64,000 bases of DNA from the NCBI GenBank assembly GCA_036172665.1, contig CM069877.1, forward strand, positions 13,040,501 through 13,104,500, in the 5' to 3' direction. Of the stretch, positions 1 through 64,000 are shown piece by piece. The position numbers were made by a program, and so were the translations under genes. The first letter of the stretch is position 1. Every line of letters starts with the position of its first letter. Under the pieces are notes generated by a model, which was given only the letters and a program-made list of their open reading frames with translations, was not told where the DNA came from and did not search any database. This DNA comes from Prosopocoilus inquinatus. Its lineage: Eukaryota; Arthropoda; Insecta; Coleoptera; Lucanidae.

Positions 1-86
1 GTACGCTTTCCTTTATATTTTTTACGATTTCCTTTATTTCTGTTCCATTTTTACTCGTCGTATTTCTTTGTTCTCTTGTTTCTATT
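1..86. other. T-rich flank of the Copia insertion
   Basis: Pyrimidine-rich sequence with no coding potential. It resumes at 2770-3000 on the other side of the Copia element, so the element interrupted one T-rich tract. The last five bases (82-86, CTATT) are the left target duplication. Confidence 0.6.
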
Positions 87-261
87 TGTTCAATTCTCTG
101 TTCGCAGTAAAGCCTCCAAATTACTTCAGATTCGTTTAATTTAACTTTAAAGTGCAAAATATAAAACTGACGGAAATATTTTTATTTCAACTTTTTTTTA
201 TCAACATACGTATGTGTGGTTACCAATTTAATTAGGCGTTATTAAATTGCATATTTTAACA
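87..261 (-). repeat. 3' LTR of the Copia element
   Basis: 175-bp LTR, TG at 87-88 and CA at 260-261, near-identical to 2589-2764. The adjacent purine run on the minus strand (262-270) marks it as the 3' LTR. Confidence 0.93.
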
Positions 262-270
262 CCCCTCCTC
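262..270 (-). other. Polypurine tract of the Copia element
   Basis: On the minus strand GAGGAGGGG immediately precedes the TG of the 3' LTR, the expected place and composition for plus-strand priming. Confidence 0.8.
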
Positions 271-321
271 AATTTAATAACCATACATAAAATTAATGTT
301 TACAGAAACAATAAAAATTAT

Positions 322-2517
322 TCAAAAATGTCTGTCGAGTTCCAACTGCAGGCGTAGTTTTTCAAATTGACATCTTATCAAACCTTTCGTCAGGATGTCC
401 GCTATTTGATCTTCAGTCTTGACATATTGGACGTTTAAGATCTTCTTAGTGTAGAGATCTCGAATGAAATTATATTTGATTTCAATATGTTTTAGACGCT
501 TGTGTTCCCAACGCTGAAGTACGTGAATGCAAGCTTGATTGTCTTCAAACATCTTTACTGGCAGATGGACGAGTTCGTCGAGTAGATTTTTTATCCACAA
601 TAGTTCAGTAGCGGCCACTGCCAAAGCAATATACTCTGCTTCGGTAGAAGATAAAGCAACACTCGTTTGTCGTTTCGTAGACCAACAAACTGTGTTTCCA
701 AAAACTTTCAATAAATATCCAGATGTACATTTTCTATCTTCTTCACTTCCCCAATTTGCATCAGCGTAACCCACCAAGCTATCTTCTTGCTTTTGTCGAT
801 AAACGAGTCCTAGGTCCAATGTTCCCTTAATATACCTTAGAATCCTCTCCAAACCTTTCCATTCAACTTGCGTCCAATTATTTTGAAACCTGCTGTAATA
901 ATTGATAGCTGCGCTAATATCTGGTCGGGTTGTTACCATGGCTTACATAAGACAACCTATCAACTCTCGATAGGGTTGATCCAAATTTTCATTTTCATTT
1001 TCTGATGTTCTTCCTGCTTCAGGCTTAGTTTCTATAGGTGTAGAGCTTGGTTTACATTCTTCCATGTTAAACCTTTTCAGCAAATTTTTGAGATAAATAG
1101 GCTGACTGAGAAATATCTCATTTTCTTTTCTGCAGATGTTAATTCCCAAAAAGATTTTGGTTCCCCTAAATCTTTCATTGGAAATTTTTTCTTTAGTTGC
1201 GTTTTAAGATTCTTCGATTTTATCTTTGTCATTTCCGATTAGCAATATGTCATCGACGTACACTAACAGGTAAAGTTTCGTATTTCCAGACTTATAAATG
1301 TATAAACATTTATCAATGTCCGATTGAAGCAATCCAATTTCCTTTGTGTAAGTATCAAATACTTCATACCAAGCTCTTGGTGCTTGTTTTAACCCATATA
1401 TCGTACTATTTAACTTACACACTTGTCCTTCTGTGCATTCGACTCCTTTAGGTACTGTCATGTAAATTTCTTCTTTCAAAGTTCCGCGAAGAAAAGCATT
1501 TTTCACATCCATTTGCTGTAATTGCAAATTTTCTTTGGCAGCTAGCGACAGTAATGTTCTAAGTGTGGTCAGACATGCAACAGGGGCATAAGTTTCTTCA
1601 AAATCATATCCTTTCCGCTGGCTACAACCTTTTATCACTAATCTTGCTTTAAATTTTTCTACATTCCCCGCTTCATCTCGTTTTAATTTAAAAACCCATT
1701 TATTATTTATAAATTTCTTTCCAGGTGGAAATGTAGTTAAAGTCCAAGTTTTATTTTCATCGAGAGCCTTTAATTCTTCTTTTACTGCTCTTTTCCACTC
1801 TATTTTGTCTCTTCTCATTTCTGTGTCTTCAAAGTTTTCCGGTACATCATCTACGAACGTTTCAGCATTCAGAGTCAATATGGCATAATCTTCCAAATAT
1901 TCTGACCTTCTTCGATTTCTGCCACTACGTCGAACACTTTCTTTGTTTTCTTTCAAAAATTCTTCAGCTTCTTTGTTCATTCCTTCCAGTTTATCATCTG
2001 TTGCATATTTTTCTTTCTGCTTTGTCTCTGCAGACAATTCTTCCTCCAAATTAGCTCCAGTTGCACGCAATTCTCGAATTAATTTATCAAACTTCAAAAA
2101 GTGATCACCTAAGGTGTCATTTTTAATGTCAAATTTCTTTGTCAGTAGTGTTTTGCGTAATAATAATTGATTTGCCATACCTTTTCGCTCAAATGTAGCC
2201 GCAAAAGAAGACCACAGATGATAGGCTGTCTCTTTGTCTTTGGCATATTCCAAATGGCTATCGGATATTCTTTGAATAATTTGGGACATGCACTTACGAT
2301 CAAGCTTCCGCAAGTTATTCAGCTTTTCTTCCTTTTTGGCGTTTTGCTGAGCTGTATCCGTTGCGACTATTTCCACCATTTCCGTAAATGGCTTCTTCAC
2401 AAAATTCAACAAATCCAATTCATCAAGTAATGTCTCGATTCGAAATTTCCAGTTGTTGAAATTTGTCCCGTCAAACAATGGAATGCGATATTTTTCTAAT
2501 TCCGCTGTCATGCTCAA
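322..2517 (-). pseudogene. Copia gag-pol remnant (gag start, reverse transcriptase, RNase H)
   Basis: The largest open stretch (2517-1204, 437 codons) begins with a Copia gag N-terminus (FDGTNFNNWKFRIETLLDE). It then passes abruptly, near residue 165-200, into the spacer before reverse transcriptase and the RVT_2 domain (WVFKLKRDE, NAFLRGTL, GLKQAPRAWY). The catalytic YVDD box is present near its end. The frame then breaks. Further reverse transcriptase lies at 1149-943, and after one in-frame stop the connection/RNase H part continues at 939-322 (SSTEAEYIAL, the usual Copia RNase H motif). Zinc knuckle, protease and integrase catalytic regions are missing. A normal Copia polyprotein is a single frame of about 1,300-1,400 residues, so this copy is non-functional. 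Confidence 0.92.
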
Positions 2518-2574
2518 TCAATTTATCATGCAGCCCAGAAGACCAGTTTTCTTAATCTTGCACTTTATTCCAAT

Positions 2575-2588
2575 CTGGGCCCATAACC
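2575..2588 (-). other. Primer-binding site (initiator tRNA-Met half)
   Basis: On the plus strand CTGGGCCCATAACC directly abuts the LTR. This matches the anticodon stem-loop of eukaryotic initiator tRNA-Met (anticodon CAT). Copia-type elements prime from a half-tRNA cut in the anticodon loop, so the site supports both the family and the strand. Confidence 0.85.
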
Positions 2589-2764
2589 TGTTCAATTCTC
2601 TGTTCGCAGTAAAGCCTTCAAATTACTTCAGATTCGTTTAATTTAACTTTAAAGTGCAAAATATAAAACTGACACAAATATTTTTTATTTCAACTTTTTT
2701 TTATCAATATACGTATGTATGGTTACCAATTTAATTAGGTGTTATTAAATTGCATATATTAACA
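2589..2764 (-). repeat. 5' LTR of the Copia element
   Basis: 176-bp LTR matching 87-261, followed on the minus strand by the primer-binding site at 2588-2575. Confidence 0.93.
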
Positions 2765-3021
2765 CTATTGTTTATTTTTGCCAAATTATAACTATTTATT
2801 TCACGATCTGTTTCAGTTCTCTTTCGTTTTCACTTTTCGAATTAACTTTCGAATTTCTTACAGTTTCCTGTTTTTGTGTCGTCAGTTTTCTTTTATTTCT
2901 ATTCAATTTATTCTTCGCATTTCTTTGTTCGCGAATTTCTATTTTCAATTTTTTAGAGTTAAGGTTAGCCTCCTTTTTTGTTTCTTCTTTTCGAATTAAT
3001 TTTCGTACCTATACAATATAT

Positions 3022-4086
3022 AGGGTTTTTTATTATTTTAATTTTGCACCCTATCTAGAGGGTTTATTTTAGGAGCTAGAGCTAAACTTGTAGGGTTTTA
3101 TGTCTATTATCTTCTAGGATTATCATGAAAAACAAAAGCGCATCGCAAGTAGGAGAAAAAAAAAATTAATTTTTGTTTTTTTTTTTTTAAATGGAACACC
3201 CTGTATATTGTTTGCTAAGATGAAAGATCATATTTTCCTAATTCCAAAAATATAGTACAATGCGATCAACGGAATTTATAATTAGAGCAAGCTGTGATAT
3301 TTTCCAAAAAGTTGGCAACACAGGCTTACAGTTTGAAATAAAAAATTGTGTGTCAAAATTGTGACATTCCTTTTTTTAACGATTGATAATAAAACGGATT
3401 TTTCTTATGGAAGTCTTTCTAATATTCTAAAAAAAAGGTTTAAACCAGCATCCATACAAAATAAAATAACAAAATAAAGATTGTATAAAGCACGAGCATA
3501 ACCTCAAATACGACTGTCAACTTATTACCAATCACAGCCTCCTCTAATTATGAATTCCATTGACCACCCGGTATAATGGTTGATATTTGGAAGAGCGATT
3601 TGTGAGATATTTGAGGTTAGAATATCAATAAATTAATGTTTAAGCGTTTAAGGCGGCTGGAAATTTGTTTCTTATTATTAATCCATTGTGTTTAATTAAC
3701 ATATTATGTATTTTTGAAATCAGGAAAATGTGATCTTTCATCCTAGCAAACAATGTACAGGATGTTCTATTTGAAAAAACAAAAATTGTATTTCTTCTCC
3801 AATTAGCGATGCGCTTTTGTTTCTTGTGACAATTCTAAAAGATAATGGACATAAAACCCTACAACTTTTGCCTTTAAAGTTTTTCTCTAGCTCCTAAAAT
3901 AAATTCTATATTCTGTAATCTGTAACTTTTTAACGGGCTGTTAAAATTTAGAGGTCCTTTAAAATTTTAAATACAGTTCCATGATTGGTTGTTACCATAG
4001 CAACAAAATTTAACACCCCTTTAAATTTAGCGGTTTTGATACAGAATAGACCCCTAGATAGGGTGCAAAATATAAAAAGAAACCTG
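3022..4086. mobile_element. Inverted-repeat DNA element with ~220-bp arms
   Basis: The two ends are imperfect inverted copies. The left arm (about 3022-3260) and right arm (about 3690-4086) share the blocks TTTTGCACCCTATCTAG, a purine/pyrimidine stretch, and AAATGGAACACCCTGTATA with its mirror. A TA dinucleotide follows the right end (4087-4088). No transposase is visible. A related left arm starts at 36119. This is probably a non-autonomous Tc1/mariner-class element. The right arm is interrupted at about 3905-4054. Confidence 0.6.
3905..4054. mobile_element. MITE nested in the right arm, CTATTCTGTA ends
   Basis: Comparing the arms of the host element shows about 150 bp of extra sequence here. 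Its ends read TCTATATTCTGTA (left) and GGGGTCTATTCTGTATC (reverse complement of right), the terminal motif also seen at 43080-43327. Confidence 0.5.
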
Positions 4087-5508
4087 TACACATTCCAAAG
4101 GTATAGAAAACGCAATTAGCAGATATGTAAGTTGGGTTGCCTACGCATTAACATACAGTATACCCAAATGCACAAATATTTTTACACAATTGAAATAAAA
4201 TTACGTTTTTAACGAAACCCATTTCTTCGATATTTAAATAATTGCAAAACATTTAAAATTATTACTGATCATGTAGGTATTACAGGAATCTGTGTCAAAA
4301 GTGATCGTTTTACAGACACACTTATTAATTGTTACTTACTGAAAACATGAGTTGTTAGTAACCTAACACCAGGAAAAAAAAAGAAAAAGAAACATCACAT
4401 AAGCAGCCTTACTTTATGTTTCTAATAGGACAGGCTGTATTAAGCAAACAGTAATTTACTAATTAATTGCATGGTGTACCTATATGCACACCACACTCAA
4501 TGATTAAACACTTAGAACATTAGCATAAAGAACTATACAGTATAATAGACCTTAATAGACCAAAAACATGTTGAAACTGTCTTGCTGTCGGTGTCCTCAA
4601 CTACAACCGACGGAATGCATCCGTAAGAGCTTTCGTTGGTCGGTTGCAACGTCATATCGCAATCGCAAACATAAAAACTAATATAAACTTACGTAAGGAG
4701 CAACGATAGGAATGAATGTGACTTACGCCCCCGACATAAAACTGAGTTGGCCTCGCCGCCTTACGCAGCCCTTGATATCCATGTTCTAGTTCTGTATATG
4801 ACATAATGTGCACACATTCCGACGGGATTATAAACTGTAAACACTAAAAGGAAGAAAGAAAGCACGGTGCTATAAAAAAAGTGCAGCAGTTTCGAAGGCG
4901 AGTCTACTTACACAGGAAAACAAACAACTTCAAGCTCACAGGTATATTGAGCAGGTCAGAACTTATTGATTACTTGTATCCCACACTCTTTATTTTCTGC
5001 TGTTAAGTTCACAGGGGTCAACGACAAGTCCTGTTGACTTGCAGTCAAACAAAACAAATTCTTAAGGTGGAGACTCCCACGTTGTTTGCTGCATGTTGTT
5101 ATTTCTGCGTAGGTCAAAAATAGAGAGAAGGTTGTGTCTCACTTTTTCTATTTTCGATCGTTGGTAACCCTGAAGGTAATTTAATTAATAACTAATTCTC
5201 AATAAACTGCTGTTATTTTTAAGTGTAAAACAACATGAATCGATTATATTATATTTTAAAAAGTAATTTATAAATTAAGTAGCTTGTGCACGTACTAAAT
5301 TATCAAATGTGCGTGTTTCTAGCAGTGTCACCAACTATCAAGAATAATAATCCGCCGGACAGAGCTTAAAATTCCGCCAAATTATATTTATATCAATTCA
5401 AAACTAGTTAAAAAATACATTTATCGTAACGCAGGAAAGAATTTGAGAAAAGTCAGAACATACACATGAATGCAGCCAACATGAGACACAGAAAATTAGA
5501 TTTATGCT
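4087..5508. other. No gene recognised
   Basis: AT-rich unique-looking DNA. No open frame with recognisable product, no RNA gene and no clear repeat boundary. Confidence 0.4.
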
Positions 5509-5660
5509 GGGTATTCACACTTCCGGCAAAAGGCATCCGGCATTCGGAATCCTGTTCGTGATTGGTTGATTTAAAATTTCTGAACTTTAAAATTTTGAAT
5601 CAACCAATCACCAAAAGGATTTCGAATGCCGGATGTCGTACGGCGAAGGTATCGAAACCC
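5509..5660. mobile_element. Palindromic MITE
   Basis: Imperfect inverted repeat covering nearly all of its 152 bp. The left arm has GGGTATTC, CATCCGGCATTCG and GATTGGTTGATT; the right arm carries the complements in reverse order. No coding capacity. Confidence 0.65.
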
Positions 5661-5666
5661 AACATT

Positions 5667-5884
5667 ACACTCGAAAGTAAAAAAGAACAGTTTCCTGTAA
5701 TTGTTCTTTCTCAAAATGGTATCGTTTAAATTAAATATGAATAGTACAGATGATATATAAACATTTAGGCCCTCTTTTTCCATCGCAGCATCACAGTTTA
5801 ACTTTAAACCTCGCTTTATTCCAATAATAAAGAGATTACACTAAACTGTTTTTGTCTATTTTTTTTTTTTTTGCTTTAATCAAC
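5667..5884. mobile_element. Copy of the GAAAGCAAAAA MITE family, interrupted at its right end
   Basis: Starts CGAAAGTAAAAAAG, followed by the family's AACAGTTTCCTGTAATT and TTCTTTCTCAAAATGGTA blocks. It ends in a T run and TGCTTTAATC. The hAT-like element 5885-6412 follows at once, and after it TGCTTTCGAC repeats the family terminus, suggesting the hAT-like element landed at the MITE edge. Confidence 0.5.
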
Positions 5885-6412
5885 CAGTGGCGGCGATTCC
5901 GGGGCAATGGCGGGCAATTGCCCCCCCTCCCACCAGATTTCTCAGTATTCAAAAGAAAGGCACTAATGTGCTTAGTTTTAATAAAACATAAGTGTTGTAT
6001 ATGAGAGTTTATTTCAATTCACTGGAAATTGGTTTTCGTTTATTTTTACCTCGAGTAACCAAAACGAGGGAACTGTTTTATTTTGTTAAAACACATGCAA
6101 AAGCAGTACATTGTTGACCATGGGTTGGAAAGCAATAAAGTGTCGCTCAAATAATAGCGTTTAATTTATTTAAAAAACTAAGTGACTATTCCTTCCCATA
6201 ACATCGAAATACATTACAAATTTTGTTGCAAATCGTTTTTGAGGTCAAAAAGCGATCGCAGGATGTCGCTGTTTTATTTGAAATACATTACAATAAGTCA
6301 GGTACGAACCTTTTAAGAATTAATGACGATTGAAGTTTATTGCTGGCGACAGTATATTTTTATTTTCAACACATGCCCCTTTAGTTTTGGCACCCAATCG
6401 CCGGCGCCACTG
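5885..6412. mobile_element. Non-autonomous hAT-like element
   Basis: Ends are CAGTGGCGGCGATT (left) and CAGTGGCGCCGGCGATT (reverse complement of right), typical of hAT termini. The 528-bp interior has no transposase. The flanking 8-mers (TAATCAAC and CTTTCGAC) agree only partly, so the target duplication has decayed. Within it, 6210-6290 contains two short pieces of the 312-bp repeat of 8.7-10.1 kb in opposite orientations. Confidence 0.6.
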
Positions 6413-8534
6413 CTTTCGACTGTATACGGGAGTTCTCCAATCACCAAAATGAAGTACATACTCGGAGTTTCTCCAACTAATCCAGTATGTTCCGATAGCA
6501 TGTAGCCCAGTTTTTAATGTTCTACGATAGTTTCTCTGATTTTCTAGGATAGACTGTAACGTTGTAGTCTGGGATAGATTCTAAATTTCTAGGATATTAA
6601 AGATGAAAGAATAGGTATTTGCTTGTCGATTCTAACTTCGTTACTATAATTTGATCCTTTACAGAATTTATAAGCCACGATTCCGCTGAAGAAAACGTAA
6701 ATAAGCTAAAAAATCTGCCAGCAGCTAAATGGGAAAATCTGACTTCAAATATGATTTCAAAGTTAGAACTAGCGGGAAATCCGCCGAGTTGGCAACACTG
6801 GTTTCTGGCGGTAACTTGGACGTCACATCCGCCGTTTAAAATTAACCCACCAATCGTTCTATGTAAATTAACACACTTAATGTTCATGTAGCGAGGATTT
6901 CTAATTTTCCTAGAGACTCTCTAGTTATAATATGTTCACAAAATAAAAGACCACTGGCGGTGTAGCGTTGTAAAAAATACAACCGGCAACAGTGCCCTAA
7001 TTGAAAATTTGGTAACTATCCCTGGTTCTAAATTTAATAATTATTATAAATTCATGGTTTTTACCTTATCGTGCGCAAGCAATTTTATAACAGACAAACT
7101 GTAATTAATGAAACGGCTCGTTAAAATGAATATAAATGTAAATAATCTAATGGTAGAATTGAATTGACAAATTACTTTGACATGAAACTTCAAATACTTT
7201 GCCAACTTAGGGGATTTATGTTTTATACCAACATAATGCAACAGGTGGTTATTTTTTAATTTGTGAACAACGTATAGAGTCTGGCAGAATAGCGTGCACT
7301 TTTAATTGGTTCCGCCATATTTCAACAAAAATGTATTTCAACCAATCATAAGAAGGAATGGAAATGCAGTTTGACTCCAACACTTGAATTCAGGGTTGCC
7401 AGGTTAGGTGAAATTCCACCATTTGGGCTACATTTTAGACATATTTGGCGTTTAAAAATTTTGCTTTGCGCCCGGCCGATGAGCCTGATTTGGGCTACTT
7501 TTGTTTTCTTTAGATAACGGCACTCAACAAAAATCTACATCTACATAATAACCCTTGAAACAAAACTATACCACTGACCAAAGATTCCAAAAATTTGAAA
7601 CCACAGAGTCGATGCAAAACCGCTACTTTAATTTTTAGGCATTACATGACGGGAATATTTCATTTTCTTTTTTGTTTTTTGTTCATTTCATGTTTTGTCT
7701 TTCTCTTTTTTGTTTTGAAGAATTGATGCTCTGCATTTTATTCAAGGATCACTTGCTTGATTTGGTCCTTTCATTTCCTGACTAATTTCTTGACTTGCAA
7801 AAGTTTTCGGCTGGAGAATCACCGATTCATCGTTTATTTTTTCGTCATCCCATTCCTCTTTTGTTTTTTTTTTCTTTCTGTGGGTTGCATTTTTCCTTTT
7901 TTAATCGAATTGTTTTTCGTGTTTCATGGATTCCTTTATACAATTCTACGAGTTTGCTTTTACTTACAAAAGCTTCCGTCGATTTTCATTTTATTCCGCC
8001 TTGCTCTTCTATTTTTATCAAATCGATTTTTCACCTTTTGTCGATTGACGCTTTTTCACAATTGTCTTATGTTTTCTACTAGTTTTTTTTTTTCATCTGG
8101 AGACTTATTTGTCTTTTGTTCGTCTTAGGCCCGCTCTTTTCATTCCTGATTAACTTTTACCGTTGATCAATTCTTGGAAACAGAGACAATAGGAGTGTTC
8201 TTTTTACCGCAAAACTCAGAGTAACTCAGCGGCACTCAGTAACTTTGGAAATTTGTATGTTTTTTTTACACTCTCGTTGGTGAGATTATGTGAGCTACTT
8301 CCGAATCAATCAAATAGGGATTTAGGTTAGAATGCATGCGTATGTAATGGCCGAATGTCTGGTTAGACGTTTGCGCGATGTCAATGCAATTAACTTGTTT
8401 TTTTTTTTTAGAACGTTTTAACTCAGCAAAACTCACCTCATTTCTGATATTTACTGATCTGAGTCGAAAGTAAAACGAATACACCTAATTTCTCAATTGG
8501 AACTATGAGAATAAATTAACAATTAAAGTTAATA
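6413..8534. other. Gene-free stretch with repeat scraps
   Basis: No credible coding sequence. About 7200-7251 resembles the end of the 21908-22520 element (CAACAGGTGG followed by T-rich sequence). From about 7660 to 8130 it is T-rich simple-like sequence similar to 23.2-24.3 kb and 46.2-47.4 kb. Confidence 0.45.
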
Positions 8535-8676
8535 TCTGCTTTCTTTTGCTTAAAATTTTGAATCTGGTTTCGAATAGTTTGAATCTGGATTACGTAGTTG
8601 TTTCAAGAAAACACCTGACTTGAATGTGACAGTTCAGATTTGAATTAACGATTGACAGTTCACCTATAAATATACT
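8535..8676. mobile_element. Truncated copy of the GGTGCTTTCTTTCGCT MITE family
   Basis: Begins CTGCTTTCTTTTGC and follows the family through TTTCGAATAGTTTGAATC and GATTGACAGTTCACC, then stops where the 312-bp array begins. Fuller copies lie at 29003-29294, 29363-29594 and 30912-31138. Confidence 0.6.
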
Positions 8677-8730
8677 TTTTTAGAAAAATTTTGTGCAAAT
8701 CGTTTTTGATTGCAGTGAGAACCTCGAGCA

Positions 8731-8779
8731 GCCTCTGGACAGCTGTTTCAGCCCTGCTTGGGGCTTCTTCAGCCGAAAC
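8731..8779 (-). ncRNA. Hammerhead ribozyme candidate, array unit 1
   Basis: Same layout as 9859-9907 on the minus strand. In this outermost unit one stem I base differs (GTTTCGG rather than GTTTCTG), giving one mismatch in stem I. Expected cut between 8738 and 8737. Confidence 0.65.
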
Positions 8780-9042
8780 GTAGCTCGACATTCCCACTGC
8801 AGACCAAAAACGACTTGCCCAATTTATTCGCAAATGCGATGTAAGAATGATGAACATATAAAATAGCGACATCTTACTATCGCTTTTTGACCTAACATTG
8901 CAGTAGGATAGACAAATTGAAGCGGGATTTGCTCCTAATGAGTCCCCCATGCAAGGCGGCCATGCTTGCTGTCAAAGCATAATGAAAGATTTTAGAAAAA
9001 TTTTGTGCAAATCGTTTTTGATTGCAGTGAGAACCTCGAGCA

Positions 9043-9091
9043 GCCTCTGGACAGCTGTTTCAGCCCTGCTTGGGGCTTCTTCAGCAGAAAC
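9043..9091 (-). ncRNA. Hammerhead ribozyme candidate, array unit 2
   Basis: Identical to the 9859-9907 motif on the minus strand, with stem I fully paired. It lies 312 nt from its neighbours, so a transcript across the array could release exact 312-nt monomers. Confidence 0.72.
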
Positions 9092-9354
9092 GTAGCTCGA
9101 CATTCCCACTGCAGACCAAAAACGACTTGCCCAATTTATTCGCAAATGCGATGTAAGAATGATGAACATATAAAATAGCGACATCTTACTATCGCTTTTT
9201 GACCTAACATTGCAGTAGGATAGACAAATTGAAGCGGGATTTGCTCCTAATGAGTCCCCCATGCAAGGCGGCCATGCTTGCTGTCAAAGCATAATGAAAG
9301 ATTTTAGAAAAATTTTGTGCAAATCGTTTTTGATTGCAGTGAGAACCTCGAGCA

Positions 9355-9403
9355 GCCTCTGGACAGCTGTTTCAGCCCTGCTTGGGGCTTCTTCAGCAGA
9401 AAC
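9355..9403 (-). ncRNA. Hammerhead ribozyme candidate, array unit 3
   Basis: Identical to the unit 2 motif, on the minus strand. Confidence 0.72.
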
Positions 9404-9614
9404 GTAGCTCGACATTCCCACTGCAGACCAAAAACGACTTGCCCAATTTATTCGCAAATGCGATGTAAGAATGATGAACATATAAAATAGCGACATCTTA
9501 CTATCGCTTTTTGACCTAACATTGCAGTAGGATAGACAAATTGAAGCGGGATTTGCTCCTAATGAGTCCCCCATGCAAGGCGGCCATGCTTGCTGTCAAA
9601 GCATAATGAAAAAT

Positions 9615-10097
9615 AATCAAAAACGATTTGCACAAAATTTTTCTAAAATCTTTCATTATGCTTTGACAGCAAGCATGGCCGCCTTGCATGGGGGACTCAT
9701 TAGGAGCAAATCCCGCTTCAATTTGTCTATCCTACTGCAATGTTAGGTCAAAAAGCGATAGTAAGATGTCGCTATTTTATATGTTCATCATTCTTACATC
9801 GCATTTGCGAATAAATTGGGCAAGTCGTTTTTGGTCTGCAGTGGGAATGTCGAGCTACGTTTCTGCTGAAGAAGCCCCAAGCAGGGCTGAAACAGCTGTC
9901 CAGAGGCTGCTCGAGGTTCTCACTGCAATCAAAAACGATTTGCACAAAATTTTTCTAAAATCTTTCATTATGCTTTGACAGCAAGCATGGCCGCCTTGCA
10001 TGGGGGACTCATTAGGAGCAAATCCCGCTTCAATTTGTCTATCCTACTGCAATGTTAGGTCAAAAAGCGATAGTAAGATGTCGCTATTTTATATGTT
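9615..10097 (+). repeat. Inverted part of the 312-bp array, about 1.5 units
   Basis: Reverse-orientation continuation of the repeat with the same 312-bp spacing: TTCTAAAATC occurs at 9641 and 9953. The second unit is cut at 10097, next to the right 12-bp flanking repeat. One complete hammerhead core lies at 9859-9907. Confidence 0.95.
9859..9907 (+). ncRNA. Hammerhead ribozyme (type I, minimal stem III), candidate
   Basis: Stem I is GTTTCTG (9859-9865) with CAGAGGC (9901-9907): seven pairs, two of them G-T. The core is CTGAAGA (9866-9872). Stem II is AGCCC/GGGCT around loop CAAGCA (9873-9888). GAAA is at 9889-9892. Stem III is the zero-loop CAG/CTG at 9893-9898. The cleavage triplet is GTC, cut expected after 9900. 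All conserved core positions are canonical. The only departure is an A-T rather than G-C pair next to the core in stem II. A loop-less stem III should act best as a dimer of neighbouring copies, as proposed for other short-stem-III hammerheads. Read by eye; no folding program was run. Confidence 0.75.
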
Positions 10098-10105
10098 TAT
10101 AAATA

Positions 10106-10665
10106 TACTGTCTATTTCAAAATTAAAAAACCACCACCCGTTCATTTATGTCGCCAAAAAGCAAATTTTCCTAGGTATTCATAATTCACGCTGTTACTGT
10201 GATCTTTACGTGTCTGTCAAAATTTGAATTGTCATATTTCCAATTTGTAAATTGCATCAAATTTTAACGGTGTCGCGAAAACACAGAAACCTTTTAAGCG
10301 CACAAAAGTTCGTTTCAAAGTATATAGTGAAATTGAAAATTGAACGGAGCGACAATTACAGAAAAAGTAGCAGACCTTTTTTTGGTAAGTTTTGTCTTAA
10401 TAATTTATTTCCTTTTCTGTTTCTATATTAAGGTTTGCATCATTGTTTAATCGTTGCTGATAAATTTGTTTGATAATATCTTACGTTAAGCCCCGAATTT
10501 TGAATGTTTTCTCTTTACGCTAATGGTTGTCTTTTTGGCAACTTATAATTGTCGACTTGAAACATGCTTGTCACATAACCTTACATTTCTTCAACAAACT
10601 TGCTTACTGGTTTAGAACTTAACTGAAATTGTCACGTAAATTATGAAACTTTTACTTTTAAATTG
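10106..10665 (+). mobile_element. Copy of the TTTCAAAAT...AAACCACC inverted-repeat element
   Basis: Starts TACTGTCTATTTCAAAATT and follows, in opposite orientation, the sequence of 21908-22520: the CGTGTCTGTCAAAATTTGAA block, the TTAACGGTGTCGCGAAAA block and the CTTACATTTCTTC stretch. The right terminus is not recognisable, so it is truncated there. Confidence 0.6.
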
Positions 10666-10775
10666 AAGGATGGTGTGAAAGTGGACGTCAAACTGCCAAT
10701 AGCATATATGAGTTTTTGGCGGGCAAATTTAAAATGCTCCTCCTAGTTAAAAAATAAACAATAACTGTAACCCTA

Positions 10776-12779
10776 AAGGAGTTCGCCCATTAGACCGTAA
10801 TAGGACCGTATCCGGACCGCCACAGTCAAAAAACGCCCGGCACGTTCTGAAGCAGGAGGGTAGATCTTTTATACGACAAGGTGGTACTAAGTTTTACTTC
10901 CGTCTGGCAAATACAGATGGCAGCCAAGCTCGTGAATTTTTGATGTTGGCAGACCCAAGACTCGGTATTGTACACCTGAGGTTGGTAGAATTGGTAGAAA
11001 ATATCATGTGAATACCATATCCACCAATCATGTCTGTCTTTTCGCCATAGTGGATTTCTTTGTCATCTTTGGTTAAGTTTTGCTTTCATTCATCTTTCAA
11101 AATTGTACTGACGAATTCTGAGTGATAAAGAAAGAAACTGCTAATTTTATGTTTGGGCATTTGTTGAATTAGTGGATTGTGTATGCTTGATTAAATATGT
11201 GGACATTATTTTTTAACTGGTAACGATAATCTATTAACAATTACTGTTATAAAATACCTACTTTAGTATAATTAATTATCATTGCGTCGAAGGAAAATGA
11301 GTTAGAAATATGCATTTCCTGTATTATATTTACCAGGTAAGAATAATAGTTTATGTATACAAAGCAAGAAAATTAAATGTGAAAATTTTATGTAGGATTC
11401 AAGGAGCCCCCAACACTGGAAAATTGTTTCTGCCAGTCACCGCATCAGCAATAATCTGTTACACCTGAGAGAAACAAGGAGGTCCGTGTACTTGCTTTAT
11501 TAGAAGTGTAAATATTTAAGTCAATTATTATAGATGCGTTGCACAGTACAATCATCTCTTGAGCATTTGTCACTAACACAAGAACCACACCAGAAAGTTT
11601 ATCTTCATGACATAGTAATTGTTTGGAGCAGACAGCTTAGTTATTGAATATGTAAGTGACAGTACACAGCAGAATTTAGTTGATTTAGTTATTTCTCTGA
11701 AATATGGTGCGGTGCTGATTTAGAAGGAGACAAAATAATAATCTATGAGGCATTTGTTGAAGTGTTCCCATCAACTTCTCGGGGAATAAATTATTCAACA
11801 GGAATTAGTTTCGCAATTGCACCTGATAGTGATAAAAAAATTTTGTTATGTGAAATAAAGGTTGGTTTCGGAAATTAATCTAATGAGAACAGCTTGATTA
11901 GCTGAACATTCATCTGAAATTATGGCTACCACATGTAAACCTCAATCAGTCAGCAGTTGAATAATAATAATTCAATAGTTGACATAGTTCCTTGACAAAA
12001 GCGAACATACAGTTTCTTTCCACTTTCTATGAATTTCCTTCACAATAAATGTTAATGCATGATCAGTAAATACTAGGTCCTAGATGAGGTCCACTAAAAT
12101 CTACAAAACCTCGTTTGTCGTATTCGAAGCCAGGAGGGAGTTCACACATTAGAACAATATTTCCCAGTCAATTTAGTTTTTGAACCAAGTTTAGGGTGAG
12201 ATTAATTTTAATATGTTTTGAATTGTTACTCTTAAGACTATTTTTGTTAAATAAATAGTTTTGTACCATTTTTTAATTTCTTATTATTACTTTTTGTATT
12301 TAGCTACACGTTAATAAATCGTATCTTATAGAATTGTATTGTAATTTATATAACTCTTTTATTTCATTGAGTTCATCAAACTTCATATATAGTACACGTG
12401 AATTATTCAGTGAAAGGATAATAAGTGATTACGTAAATACAAAGTAGTGACTTATTGTTCTTTCACCGAATAATTCACATGTACTTATAAATAATTTTTT
12501 TTATGGGTGTGTGGGGATTTATTTAAATTTCCCGGCCTTTTCCTTTAACAGGGTTCTGCATTATTATTAATGTACTTATGTCAGGCAAATACAGATGGCG
12601 TAAAAACTCGACACCACTTTTATATGCAAGAGTCAGCAGACTATTTCTTTCCTTGTCTGTGGTCGTCGGAGTCGATACGGGCTAGTGGGCGTTACCCCAT
12701 TTAAATATACGGAAAGAATGTTTCTTTGACTGTGTCGTTCCGGATACGGTCCTATTACGGTCTAATGGGCGAACTCCTT
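10776..12779. mobile_element. 2-kb DNA transposon with 53-bp inverted ends
   Basis: The terminal repeats begin AAGGAGTTCGCCCATTAGAC and agree at 51 of 53 positions. TA lies on both sides (10774-10775 and 12780-12781), suggesting a TA target duplication. CTGGCAAATACAGATGGC-like blocks occur at both subterminal regions (about 10905 and 12583) in the same orientation. The interior is AT-rich and has no intact transposase. An open stretch of 56 codons at about 11717-11884 (with ILLCEIKVGFGN near its end) is not recognised. A 95-bp inverted repeat is nested near the right end. Confidence 0.75.
12391..12485. repeat. Nested inverted repeat (foldback MITE)
   Basis: Two ~36-bp arms (starting AGTACACGTGAATTATTC and AGTACATGTGAATTATTC on opposite strands) are separated by a short spacer. 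Confidence 0.6.
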
Positions 12780-13310
12780 TATTCGTCTATCTTCCTCGAA
12801 TGCTTTCGTACTCTGTATTTCCCTTTTGCTTTTCTTATTGAATTGATTTTACGGATTTTGTTTACATTTTTTTGTGGTTTATCGTTTTTCATTGTTTTAT
12901 CCCTGGTGCATGGCAGATAAACGACAGTTGGCAACATCGGAGAGAATTTGAAACAGCCCGCGCAATAGTTATCAGGTCGTACCCTGTGACGCCAATCAAA
13001 TAAACGTTTTTGTTATTCTTGTAACAATAGATTTTTAACTTTCACTTAAATATAGTGTTAATAAAACTTGTGTTATAGGACGTTTAGAAATATCAGAGTC
13101 CATTTTATTTATACATTTATTTAATACATATATCATGAAACTTTTACAAACCCTTTTCCACTCTTAAACATTAAATTACCAGGACTAACCCAGTTTGAGC
13201 ATAAATATGTATTTAACACACAGGAAAGTCTTTCTTATAATTAATCGCTCCTAATAGTTACTAAGTACTTTTTCACATGCCTATCATCTCTGAAGGCTAT
13301 TATTAAACAT

Positions 13311-13450
13311 TGGCCGAGTTAAGTGAACGGTCAAATTGCGCAAAATCGTCAAGTCAACGGTCCGACTAAACCTTCTGACCAATCACCAATTGAGAAAAGG
13401 GATCACGTGGTTTGGTCTGACCGTCTTCGACCGTTCACTTACCGCAGCCA
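13311..13450. mobile_element. Foldback MITE downstream of the antiporter gene
   Basis: Inverted ends TGGCCGAGTTAAGTGAACGG and TGGCTGCGGTAAGTGAACGG, 140 bp in all, non-coding. It lies in the probable 3' untranslated or downstream region of the antiporter gene, 54 bp beyond the stop codon. Confidence 0.6.
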
Positions 13451-13503
13451 TTAACTAATTTTAACTTAGCAAGAAAAAAAAATAATAATAAAGGAGAATA
13501 GAT

Positions 13504-16500
13504 CTATACTCGATGCGTTTCCACAGTAGCTACGGTGTTACTGCCTTTTATGGGGTCGTAATCTGGGGGCGTGTGGTGAAGAAATTTCGGCCCCAGCCGC
13601 ATTATTAACACAGCCCCGATGGGTGAAGTAAGAATAATTGAAACGACCGCCACCACCACCACGGAGTTGGCGTACGATATTAAATCGTCGTCAAGCAAAG
13701 GCCTCGCCCTGTCGAGTGCAACAGGCCCCAGAGCTGCCTAAAAGTTAAAAAAAAAAAAAAAATCCGTCACATTTAAAAAATTTTTATGCCCGATTTCTTC
13801 ACCTCCTGATAAATTTATCTGTCTGGTATTATCCTTGGAAACCATTGTATCGTTAATAGTTTCCGAGGATATTACCTGGCAGATAAATTTATCCGTAGGT
13901 GAAGAAATCGGGCCTTATGTATAGTACAGTTGCAAGCAAAAAAAAATAGCAGACAATTACAGCTTCCTGTAATACTTCTTTCTTCAAAATGCTACTACAC
14001 TTGAAAACTTTGAAAGCTTTCATATTTCGCAAGCTCAAAACTTTAATAAAATCTGTGAAGTCGTATTTAAAAACAACACGATTTTAGAGAAAGAAAAATT
14101 ACAGGAAACTGTAACTGTCTGTAATTCCCTTGTTTTCCTCAGTTCTTACCTGCACAGTTGCTTTTGGAATCCAGGAAATGGCGACGAACAAATTTTCTTT
14201 CGTGTTCAAGTTGCTGCACTGCGTCGCCCCGAACGAAGACAAGACCCTCAGCTGCAAAGAATCTGAGTGAGAAAATTTAAGCAGTGAGGCGCAAGAGATA
14301 CTATGTGATTACTAGTAATGGTATGATCATGGCGAGGGTGCCCCATAAGACCGTCTGGCCGTCCAAGATGGAGAAGTTCACTTCCATTCCGATCAGTCCG
14401 AACGAGATGGGTTCGAAGAATTTCCAGAGGAGGACGAAGTTTTTTCTGACCGGATTCTAAAAGCAAATAATACCACTGTTTAGTCAGGATTTACCCGGAC
14501 ACTGGACGCCTTAGGCTGATAACAATTTGCCGCCTATGCTATGAAGCAAAAAAAAAAGTATGCAAACTACAGTTTTCTGTAATCATTCTTTCTGAAAATG
14601 GTAGTGATTAAACACGACTTCACAGATAACATTTAAAAAAAATTAAAAGCTCACAAAACTAACAAGTTTAAAACTTTGGTAAAACCTGTGAGTTCGTCTT
14701 TAAGAGCCCGTTTCAGTCGCCATCATTATGCCACTTTCCTAGTTCAAGAATTACGCTAAAACTACTGATCTGATCATCGAATAGTTTTAACATTTTCGTT
14801 TTGTTTTTTAATAAGGAATTTCGGAAAGTAATTTTTAATATTTTCTAATAATTTTTATAATTTTTATTACTTATAGAAGTCGATTTTCAACTTAAAATTA
14901 ACTTTCCGAGATAAAGCAACTAATTTTATGAAGATCTGCAGCAACAGAAACTTAATCAAGGCCATAATATTTAAATAAAACATGAATTACGAAATTTTAT
15001 AATTAGTAGTTGCAAACTGCTGCCCTCTATCGAAAGCAATCGGAGATGCCACAGAAGGCGGGGCTTATTTTTATTTTACATTTTACGGCTGGGGAATTTC
15101 CGGTATGCCTAAAATTTTCTGACCTGGGAGCTCGTTCAGAAACTGAAAAAAAGCGCACTTTGGGTAAAATTCTTTCTCTCAATGTGTAAGTGATTTTGTA
15201 TATTTTCTTTTCGTTCTAAACGCCCAAAGTGCTCTTTCGTTACAGTTTTTGAACGCAACAGTATTGTATAAGTAAACTGAGTGGTACTTATATTTGACAG
15301 ACAATCCTTTGCATGTGGCATTTTGAGAAAGAATAATTACAGAAAACTGTAGTTTGTCATTTTTTTGCTTTCAACTGTACGTCATTGTGGAGTAGAGGGT
15401 CATCTTGAAAATAATTATTTTTAAATTACTAGATTGCAAATGTAAAATGTCGTATTGTGACTTGGAAACCAGACGAATTTAAATCTCCCGCTTGTGCGCA
15501 GCGCCACCATTGCCGTTGGTCTTAGGCGTTATATTATTATATTGGTTTTGCTTTCGGGCGGCAAATTAATAACGTAAATTATTTTATTTGTTTATTCATA
15601 ATACAAAAAAATGTACCTTGTTTCTAATCCACCTGCATCCATGTGTTTAGGGAGGATTTTCCTATCCCGCCTTTCCCCGGGTGCCTTCTCCGTACCCACG
15701 TGATTGTAATATTAAAGTGATTTTTTTTTATTCACTTTTGATAAAGCAAATAATTATATTTGCGAAACGTCAAGTAAGTCAATAAATTACTCTTTTAGCT
15801 CGTTTTTAAAAAGCTTTTTTATTTGTTTCATATTCTTTTAAATTTAAAATTACTTTAACCTAAAAAAAAAATACGTTTGTTTCCCTATACTTAAAGTGAC
15901 TTTAAATTAAAGCTTCCTTAAAGTCTGATTATGAAAATGGCCGTTAGTCATGGAAAAACTATTCGCGAAATTTTACGTTTGGTTTATCGGGAATTCAATT
16001 TTAAATCTTTGTATAGGTAATTATTTTTTTGGAAGTTGGCAAGCCTGAGAACGTTAAACAAATTCTGAAACGTCATGTAAGCGTCGTTTTAAAATTGTTC
16101 AAGATAAAAGCTAAAGAAATAATGTGTTCAGTGCAAGAATTTTGGACAAAATGCGATATTTTATTGATGAGGGTCCATTAAGGTATGCAAATATTATAAT
16201 CATGGAAACGGAGAAGTCACTCGGGAAAGGCGGGATAGGAGAATCCTCCCTGAACACATGGATGCAGGTGGATTAGAAACGAGGTACATTTTTTTCTGTA
16301 TTATGAATAAACACACTCCTGACGAAGCTATAAATCTATAGCGAAACATTGAGTGTGTTCCCTTCATTTTTCTGTCCGGTTTGAGATTAAAAAAACTTTG
16401 TACTTAAAATAATTTACGTTATTAATTTGCCGCCCGAAAGCAAAACCAATATAATAATCACCTAAAACCTTGGAGGGTATATTAATACTCCATCCACGTC

Positions 16501-18204
16501 TAAGACCAACGGCAATGGTGGCGCTGCGCGCAAGCGGGAGATTTAAATTTGTCAAGTCACAATACGACATTTTACATTTTCAATCTAGTAATTTAAAAAT
16601 AATTATTTTCAAGATGACCCTCTACTCCACAGTGACGTACAGTTGAAAGCAAAAAAAAAAAAATTACAAACTACAGTTATCCATACAATTATTATTTCTC
16701 AAAATGCCATAGATTAAAGACGAACTCACAGGTTTTACCAAAGTTTTAAACTTGTTAATTTTGAAAGCTTTTATTTTTTTTAAATGTTATCTGTGAATCC
16801 GTTTTGAATCTATGGCATTTTGAGAAAGAATAATTACAGGAAACTGTAGTTTGTCTACCTTTTTTTGCTTTCAGCTGTGGATTGGCATTTGTGCCGCGTC
16901 TTTTTTCAATGGGGCGCCCTAGGCTTTAGCCTAGTCGATAATTGGCCCTTGAGTTTATTGATACAAACAGTTTCCTGCGCTTACATTACTGTCCCATCCT
17001 TGCTTCCTCCATCCGAGACTTGCAACGAACGCTGCTACTATACAACCTAAAGCCCCGGCTCCTCCGTACCCAATCGCTTGACTACCCACCGAAGACATGA
17101 CACTCCCCAATCCGAGAAGAAGCGTCCGTAAAGTCACCAGGTATTTTTCCTTTTTGCTTGGAATGTAATGGCAGAGTAATCCCCAGACAACTCCAAATGC
17201 CACCCCAATTACTAGCACGATAGGGCCTTGCAGAATCTGCATCGTTAAACTATCTGCAAATAAAAGAGTGAGCGGGGGAGAGGAGGAATTTATTACAGAG
17301 CCGGACCTGTGCTAAAAATAAGCCCGATGACAATGCCGAACAGTGCGATGCATATGATGTCGTTAAGCGTGGAGGCTGCGATGACCAAGGTGTGAATCCC
17401 CTTGTTAATTCCGTACCCCAAATCTTGCAGCTCAAACAAGCACGGAATGATCACTGCCGGAGACACAGCAGCGAGGAGTAACCTTGAAGAGACGGGACAA
17501 ACTTTTTCAACACCATATTGTACGTTCTTATTCAAGATATACCCTACCCAAGAAGGACGCCCCACAGCCAAGGGAAATTAATAAAGTAGTGCGCTGCAAC
17601 CGTAACTCCCAGTACTTCAACGGCCACCGGCACGATGGCAAGGTTTAAAACCATCCAGCTCATTTTTTTTAGGGCCTTCGGGTCTAGGCCGAGTCCAGCG
17701 GGGAGCATTATATTAACCAGAGCCAACTGTCTGTAGAACAAACAAACAAACAAGCACTCTGAGCAACTTCACAAAACAAGAGCGGATAAAAGAATTACCG
17801 CAAGACTTCGGTGAATCTCGTGTAGCCTCCGTGGATGTTTATGAACTCGATGTTTCTTAGAAACACCCCCATTAAAAGCATCCCCACCATCGGTGGTAAC
17901 TTTACCAGCGCTACAATACATCCCGCTATCTTCGCAGTTATAAAAAGCACCTGCAAGTCGTGTTAAGTTTAATTGGTTTAATTGTGATTTAATTGTTGTT
18001 TGTGTTAGAGTGTAAGCTCACCGCCAAACTAAACAACTGGCTGTTGACACCGACGGTATCTTCGTCAAACAAAGAAAAACCAATTGCCCATATTACGAGC
18101 ATCAAAACAAACAGCACCACGACATCAGAGTGTTTATTCCAGCAGTCGCCAATGCAGGAGGTTTGTTTTTCAGACGAGGAATTATCAGACGTGATCACTT
18201 CCAT
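13504..18204 (-). CDS. Na+/H+ antiporter, NHA/SLC9B (CPA2) family, eight exons
   Basis: Exchanges Na+ (or Li+) for H+ across a membrane. Exons, in order: 18252-18022, 17950-17799, 17730-17548, 17482-17307, 17253-16985, 14456-14313, 14251-14150 and 13737-13504. All have AG/GT borders and join in frame (497 codons from 18252). The first ATG in this exon is at 18204, giving 481 residues, so the first exon may be preceded by an upstream exon. Family landmarks are LPPMVGMLLMGVFLRN, then LPAGLGLDPKAL, then LLAAVSPAVIIPCL, the ion-site helix AASTLNDIICIALFG, FFEPISFGLIGMEVNF, and ISWIPKATVQAALGP near the C-terminus. Many hydrophobic helices fit the 12-14 expected. The ion-site pair reads Asn-Asp where CPA2 proteins usually have Asp-Asp. 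Donor 17306 (GTCCGG) is weak. The 2.5-kb intron 14457-16984 is filled with repeats. AATAAA on the minus strand occurs near 13104-13121, a possible poly(A) signal. Confidence 0.92.
13788..13913. mobile_element. Foldback MITE, GCCCGATTTCTTCACCT ends, in the last antiporter intron
   Basis: Near-palindromic 126 bp with GCCCGATTTCTTCACCT ends and internal mirrored blocks (GATAAATTTATC, GGTATTATCCTTGGAAAC). A sister copy is at 21190-21315. Confidence 0.7.
13926..14137. mobile_element. MITE of the GAAAGCAAAAA/TTACAGTTTCCTGTAA family
   Basis: AAGCAAAAAAAAATAGCAGA and ATTACAGCTTCCTGTAAT on the left are mirrored by AATTACAGGAAACTGTAA and GTCTGTAATT on the right. It lies within the last antiporter intron, just downstream of exon 14150-14251. 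Confidence 0.6.
15126..15259. mobile_element. Foldback MITE with CGTTCAGAAACTG ends
   Basis: GCTCGTTCAGAAACTG and GCGCACTTTGGG on the left face GCCCAAAGTGCTC and CAGTTTTTGAACGC on the right. Related ends (GGGCGCGTTCAG) occur at 29975-30023 and 38085-38217. Confidence 0.55.
15316..16712. repeat. Large intronic inverted repeat
   Basis: The left arm (15316-15690) and right arm (16190-16712) are inverted copies. Shared blocks include GGATTAGAAAC, TTTGCCGCCCG, ACCAACGGCAATGGTGGCGC and CTCTACTCCACA. The right arm has two extra segments, at about 16308-16413 and about 16460-16498. Unspliced antiporter RNA would form a hairpin of several hundred base pairs here. The outer parts of both arms carry the GAAAGCAAAAA MITE terminus. 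Confidence 0.75.
16639..16878. mobile_element. Complete MITE, ACAGTTGAAAGCAAAAA ends
   Basis: 240 bp with mirrored ends ACAGTTGAAAGC and ACAGCTGAAAGC, poly-A/T, then CTACAG..CTGTAG and TTTCTCAAAATGCCATAGA blocks on both sides. Confidence 0.7.
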
Positions 18205-18596
18205 TACTTTGACTGATTGATCCGGACAGGAATCAAATCTCCCCGATTTGAACTGCACAGAAATTAGAAAGCATTCTCAATTAATAATAATTGGGTACCT
18301 AATTGGATAACAGAAAAAGATGAGAGTTTGATGTCCTACTTATGAGGGAACAAATTTGTCTTTTTTTTTGTAATTTTTTTTTTATTAAAGAGAAAATTCA
18401 TAAACATATAAATTACTTACAATAACTTTTATCTTCTGATGCAATTATTTACTTCCTGCATATTTTTTTTTATGAGCGTGAAAGTACCTACCAAGCAAAA
18501 TATTAACTAAATGGGATAGGTTTATCAGAGAATGCTTATCATTTTATGCAGAGATAATGCATGGAGAAAAAAAAATACATTAATTTTTGTACTTAC

Positions 18597-18660
18597 ACGT
18601 TTTGTCGAGCACGGGTAAAATCTAAATGAAAGCAGGAAGGAGCGAACTTGCCTTTTATTA
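18597..18660 (-). other. Possible 5' untranslated exon end of the antiporter gene
   Basis: On the minus strand GACAAAACGTGTAAGTAC offers a strong donor (GTAAGT) about 340 bp upstream of the acceptor at 18253. The stretch has no ATG, so it could only be untranslated. Position and donor strength are the sole evidence. Confidence 0.3.
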
Positions 18661-19101
18661 TTTTTATTATGGGCTTAGCGTCAGCTCGTTATTTAGACTG
18701 GTTTTATTACAAAGGAAAACAAATTAAGTAGGACATGCTAAGAGCTCTGCAAATAGTCGTTGTGCGTCTGTATGCGGAATCGATTGAATGAGGATTACTC
18801 ATACAAAATACCGTACAAATTTTCACTGTCAACAGTGGCGGGGGCAATTTTAAAAATATAATGAATACAGTTCAACTGAAAATCATTAAATACAGCACAC
18901 GCAACGTTTAGTTTATTGCAAACCTGGTCTTCAAAATAATGGCGCAATTTTTAAAATTCAAATATGACTTGGTTGTAATTACTGTCAATAGAGGGCGCGT
19001 GTGTCGTTTATTATCATGGCTAACTTTAGCAGTTTTCCCGTTACACAATTTGGGTACCCAAATCATGGCTAACTTTATCAATAAGCCTGACGACTAAGCT
19101 G
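18661..19101. other. No gene recognised
   Basis: Upstream region of the antiporter gene; a promoter is expected here but no convincing TATA or initiator arrangement was identified. Confidence 0.35.
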
Positions 19102-20394
19102 CATTCACAACCTCGTAATTAGTAATTTCAATTAGTTGATTTACGTAACGCACAAATATGTTTAAAGTTATTCAATGTAAGCATTCACAAGTGAAAACAG
19201 TAATTAGTAATTAAGGCTAGTCGGACCCACCTAAAAAACTGTTTTTACTTTTTTTCGGTATTAAACTGAACTTTTTGTTAATGTGTAATAAGAGGCTTAA
19301 CTAATTTCATTGGTGAAAAAAATTATACCCCGCTGTAATTTTGAAAAACACTATTTTTTAATTTATTTTTTCCTATTTTCGATATCTAAATAAACAGCAA
19401 ATTAAAAGAAATTTAACACAAGGATGTAATTCTAGAGGGGGCCAAACTAATATTAATGCATATAAAATATAAATTATTTAAATATCGTTGTTAATGTTAA
19501 TACTCGTACATTTCGAAATTTAACAATTATTAGACCAAGAAAATACGCCCACTTAAACGACAAAATGTACTTAAAACAGTGTACTAATAAGCGATATTAA
19601 AAGTGATTTCAATTTTGATTAATTTATATAATTTACATTGCTCTAAATTGCCTTTAGTTCATGAGAGTTTCCGCTAGAGGCGCAAGTTCTGAACAGATCG
19701 TTGCCATATGTAAAATTTCTCTTTCCAGCGATAAATTATACTGCTTTCTATAAGTAAGAATAGAAAGAAAAGTTGCATTTGTACAATTTAGGTTTAATTC
19801 TAACAGCATGTTTAATGAAATCAAATCTTGTAATTGCCAAAATTGACATGTATTTCCACACATAGATACTCGGACGTCACCGTTTTAATTTTATAATGTA
19901 ATTATTTACAAAAGCTACAAGTGGTTCAAAAATTATAAGTTTTGGAGGACATGCTCTACAATTAACTGTAATACAAATGCACTTAGAATTAATTGGGGCA
20001 AACATCGCGTTTTTAATTAAAAAAATAATTAAAATCGTTGTCTTTCTCTAACCAATGTTTAGAGATACGGCGACTTTTCTATCCTTTTCTAATCGTTGGT
20101 TATACCACCGGCTATACGCGTCCAACCTCATTATAAAGGAAACATGGCGATTTAACCAAGTGTGTTTTTAAATATTGTTTTTCTGTTAAACTAGCAGCGA
20201 GCCCCAAATAGAAATAGTGTTACGAGATAATATGTAGTGGTGCTATGTGCAAAATTTCATCTTCGTACGTTGACTTGTAGCTTTTGTAAATAATTACCTT
20301 AATTTTATTTAACGTTGTGAATGCTGGGGTTTCACTGCAAGTATAACTATAGTTTTGCCTCTTAATTTACATATAAATTACTAGGTTGTGAATG
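19102..20394. mobile_element. Non-autonomous inverted-repeat element, CATTCACAACCT ends
   Basis: The ends CATTCACAACCTCGTAATTA and CATTCACAACCTAGTAATTT (opposite strands) enclose 1.3 kb. A second CATTCACAA block with TGAAA neighbours repeats just inside each end (about 19182 and about 20320). The interior is AT-rich with no intact frame. Confidence 0.6.
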
Positions 20395-20487
20395 AAGCTT
20401 TATATGGCCGTTCCAATTTTCGATTTTCAATGCAAAGTTTTGTTCCTCTGACTATTGCCCTGACGTTTAAAGCTTGGAGCTCGGTAC

Positions 20488-20792
20488 CAAGGTTGGTAGA
20501 GCTGGACTGTGTATTAGAAGGTTGCCTTGATTAACGAAGGGGACAGAGGATGCGTATCTCGTTACGTCACGTCACGTGATAAATTTCATTGGGCATATTA
20601 ACGAGATTTTTACATTATATGATCAATAGGACTATAGAATTGATTCTCCTTTAGTGAATTAGATGAAGCTTTAGGAAACAGATTAAAACTCACCCTATTT
20701 ACTTCACAGTGACTGATAGAAGTTTCGTGTGACGTCATGAGTTACTTTTGCGGGATGCAATATCAAATGCAATATCAGTTTTACCAACCTTG
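20488..20792. mobile_element. hAT-type MITE with perfect 8-bp target duplication
   Basis: Ends CAAGGTTGGTAGA and CAAGGTTGGTAAA (opposite strands). The direct repeat CTCGGTAC flanks it at 20480-20487 and 20793-20800. An inverted truncated copy is at 52180-52428. Confidence 0.8.
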
Positions 20793-21189
20793 CTCGGTAC
20801 GTCACATGGCACCATTTATTAATGATTGTTGTATAGTTAGATGTGTCAAAACATTATTTGCGGTTTAAAAGAATGTCGTAAGACTTGTTTCGTCAGTTTG
20901 CTTTTAATTTTTTTATAGGATGAGCGCTTATCAGAATTTGTTTATAAATGAAGATATAAGTAGATAAAGACCGAAAAAATCGATTTTGACATGAATATGG
21001 ACAATTACGAGTTAACGCACTAGTGGTGGCGGGCGTTCGTTGTTACGCCTTGAAGATTTTTCTTTTTCCCCTTTTCTAAGGTAGGATTCTGTTTACTAAA
21101 GCCACTTTTCTTAATAGCACAAATGTCCCATAGTAAAAACTCAAGTATTATCCAACAAAAAGTTGCTTTTATCTAACGACAAGTCTAAT

Positions 21190-21315
21190 GCCCAATTTCT
21201 TCACCTCCTGATAAAGTTATCTGCTAGGTATTATCCTTAGAAACCATTGTATCGATAATAGTTTCCCTGGATACTACCTGGCAGATAAATTTATTGAGAG
21301 GTGAAGAAATCGGAC
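21190..21315. mobile_element. Foldback MITE, GCCCAATTTCTTCACCT ends
   Basis: Second copy of the family at 13788-13913, near-palindromic over 126 bp. Confidence 0.7.
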
Positions 21316-21907
21316 ATAAAACGACCAAAAAATAATTCACTCGCCACTTAAATGACAAGTGTGACAAGTAAGAATTTGCCGCTTTAATTTAAAACGTCAA
21401 TTTGGCATAACGAGGGCGCCACAAGATGTACCTTCCAAGGCCTACTTTACAGAAACAGTTTTTTTGTAAATTGGAACGGCAATATAAGCGTCAAGCTTAT
21501 TAATAAAGTTGGCCACGCCCAAACGAGCTCAAAAGCGCAAAAGAGCGCGAAGCGTACGTTCTTACATACAACATACAACGTACGTTCGTACATACAACTT
21601 TCCATAAGTTTATAAATGAAGTCATGAAGGTCACGTGTTTAAAAGCCAAGTGTGCTTGAAGCGCAAAATTCAGAGCTAACGGGAAAACACCTTTTATCAA
21701 TAAGCTTGACACTTATTATCAATGTTGCCAAAGGTGGTGATTTATCACCAGATTTGGAGATTTTTGTTATTCAATAATTACCTGATGATTATTTAAAAAA
21801 ATCGGGATTTTCTGGTGCTCTTTCATAAAACATAAATAATAAAAAGAAATCTATAACATTAAAATGAAATGACGTGATTAAATTCTCTCTTACTCATAAA
21901 ACTCACA

Positions 21908-22520
21908 TACTGTTTCAAAATCAAAAAACCACCAACCTCGCAATTTACCTCCTCGACACAACCGGCAACACTGCTGCAAAAACGCGCTAGTTATAAATTT
22001 TGGGAAAAGAAATGTAAGGTTATGTGTCAAGCGTGTTTCAAGTTGACAGTTATAAGTTGTCAAAAAGACAATCATTAGCGCAAAGGAAAAAAAAATATAA
22101 AATTTGAGGCTTAACATTGGAAAACATCAAATAAATTTATCAGTAACCATTACAAAATGATGCAAACGTTCAACCTTAATATGGAAACAGAAAAGGAAGT
22201 AAATTATTAAGGCAAAAGTTACTGAAAGAAGGTCTGTTAGTTTTTCTTTAATTGTTGCTTCATTAAATTTTCAATTTCACTATAAACTTTGACAAAAGCT
22301 TCCTTTAACTATGCACTTAAAAGGCATTTTCGTGACATCGTTAAAATTTGATGAAAATTGCAAATTAGAAATATGACAATTCAAATTTTGACTGACGCAT
22401 AAAAATTACAGTGACAGCCTGAAGTACCAACCAATTTCAACCAAAATATATCCAGGGAAATTTGCTTTTTCACAACATAATTCAACAGGTGGTGGTTTTT
22501 TAATTTTGAAATAGAAAGTA
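21908..22520 (-). mobile_element. Inverted-repeat element, TTTCAAAAT..AAAACCACCA ends
   Basis: Ends TACTGTTTCAAAATC and TACTTTCTATTTCAAAATT (opposite strands), then AAAAAACCACCA on both sides. It is 613 bp. Related to 10106-10665. The open stretches inside are stop-bounded by chance and match no known protein. Confidence 0.65.
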
Positions 22521-23190
22521 AAGCTATATCGTTCATTTTAATCACGGTTGTAATGTAAAATATTTGCAAGAAGGCACTTTTCTTCGTAAACTGTGAACTC
22601 TTTTGTACAAATTCATATATTTTTAGTAGTGTTAGAATTAGAAAATTTAAACACAGACGACATTTGATAATCGAAAGCAAGAAAGTACTCCTAGTAGGCA
22701 ATTATATTACAGTGTCCTGTAATTTTTTTAAACTGTAGTATTTTTAGTTATTAGTTTAGTTGTTAGTGACTGTATAAACCGTTGATTGAGATATTTCAAT
22801 CAACGGTATAAACCTTACTTAAGTATCAAATTATTCATCTTCAGTTTTCACGTTAAAATTCCTATTCGGCAATCTGATTTTTACGGAACTAAACAAGCTT
22901 TCGCTAACGCTAACTAAAATTTGTTGTTAAAAATAAAATTTTAATTAGTAGATAATATTGCATTTTTAATGATATAAAATTGAGGTTACTTTCTGCGGCA
23001 AGTGACAGTTGTAAATAAGAGTACTAATCTAAGATATACGTTCGTTAATCGCAGGAGATAATCGTTGTCATGATCGACAGTTCGGCGGAAATAATATATT
23101 ACCGAATCATGTTTGTAAACTATCAAACATAAAAATGTACTAATGTAGAAATTTTTCTGTTGTCAACCCCGGACACTTGAGATCGATCGC
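22521..23190. other. No gene recognised
   Basis: AT-rich. The start of a GAAAGCAAAAA-family MITE is visible near 22666-22735; nothing else identifiable. Confidence 0.35.
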
Positions 23191-24275
23191 TTTGTACGTG
23201 TTTTCTTTTTTTTTTTCTTGTTTATTTAATATTTTTTCTTTCCCTTTTTTTTCTTATTTTAAGGGATTTTAGATTTTTCCTACCAGTTTCTTGACTTGTC
23301 TATCCATTCTTCTACTGTTTTTTTTTCTTCTTCTTTCTCGCATTCTTTTCTTTTTTCTCTTTTTTTCTTTTTATAGAATATAATAGAATTGGTTTTAGCA
23401 TTTTATTATCTTCTTTTTACATTCTTTTTTATTTCCTTCGGATTTAATTTTATTTGCAAAAACTTTCGTCGATTTTCATTGCTTTTGTCAAACTCAGTAT
23501 CGTAGTACTTCTGTTTATTTTATTTATGAATTCATTTTCTGCTGCCGTCATATTTCTGTTTTGTTTCTTTTTATCAAATTTATTTTTCCCATTTTTGTTG
23601 ACTGACGCTTTTTTTTATAGTTGTCTTTGTTTTGAACTGTTTTTGTTTCGTCTGGAGATTCATTTGTTTTTTGTTCCTCTTAGTCGTCACTTTTCTTTTG
23701 TTTTTTTCTACTGTTCTGTTTTTGTTGACTGGCGCTTTTAATGTAGTTTTCTTTGTTTTCTACTAATTTCTTTTGTTTTTTTTTCTGTTCTTTACGCTTT
23801 CGCACCATGCTTCTCTTTTCGAACAGATTTTTCGCATTTTATATTATCGTTTTTCATTTGTTTTGTGTCCATTACAGTCATGATCTTCTGTTTTATGCCC
23901 CGAATTTCGTCGTTTGTTTCTTTTTTCGTTTCCTTACACCGTGTGTTTTAACTTTTCGAAGTTTACTTTTATTTTCTACGAACTTTTTGGTTCGTCCGGA
24001 AAACTGTTTTTTTTTTATTCAAGTTGGCGTTGCTTCTTTTGTTTTATTTCTTCGTTTCATGCCTTGTATTTTGTTGCTGTCTCTTTTACCTCTTCTTTTA
24101 TTTCTGATTTTTTGCAGGTTATTATTTTTTTATTAGTTTTGATTTTTGATTTTACAAATCGACCATTTTTTATTTGTTTATTTTTTATGGGGGTCGACAA
24201 CAGAGATCATTATTTGTTTTCTTTTTGTTATATTTTATTGTACGTATATTATCTCTGTTTGTATTTTCTTTAGTC
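23191..24275. repeat. Long T-rich simple-like tract
   Basis: About 1.1 kb strongly biased to T (and C) on the plus strand, with recurring TTCGTTTT, TTTTCTTT and GTTGACTGACGCTTTT blocks. Long open frames here are rich in Phe, Leu and Ser because of composition and should not be taken as genes. Similar tracts lie at 7.7-8.1, 46.2-47.4 kb and, on the other strand, 30.2-32.0 and 35.3-35.9 kb. Confidence 0.7.
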
Positions 24276-25564
24276 CTTTGGAGCAAAAAAAGGATAGTTC
24301 ATTTTGGCAAGTGCCAAATCAATTACTTTACTTTTTAATTAATCTGTATGATTAATTAATGAGTCGTTTTTGTTTGGTAGGTGGTATTATTTTTTGTTGT
24401 TTTATTATTACAGGAAATTTACATTTTTTATTTAATCCTGCTAATGTAATACAATTAATTAGTATTTTTTACACTTCGGAGTTTGACGTAATTGGGCTAC
24501 TTTTTGCAATGCGTTTGACTACATTTTCCAAAAAAAAAAAAAACCCTGTTGTCAATACTCTGTTATAAGGTTGGGCCAGTATAAAATTCGAAGATGTTTT
24601 GCCCGCGAGAAAAGGAACGAATGCAAAATAAAACATATTTTAGAGCGAGTAAAATTGTATCAAATTAATTATGTACTTGAAATTTCGCGAACTTGTTTAG
24701 TCGCTTTGGCAACAGTGAATAATAAATCTGAAATGCAATGCATCCTTGATCATCATCAGTCATCCAAAAAGGCCAGAGTGTTGCATAATTAATTGCAATC
24801 CAAAAACCCAAAACCGAAATATTCCATTTCACTGTTTGCTTGCAGTGTTGCCAAAATAATAAAAGCGACTTTACTTCCGTAAATGAAATTTCACGGTAAT
24901 TACCAAAGGGAGGATCTAAGAAAGTGAACTGCTTGAAACCAGTTTGATACAGCGGCAGTCCGGGGGTCTAAATCGAAGCGTTAAATGTTCCACCCGCTTA
25001 TACGTGATTTTTAATCAATCAGTCTAGTATCGCCACGTAACAACGCGAATATAATTCCGGAAGCTAATAACAGGTCTTTCTTGAATTTAGAAACAACAAT
25101 TTAGTTGATTTCAATTAAATAGAAACACGACGCGTCTCTGCAGCACACTCTCTCGTGCGCATCGTGTCCGAGCATCGCAGTCAACCGCGACATTATTGTG
25201 AATCATGCCGTCCTAACGAATGCATTATTACTTTGGCTTACTGATTGTTCACTATCAGCTAGACGCGCAGCGCCAGCAAATATGTTGAAACGTATACACA
25301 ATCTATTTATAATAATAACAATAACTAATAGCAATAGTAAAGTTTTACACACTTTTTTCTGTCCGCCATGTGGTAATTACAAGTTTGTTTAGTTTTTTCG
25401 TAATACACGTCAGTGCAGAAATTCTTGGGTTTCTATTAGAAGCCTGTTTTACGTCTTATGACTTTTGGTAACGTTTTAGTTTTAGCACAAGTTTTAGTAA
25501 CAAATTTTGTTTAGTTTTGTATAGGTGTCCAACCGCATAAAATCTTTTATGACCTTTAGTTGTA
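24276..25564. other. No gene recognised
   Basis: A GC-richer patch at about 25070-25270 (with CTCTCGTGCGCATCGTG) could be a promoter or untranslated exon, but no reading frame or conserved signal supports a specific call. Confidence 0.3.
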
Positions 25565-27206
25565 CAGGGTGGCCCAACGATGCGTATTTCTTCTGTGAGG
25601 CTTATGGGAAAAAAATAAAAAAGAAATCTATAAATAATTTTATACTAGACAATACGCGACATATTGTAAAATTATTTTGAACTATACAGAGTGATCAGAA
25701 AGATGGTGGTTCGTGGGAACTTATTTATTTTTTTTAATGGAACACCCTGTATATTTTTAGATATTTGGATGCCCCACAGTGAGCTGATCATAACGGTACA
25801 AAGATATATTGATTTCATTGAATAACTTTCGTAAAATAATTTTTTTTTCTTGAAGAATTTTTCAAAAATTCTGTCAGTTTGAATATGAATTTCTGATTAC
25901 TGAGGTAACACAGACGAACGAAAATCTAACACGATATTTTTTAGGACTTTGGCCTTTATGAAAATGTGAACAAAATTAAGATATCTTTTTGCATTATACC
26001 GAGCGATCGATACTTACGGAACATTCGGTTTTTTTTTTAAATAGAACGGGCTACTTTTTATTTCAGAAATCGATAGCACTTAAATGCAGCTTTCTGCTGA
26101 TATAAAGTTATATCGGGTGTCCCGCGACTTGTGCTCACCTTTCTAGAATTTTTATTTATTTATCGATTAACCTGAATTTTAGAGACGATAAACTAAACAA
26201 AAAATGGAATTTTTCGACATACTGATAGTCGTCATAGGACTTCCGGTTTCGCCGGAAGTGAAATCAACTTTCTTATTTTAAATGGAACACCCTATATATT
26301 TTTACATATTTAAAATCTACGGAGCATTACGAGTCCGAATACATACATCAATTGTTAATTTTGGTTTCCATGACAACGAAAAAAAAACTTTTTTATTTTT
26401 CAATCTAGAAAGTTATGAATCGCATTTTTTGGATCTAATGCGTTCAAATGTTTCGAAAAAATCACTCCTTTGATGGTATTTTGATTTTTAACATTTTTAC
26501 AGTATTTGAAATTTTCATTAGCTCTTAACTCATTTTTTTCGATAGAACCTCATATGTTTCTTAGCTTAGTTCAACTGAACATTTTTTTCTGAGTACGCTG
26601 ATACCAAATATGTCCTATTTTCTTTGAATGTCATTTGAAATAAAGGGAGTGTAAAATTTCAATAAAACATGCTCTGTTTTAAATTATTTTCAAAGAAAAT
26701 ATGACGTATTTGGTATCAGCGAATTCAGAAAAAAATGTTCAGTTGAACTAAACTAAGAAACATCTGAGGTTCTATCGAAAAAAATGAGTTAAGAGCTAAT
26801 GAAAATTTCAAATACTGTAAAAATGTTAAAAATCAAAATACCATCAAAGGAGTGATTTTTTCGAAACACTTGATCGCATTAGATCGAAAAAATGCGATTC
26901 ATAGCTTTCTAGATTGAAGTATAAAAAAGTTTTTTTTTCGTTGTCTTGGAAACCAAAATTAACAATTGATACGTATTCGGACTCGTAATGCTCCATAGAT
27001 TTTAAATATGTAAAAATATATATGGTGTTCCATTTAAAATAAGAAAGTTGACATCACTTCCGGCGAAACCGGAAGTCCTATGACAACTATCATACGTCGA
27101 AAAAATCCATTTTTTGTTTAGTTTATCGTCTCCAAAATTCAGGTTAATCGATTAATAAATAAAGATTCTAGAAAGGTGAGCACATGGCGCGGTTCACCCG
27201 GTATAT

Positions 27207-27560
27207 ACAGGTGTCCCACTTAAGGCGGATTCTTTCATACCTCTCTAGTTATTAATTTTACGAAAAAATGTTTCAAATGAAAGTTTTACAGGACCATGTG
27301 GAGAATATTTCAAAATTATTTTGACGTGTACAGAGTGTTCCGTTTAGCCTGGGCGTTAGGTCACTTCGTTATTTTAAATGGAACACCCTAAATATTTTTA
27401 CATTTTCGGGTTCTGGATTGAATTTTAATGTGACCTTGTGTACAATTCATAGGATCTAATCTAAACCGTTTTCGCGTTATTCAACTTTTTAAAAAAAATA
27501 TCGTCGCTCTTGCAGTACCTCAAACAAATGCAAATATCTTCCGAACAAATGACGTCAGGG
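27207..27560 (+). repeat. Insertion related to 60838-61195
   Basis: GTGTCCCACTTAAGGCGGAT through CAAATGACGTCAGG is the reverse complement of 60838-61195, with few differences. Confidence 0.7.
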
Positions 27561-27613
27561 TCGATTAATAAATAAAGATTCTAGAAGGGTGAGCATATGG
27601 CGCGGGACACCCG

Positions 27614-27893
27614 GTATACCTTTATTTTTAATAATATCGTCACTAGAAATTTTCTTTTCATAAGTATTTCAATGGTCGGCGTTTTAAACTATACTCCCAG
27701 TATTGCCACTTTCCTACCTAAATTCAATCATTCGAAGTCATTTTTCGATCATTTGATTCTACTTTCAAAGATCTCTAATTTGAATACCCCCGCGACAGAA
27801 TTTATTTTACCAAAAATAATTTAAAAACAGACCATTGAAATACTTGTAAAAAGAAAATTTTTTATGACGAAATTATTAAATATAAAGGTATAT
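27614..27893. repeat. Small nested inverted repeat
   Basis: ATACCTTTATTTTTAATAAT at the left and its mirror at 27875-27893 enclose about 280 bp. The GACCATTGAAATACTT block also appears in both orientations. Confidence 0.55.
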
Positions 27894-28440
27894 AACCTTA
27901 TATCAGCAGAAAGCTACATTTAAGTGCTATCTATTTCTGAAATAAAAAGTAGGCCGTTGCATTAAAAAAAAATAAGATACCGAATGTTTCGTAAGTATCG
28001 ATCGCTCGGTATAATGCAAAAAGATATCTTAATTTTGTTTACATTTTCATAAAGGCCAAAGTCCCAAAAATATCGTGTTAGATTTTCGTTAGTCTGTGTT
28101 ATCTCATTAATCAGAAATTCATATTCAAACTGACTGAATTTTTGCAAAATTCTTCAGAAAACAAAATTTATTTTACGAAAGTAGTTCAATGAAATCAATA
28201 TATCTTTATACCGTTGTAATCTGCTCATTGCGGCGCATCCAAATATCTTAAAATATACAGGGTGTTCCATTAAAAAAAAATAGTTTCCACGAACCACAAT
28301 TTTTCTGATCACTCTGTATACTTCAAAATAATTTTACAATATGCCGCGTATTGTCTATTATAAAATTCTTTATCGATTTTTTTTCCTAATTTCTTTCCTA
28401 TAGGCCTCACAGAAGAAATACGCATCGTTGGGCCACCCTG

Positions 28441-29002
28441 TATAGGCAAGTTTTAAACATGTCGATTTAAAAACTCTGCTGTATTTAGCAACTTAATAAT
28501 AATATCAAGAAGGCTTTGTTGTTTTTTTTTTCTTCAACGCAACTTGTAATTATTAGGTACGTTAATTATAGTATACATTTCAATTAATAAGTCACGAGCA
28601 CGAGAGAGAGGTATGAATAAATAATAAGATTCCCAGAACGAATTACCTTGTCGGGTTATTAAAAGATAATGTCTCATGCACATTTGCATAAGTGATAAAG
28701 GCTAATTAAAATTGTGCATCAACAAACACCTGCAGGCTAATTTTAGATGATCTAAATTGAAGGAAAAAAAATGATAAGATTTGACTGCTGTCGTCTCCCA
28801 AAGTGTTTGTATGCACTTCATAATCACTTTGTAGAGACAGACATAATGCGCAATATTGAGTCATTGTATTGTATTGTGCAATATCAATGCTCCGTCTTTT
28901 GTTTTGTGAGAAAAAAAAAGGTACTTGAAAACAATCTGATGAGCAGTTTACATTCATAAAGCATTGTTGGGCAACATGCTCGGCAACATATTCGGCAACA
29001 CA
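28441..29002. other. No gene recognised
   Basis: AT-rich, no supported feature. Confidence 0.35.
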
Positions 29003-29294
29003 AGCTGCTTTCTTTTGTTTAAAAGTTTGAATCTGGTTTCGAATAGTTTGAATCTGGATTTCGTAGTTGCTGCAACAAAACACTTCAGATTTGAATTATT
29101 GATTGACAGTTCGCCTGTAAATAACTGCAATTCAATCCAAATGAAATATAAAAATATTTTGATTCGAAAGGGAAAGGGATTATCGATCGGGACTGAATTT
29201 CCAAGGAGTGGGGATTAATCCGTTTGCAAAAGAACGTCCGTCTTTGAATCTAAACGCGTTTGGGCCAAGTTTTCGTGAGCGAAAGAAAGCACCT
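29003..29294 (+). mobile_element. MITE, AGGTGCTTTCTTTCG ends, copy 1
   Basis: Begins AGCTGCTTTCTTTTG and ends CGAAAGAAAGCACCT. The interior has TTTCGAATAGTTTGAATC and GATTGACAGTTCGCC. 292 bp. Confidence 0.75.
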
Positions 29295-29362
29295 AAAATT
29301 ATTGATATTTTAGAAAAGGTGTACATAACGTCACTCAATGTGCAAAGAGTCATAAGTACTAT

Positions 29363-29594
29363 AGGTGCTTCCTTTCGCTCACAAAATCGTGATCTAAACG
29401 TGTTTTGATTCAAAAACAGACATTCTTTTCTTTTAATCTCTCTATTTTTAAAACTTATTTGGATTGAATTATGGTTATTTAAGAATGAACTGTCAATCAA
29501 AAATTCAAGTGAGGTGTTTTGTTGCAACAACTACGAACTTCAGATCCAAACTATTCGAAACACGATTCAAAGTTTTAAGCGAAAGAAAGCACCT
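29363..29594 (-). mobile_element. MITE, AGGTGCTTTCTTTCG ends, copy 2 (inverted)
   Basis: AGGTGCTTCCTTTCGCTC to GCGAAAGAAAGCACCT, 232 bp, opposite orientation to copy 1 and only 68 bp away. Together they can form a hairpin. Confidence 0.75.
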
Positions 29595-29859
29595 TTAGTC
29601 CACCGATTACCCCAGTTAGAGATAGTCGAGTCCGTGTAAATTTTTGGGTATATTTTCCCCTCCACAAAAATTGCAATTTTCCTTCTCAACTTTCAGATGT
29701 CGCTCTAAAAAATAATTTTTTTAGGAAAGCGCGGGATATTTGAATTGGTAAATTTAAGAAAACGCCGTATATTCGGGGGCGGACGTCCTAGTATTGGTTT
29801 GCGGCAATTTTTCATAATGGATCGACACCGATCAAGCTATCAATCGAAAATGAACGTTG

Positions 29860-29962
29860 AGTGCTTTCTCAATTATAATTCGGTCCAGTTAAAGATTAAA
29901 AACTTTTTACATGTATTTTTTTAATGTAATAATTGTCAGGTTTTTGTAGGAAAGAAAGCACT
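29860..29962. mobile_element. Short MITE with AGTGCTTTCT ends
   Basis: AGTGCTTTCTCAATT to GAAAGAAAGCACT. It has the same terminal motif as its neighbours with a different 80-bp interior. Confidence 0.5.
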
Positions 29963-29974
29963 TATATCTTCTAA

Positions 29975-30023
29975 TGGGCGCGTTCAGCGGCTGAGTAAGC
30001 ATCTCAGCCGCTGAACACGCCCA
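29975..30023. repeat. 49-bp near-perfect hairpin with GGGCGCGTTCAG ends
   Basis: TGGGCGCGTTCAGCGGCTGA and its mirror, one mismatch, around the 7-base loop TAAGCAT. Its ends match the foldback MITEs at 15126 and 38085. Confidence 0.7.
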
Positions 30024-30084
30024 ATGACTTGACCACACCCTGTGAAAGTGAAATGCATTATGCATTTCAAACTTCAGTTATTCT

Positions 30085-31179
30085 CAATGTTGCCAACCTT
30101 AAGAAAAAAGTCATTAAATCTAGGGATAATTTCAAACGGAAGGGAAAAATTGCACAGACTCATGAAAATCTAGGGCCTTTCAATTTTTAGCATCATTAGT
30201 TTATTTCCATTTGAAAATTCTCTTACACTCCAAAATAAAGAACGACTTTTGTTTTTCTTTTAAGCGTAGTTTTTTTTTTTCATTTTCTTTTTGGCAATTT
30301 TGATAGCAGTTAGTCGTTTTTTTTCTTACCGTCTTATTAATAAAGCTCCATTTTAATACTCCTTCTAATAATTAAAAATACTTATAAAATCTATTGAAGA
30401 AAATTAAATAAGTAAATGAATGAATGTCACTTGTTTTTCTTAACAAATGACGATCGATTCACTTGGAAAATTCTTGCTCATCTGATTTTGGAAAACGCAA
30501 CCTAACAAAAAGCTGAAACAAGAAAAGAGCAATATTTTTGACTGTTGGAAAAACAAACTAATCATCAGAATTGAAAAGAAAAAAAAAACGATAACTCCAA
30601 AAGAAGAAAAATGAAAGAGAACAAGAGAAAGAAAGAAAATCCATAACAAAAATTAAAAAAAAATTCAAACAGTGACAGCAACAACAAAAAAAATAGAAAA
30701 TTTAAAAAGTAACAGAAATCTTAAGAACGAATTTCGAACTCCGAAGAAAACCGATAAACAAACGATGCGACGATCGCAGAAAAAACCAAAACGAAACGGA
30801 AATACCTAGCGCGGATTTGAAAGTTAAAACAGGAAAAAAAGAATAATTTTGTCTTATTAATTAATTGATTATTAAATTAAATATCAAAGGATTTTTAACG
30901 CAGAAGTCTTTAGGTGTTTTCTTTCGCTGAAAAGTTTGAATCGTGTTTCGAATAGTTTGGACTTGAATCTCGTAGTTATTGCAACAAAACCCCTGACTTG
31001 AATTTTTGATTGACAGTTCATATGTAAATAACCATAATTCAATACAAACAAGTTTTAAAAATAGAGAGATTCAAAGAATGTATGTTTTTGAATCAAAACA
31101 CGTTTAGATCACGATTTTGTGAGCGACAGAAAGCACCTTTTATAATTATATTTGAAAATTAATGAGTTGGCTACACTGG
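30085..31179. mobile_element. CAGTGTTGCCAAC element with purine-rich interior, copy A
   Basis: Starts CAATGTTGCCAACC followed by GTCATTAAATCTAGGGATAA; ends GTTGGCTACACTG. The interior is A/G-biased. Copy 3 of the AGGTGCTTTC MITE (30912-31138) is nested near its right end. Confidence 0.6.
30912..31138 (+). mobile_element. MITE, AGGTGCTTTCTTTCG ends, copy 3
   Basis: AGGTGTTTTCTTTCGCTG to GAGCGACAGAAAGCACCT, 227 bp, the same interior blocks as copies 1 and 2. Confidence 0.75.
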
Positions 31180-31214
31180 ATTAGCATTCAAGTTTTACGG
31201 GAATTTTCTCCACG

Positions 31215-32205
31215 CGGTGTTGCCAACTTAGGGAAAAAGTCGCTAAATCTAGGGATAATTTCAAACAAAAGGGAAAAGTTGAAAATACTCATTAAAATCC
31301 AGGGAATTTTTCAACTTCTTGGGAACAAAAGAGGTCGCTATATTTTTCGAGAAAGGCAGAAAGAGACAAAAATCTCCAAAGATATTATAATTATTAGATT
31401 TATGAAAAATTCAAAGCAATTTAAAAAAAAAACGAGAAACTTTTTGATAATCGAGAAAACCACTACAAATTAAAAAATTCCTGACTAAAGTAAGAAAATA
31501 ACTCAAAATGAATTGTAGACTTAAATTACAAAAATAATAATAAGGAACACGAACAAAAACAAATTTCTGTCATAATGCTTATTTGCCAAATTAAAATTTA
31601 TGAAGACAACAGGAAAAAGAAATGACCACTAATTTATTCGCGAAGGAAAAAGAAGAGCTGAAAATTTTTGATTATTTAATTCCCGAAAAAAAGGAAAAAT
31701 AAATGACGATCGCAAATTTCATCAAGGAAAAAAGGAAAACCACAAAAAAATACGAAAGGAAAAGAAATAATTTCAGGAGATAAACAAAAAGAAAGAAAGA
31801 AAAAAAAAACAAATTATTAATTCGAAGTGATAAATAATAAATTAAGAACAATAACGGCAATAGCACAAAAATAATCAAAAAATGACAGAAATATTTGAAA
31901 GTGGAAACAAATGAGGATCGCAAGAAAAAATCAAAATGGAACGGAAATCTGATTGCTGCCAAAGACGTTAAAATGCTAGGTTAGGTTTTTTTAAATATCT
32001 TTTTCGTTTATCAACATTTAATTCCAGATTAAAAGATTTTTTTATAAATGTACCTATGTATGTTAATAAATATTTTTATTGTTTTATTGTAAACGTAGTT
32101 TTAATTTTAACCTCCTATTTAAATTTCCCCGATTAATTTAGGGAATTCTATGGAAATACTGAATGTCGAAAAAGGAATTTTTGGTCGAGTTGATTGGCAA
32201 CACTG
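31215..32205. mobile_element. CAGTGTTGCCAAC element with purine-rich interior, copy B
   Basis: CGGTGTTGCCAACTTAGG to GATTGGCAACACTG, 991 bp. Its start repeats that of copy A (TAAATCTAGGGATAATTTCA). A direct repeat, AGCATTCAA, follows both copy A (31183) and copy B (32209), so the two may be a tandem duplication. Confidence 0.6.
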
Positions 32206-32606
32206 AACAGCATTCAATTTTAAGTGGTTGACGAGCACGTTATTGCGTTGCAAATCTAATTTTTTTTTTTAATTGTTTTAAATAAAGTTTTTAAAAAGTC
32301 CCGATGAACATGATACAATTTTCCAAGGATAATGTCCCGATTACGAAACTTATAGCATTTTACACTGGCTGCACCGGTGTGTACTGAGTGTATCTCTATC
32401 TAGTTTTATTACATAAAGCTGAACCGAGATGGAGATACATTCAGTACGCACTGCAGTGCAGTGCAGCCAGTGGAAAGCGCTGTTAGAAATTGTGTTGTAG
32501 TAAAAACATGCGCTTAGAATGCACTCTCCAATTATAACGAAAATATTTAGAGGGGGTCTCAAAATTGGATTGCGTCTGGGGCCTCTCAAGTGTTAAATCC
32601 ACTACT
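32206..32606. mobile_element. Right-hand part of a hAT-like element
   Basis: Matches the right half of 61204-62340: the GGTTATTGCGTTCCAAAT region, GTAGTAAAAACATGC, ATATTTAGAGGGGG, and GGGGCCTCTCAA. It ends with a decayed CCACTACTG terminus. The left end is missing, and 32355-32480 is inserted. Confidence 0.6.
32355..32480. mobile_element. Foldback MITE with CACTGGCTGCAC ends
   Basis: Near-palindromic. The arms contain CACTGGCTGCAC and GTACTGAGTGTATCTC, with mirrors. The inner block is shared with 54421-54546. Confidence 0.7.
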
Positions 32607-32633
32607 GATAATTATTAAAAAGTGTACTTTTAC

Positions 32634-32890
32634 GGCCGAAAACAGAAAAAAATAATAGATAGTTACAGTTTCCTGTAATTTTCTTTCCTCCGAAAAGATT
32701 TTAAGTATTTATACTAAAAGTTTAAATGCGACTTCAGAGCTGTTACAAAACAGACTCTTGAGTTAGTCAAATCTGAAAACTGGAAATTTTTAAGTGTCAC
32801 GTGTAAAGCCGTATTTAAACAGTGCTATTTTGGAAAGGGAAAAATTACAGGAAACTGTAATTGTCTATTATTTTTTTTTGCTTTCGACTT
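32634..32890. mobile_element. MITE of the GAAAGCAAAAA/TTACAGTTTCCTGTAA family
   Basis: GCCGAAAACAGAAAAAAATA and AGTTACAGTTTCCTGTAATT on the left, mirrored by AAATTACAGGAAACTGTAAT and TTTGCTTTCGAC on the right. Confidence 0.65.
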
Positions 32891-35800
32891 TTCTATTAGT
32901 ATTTTTTTAAGTCCGTCCAAACAAAATAATTACGTAAAAAGCGTTTAATAAAAAAAACAACGCAGTTTATTATTGAGAATAGAATTTAGCCATTTGCTGC
33001 GAGCACCGAATTTGAAACAATCTGTACAATTTAGATCAAAGTTGTTATTATATAAAATGTAACCTGTTAACTTACGAACTTTCTCTCCAAATTACGAAGT
33101 TCCTTGATCTTGAAGATCCAACTCGTAAGAGACTCAAAACCAGACTGATCTATCTATCACATCTAATTAATGAATTGGACCGTGACCAAATTAATCAAAA
33201 TTGAATACTGAAGCATTAAGCAAACAACGCAGACCACTTAACCAGCGAATAGCTCATGAATAAATATATCTCACTTTTCGTCGTGGATTCCTAAAGCCGG
33301 GCACGCACGCGCTCATACACCCCACTCTGCAGTTCGTTTGTTCTTCAATACTTCAGACCTGCTTCAGACATCAGAGAAAGAAAGAGAGAAACAAAACGCG
33401 TAGATCAAAAAAACCTGCACGAGTTTAAAGCTTTTATCTTCCAGTGGCGCCCAGTACGATACCTAAAACCACAAAACTATTTATCGCAGAACGAATAAAT
33501 AGAAGGACGTGCGTAACCGGCTTATCACGTCAGCAAAGGATGCCAACTAAGTTCGGCGTATTACGTAAACAAGAATGTGGCATTTTAAGTTTTTTTTTTT
33601 TTTCAAGTTATTATTCTATAAACACGAGAGCTGTTAATTTTTATGTTTAAGCATGATTTACACCGAGGTGCTAACTGTGTTATATCGCCGACGATAATTT
33701 TAAACGGTTAACCAAACCATCAGGATGAACTAACTCTAAGGCCGTGCTTTAATTTAAGCAATTTGACTTTAATGGGATATTAAAACATTGCGTGCAATTG
33801 TATTGTTATATACGTAATTTGTTTATTCATTATTAGCATGTACCTTTAATAAATTAAAAGTACACACGTGCTCTTTACTATACTTTTTTTTTTGTAGTAG
33901 TTGCAAAATAGATTGGGACTGGGGCGAATGTATACTACAGAGATATTTCAATTACACGAAGTTTTTAAAAATATTTAAAGATTAAAAAATAATAATAAGT
34001 ACATTTTATTATTTTTATGAAATAGAATAATCGAAAGCAAGAAATAATAAAAATTATTGTTTCAGTTTCAAAATAGCATTGCTTAAATACGACTTCATAA
34101 GTGATATTTAAAATGTATTTTGAAGCTTCCTGATTTGACAAAACTATACTTAAAAGGAGGCGGGCTGGGTTAGATGGTAGAATAGGGTATACATGACAGT
34201 AATATAAAATTATTAATTAAAGCTCTCTAATCGAGACTTTAGTCAATAACACACGCGAAATCATCAAATTTGTACGCTGTTTCTATTTATTATTCTCTTA
34301 AATTAATAAATAAAATCGAAAATATTCAAATATAAATCACGTGGTTTCGAAAGGCTTCCAATTCGGTGTGACGTCAGTGTTCATACATTGTCCTTGACGT
34401 TTATGTTGTATGCAGACCCTTGTCAAATAGTTTGAATGTTTGCTCTTAATATGTGCTGAAAAATATAGTTTTAATTTAAGCAACAATTACGAAGTGAATA
34501 TCTTAAAGAAATGATTATATTTTTTTACTTTGCTGGTGAGAAATTTGTGGTGGAAACGGGAACTTCTCGCCATTGAGAAGTAAGGTTGGTAACACTAAAT
34601 TTTGTGAAACGCTTATAAATAATTTATTCGGAGTTCTTGCGCAGGTATTTTTACATTATAGCACAGCACAATACTAATAATATGTTTTACTATTGATTGT
34701 AATAAGTTTTATGTGTTCGTATTGATATTCACTTATTACGTTTTGACAACATATGAACATTGACGTCTCACGGTCAGAATGTGCGTTTTGGCGGGAATTT
34801 AATCAATTCAAATTTCTTCAATTTTTTACGGCTTTAATATTCATTTATCAAAAAAAAGAAATATATCTAAATTATCATATTTTTACCTACTTTCAAATAG
34901 AATCTTGAAAAAGAATGTTCATGTAGGGAAAAAAGTCGTTAAATCTAGGGATAATATCAAACGTAAGGAAAAAGGGTATAAATGGCACAAATACTTTAAA
35001 ATCTAGGAATTTTTTCAATTTTTTTTTCTAAAGAAACTAAATTTTCTTTTGTTTTGGAGTTATCATTTCTTAGTGTTGGTGATTATGTCAAGCCAAACCG
35101 CCGAATGTTGATAAAGTTCACGCTGCTTCGTTCTTTCTTTTGCTTCTGATCAATGTTGCCAACCGTAAGATTATCCTCGTATTCGTACATTTAATTAGGA
35201 GTTGGTACAACGTATAATTTCAGCTTAAAAATCACATGCGCAAAAGTATGAATCTTTTTTGATAAACACATTTTGAATTTCGGACGAAAATAAATTTAAA
35301 ATGAAAAATAATCAGGTTTAAAATTTCTCAAAAAAAAGAAGTAATTAATAATAAACATTCAAATTCAAAGCGAAATTCACAAATGAAGAAAAGAAAAAGG
35401 GGGAACGAAAGATAATCGCTACATTGCGAAAATAATAAAATGGTAATAATCAGAAACAGAGAAAAAAAAAACATTTTGATGACCTAGAGATACGATCGTA
35501 GTGGAGAAATTAAAATTCGAAAGTAATTGTAATTATTCGATTTCTAGAAAATTGCAGGAAGTAGAGAAACCGAAATACGTTTTTTTTTTACAATCAACAA
35601 GTGAAGAAAGTAACAAAATTTCCTGACAAAAGGAAGAAAAACAAATGACGATCATCATTTAGCAGTTTTGAGAAGGAATAAGAACAACTGACGATCGTAA
35701 ATTTCACGACGGAAAACCACTGCTAAGAAAAGGACAGATGAATTTGAAATTCGAAATTGGAAACAAACGACGAACGCAAGAAAGAATTAAAAGAAACAAT

Positions 35801-36118
35801 TTTAAAACAATAACGATCGCGTTTTATTCGAAAAGCAAAACTGCAAACAAATCTAACCAAGCCTATGCATCTTTTTCTATTCGATAATAATTCTTTTATT
35901 TCAGTTTCTCTTTCCTATTTTCTTATTATTATTATTAAGCGCCATCTCGGGATAACACGATTTTTTCTGTAAAAAAGGTTCGAATTTCAATATTTTGGCA
36001 AAACTGCTTCTGATCGCTGCCAAATGCAACAAACTGCCAGATTTGGTTGTTTTAATATTCTTATTTCGTTTGTTTTAACGTTTAATTGCAGAAAGATTTT
36101 TATAAATTTATTTATGTA
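32891..36118. other. Gene-free stretch with repeat fragments
   Basis: No supported coding sequence. A GC-richer patch at 33290-33420 could be a promoter or untranslated exon, with no confirming signal. Near 34030 a fragment of the GAAAGCAAAAA MITE begins. At 34925-35030 and 35148-36060 are degraded pieces of the TTGCCAAC/purine-rich element family. Confidence 0.4.
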
Positions 36119-36690
36119 CAGGTTTTTTTTTCTTAATATTTTGCACCCTAGAGGAAAACTTTAAATGCAAAAGTTGCAGGGTTTTATGGCTATTGTTACG
36201 AATTTCATAAATTATAGTCGTTAAATTTTAGAACACTTTAATTACATGCTGTCGCTTCACACAATTAACAACACAATTGCAACGAGCTTGTCTATCAAAT
36301 AACACTTTTACACAATGTACTTTCTATTTATTCGAGGTACGAATCCTTCGCTCGCTAACTTCATAACTAAACTCCTGGCGGACCGTACGGCTTATATAGC
36401 AGAGCCCTCTTTTGCTCGAACGTACTAGAATGACCGCGTAGCTTCGGTAACGTTCTGTAACGTAAGGTGGCGTGTCTGATGTTAAAAATAGATCTGTTTG
36501 CGCATCACGACCGTAACACATCTTTTAGAGTTATCACAAGAAACAAAAGCACATTGGAAAAATTGGAGAAAAAAATATAATTTTTTGTTTTGTAAAGAAA
36601 ACCATATACTTCTATTGTTTGCTAAAATAAAAGATCATATTTTCCTGATTTCAAAAATATATAATATATTGACAGTTGCAGGCCCCGTTC
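36119..36690 (+). mobile_element. Left arm of the CAGGTTT..TTTTGCACCC element, split by an LTR
   Basis: CAGGTTTTTTTTTCTTAATA, TTTTGCACCCTAGAGG, GTTGCAGGGTTTTATGGC and then, after the LTR, GAAACAAAAGCACATTGG and AAGATCATATTTTCCTGA follow the arm of the 3022-4086 element. No right arm is seen. Confidence 0.55.
36194..36518 (-). mobile_element. Solo LTR, probably Gypsy or BEL type
   Basis: 325 bp running TGTTACG...CGTAACA. On the minus strand it holds a TATA box (CTATATAAG) and, downstream, AATAAA: the promoter and polyadenylation layout of an LTR. It interrupts the 36119 element cleanly. No internal retroviral-type genes and no second LTR lie nearby. The flanking bases do not give a clear target duplication. 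Confidence 0.65.
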
Positions 36691-38636
36691 GTGATATAAA
36701 TAAGTTTAAAATATCAGCATAATAACGTTTAAAAAATTAAGAAGGCCTGGAAAGGTGCTCAGAAAAGTTCTATTTAAATGACTGTTTTACTTAGCAAATA
36801 TTTCACAAATGGCTCTTCCAAACAAACAGGGAAAAACAGAACGCGAAAGAACTTGGATATGTCAGACCAATGATAAGCCATGTGTGTTAGACAAAGTTAG
36901 CGCTTTGGCAGTATGTCTGCCGCCTACCCAAATATGTTATGCACGAGCCGTCGCTGAGCGTCACTGCCAGGGAACGTTGCCAAGATTACAAACAAACCAA
37001 ACCCATACGCGCTGTTGCCGAAACAAACCAACGGATTAAGCTATTACATTTTTTGTTTTCGACTATAAATTAAATTAAAAATGGTTTTTGAAGTTGGGTA
37101 CGGTTATTTAGAAAATAGTACCAATAGATGGCGTTAGTCTTTTTCTTTGGAGAATGTCAGTTGTTATTTTTTGCTTAATTCTCTTATTCGCTGATTCGAA
37201 CAACAATTAATATGTTTTGACCAGTTCGGTAGTGTGGAGGTTAAGTTTACTAATTTTTCCGCATTCATTACATTTTTGGCATTCATTTTTCTCCATTGGC
37301 AGTAACCTAAACACTAGGAGCATAACTTCATGATATTCTAGAATTTGAGCAACAGATGGCGATAAATCGCGAGAGTGTTTAAAAGCGGCAAAATCTTATA
37401 AATATCGATCTAAAAATCTGTTTGTTAAATTCAGTTTCATCTGAAATCAGTTCAGTTGATTTTGAAGTGAATGATGTTAAGTAATTATAATTTAATTATT
37501 AATAATTATTTTTGTTTTACAAGTAAAAGCGTAAAAGCAACTTTTATTTTTGCTCGCTTGCTTGATTTAAAATAAAAATATTAATTTTTTTTTAATATTT
37601 TCTTTATTTAAATATGGGTTGGTATGCGTGGTTGAAACGAAGAAAAGAAAATGCTGAAAATAATCATATAAAAATCCAATATGGCGTCCATTTAAAATCA
37701 GGAAGTTGCTATCAATATCTTGTACTCTGCCATCTTGAATTTTAACTTTCGATAGTATTTTATCAAACCTAGTAACTTTTATATCAGACTTGTTTTATAT
37801 TTCTTAAAATTACGCAGTTATTACATTAAAAAAATAGCGATTTTCAGGTTTTCTACGATAATATCGGAACTATTCGGAAGTTTCATATTTTTTGAAAGGC
37901 ATCTGAATTAGGACATAAAACTGCAAAACATTGCCCATTTAACCAAATCTCTGTTTACACTAATAAGAAAGTTACCCATGGTGGCCTATTCAACCCGGGA
38001 CACACTGTATAATATATCAATTCAGCTGACCGTGCTTTAATCATACCGCCATAGTCCACATTGGCAACAAAGTCCGTACAGCTGGACCCCGTTCAGGATT
38101 AAAAAAACAACGCGCTCTTGTTAATATTCTCTCTCTCTCATGTAAATGATTTTGTGCATTTTATTTTTCATTTTAAACGCCCGTAGCATACTCCCAATGA
38201 AGTTTCTGAACGCGCCCATGAGGTACGATAGAGAACGTGAACGGCTTATATGGTTGCCTACCCATCTAGGCGGTATTATGGAGAAATTACCGCCCGGTTT
38301 TGCTGCTGGGCGAAGTTAAAAAATTACTAAAAGCAACTGACATTAACGCAGAAAATTAATAAATTACTTTCAAAATTCAAAATAATAACGAACAAATAGA
38401 TAATAAAATAATTATTACTGAAAATATTTAAAAAAATATTGCACACGACTAAATATTAGATCGAATTTGCTACTCCTCAACTAATTTCAGTGACTTTTGT
38501 ACTAAAACAGACAGATTCGTTGACTTTTCCTCGACGTTGTGAACCTTCGAGTTTTCCTGGTTTTCCAGTAGTGGAAACCACAAAAACGAATTAAACCAAA
38601 AAGAAAAATCAATTTCTTTTCGTAATCAACTGAATA
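36691..38636. other. No gene recognised
   Basis: The 76-codon open stretch at 36809-37039 is not recognisable and has no splice or conservation support. A foldback MITE lies at 38085-38217. Confidence 0.4.
38085..38217. mobile_element. Foldback MITE with CGTTCAG ends
   Basis: GGACCCCGTTCAGGATT and GGGCGCGTTCAGAAACTTC on opposite strands. The interior shares TCTCTCATGTAAATGATTTT with the 15126-15259 element. Confidence 0.45.
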
Positions 38637-39842
38637 CAGGGTGCTGACGGGAAGCGGCTACAATAGTTAACTTTTTTATTTGAATTTTTACGAGGTAGCT
38701 TAAATTAGAAAAGTTTCAGGATCTCACTTGTTCGATTTTATGGCGACATCAAAAAAAAAAAACAAATAACCATCAGGTTTTCTAGATCTTCAATTGTTTT
38801 CAACTTTTTTAAATGAAATGTTATATTTTTTACCATCGAATCGCGTTCAGGACGTCAAATTAATTATGTCTCTAAAATATTGCCTTCCAACGCCTACTAT
38901 TTTTATAAATCATTTAATTAATAATTATCGGTGTTCACAAAAAATGGCTACAATAGCTAACTTTTTTATTTGAATTTTTACGAGGTAGTTTAAATTAGAG
39001 AAGTTTTAGGATCTCACCCGCTCGACTTTATGGCAACATCAGAAAAACAAATGACTATAAGGTTTTCGAAATTTTCAATTGTTTTCAACTTTTTTAAATG
39101 AAATGTAATATTTTTTACCATCGCATCGCGTTCAGGTCGTCAAATTAATTATGTCTCTAAAATATTGCTTCCGAGGCCTACTATTTTGTGAGTTATTGAG
39201 TAAATAAACTTTGGTATTCGCGGGAACTGCTTAGCAACAACAGCTTTTTTGTTTGCGGTGAAACAAAAGAAGTTAGAAATTGTTTTGGAACTGTCAGTGT
39301 TGTTAGCTATCCTGATTAAGCAGTTCTTGAGCGTTAGTTCATATTAATAATGTCAAATATTGAAAAGCGGGATATGTTAAAATGTTATTATCAAAGTAAC
39401 TGTAATTCGAGAGAAGCTGCAATTTTTTACGACCAGAAATTTCCGGATAGATATTGTCCGCATCAGACTTATGGTAGATTAAACAAGCAATTAACGGAAC
39501 CAGGCACTTTAACGAAGAAAACAAAAGCATTTCCGGAAAATAACGACATATAAATTGATATAACAGCTATGTTTGAAGTAAATGCAAGAACATCTGTAAG
39601 AGAAGTTGCTGAACAATGTGGGACCTGTGTTGTATTTGTACATAAGGTCTTAAAAAAGTATAAATACAAAGCTTTTTAAATTAAACCAGTACAAAATTTG
39701 GAAGAAGGTGATCATCAGAAACGAGTTCACTTTTCTGAAAAGATTCTGTAACAGACAAAATACTCACGTATGGAGTCAGAGTAATCCTCACGAAGCAAGA
39801 GTTCTACATAACCAGCAAGGATTTAGTATAAATGTATGGTGT

Positions 39843-39872
39843 GGAGTTCTTGGCACTCGCATTGTTGGTCCG
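39843..39872. repeat. Left copy of 30-bp direct repeat flanking the PDE8 segment
   Basis: Starts GGAGTTCTTGGCACTCGC and is identical to 42176-42205. Both are transposase coding sequence (the GVLGTRIVGP region). Confidence 0.95.
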
Positions 39873-40094
39873 AAGTCATCATCTCTCGTGACGTCAGACT
39901 AAACCGCAGCGATTTTTATTGGTCGCGATCCACGGCGCATGCACAGTCGGTGCTGGTACCATAACAACGCAACTATTCTGACGATTTTAAATGGAGCTTC
40001 AGCTTGGACGAGTGACTTAGACCTAAGACCCATACGAAAAATGTCGAATCCGTCCGGTATTGCATGATGCAACTTCCCATATACTAACTTTGGG

Positions 40095-40860
40095 GGTAGG
40101 TAGGGTAGGAGTCAGTAGAGGTCCGTGAGGAAGGAGTCGGTAGAAGACGGTAGGGCAGGAAACAGTAGGAGTGGAGACTCAATGATAAGTCAGTAGGGGT
40201 CGATAGGTTAGGAGTCACTAAAAGAGTTTACGGAAACTCCAATCCGATTAAACCAAGAAGAACTGTGAAAGAGAACAGACAGAGACTTCGTGCATGTAAG
40301 AGTGAGAAAAATAATGATCAAGTTAATCGGATTGGAGTTTCCGTAAACGCCTTAAGAGTCGGTAGGATAGGAGACAGTAAGGGTCGAAACTCATTGGTAA
40401 GTCAGTACGGGTTGCTAGGGTAGAAATCAGTTGAGGTCGGTAGGTAGGAGTTAGTAGAGGTCGGTAGGGTAAGAGACAGTAGGGGTCCAGACTCAATTAT
40501 AAGTCACTAGGGGTCGGTAGGACAGGAATTTGTAGGAATCATTAGGATAGGAGGCAGTAGAAGTCGAGACCCGTGATACGCCAATAGGGGTCGATAGGGT
40601 AGGGTCAGGTCGAGACTCAATGATAAGTCAGTACGTGTTGGTAGGGTAGAAATCAGTACGGGTCGGTAGGGTAGGTGTCAGTATAGGTCGGTAGGGTAAG
40701 AGATAGGGGTTGAGACTCAATTATAAGCCAGTAGGGGCCGGTAAGACAGAAATCAGTAGGAATCGATAGATTGGAGGCAGCAGGGGTCGAAACTCGGTGG
40801 GAAGTCAATACGTGTCGGTAGGGTAAGAGTCAGTAAGGGTCGAGGCTCAACAGCAAGTAG
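40095..40860. repeat. Degenerate minisatellite
   Basis: G-rich tandem repeat built on GGTAGGGTAGGAGTCAGTAG and GAGACTCAATTATAAGTCAG modules, irregular in order. It lies directly downstream (minus strand) of the last PDE8 exon. A foldback MITE (40226-40348) has inserted into it. Confidence 0.85.
40226..40348. mobile_element. Foldback MITE inside the minisatellite
   Basis: A 25-bp perfect inverted end starting GTTTACGGAAACTCCAATCC, 123 bp overall. Confidence 0.75.
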
Positions 40861-40866
40861 ACTTAC

Positions 40867-41797
40867 GGATAGTAACGCAGTTATAAGGTCGGTGGTGATG
40901 GGCTCTTCGGCATGGAATCGCAAGTCATCCTTCATCTGGGGTGAATACAGCTCGGTAGACCTGAGGATCTCGACGACCTTGTCTAACGAATTGACGATTT
41001 GCGCGTTGGAGCCGGCGCTGTCCTGGGCTTGAGCAATTAGGTTGATGATCTGCATTCAATTAAAAAAAAATCATTTTTTTTCCTTGGGGGGTAACTCCTC
41101 GATGCACCGACCTTTGTGATGGGGGCTTCCAGCGGTAACGCGCTGAGTTTGGCCAATGAGGTCCTCCTAGCGTAATCACTTCCTATACTCCTCACGTCGA
41201 TCGAGCCTTTCCGTATTGAGTGGATGCTACCTCTTGAACCGTCATGGCCGGAATGGTCGAGGATCAGGGCAAAATGCGTCGGCGTTCTACGAAGGGAGGA
41301 GGGGAAGAGATCATTGAAGCCTTCGGCGGTCAATTCTTATAACTAACCTTCCCGCGCAAGTGACGGGGACGGCGACGCAAGCCGCCGTCATAGTCTCCTG
41401 CGATTTCCTCCGAAACATCAAGACCCCCTGCCATGTCCGCCCCTTTTGCAAGCGCGAGCTCATCGTGTTGATTTGTATGGGGTCGTAAGCCAACTGGTCT
41501 TGCAAGGACTTGCCCAAAACCTCCTCGTGGCGATAGCCCAAGGTCAACTCGGCCGTGCTGTTGATATACTACAAAATAGGCCGGGGGTTGATCACGATCG
41601 GCCAATTACCAGTGGGGGAGGGGGCCTACCTGTACTCTGCAGTTGTCATCGGTGATGACAATCGAATCCCTGCTTTTGTCGATGGCCGCGAAGAGGACTT
41701 GCGTCGTGCTGTACTGGGCCAGGGGTCGTACGTCGCTGTACCTCAGCTGGGTCAACTCGTTCACCCACACCACGACGTTCGAATTCTCTACAATACA
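40867..41797 (-). CDS. PDE8-type cyclic nucleotide phosphodiesterase, four internal exons (partial)
   Basis: PDE8 enzymes hydrolyse cAMP and carry REC and PAS domains before the catalytic domain. Exons: 41797-41630, 41568-41348, 41286-41112, 41049-40867, with AG/GT borders and introns of 61, 61 and 62 bp; 249 codons without a stop. The first exon (CIVENSNVVVWVNELTQL, then DSIVITDDNCRVQ) and second (YINSTAELTLGYRHEEVLGK, MFRRKSQETM) form the PAS domain and its approach. The third holds RKGSIDVRSIGSDYARR, a hallmark of PDE8. The fourth ends at TDLITALLS with a GTAAGT donor. No upstream REC exon or downstream catalytic exon is recognised in the window. The block sits inside a transposase gene between 30-bp duplicates, so it is either a captured gene fragment or an assembly join. 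The frame is intact, so the copy is young or still under selection. Confidence 0.9.
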
Positions 41798-42175
41798 CTG
41801 ATGGACACATTAATTGGGGTGTGTTTTCGGTAGCGTACGGCAAAAGCCTATTAAACCCCCCCGATAATGGAGAGAGGGCACAGCTGCAGGTAGCGAGATT
41901 AATTCGGGCACGATTGCGGGCCGAGATTACATTCGTAATGCGGCTCAAACAAAACCATGACTAATTATGAGGGGCGCGTGCTCGGAAGGAGATGGGGGAG
42001 GCATAAATAATTAGGGAGAGAGAGGAGATGCGCACTTCATTACATTCGCTTTTGCTTTTTCCCACCTAGTTACCAAAGTCTTCCCACCCAGTTCGATTGG
42101 ATCGTGATGGTCAGCTTTTAATTTTTAATTCGGAGGAGGTCAAAGCACGATCCCCTGATAGGTAATCGGGAATAG

Positions 42176-42205
42176 GGAGTTCTTGGCACTCGCATTGTTG
42201 GTCCG
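42176..42205. repeat. Right copy of 30-bp direct repeat flanking the PDE8 segment
   Basis: Identical to 39843-39872. The transposase reading resumes from here. Confidence 0.95.
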
Positions 42206-42294
42206 CATTTCTATGAGGGTAGTTTAATCGTCAGTCGTTATGTAGATTTTTTGTCCAACTTCTTATAGGAGTGCCTGGAAGATATTGCTGTGAA

Positions 42295-42562
42295 CGTACC
42301 CCAGAGGCCACCTGTTGGTGGGTATCTGGAATAATGAAGGAGGGGTACCAGGTAAGCGGGATATGAGAGACACAGTGAATAGTGGAAGGTGCTGCCTGGT
42401 ACACCTCCTCTTTTGGGGGACAATAAACTGTTTATATAACCGGAGACTGGAGTAATTTTTGGATCCCCCATAGAGAACTGCCGGTAAGTACCTTTTCATT
42501 GTCACAGGTACCTCGAGCTAGTGCGACGACCCCCCAAATTTCGAACCCTCGGTGGAGTACGT
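42295..42562. mobile_element. Unidentified insertion in the transposase gene
   Basis: About 265 bp interrupts the transposase between GATATTGCTGTGAACGTAC and GTAACAATATTAAC. GTAC occurs at both junctions. Base composition is GC-richer than the surroundings (CCTGGTACACCTCC, GGTACCAGGTAAGC, an inverted pair). No poly(A) and no known family recognised. Confidence 0.5.
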
Positions 42563-43079
42563 AACAATATTAACATAAATGAAAGAAGAAACATTATCTT
42601 CCAACATGACGGTACTCCACCTCATAACAGACAAGATGTAAGTAATTTTCTAACAGCAAATTTTGTTAACTGGATTGGTAATAAAGCTGACACGGAAATG
42701 GGAAATATTTACTGGCCATCGAGATCACTGGATTTAACACCAATGGACTTTTCTATATGAGGATTAGTGAAAAATAGAGTGTATGCAAATGCTATATTAA
42801 ATGCGGAGGATTTAAAAACCAGTATAAGAAATGGCTTTGCCTTGATAACAAGAGAAGAGCTGCTTAACATTCATTCTCATTTTTTACGCCGAGTACGAAT
42901 CTGTATTCAAAACAACGGAAGAAATTTTGAGCAATTTGTTTAAATATTTTTAAATCTTTGTAATTTTAAATTTAAATTAGAGTACTTTTTATTATAATTT
43001 GTAGAATATAAATGTAGTGTGTTCACTTAAGTGTTTAAAGATTTTAGTCCCACTTTAAGCGTATTCTAATAACACAATG

Positions 43080-43327
43080 GGGTCTATTCTGTAACATTGA
43101 TATGGACTTGATATTGCTATGTTTCAAGTCACCTTACAAAATTGGTATTCTGTAAATAGTTTCCTAACAACTTGCAATTCATTTCAAGTGCGATCTCTAG
43201 TTAATATGCATGTCTCTTCAATTTGCGGTCGGCAATCGACGTGAAATGTTATGAAATCGTAACAAATTCTCTACAATTATTGAAGACCGTATCAATTGAT
43301 TTGCATATCAATGTTACAGAATAGCCC
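43080..43327. mobile_element. MITE with GGGTCTATTCTGTAACATTG ends
   Basis: Inverted ends GGGTCTATTCTGTAAC and GGGCTATTCTGTAACATTGA on opposite strands, 248 bp, flanked by TG on both sides. Confidence 0.65.
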
Positions 43328-43381
43328 TGAATATGTATTCAAATCCATAAAAGTTCCAATAAATAAACTGTTAAGCACTAA

Positions 43382-43707
43382 CTCTTTTCTCTCGTCAGAG
43401 CAGGCCGTATTCTACTTTCCCTCAGTTGCTTACATGAATTTTGACAGATGCCAGAATCTGACATGAAAAATATTATGACAATTTCACACTAATAATCTGT
43501 CTATAGTGCCAAATACGAAGAAGCGCCCATCTGCGATCGACTCTGGTGTAAATAAGGTACCATATTACAGTCGAAGTGGTGTCAATGTACTAAAATCATA
43601 AATTTGAAATTCAAAATAAACATAACCCTTTCATCTGACGTCTACATTTCATTGTGATACCAACAAAAATGTCACCCTAACTTGCCTACTCTGACGAGGA
43701 AAAGGGG
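43382..43707. mobile_element. MITE with CTCGTCAGAG ends
   Basis: CTCTTTTCTCTCGTCAGAGC and CCCCTTTTCCTCGTCAGAGT on opposite strands, 326 bp, non-coding. Confidence 0.6.
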
Positions 43708-44141
43708 TGAACGGCTAATACATATTGCAGTCCTTTCTTGAGAATATGAAAATTTAATTAATTAATTCAGAAAATAATACGCTTAGATCAAATTAGATTT
43801 ATAAATATGAAGATAAAAAATTTAGCTGTTGTAGCCATTTTCCGTGAACGCCGATATTTATTAATCAAATGAAAATATAAAAATAGTAGGCGTTGGAAGG
43901 TAATATTCTAGAGACTTAATTGATTTGACGTCCTAAACGCGATGCGGTGGTAAAAAATGTAACATTCCATTCAAAAAATTGGAGACATTTGAAAATCTCG
44001 AAAACCTTATAGTCATTTGTTTTTCTGATGTTGCCATAACATCGAGCAAGTGAAATCCTGAAACTTTTCTAATTTAAGCTACCTCGTAAAAATTCAAATA
44101 AAAAAGTTAGCTATTGTAGCGGCTTCCCGCGAACACCTGTA

Positions 44142-45883
44142 TGTATACATACAATAGAAAACGTAAATCCTGATGGCCGATAAGAATAATAGCTTCTGTC
44201 CATTCTCCTTTTTTTTTCATTCATTTCATAACGCCGACGACAGGAAAGTGATCAATAAACTCAATGCACCGGCTTTATTTGTCCAAAAAAAAAAGAGAAA
44301 GTCGCTTAAAAAAACATGCACCCAACAATCTACTGTGACGTCGCAATAAAATAACCATACATGGTGGCATGGTGGTATGTATCGCTAGTTCTTGAGCTGG
44401 CCGTTAGTGCGCGTGGGTAGGCAAACCGCGTTGGCGTTGAGTAACTACGTTGCATAGAGGTAACTCAGTCTCTGAAGAAGTTCGATGTGAAACGGAACGT
44501 GGCGCTGTGATTCAAAATCGTGCGGCACTTGTTTAAAAAAAAAGTTAACCAGAAATCTAGACAGATATCGTGTAAGAAATACTCTCTTTTGTTGGTTTCA
44601 GACGCTGTGCTATCAGTTGGAAGATGATTGTAGTTTTCTTTTTTTTTTAATTTGTAAAAATGCTTTATGTCTAAAAAAAGGGAGAAATTAAAAATAAGTT
44701 AGGGTTTGGCTTCAAGAAATTGAGTACAAGGTAAATTATTAAATAACAAACTCGTTTTAGTAACAGTTGCGAAATAGCATTTGTTTTAATTCTAAACTAG
44801 GTAAATTGTTATTTTTTTGATCTTAGAGTAGATACTAAGTGAAAATAAACGTGATTATAAATTTTTCCGATGAAGGAATATCTTTGGTTTATGAAATTGT
44901 AACTAACTGTAAGCAGTGCCGTCTTAAGTCATGTGGTAACACCTGGCACTTTTTATTTGGGGCCTCCCTAACAATACGCAAATCATATACCGGGTGTCTC
45001 AGGATGGGCGGCGACCGGCACTATATAGCTCACCGTAATACGTACAACTACAACAAAAAAATTATAGTAAAAGTGGCCAGGAGAAATTCAAAGAAAATAT
45101 TTTTAAGTATCTGAGTTGGCCGCAAGGGGGCGCAATCAATAGGTTCAACAATAAAAATTAATTTTACTAGCAAAAATCTCAGAATAAGGTGCAGCTTTGC
45201 TAGCGCCATTAGAAAGCTGAATTAATTCTGCACACCTTTTATTTTAGACTTATTATCGTATCACCATTAATAAGGGTGGAGAAGACAGTTGAATTATTTA
45301 CTTTAAAAAATATCATAACTTCTGTACCCTTTATCAGAAATTAATGAACTTCGGCTCGTTTGAAAGGGAATTTTATGCTGATTTAAAGTTTCTATTGAAG
45401 GACTCCAGCTACTTTGTTATGAAGTACTTACAGGGCGCTATTTGAAAAAGTGATAGTTTAATAAATAGAAGAACAATTGCTTTGACAGCTGTCAAAATAA
45501 ATTATCATTTTGCCTAGGAGTTTACCCGTACACGATTAACGAAATGTCAAACTGTCAAATTGATCGTGAGGATGCAACTAAAGAAATACAGGTTTCCGAG
45601 TTTATTAATTTTTTTATGAATTCGTAAAATTTTAAAAGTAAATGTAAAGAATTTGTGATTTTTAAAATTCCGTTTGTTAAAATATAGGTTACAATAAAAT
45701 TTTCAAAAAGAAAAAAAATTGATTGGTTTTACAATTACAAAAATCATTAAATTTACGAGTTCTTTTATTTAATAATTTACAAAATCACTTTTTTTTTGTT
45801 TTATAACGAAGTCAAAGTTGGGAGTTATTGTAAGTATGTGTCATTAACGTTGTGATCATACCGGTATTGTTAGATACCTTATC
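44142..45883. other. No gene recognised
   Basis: AT-rich DNA. A hAT-like left terminus may begin near 44915 (CAGTGCCGTCTTAAGTC), but no matching right end was found. Confidence 0.4.
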
Positions 45884-47646
45884 CAGTGGCGGCCTTGGGG
45901 ACGGGCGAACAGGACAAGCGCCCGGGGTCCCGCGCTTTCAGGGGCTTTTTTAATTCCTTATTTGACTGTATTTAATTCAATTGTTAATACGGCGTGGAAA
46001 CTAAGCGGCAGGTAAATACGATATTTTCAAAACGATCGGTTTTTTTAAAAGACGTTCGGAACATTTATTTTTAACACTACGGAGTGTTTGCAAAAAGCTG
46101 AGCGAGTCTTAATTTTTTTTTTAACGCCTCAATTGAACAAAATTGCCTTGTCTCTCTTTAATTAATCGTCTTGAAAATATCGAAGATATCCGCTACTTAA
46201 TTTTCACACTGTCTCATTAATTGATTGACCCTTGTTGTTTCTTTTTATTAGATTTAATTTATTTTTATTTTTTATTTTATCAATTTATTTTTTATTGGAT
46301 ACGATTTTATTTTTTTATTATCAATAATTTAAGGGCTTTTGTTTTTGCGTTTTTTTTCTTTTATTTACTCCATTTGGGTTTATTTTACACTTTAATTCCT
46401 TCGATCGATTGTCATTTTTGTTTTTCTTTCACGCAATAGGATTTTATTTATTGATGTTCAATCGATCGTCTTTTCTTTTTTTCTTTTGTTTACTCGATTT
46501 GAATTTGATTTGATTTGAAAATTTTGATTCCTTCGTTCGATCGCGACATTTTTGTTATGCGATTAGACTTTTATATTTTAATTATATTTTTTCTTTAACG
46601 TTTAACGATTAAATTTTCTTTGTTATAATTTTTATTTTCGTCTTTCTCATCTTTTATTTCTTCTTCCGTTTGACTGTATTTGATACGATTTTTAATTTTT
46701 TAATTGTAAATTGCATTGACTTTTGTTATACTTTATTTTATCAATTTTTATTTCACATACGATGAATCGATCGTCTTTTGTCTTTTTTTTATTTACTCGT
46801 TTTGAGTTTATTTTCCGTTTTAATTCCTTGGATCGATCGCCATTTTTGTTTCCATTTTCATGCGATTTGATTTTATTCATTTTTTTAATTATATTTTTTC
46901 TCTAACATTAAACGATACATTTTCTTGTACGGTATAATTTTTATTTTCGTCTATTATCTTTTGTTTTTATTTTGTTTTTTCTTTCTTTCTTTCCATTTTT
47001 GTTTTGATTTTATTTGATAGGATTTTTTAAGTTTCTTTTAATTATCAATTGATTGAGTTTTCTTGTTTGTTTGTTTTTTTCATTTAATCGACTTAAGTTC
47101 ATTTAATTTTACATTTTAATCTTTAATATTTACAGATTAAATTTTTTGTTGTCATTATTTATATCGATTTGACTTCTTTGAATTCTTAGTGTTGCCCATT
47201 TTTATTTTATTGTTATTTACATTGTTTTATTGTCTTCATCCACGATAGTCTTTTGTTTTTGTTGTATTAGATTCAGCGTCGTTTTATTTTTAGTTTGTTT
47301 ATGAATTTTTATTTCTTTTTTTATATATATTATATTTATTTTATTTTATGTCAGTTTTTTCTTTATTTCTTAGTCATATTTTTATTTCACAATCTTACTC
47401 CTTCGTTTCCCCAGTTACATTTTTATTTCACACTCTCAAATAACGGCACATTTTAAAAATTGCAACACGTCAAATATCAGTCACTCGAGAAATTATTTAT
47501 TAATTATTATTTACCCACTGTTTTAAATTTATTTAAGTAGCTCTGCTCTTTGTAATGCAGAGGGGACAGACAAATTTTTTCCCCTGCCCCAAGGGCCTCG
47601 CAAAAATTTCTAGTCCGGGGCCTCGAACCCATTAAGGCCGCCTCTG
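45884..47646. mobile_element. hAT-like element filled with T-rich repeats
   Basis: The ends CAGTGGCGGCCTTGGGG and CAGAGGCGGCCTTAATGG (opposite strands) bound 1.76 kb. No transposase. The interior from about 46200 to 47450 is T-rich, with degenerate repeats around TTCCTTCGATCGATTGTCAT (near 46396, 46525, 46821) and CGATCGTCTTTT. The flanking 8-mers do not match. Phe- and Tyr-rich open frames inside reflect composition. Confidence 0.65.
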
Positions 47647-47685
47647 ACAACATTACTTTTCTTGAAGCCAAAGTTTTGATTTTTA

Positions 47686-47704
47686 ATAATAATAATAATA
47701 ATAA
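47686..47704. repeat. AAT microsatellite
   Basis: About six consecutive AAT units. Confidence 0.8.
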
Positions 47705-47991
47705 ATTTATTTATCAAATTGCCAAATTGTACATAACAGAGATATACATGGACAATTTATTTACTTTTATTTATTTACGTCATTGCTTTTTTGATCGTTG
47801 ACATAATCACGTACAATTTTTTTAACAATGTTTTTGTTCCATGTGATCGCCCAAATTAGGCAACCAAACACACAGTTACGTTAGCATTTGTTAACATAAA
47901 GTACTTCAACTATAATTATAAAATAATCTTACAGAGTTACCAATCCGCGCAAAATAAATTTTCCTAGAAAGGTTACAATTGCAGTCAAGGT

Positions 47992-48452
47992 TGCAGTCAA
48001 AAACAAAAAATAGTAGACAATTACAGTTTCCTATAATTTTTTCTTCCTTGAAATGGTATTATTTAAATAGTGCTTCGTAGGTGATACTTAAAAGTTTGGA
48101 AAACTTATAGATTGGACAAACTCAAAACTCTTGTATAATATGTGAAGTCGTTTAATGTATTGGAGACTGTGGATTGTCTAACAATAAATTTGGATTTGAC
48201 TCCTAACCACAATATGTTTTTTTTTTAAACAATACGTATTTCGGCAGCTATGCTGCCATTTTCAGTAGTTGCGACTTCTATCCTACTAAATCACAGGAGA
48301 TCCTGTCCTGCCGAAAAACGTATTGTTTAAAAAAAAAAAAAAACATTGTGGTTAGGAGTCAAATCCATATTTAATGTGAAGTCGTATTTAAGCAGTACCA
48401 TTTCGAGGAAAAAAAAACAGGAAACTGTAATTACTATTTTTTGCTTTCCATC
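47992..48452. mobile_element. MITE of the GAAAGCAAAAA family carrying a nested foldback
   Basis: AAAAATAGTAGACAATTAC and AGTTTCCTATAATTTTTTC at the left, mirrored by AACAGGAAACTGTAATTAC and TTTTTTGCTTTCC at the right. 48191-48366 is inserted in its middle. Confidence 0.65.
48191..48366. mobile_element. Nested foldback MITE, TGGATTTGACTCCTAACCAC ends
   Basis: The arms extend through TGGATTTGACTCCTAACCAC, a T run and AAACAATACGTATTTCGGCA. The spacer carries GGCAGCATAGCTGCC. Confidence 0.7.
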
Positions 48453-48662
48453 AAAATTTACTTTGGTTACGTGAAATATAAACGTTGTTGAAAACCTTGA
48501 CTATTGTTTGAAGTCATTACTTTTTTGGATAATGCACTATAATCACATTTTAAATTATATTTTGACTAAAGGTATTAAAAAGTACTAATATGTGGTGATA
48601 TTCGGTGAATACAAGGATGAAAGGAAAATTAATAATTCACTAATAAATTTGTAATCGACTAA

Positions 48663-49616
<954 letters not shown>

Positions 49617-49753
49617 TGATGATGTAATCATTTGTCATACAATACTTAATTATCTGTTCGCAAATTGTTGGAGAATATTTCAGAACCGGCTTTAGAACTA
49701 AAGTAACAAAAACATTGCGTTAGAAATTCATGTCCCCGAGTACAATACAGGCG

Positions 49754-49858
49754 TGTTCTTTTATTCAACCAATTGATTTAATCGCTTCATCGGTGTGACG
49801 TCATCGATGAATGTCAAATAAGCCACCGATGATTCAAATTGCGCTGAATAAAAGAACA
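49754..49858. mobile_element. Foldback MITE with TGTTCTTTTATTCA ends
   Basis: Mirrored 14-bp ends and an internal CATCGGTG/CACCGATG pair; 105 bp. It lies 146 bp into the intron or downstream region after the zinc-finger exon. Confidence 0.6.
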
Positions 49859-50000
49859 GTCAAGTCAACTTGTCAGCTGATCAGAGGTTGTTGTTGGTAA
49901 TTGGAATTGGAATACAAATAAAAAACCTACAGAGTTGGAAACATTTATATTTGCTAAAACTTGAAAAAAAATGCACACTGCTTTACCATTCTTTATTATA

Positions 50001-51379
50001 CAGGGCGTTCATGGGAAGCCGGTACAATAGCTAACTTTCTTATTTGTATTTTTAGGAAGTAACGTAAATTAGAAAAGTTTTAGGACCTTTCCTCCTCGTT
50101 TTTATGGTACTTTCGGAAAAACAAATGACAATCAGGTTTTCGAGATTTTTAATTGTTTTCAACTTTTTTTAATTCATTTCTTCCTATAGTTAATCACCCT
50201 ATAACTATGGGAATGTTATGTTATGGATTGTTAGGTTTTTTATCATCGCATCGCGTTCAAGATGTTAAATTAATTATGTCTCTAAAATATCATCTCCCAA
50301 AGCCTACTATTTTAGGAGGGATTTAGTAACAAAATCTTGGTGTTCACGGAAAATGGCTACAATAGCTACCTTCTTTATTTGAAGTTTCACGAAATAGTCT
50401 AAATTAAAAAAGTTTCAGGAATTTCCGTGTTCGATTTTATGGTACCCTTGAAGAAACAAATGACTGTCAGATTTTCGAGATCTTCAATTGTTTTCAACTT
50501 TTTTAAATGGAACGTTATATTTTTTATCAGCGTATCGTGTTCAGGATGTCAAATTAAGTACTTCTCTAAAATATTCGCCTCCTAAGTCTACTATTTTATA
50601 AATTATTTGGTAAATAATGGTATTAGACATTTTAACATTTCGCGGTTTCAATATTTGGACCCAAAGGTTCCTAGTTTGAACTAAATTTAAACAAACTTTG
50701 AATCATGACAGTTCACAAAGGTCTGACAGTTTGAACACACTTCCTTTATTCTCTTGTTTCGAAACACACCATGTTGTATTCGCGAATAAAAAGACTATCG
50801 TAACGATACACTTCTTCCCGCGAATATCAAGACTGAATTATTTATGAAATATTCTGTTTCGAGAGATATTATTTCACAGACATACTTAATTTGACATCCT
50901 GAATGCGATGCCATGGTAAAAAACATAAGGTTCCATTTAAAAAAAGTTGAAAACAATAGAAAATCTCGAAAACCTGACAGTCATTTGTTTTTCCAAAGGT
51001 ACCATAACATCGAGCAGGGAAGGTCCTGAAACTTTTCTAATTTAAACTAATTTAAGTGAAAAAAAAGTTAGCTATTGTAGCCATTTCCCGTGAACACCAA
51101 GATTTCGTTACTAAATCATTTATAAAAGGCTTTGGAAGATGGTGTTTCAGAGACATAATTAATTTGACATCCTGAACGTGAAACAATGATAAAAAACCTA
51201 ACATTCCATTAAAAAAATTGATAACAATTGAAAATCTCGAAAACCTGATTGTCATTTGTTTTTTTGGAAGTACCATAAAATCGAAGAGGAAAGGTCCTAA
51301 AACTTTCCTAATTTAAGTTACTTCATAAAAATACAAATAAGAAAGTTAGTTATTGTAGCGGCTTCCCATGAACACCCTG
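50001..51379. mobile_element. Non-autonomous relative of the 38637 transposon
   Basis: The ends CAGGGCGTTCATGGGAAGCC and CAGGGTGTTCATGGGAAGCC (opposite strands) are flanked by TA (49999-50000, 51380-51381). Each arm has two tandem ~300-bp terminal units; the arms meet around 50640-50800 with no transposase between. The unit features are those of 38637-39225. Confidence 0.8.
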
Positions 51380-52071
51380 TATCGTATGTCGACGTATCAA
51401 TTTCTACACTGTCTGAAACTCAAACGTTTTATCTCTATACGTTAACATAACTGGTATGAACCGTTCTTCATTATTTTCATTCATCTTTATCAAATAACGT
51501 TTTGTTTGGTGTTTTTCATGTTTACAAACGTAACAAATATAACCTCTACAATTCTCTCTCCCCTCCCTAATTCATTGGTTCATCAGCAATAAATCCAGAT
51601 GACTCCGATGAGTTTTCGATTACCTCATCGAGGAATAAAAGACCAGCATGATTACTTTAATCGCAAAATGAACGATGAATAAAAGTACGCTCTGATATTT
51701 TTTTCCAATTAATGCGCTTAGCTCCTTGATGAATAATAGAACACGCCTTACAAATATCAAGGTAATTTATAATATTAAGTGCAGTGGCGTAACTAGAAGT
51801 CGAGCCGCCGGGTTGCAAAAATTTTTACCAGCGCATTATACATATTTATTAAAACCAAGTAAAACTGAAAGAAAATCTACTTCTTTAAAACTTACAAGAA
51901 CAAGATTTAAAAAAAAATTGTTGACTTCTTTAGCTGCTTGCTTTCTGTGGCAAGCAGATGAAAACCGCTTAATTACTTCTGGATTATCCTATTTCTAAAA
52001 AGTGACAACAGTTGTCAAAATTTTAGGTTAGAAAAGCTTCCTAAAACTAGCGCTAAGCAGGGCGCGCTCAA

Positions 52072-53580
52072 ATTGTTTCTTTCTTGAAGAAATTCGTTTT
52101 CAGCTTTTGAAATTGTCTCCCAGAAATAAAAGGGAGCAAAATGAATTGCGGCTGCGGACTAATAGATGGCGCTACTCTTTTTGCCGCAAAAGTAACTCAT
52201 GACGTCATACTTCTATCCGTCACAGTGATGTAAACAGGGTGAGCTTTAATCTGTTTCCTAAAGCTTCATTTAATTCACTAAAAATGGAATCAATTCTGTG
52301 GTCCTGTTGATCAAATAACGCAAAAATCTGGTTAATATGCCCAATGGAATTTATCACGTGACGTGACGTAACGAGATACGCACCCTCTGCCCCCTAATTA
52401 AGACAACAGTTCAGCTCTACCAACCTTGTTGTGCTCTAAATATTTCTGTCTTCAATTTTATTTATTCGAAATTGTTTTTCGTTTTGCTTGGATTTTCCTA
52501 GCGTTTTTCAGTTTTTTTCAAATTGTTTCCGCGCAAATGAAGGAAACAAAGTTACAGTTCATGGTAACAGATGGCGCCGCAAATGTTCACTGTTTATCAG
52601 AAAAGCTCCTAACAATTAGCACTAAACGAAAGATGTTTTTCAAACGCTTTCTTGAAGAAGAAATTTGTTTTCAGCTGTTTTGAAACTGCCTCCGGGAAAT
52701 CAGGGAACAAAATTAAATGCGTCTGCAGGTCAATAGATGGTGCTAATTATGTTTGTAACTTCTCGTGTTCTAGCCACTTCTATTCAGCTTTGTTTATTCG
52801 AAATTGTTTTTTGTCACGTTTTGTCTTGCATTTTCTTAGAGTTTTTTTAAATTGTTTCTGTGCAAATTAAGGAAACTAACTAAGTTACGGTTCATGGTAA
52901 CAGATGGCGCAACAAATGTTCACCGCTTATCAGAAAAGCTCCTGACAATTACCACTAAACGAAAGATGTTTTTCAAACGCTTTCTTGAAGAAGAAATTTG
53001 TTTTCAGCTGTTTTGAAACCACCTCCTGGAAATCAGGGAACAAAATTAAATGCGTCTGCAGGTCAATAGATGGTGCTAATTATGTTTGTAACTTCACGGG
53101 TTCTAACCACTTCTATTCGGCTTTATTTATTCGAAATTGTTTTTCGTCACGTTTTTTCTTGCATTTTCTTAGCGTTTTTCAAATTGTTTCTGTGCAAATG
53201 AAGGGGTCACATGGTAACAGATAACGCCGCAAATGTTTACCGTTTATCGGAAAAGCTCCTGACGGTTAGCACTAAACGAATGGTGTTTTTCAAACGCTTT
53301 CTTGAAGAAGAAATTTGTTTCCATCTGTTTTGAAACCGCCTCCCGGAAATCAGGGAACGAAATTAAATGCGTCTGCAGGTCAAAAGATGGTGCTAATTAT
53401 GTTTTTAACTTCTCGTGTTCTAACCACTTCTATTAAGCCACATCGTATTCAGCTAAACTTAACTCCAAATATTAAGAAAAAAATTTCAATACATCAAATA
53501 TTTACTAGAAACCAAACCTCTCGTTATTTAAGAAATATCAACCACAGATGTCAATATTGCCAACATTTGGTAAATTTTTT
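52072..53580 (+). repeat. Left satellite array, ~321-333-bp units
   Basis: The block CTTTCTTGAAGAAGAAATTT occurs near 52646, 52979 and 53300, with a diverged unit from 52072 interrupted by a hAT MITE copy. Each unit has TTGTTTTCAGCTGTTTTGAA, GTCTGCAGGTCAATAGATGG and ATTCGAAATTGTTTTTCG. Open frames recur between units and reflect the repeat. Confidence 0.85.
52180..52428 (-). mobile_element. Truncated copy of the 20488-20792 hAT MITE
   Basis: GCAAAAGTAACTCATGACGT to GCTCTACCAACCTTG is the reverse complement of the 20.5-kb copy. Its left end is missing. Confidence 0.75.
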
Positions 53581-54420
53581 GATGGCCTAAGCCTTCAATA
53601 GGGCTGTTTTCGGACGACTTTGACGAATGCAATACCAACATTTCTGACCGGAGGACCAAAAAATATATTTTTTTATTTCAGTATATTATCTGGTGACGTC
53701 TTCCTATTTTTTAAACTTTATACCAAAATGGCGAATAGGCGGAGTTTCGCATATGTAACGAAGTGGCGCCATCTATTGGCGAATTATAGGTTATGACTTC
53801 AAAGTTGATCTTGAAATTAAAAATGAATTGTCGAGATTAATTTTCTACGAAATAATCGTCGAAATTTAATGTTTGAAAAATTGCCAACTTCGTTCAGGGT
53901 TCGGAACTCCTGTCAAAATGTTTTTTTTTTATGACAAACCATGAGTTGCATAAAAAAAGTAAACGATTTTAATCGCCGTTACAAAAATATGTCTGGCTTT
54001 TAATTTACCAAACTGATTGTAATAAATATTTATCCAAAAAAGAAGTACACAAAACAGTGTTGCCAACTTTCCGAGTCCAAGATTCCCTATGAGTAGGTGA
54101 AAAACATGGAGGTTAAGTAACCGGAGGAGTAACAAGCGAGCAGAAAACGAGCCGATTTTCGGACGCGCATTCCCCTTTCTTGTACGGCAAAAATAAGAAG
54201 CACCAGAGAAAACAACATGTGCGCATCGAAGGGCATGATGTTTATTTCAACGCAAATTTGTGATTAAAAGCATCGCTGTAGGAACTTGATGCAGTCATGT
54301 CATCTACTGATGGATACAACATTTGAGAAATAAAGCGATGTGCAAACCGGAACGGAAACGGCGCGGTGGCGGTACGTCTGCAAGAAGACCGTATAAATCC
54401 GCCACCGTGCGCTTTTTTTC

Positions 54421-54546
54421 GATTTTTTCGATTGGCAAGTACTATGTACACTGAGTGTATCTTCATCTCATTTTATTCCATGAGGTTAAATTAAAACGAG
54501 ATGAAGATACACTCAGTGCATATAGTACTTGCCAATCGAAAACGCT
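54421..54546. mobile_element. Foldback MITE with TTTTCGATTGGCAAGTAC arms
   Basis: Near-palindrome with arms containing ACTGAGTGTATCTTCATCTC and mirror. It shares the inner ACTGAGTGTATCT block with 32355-32480. Confidence 0.7.
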
Positions 54547-55383
54547 ATAAAATTATTTGTAACCTCAAAAAAGTAGACGTTTTACTTACATTCTTAAAAT
54601 CATTGATCATCTGATCCAACTCTTGAAAACGGTACATACACTAACATAATTTTCTATTAATTTTATATTTGTTCTGCTCTTTTTAGACTTTTAACTCCTT
54701 TACACTTCTACTTATTTATATATATTTCATTTTTATAGGAGCAGTTGGTGCAAAAAATGTTGAAAAGTGCAGATGAAACGAATATAACTTTTACTTCGTA
54801 AAGTGAGGTTAGGTTTGAGATTTCAACTTTTAAACAGTTCCATCATCTGAAACGAATGATGGATTTGTGATGCCATCTGATTAAAACTAACTATAATAAA
54901 AGAACGACTACTGATGAATGCCTAATGAATCTGAGGCATTCATCGAACGAACGAGTTTGATGGAACTGATGCCATCAGGCGGGCTTGTTGATGAAGTAAA
55001 GAATGTGCAATAGTTTACACCTTGTTCGTGTGCCATACTAAAGACTCGCGGCCAGACCCCTTTTCAGTAATACACGTTATACGGCATGACGTCCTCCATA
55101 TACTTAACCTCGATGGTGAAAAATCCCCTTTTCGTTATCAAAATTCGCTGTTCTGCAATGAATTTGATGTCAATAGAAGAAAAAACTACAAATAAAAAAT
55201 CGACTGCATTTGAATTAACAAAAACACTAAATAAGAAAACTATGAATTAAAAAATATTTAAGATTTATTTTTATTTTACAGTTTTCATACGTTTCATTGG
55301 AGTATAAAAAATCTATCTTAAATTAAATTTCTAAATCGACACACTTCGTAAGCGTGTTGATTTAGTGACCTTATCTTAAATGG

Positions 55384-55584
55384 TAAAGTCCCTAGATTAC
55401 CAAAGTAACGCGATGTGTAAAGCCAATGGAGCCACAGTGGCGACGTCGTCGTTTGGACAACTGTCACCATTTCGAAGTGACAGAAAAAAATTAGTAAAGT
55501 ATCCGTCATTTTAAAATTTGGCGCCAATTTTTTTCGAGTCACAATGGCGGAAGTTCGCGTTACTTTGGTAATCTGGGGACTTTA
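55384..55584. mobile_element. MITE with 8-bp target duplication TTAAATGG
   Basis: Ends TAAAGTCCCTAGATTACCAA and TAAAGTCCCCAGATTACCAA on opposite strands; TTAAATGG at 55376-55383 and 55585-55592. 201 bp. Confidence 0.8.
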
Positions 55585-57344
55585 TTAAATGGGTTACGCC
55601 AGCGCCATCTATGTATTTTCTGCCGAATTGCAATTTATCGGCGCGAAATTTGAAAATAATTTTTATCTCAATCGTTCATAGACAGGATACAAGATGGCAT
55701 GGAACGTAAAATTGCTGATAAATTACTACAAACTTTTTAAGTATCTTGTACCCTCATTCGGTAATAACTACAACAATAAATGAATCACATTAAATGGAAA
55801 TTTACTCTTTTATTTTCACACAAATCCCTTCAGGTGGATGGAAAAATTGCCTCGAGTTGGGCACACTGATACAAAAGCCGGTTTTACAAAACTGAAAAAC
55901 GCAAAATATCCGCAGGAGTATCGTTTACTTTTATTTGCACCCGATGGTACTGATAATTAAAAAAAAAAATCATTTAATTCGTTCGTGTTGGTGCCACTTC
56001 TAATGTCAATGTGACAGACAGTTTTGTTTTATTGTCTAATATTATAACTTTTTCTATAAATAAAGCTGCTTTCTCAGCTAGGCGATGCGCATTGACCTTA
56101 AGTACGACACAGTTATTCATTGGTTGATTCAAAACGAAAGGCAAAGCCGCCTGAAAATCTAGCGATAACGCTAGGAATCGGATTTTGTTTATTCCGCTGC
56201 GGTAACGAAGGCTACATAACCTCAATGACAAGAACAACCTACATGAATTAGAACTCAAGTTGGGCAACAGATGCAGTCGAGTTGGAATATCGGAAGTTCT
56301 GAAGTGATAGAAGTTGACTTTCTTTTTTAATTATGACTACCTGAAATGGATCCATATATTATGTCCATATCAACAAGATCTAACCTATCTTTTCATGTTT
56401 TTGACATTTGTCGATTTAGTACGAAAAGCAACCCGCGACGCTAGCAACGCCTCTTTTTAACACCAACGCTCATCGCGTAGCTAAAAACGAACCTTAAAGA
56501 CAGGTTTACACAGTTTAAAAATTTGATTTCTTCAGTGCACACGATTTTTCTGCAACCAACTGCACCTACCTGCACTATTGCCTATCTATACGAAAATGCT
56601 TTGACCTTCATGTAGAAATGATGTGCATCGATCCACATGAAAAAAAAAAATCTAGCCGCACGACGCCCATGCTTTCACAATTAATAATTTATTTATTCAA
56701 CTGTCGATGACAAACTACTTAAACTAGTTTCGTTCCAACTTCACAATTATTTTGCATTATTCCTCGTTCATTGTATCGTCAGATTCGTCAGTAAGGACCT
56801 TCAAATTATCGTTGACCTTCCTAATGATTGATTAGATGTTATGAAAGATAAAATAATTTATTGTTTTTATAATCTGCTTTAATACAGGTAATTCGGAAAA
56901 TACTTTAGATAGCAAAATGTCTATAGTCTATAGATACATTTTGTTTTTAAATGAATATTTCGTACAGTAAATAAAGTAATTATACAGCTACCCGTTTTAA
57001 AACGCGGCCCCTTAAAGTCTTTAGAATCAGAAATCCACATACTTAAGGCATGGAAGCAGATAGAGTTGCCTACTTTAAAATTTTAAGGCGTCTCGATTTA
57101 AAATAGGCACTTGTAGATTATTTTAGCAGTGGCGTAGATTTAGGGGTTTCGGGAATTGTAATGCCATGGCGCTTGATCGAAGTCAGTAAAAGTAAAATTT
57201 TTTGTCTGGTTTTCTAAAGATTCATAAACGCGGAAAAGTGAAAACTTATTGTAATTAAGTCACACTTCAAAAATTTCTGAAAAATGTAGGTCTATTTTCA
57301 AATACAAGATAGCCTGAAATAAGAATTTAAAAAAATGGAGATAG

Positions 57345-57483
57345 TAGCTTTGTTCCTACACAATTCTAAATCAGTTCGGAACTGTACTGTTCATGCGCTC
57401 TTGCTAAATACACAGCATTTTTAGCAAGAGCGCATGAGCAATACAGTTCCGAACTGATTTAGAACTCTGTAGGAACAAAGCTA
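57345..57483. mobile_element. Near-perfect foldback MITE, TAGCTTTGTTCCTACA ends
   Basis: Arms of about 58 bp (TAGCTTTGTTCCTACA, AGTTCGGAACTGTA, GCGCTCTTGCTAAA) around a short loop, at the inner edge of the right satellite array. Confidence 0.8.
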
Positions 57484-59490
57484 TTATTTCCGGAAAACAA
57501 TTATTTCAAAACAGGTGGAAAACGCTAACAAGAAACTAGAAAACGAACGATGTTTGTAGCGCCATCTATTAATCCGAACCATAAATTTGTAATTTGCCGG
57601 GATGAGATTCCAAAACAACTGAAAAACATTAGGAACGTTCAAGAACAACGTCCCCAAAAAAAAACTTCGAATAAACAAAACTTTATGCTTAAATTGTTAA
57701 AGCGAAAGAATGAATTACATGCACATGTGGCGCCATCTGCTACCCTGATCCGCAACATTGTACTCTTTATTTATCGGAAAACAATTGAAAAAACTGTTCT
57801 TGAAATGACTTTGAATAAAAGAAGAAAAGAACATTTATGGCGCCACCTGTAACTTAAGAGTTTCTTTTTATTTCAAGGCTAGACTGAAAAATAAATTCAA
57901 AAATTAATTTACAAAAAACACTTTCAACAATAAATATAATAAATAATATTAATTCAACAATAAATACAATAAATAATCGAATCGAACAGAAATGGTTAAA
58001 AGAAGTTTCAAAGGAATTTCAAACACAAGTAGCGCCATCTATTAATCTGCGGCCGCAATTAATTTTTAATTTTGTATCCTCCGATTCCGACAGTTTCAAA
58101 ACTGAGCTGAAAACAAATTTCCAAACGTTCAAGAACAACTTTCTTAAAACAAAACACTGAATAAAGAGGAATATTTGTGGCACCGCCTGTTACCATGAGT
58201 CATAACTGTGGGGGGGGGGAACAATTTTAAGGTTACTGAAAATCGGCAAAAAGATTACGAAATGATTACAAAAAAAAAACAATTTGGAATAAATAAATAA
58301 ATATGAACGGAAGTGGTTAAGAAAAAAAGTTGCAAGGAATTTTTTTAAAGCAAAAAAGCGAAACATTAGCAACGCCATCTATTAATATGTAGTTGCAATT
58401 AGCTTTGTAATTTCCTTTAAATTTTGAAGGACAGTTTCAAAAGAGCTGAAAACGAATTTCAAAACGTTCAGGAACGACGTCCTTAAGACAACTTTGAATA
58501 AAGAAAAAAACATTTGTGGCGCCGCCTGTTAATACGAGTCGTAACTATGTGGAGAAAGAACTTCAAAGTGGTTACTGAAAATCGGCAAAAAATATTTAAG
58601 AAATGATGTTACAAAGAAAAAAAAAGCAATTCCGAATAAATAAAGTTGAACGGAAATGGTTAAAAAAGGAGTTTCAAGGAAATTTAAAACGCAAAAAACG
58701 AAACATAAGCAGCGCTATCTATTAACCTGTAATTGCAACTAATTTTGTAATTCCCTTTAAATTTTGGAGGACAGTTTCAAAAGAGCTGAAAACGAATTTC
58801 AAAACGTTCAGGAACGACGTCCTTAAGACAACTTTGAATAAAGAAAAAGGCATTTGTGGCGCCACCTGTTACCACGAGCCGTAACTATGCGGAGAAAGAA
58901 CTTCAAAGTGGTTACTGAAAATCGGCAAAAAATATTTAAGAAATGATGTTACAAAAAAAAAAGAACAATGCCGAATAAATAAAGTTGAACGGAAATGCTT
59001 AAAAAGAAGTTTCAAGGAAATTTAAAGAGCAAAAAGCGAAATATAAGCAGCGCTATCTATCAACCTGTAGTTACAACTAATTTTGCAATTCCCTTTAAAT
59101 TTTGGAGGACAGTTTCAAAAGAGCTGAAAACGAATTTCAAAACGTTCAAGAACGACGTTCTTAAGACAACTTTGAATAAAGAAAAAAGATTTGTGGCGCC
59201 GCCTGTTAATACGAGTCGTAACTATGTGGAGAAAGAACTTCAAAGTGGTTACTGAAAATCGGCAAAAAAATATTTAAGAAATGATGTTACAAAAAAAAGC
59301 AATTCCGAATAAATAAAGTTGAACGGAAATGCTTAAAGAAAAAGTTTCAAGGAAATTTAAGAAGCAAAAAGCGAAACGTAGGCAGCGCTATCTATTAATC
59401 TGTAGCTGCAATAAATTTTGTAATTCCCTTTAAATTTTGGAAGACAGTTTCAAAACAGCTATAAACAAACCTCTTCAAGAGAGTATTCGA
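57484..59490 (-). repeat. Right satellite array, ~335-341-bp units
   Basis: ACAGTTTCAA recurs at 58090, 58431, 58771, 59109 and 59444, with at least one more diverged unit before. The unit is the reverse complement of the left array unit (GAGCTGAAAACGAATTTC, AGCGCTATCTATTAA). The three most central units are the most alike. Confidence 0.88.
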
Positions 59491-59719
59491 GAAATAAATA
59501 ATTTAAGCGTACTGCACTTAGTGCAAGCTTTCGGTAGCGTTTCTAACCTAAAATTTTGACAGCTCTTGTCACTTTTTAGAAATAGTCTTGATTTATTTAG
59601 CATTGAAAGTAAGCAACTGATTTTTGTTTAGATTTTACTTTCTTAATAATAAATATTGTAATAATAAAAGGCGTTGGAAAAATTTGCAACCCGTGACTTG
59701 ACTTCTAGTCACGCCACTG

Positions 59720-60098
59720 TATTTTGGTAAAAAAAATCTGTTATATACACAAAATACAGAGTTTCTCTAAATGATTCTATGGCCTATAAAATAAAATAAT
59801 AAAATTAAAAAAATAAAATAAAATTTGGAAAATTGGAAAATAAAAAGAAAATGGACATTTGCCGCTTATTAATACTATTGTCAGCCATTACAGTAATTTA
59901 ATTACACAATTACACAAAATATGCATCAACAAAACATGCAATGCACCAACGAATATTTCTGTCAAATTGACGAACAACTGTCACAAATGCAGTAATTTCA
60001 CAATCAGAGAAAGGCGGAACATTTCAACGCCTCCCATGTCGTTTGAATCATTTATAGAAATTGTATATTATTCTAGACAAGTTCTTTTTGAATGTCTG
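59720..60098. other. No gene recognised
   Basis: AT-rich spacer between mobile elements. Confidence 0.35.
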
Positions 60099-60260
60099 GG
60101 GGCCCTATTCTCAAGTCACTCGACTATGTGTCGTATGCGAAAATGACGTCAAAATGGCGTAGTCTCTTACACAAAACTACACAGATCGTTCGAGAATTGC
60201 GTCATTTTGACGTCATTTTCGCATACGACACATAGTCGAGTGACTTGAGAATAGGTCCCC
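60099..60260. mobile_element. Foldback MITE with GGGGCCCTATTCTCAAGTCA ends
   Basis: Arms of about 60 bp with CACTCGACTATGTGTCGTAT and AAAATGACGTCAAAATG, mirrored; 162 bp. TG flanks both ends. Confidence 0.8.
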
Positions 60261-60669
60261 TGGACAACATTTACTTTTTGTTATTTTATTAGTTCAAAGA
60301 GCGGTTTCGATAACGACATTTATTATTTAAAACGTTGTCTATCCGCACACATCTCAAAATCAATACTTTATGCCCGTTAAACTTGTAAAAGCTTGTACGG
60401 CCAGGCACTGTTTGTGTTTTGCGTGCAAGACACTCGCCTAATCGCTTTTGTAAATGGGGCGTCATTGCACCTTGAATTTTTTTTTAAAAAAAGAAACAAT
60501 TTAATGAATTTCATGCGAGCATTTCGAAGGTGACATGATTTATTCATAAATGTGACGGAAAATACGTAATAGCTATACGAACGGGGGGGGGGGGGCACTA
60601 CTATAATTATTAAAAGACCACAATGGGAGTTTCATAAATCTTGAGGTTGATTTACAAATAGAGGATCTA

Positions 60670-61195
60670 AAATACCGGCTGTTCCAAATTCAGTGTGCAC
60701 TGAAGGGATCTCCTAAACCGTAAGAGATACAAATTCGGTTAAATGGAAGAAAAGTTGCACAAATCAACGTCTTATTCGTATCCCTTAACCTGAACAGAAA
60801 AAGCGTTTCAAGACGAAACGTTTGCAAAAAGCCGCAAGTCCCTAACGTCATTTGTTCGGAAGATATTTGCATTTGTTTGAGGTACTGCAAGAGCGATAAT
60901 TTTTTTAAAAAGTTGAATAACGCGAAAATGGTTTAGATTAGACCCTATGTATGGTACACAAGGTCACATTAAAATTCAATCTAGAACCTGAAAATGTAAA
61001 AATATATAGGGTGTTGCATTTAAAATAACGAAGTGACCTAACGCCCTGGCTAAACGGAACACTCTGTACACGTCAAACTAATTTTAAAATATGCTCCACA
61101 TGATCCTGTGAAACTTTCATTTGAAACATTTTTTCGTAAAATTAATAACTAGAGAGGTATGAAAGAATCCGCCTTAAGTGGGATACCCTGTATAT
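60670..61195 (-). repeat. Dispersed repeat, full-length copy
   Basis: Starts CGGCTGTTCCAAATTCAGTG and ends GGATACCCTGTATAT. The first ~115 bp recurs at 62645-62760. 60838-61195 recurs inverted at 27207-27560. Probably a non-autonomous mariner-type element. Confidence 0.6.
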
Positions 61196-61203
61196 AGAGT
61201 CTC

Positions 61204-62340
61204 CAGTGGCGGATTTTCGCACAAGCGCATCAGGCGCGGACTCTTAAATCAAGAGGGTCTCAAATCTCAGATCTCAAGAAAAAAATTGTTTCAACGTTTT
61301 CATTTTTCATTTATACATTATTTAAAATAATATACGATAGAATTGCAATGAAAATGATTAGAGCCGCAACATCAAATCTGTGTAGGTTGCCAACCGTCCT
61401 GCATTTTGCGATATGTCCAGGATTCAAAGCGTTTGTCTCGTACCTCAATTATTTTTTGCAGCTGTCCACTTATTTGTGTAATTCCTTGATAAACACAAAC
61501 CCGAATATTTGGGGAAATCTTCTTTTATTCGTCCAGCAACACTGACCGCGACTCATCTGTGACTCGGCTAGTACTTATTGCGTTGCAGTCTAACTTAAAA
61601 AAAAATCTTAATGGTGTTTTTCAAAAAGTCTAGATTTTTTGTTGCGATTTTTCAAAGACGACGTTCCAATTTACGAAACCTAGAAGTCGGCAACCATTCC
61701 CGAAACATACCAACCCTGATTATATCCAAACGCGCGTTTCTTGAAGCGTATCTTGGCCACGGCACTGCAATCTTGAAACATACCTTGGCTACGACATTGG
61801 AATATTGAAACGTACCTCAGCCACACTATAAGCGTCATACTAATGGCGTTATCCATTACTATTTTAAGGGACGCGATGTAATGTTTGCAGGTGACCAGTT
61901 AACGGCAACGTTACTTTTCGAATTTTAATTAATTATACAACAATTTGACAGTTTGAAGCGACAAGAAAACATTAAACTTGTTGAAGAAAATTGTCGCAAA
62001 TCGTCAACAAGCGCTGTTTAAGCTATTCATTAAATTTATGGTTCGAATACTCTTAGATTTGAGTCGCCGATGCATAATACTCTGTTTTAGTCGTTGACGA
62101 ATAGGTTATTGCGTTCCAAATATAACTCCTTTTAATCAAAATTTTAAAACGCCACGAATTTTTGGATATGTCCCGATTTTCTAGGACAAATGTTCCGATT
62201 TAGGAAATTTAGCAGTTGGCAACCCTAAACCTGTAGTAAAAACATGCACGTGGAACGCACTCTGTAATGACAATATTTAGAGGGGGGTGCCTCAAAATTG
62301 AATTGCGCCTGGGGCCTCTCAATTGCTAAACCCGCCACTG
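61204..62340. mobile_element. hAT-like element, CAGTGGCGGATTT ends
   Basis: The ends CAGTGGCGGATTTTCGC and CAGTGGCGGGTTTAGC (opposite strands), with GCGC and CTC-rich blocks inside both. 1,137 bp, no transposase. The flanking 8-mers AGAGTCTC and GTTGTCTC share five bases, a decayed target duplication. Its right half is related to 32206-32606. Confidence 0.7.
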
Positions 62341-62644
62341 GTTGTCTCAAAATAAATTGGGTGCGTTTTTTATAAGCCGACATAATTAGTTCTTATTGCG
62401 TATGAAATCGATTGTAGAGTAGTCACTAGATTTTGTTTTTTTTTTTAATTTATCTATTATTTTTCCTAATTTTTTTTTAAGTGGGACACCTGTATGTATG
62501 TAGGTCGGAGTGCGAAGGGGTGGCAACACAGCAAAAAGAAAACAATTGACAGCGGGACTTGCGAAACTGCCATTCCTAACCTATTTTTTTTTATTACATT
62601 TGAGGATTTAACGTAACAGTAGACGATATTTTTTAAACATATAC

Positions 62645-62760
62645 CGGCTGTTTCAAATTGAGAGTGCACTGAAGGGATCTCCTAAACCGTAAGAGATACA
62701 AATTCGGTTAAATGGAAGAAAAGTTGCACGAATCAATGCCTAATTCGTATTCATTAACAG
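62645..62760 (+). repeat. Partial copy of the 60670 repeat
   Basis: CGGCTGTTTCAAATTGAGAG, then GATCTCCTAAACCGTAAGAG, the same orientation as 60670-60790. Confidence 0.75.
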
Positions 62761-63350
62761 AATGATCATTTTCTTATTTCTTCTTGAGATATTAATCAAA
62801 ATGTAAAAAAGTCGATTTTCCTCTTTCCCCTGTATCTCCTTTATTATAAATAATTTTGAAATTCTGACTTAACTTTCTACAGGCACTTCTTAATTCTGCT
62901 TCGAATAGATGTAGCAGAATTTAAGTCAAACGTTTTGTCTTTATACGATCATCATCAGTTTCGATTTTCTTAAATACAACGTATATCTTTTTATTATTCT
63001 ATTCTCCTGATTGTAATGGTATATCACACTTAATAGTTGATATTAATCTGAAGCTTAAGTAATACAGATTTTTATTTGAAATTTTTATTTAACACATAAT
63101 TAAAATTTTTTTATTCATTTTCTTAGCTAGAGTGTAAATTATAATAAATTATTTAATATTTTTCTATATCGCTATTATAGTAATGCATTGCATTTACGAA
63201 AATGAATTTTTACCGACAAATACCTTGTGGTTCTGATATAACGTTCCATACTGGTACCTCAGCTTTAGGAATGTAACAGCCTAATTTTGTAACTTTGGCT
63301 TACGCCGTTATTTTAAAAGAAAAACTTATTTAATAGTGCCTTCTACAAAG
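62761..63350. other. No gene recognised
   Basis: AT-rich, no supported feature. The last 8 bases are the left target duplication of the next element. Confidence 0.4.
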
Positions 63351-63984
63351 CAGGGCTCCCGCGAGACGAAAAGCCGCCCGTATGCCACTTCATATTTTGG
63401 CGCCCTCTGACAGATGAGTTGGGGCATACAAAAACAGTCAATTATCAAGATTGTTAAAAAAATTAAAAGAAGAAATGGAGAAAACAAACATAAAAGAATT
63501 TGAAATAATAGGGAAAATATTTCAACTTTTTTAAAACATTTTCCTTCACTTTTTAAATATTTTCCTTTATTTTCTAAACATTTGCCTTCACTTTCTAAAC
63601 ATTCTCCTTCACTTTTTTCTCTGTTCAGACCCTCCCCCCCAAAATGCAACTGGGCGAAGCCCCCTTTTATTCATATTAGAAAAAAAAAACAAGAAACTAA
63701 ATCACAAAAGGAAAAGGAACTTAAATTTCTGAAAACTTAAAAAGTAAAATCTAATTTGTTTTTTTTTATTTTTAAGCAAACTGTAAGTAACAGCTTACAT
63801 AATTTATTTTTTTACCTTCATCAAGACAGTTCAGTCTTGTAGATAATTTTTGCCGAATTTTTATCAGACAAGAAACTGTTTCCCATTAATTTTTTTTGTC
63901 GTAAAAAATGACGAAACTCGGGTCCAGTACCCAAGAAGTTAATTGCCGCCCTTTGAACGGTCATACATGGCTACGGGGGCCCTG
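63351..63984. mobile_element. Non-autonomous hAT element with perfect 8-bp target duplication
   Basis: The ends CAGGGCTCCCGCG and CAGGGCCCCCGTA (opposite strands); CTACAAAG at 63343-63350 and 63985-63992. 634 bp with no transposase. It contains a ~21-bp minisatellite (63531-63625). Confidence 0.85.
63531..63625 (-). repeat. 21-bp minisatellite
   Basis: Four to five copies of a module like CCTTCACTTTCTAAACATTT. In one minus-strand frame it reads SEGKCLE repeats, but that frame lies within a transposon and is not supported as a gene. Confidence 0.75.
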
Positions 63985-64000
63985 CTACAAAGACATTGGC

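Follow-up and report, generated by a model that had tools for sequence, protein, structure and literature searches.

The window analysed here is a stretch of 64,000 nucleotides from the beetle Prosopocoilus inquinatus (assembly GCA_036172665.1, contig CM069877.1, positions 13,040,501 to 13,104,500), and at 8677-10097 it holds a single insertion built of 312-bp units and flanked by 12-bp target-site duplications, TATAAATATACT, at 8665-8676 and 10098-10109 (plus strand). The duplicated sequence matches the window at these two flanking places alone, where 0.03 matches would be expected. From left to right, the insertion comprises one extra T at 8677, recognized by comparison with other units, a first cDNA of 934 bp (8678-9611, RNA sense on the minus strand), an AAT junction of 3 nt that is ambiguous filler (9612-9614), and a second cDNA of 483 bp in inverted orientation (9615-10097, RNA sense on the plus strand), amounting to 2.99 and 1.55 units, respectively. 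The RNA-sense 3’ ends face outward on both sides, with the outer end of the first cDNA at unit phase 60 (hereafter ‘site A’) and that of the second at unit phase 197 (‘site B’). Tandem Repeats Finder reports a 312-bp period with 99% matches at 8678-9611 and, junction bases aside, a single substitution at 8774 distinguishes the units. The first-pass annotation had described the whole stretch as a 312-bp tandem repeat; its unit and position stand, whereas a plain tandem array does not, the second part being inverted relative to 8678-9611 and the whole being bounded by the duplications. At this locus 2.99 units stand in direct tandem, most sampled copies being head-to-head pairs, and LTRs apart from the units are absent from the insert.

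As 312 is divisible by three, a sense frame stays open for 103 codons per lap (8663-8971, 8975-9283 and 9287-9595, minus strand). This frame found no homologue (none of five candidates at E up to 1), and we have therefore treated the unit as non-coding; the 312-nt RNA apparently encodes no protein. A second, shorter and more diverged insertion lies nearby: 60 bp of a diverged relative at 6220-6279, made of approximately 23 nt antisense from site A followed by approximately 37 nt in sense orientation reaching site B, are enclosed by 14-bp duplications at 6206-6219 (GAAATACATTACAA, plus strand) and 6280-6293 (plus strand).

Several other features share the window. Ty1/copia remnants occupy 322-942 and 1204-2517 on the minus strand, with RVT_2 matched in two ORFs and a copia-type gag in one, these domain matches having been placed on the ORFs from ORF sequence. 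Tandem repeats of 333 and 340 bp are found at 52510-53438 and 58089-59460, and a search for the hammerhead core found none inside them, while a 224-bp tandem repeat at 40382-40833 is itself composed of shorter 25-bp G-rich units. An ORF at 48663-49619 encodes a zinc-finger protein of the C2HC type; most of its named relatives come from beetles, the best being from Nicrophorus vespilloides (47% identity). Weak domain matches to an Na/H exchanger (two ORFs), PAS (one) and DUF4817 (one) perhaps mark exons of host genes or pieces of transposons.

Hammerhead motif and predicted folds

Each complete unit had been said to carry a canonical hammerhead core, and four cores could be located. Three are on the minus strand, at 8746-8772, 9058-9084 (within a type I hammerhead at 9045-9089) and 9370-9396 (within 9357-9401), and the fourth lies on the plus strand in the inverted part, at 9866-9892 (within 9861-9905). 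A type I descriptor, requiring stem I (5 bp or longer), CUGANGA, stem II, GAAA, a short stem III and UH, matches three of the four and has no match in 200 dinucleotide-shuffled windows; the copy at 8746-8772 is missed because it has lost a pair of stem I to the substitution at 8774. Measured from one GUC^CAG to the next, the unit is 312 nt long with a GC content of 43%.

The stem III originally drawn, a CAG/CUG helix with a loop of zero nucleotides, has to be given up, since such a helix cannot form within one molecule. Folded in isolation, the 61-nt motif favors a non-hammerhead structure (-22.5 kcal/mol, versus -16.5 kcal/mol with a 2-bp stem III). The minimum of the two-copy co-fold is a double hammerhead, in which the palindromic ACAGCUGU provides an 8-bp stem III (-48.9 kcal/mol), and any self-cleavage by the hammerhead would most likely occur as a dimer. 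In the axolotl, hammerheads whose stem III is weak are described as acting as dimers, stem III being palindromic in one family, and the newt and axolotl hammerhead satellites resemble the beetle unit, by description, in their size of approximately 330-350 bp, very short stem III and dimeric hammerhead (PMC7229834, as far as its consulted text goes). Covariance models offered no such agreement: Rfam has no match in the window at gathering score, and at E up to 10 the sole hammerhead family at the site is Hammerhead_HH9, which matches three of the four copies and scores 14.5 bits where 52 are required (E = 5); the covariance-model check put forward in the first-pass annotation therefore fails. 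The best Rfam rows at that threshold are microRNA models, which match the long inverted repeat at the junction and were taken as artefacts of the inversion.

Drawn as a circle, the sense strand is predicted to fold at -112 kcal/mol (z = -7.4 relative to shuffles), and the antisense strand at -86 kcal/mol (z = -3.3). Two pairs of the long stem are changed on both sides among the copies, one at 19/257 (C-G, U-G and U-A) and the other at 22/254 (A-U, G-U and G-C), and the intermediates are G-U, which pairs in the sense RNA only. Across the 97 pairs of the predicted rod (9,385 cells), 14 changes affect both sides, 133 one-sided changes keep the pair and 133 break it. Variation among the copies therefore lends modest support to the predicted sense-strand fold. 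Free variation of the core bases, which the first-pass annotation had named as evidence against a ribozyme, is not what the copies display: 4 of 770 invariant-core cells depart from the core, compared with 3 of 77 cells at N7, which is free to vary (p = 0.02), in a count that omits one of 78 cores (an indel copy) and is a weak test because the search pattern favors young copies.

Genomic copies, fixed ends and target

The motif has 12,813 exact matches in the 650-Mb host assembly and the reversed pattern has none. The 312-bp unit has no match in phage records; matches of the pattern in viral contigs (15 stretches) and prokaryote genomes (at least 117) were taken as chance, as a BLAST search of the unit against 132 such loci returned alignments of only 16-41 nt, with a best E of 0.012. 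For a closer look at the copies, 60 regions containing an intact motif were picked within the initial 5.8 Mb of contig 1 and joined by the two loci of the window, yielding 62 loci, from which 77 chained inserts were scored for target duplications. A score of at least 9 was reached by 53 of these inserts, compared with 1 of 381 mismatched flank pairs. The duplication-confirmed set used below consists of the 60 inserts with a score of at least 7.5, leaving out 17 that fell below and lack a convincing duplication: 11 in single orientation, three head-to-head (L165, L172 and L188) and three nested or complex (L170, L183 and L210). L188 is a B/B-like head-to-head pair.

Most confirmed inserts follow one layout. 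Fifty-six of the 60 are head-to-head, comprising 28 A/B, 27 B/A, one B/B and no A/A, and the remaining four are in single orientation. Were each end chosen independently, A/B combinations would arise half the time, which the observed pairing rejects with p = 8e-16. The duplications are 12 bp long in 35 inserts, 13 bp in 11 and 14 bp in five, with other lengths in nine. Among head-to-head inserts with duplications of 12-14 bp, the first cDNA base falls at unit positions 51-60 for site A (mode 54, 48 ends) and 184-201 for site B (mode 197, 50 ends). Some inserts depart from this layout: the sole duplication-confirmed B/B insertion, L193:1149-1745, has phases 186 and 200 and a 12-bp duplication, and the single-orientation inserts L178:1477-1652 and L179:1458-1618 run from site B (198 and 213) almost exactly to site A (61), as if a cDNA started at A had stopped at B.

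When the flanks of the 29 inserts with exact 12-bp duplications are joined through one copy of the duplication, the target preference is palindromic, AAC followed by 12 AT-rich bp and GTT. The A end lies on the left in 17 of these cases and on the right in 12, and the target therefore does not clearly set the side of A. Microhomology between the presumed primer and the template, counted for ends without extra bases, averages 1.76 nt at A, versus 0.57 nt when permuted (38 ends), and 1.38 nt at B, versus 0.42 nt (45 ends). In the predicted circle, the ten 15-nt windows with the least pairing, which overlap one another, all start at 52-58 or 186-188, so that no stretch of that predicted fold is more unpaired than A and B. 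A+T richness alone could make both sites unpaired as well as good for priming, and since both are A+T rich, folding and base composition make the same prediction there.

Template, inner junctions and a candidate mechanism

If the template were a linear monomer ending at the ribozyme cleavage site, a cDNA started at A could reach 60 nt at most. In the 52 inserts available for this question (the 55 A/B inserts less three with more than two segments), 49 of the A cDNAs are longer than 60 nt and hence cross the cleavage site; the template must therefore have been a circle or a multimer. A cDNA longer than one lap is held by 18 of the 52 inserts, the longest running to approximately three laps. That the 934-nt cDNA measures three laps minus 2 nt had hinted at stops after whole laps, for which no clear excess was found (4 and 2 of 52, with 5.4% expected).

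Between the two templates, we favor the circle on the evidence of the copies, since the sample contains few tandem source copies: among the 100 copies listed, neighbors less than 1 kb apart include 19 minus-then-plus pairs, only five same-strand pairs and no plus-then-minus pair. The competing possibility, a long linear multimer transcribed from a satellite array, would account equally for cDNAs that cross the cleavage site, as any template of more than one unit does, and it fits the cDNA of 2.99 laps in which a single substitution separates the units. With so few same-strand neighbors, we consider it unlikely, though it is the strongest of the alternatives.

The inner junctions behave differently from the outer ends. 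Their positions do not depart significantly from uniform (KS p = 0.14 and 0.17), the lengths of paired cDNAs are uncorrelated (rho = 0.09), and 9 of 52 junctions contain filler. Microhomology of at least 3 nt is present at 27 of 52 junctions, compared with 6% expected, and at 25 of 50 when two mapping overlaps (39 and 62 nt) are set aside. Such junctions recall the twin priming of LINEs, in which a LINE enzyme makes an ordinary target-primed cDNA and, in some cases, the other target strand also primes internally on that RNA, so that its 5’ part becomes inverted. Twin priming leaves an inverted 5’ piece beside a direct 3’ piece, duplications and microhomology at the inversion point, and the head-to-head layout, duplications and microhomology are all found here. 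In LINEs, however, twin priming affects a minority of copies and uses variable sites, whereas in the beetle element the head-to-head layout is the rule (56 of 60 confirmed inserts), the second site is fixed at B, the duplications are mostly 12-13 bp long (46 of 60) and a palindromic target is preferred, making this explanation improbable and weaker than the multimer.

An element moving as DNA, whether a transposon or a foldback, with A and B as its termini, would explain why the outer ends are fixed, the halves inverted and the duplications nearly constant; nevertheless, inner junctions that vary from copy to copy, and insert lengths that span 60 to 1,421 bp and can exceed one lap, are unlike an element of fixed content and render it very improbable. 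Inverted repeats are also a frequent artefact of assembly or of library fold-back, and this origin is the least credible of all given matched duplications at the A and B phases in 55 of 60 places.

We consider it probable that the locus is an animal non-LTR retrozyme carrying a type I hammerhead, and that target-primed reverse transcription inserted it from both ends of one staggered break. The kinship with retrozymes suggested by the first-pass annotation is supported by the abundance of the motif, the target duplications and the cDNAs that pass the cleavage site. Under the proposed mechanism, an endonuclease with a symmetric preference for AAC-12 bp-GTT would leave 3’ overhangs of 12 nt. One overhang would prime at site A (approximately 54-60) and the other at site B (approximately 197), both sites lying in predicted single-stranded loops of the circle, and each cDNA would extend toward the 5’ end of the RNA. 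The A cDNA would usually cross the ribozyme cleavage site, sometimes for more than one lap, and the two cDNA ends would then be joined, often via a few matching bases, with a head-to-head insert of fixed outer ends and variable middle as the outcome.

Penelope-like elements and known retrozymes

The retrozyme encodes no known protein and could be a passenger at most. In the window, 107 of the 128 ORFs with 70 aa or more were scanned; none of them matches GIY-YIG, and RVT_2, next to the copia-type gag, is their sole reverse transcriptase. In the genome, a search for GIY-YIG gave 2,232 candidates; all 150 that were scored exceeded the cut-off, with open frames of up to 788 aa. We take these copies to be Penelope-like, the sole retroelements known to us with that nuclease. 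Their arrangement is again head-to-head, as 46 of 47 neighbor pairs less than 8 kb apart are minus-then-plus and none is plus-then-minus. The two short Penelope copies sampled are inverted pairs of 3’ ends, with duplications of 12 bp (L224) and an ambiguous 12-15 bp (L223); both have an extra tail of approximately 38 nt at one end and a hammerhead core in both halves.

In searches that required GTT, this triplet lay beyond the tailed Penelope end at offsets 8 to 16 in 5, 8, 4, 6, 19, 20, 20, 14 and 4 cases among the 100 listed of 130, a recount from the coordinates of all 100 that follows an early tally on 66 (the first 68 rows less two repeats). The clear rise at offsets 12-15 is what duplications of 12 bp would give if the position of the end shifted by 0-3 nt. 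For GTT outside the shorter end, likewise required in the search, the counts at offsets 9 to 15 are 12, 11, 15, 15, 12, 8 and 5 of 78, which is a weak preference. When all 78 shorter-end matches were compared with 11 hand-picked tailed-end matches lying near, AAC and GTT spaced by 11 or 12 bp were found in three of the nine Penelope copies matched at both ends.

A Penelope-like element is thus a likely supplier of the retrozyme’s enzymes, judging from the copies, the family sampled here being a candidate only. Mobilization by a Penelope-like element, which the first-pass annotation had suggested, gains from the shared head-to-head layout, duplications, unequal ends, hammerhead and GTT; counting against it, sequence similarity is lacking between the retrozyme and the common Penelope family, whose 3’ region gave nothing better than E 0.14. 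More tentatively, and with somewhat less than even confidence, the two ends of one 12-nt staggered break may each catch a dedicated loop of a single RNA circle, starting two cDNAs simultaneously; this may also be the normal route of Penelope, whose tailed and tail-less ends would represent both sites, with retrozymes as its parasites.

Comparison with described elements places the beetle insertions close to a known class. In the consulted text of Cervera and de la Pena (2020), metazoan non-LTR retrozymes have units of 170-400 nt, a type I hammerhead, a GC content under 50%, no LTR and duplications longer than 4 bp, insects in general are named as hosts, and coexisting Penelope elements, which carry hammerheads, are called a strong candidate for mobilization (PMC7229834). 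The beetle element agrees in its 312 nt, type I hammerhead, 43% GC, 12-bp duplications and Penelope elements with hammerheads. In contrast, the retrozymes of that text form tandem arrays, and the head-to-head layout, fixed priming sites, fixed duplication length and palindromic target appear, within its scope, only in the beetle element (PMC7229834). The terms ‘orientation’, ‘beetle’ and ‘Coleoptera’ each occur zero times in the main text of that paper.

Penelope-like elements of Adineta vaga offer a second comparison, being described as head-to-head with inverted pLTRs, an optional 31-bp tail at one end, AT-rich targets, and duplications of 8-10 bp where present and none in some copies, a layout explained by self-priming, perhaps on an antisense template (PMC3846280, consulted text). 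In the beetle retrozyme, by comparison, the two ends begin at distinct fixed sites around a variable middle, a pattern that priming by both target ends fits better. A self-priming model for the beetle element was dropped on the same observations, differing outer ends and variable inner junctions. A retrozyme with target-primed, inverted integration was not found in the literature searched; among the listed matches on retrozymes, hammerheads and circular RNA, in the text consulted, none mentions a head-to-head layout and target-primed reverse transcription appears in PMC10886601 only. Animal retrozymes as such are already published and, to our knowledge and within the literature searched, the integration mode read from the beetle copies is an undescribed variant.

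How retrozymes return to the genome and which enzyme is responsible were left open in the 2020 paper (PMC7229834, consulted text), and the replication cycle of Penelope-like elements has been called unresolved (PMC3846280, consulted text). The fixed A and B ends, near-constant 12-bp duplication and palindromic target of the beetle element make both questions concretely testable, and the copied template usually runs over the ribozyme cleavage site, as a circular intermediate predicts.
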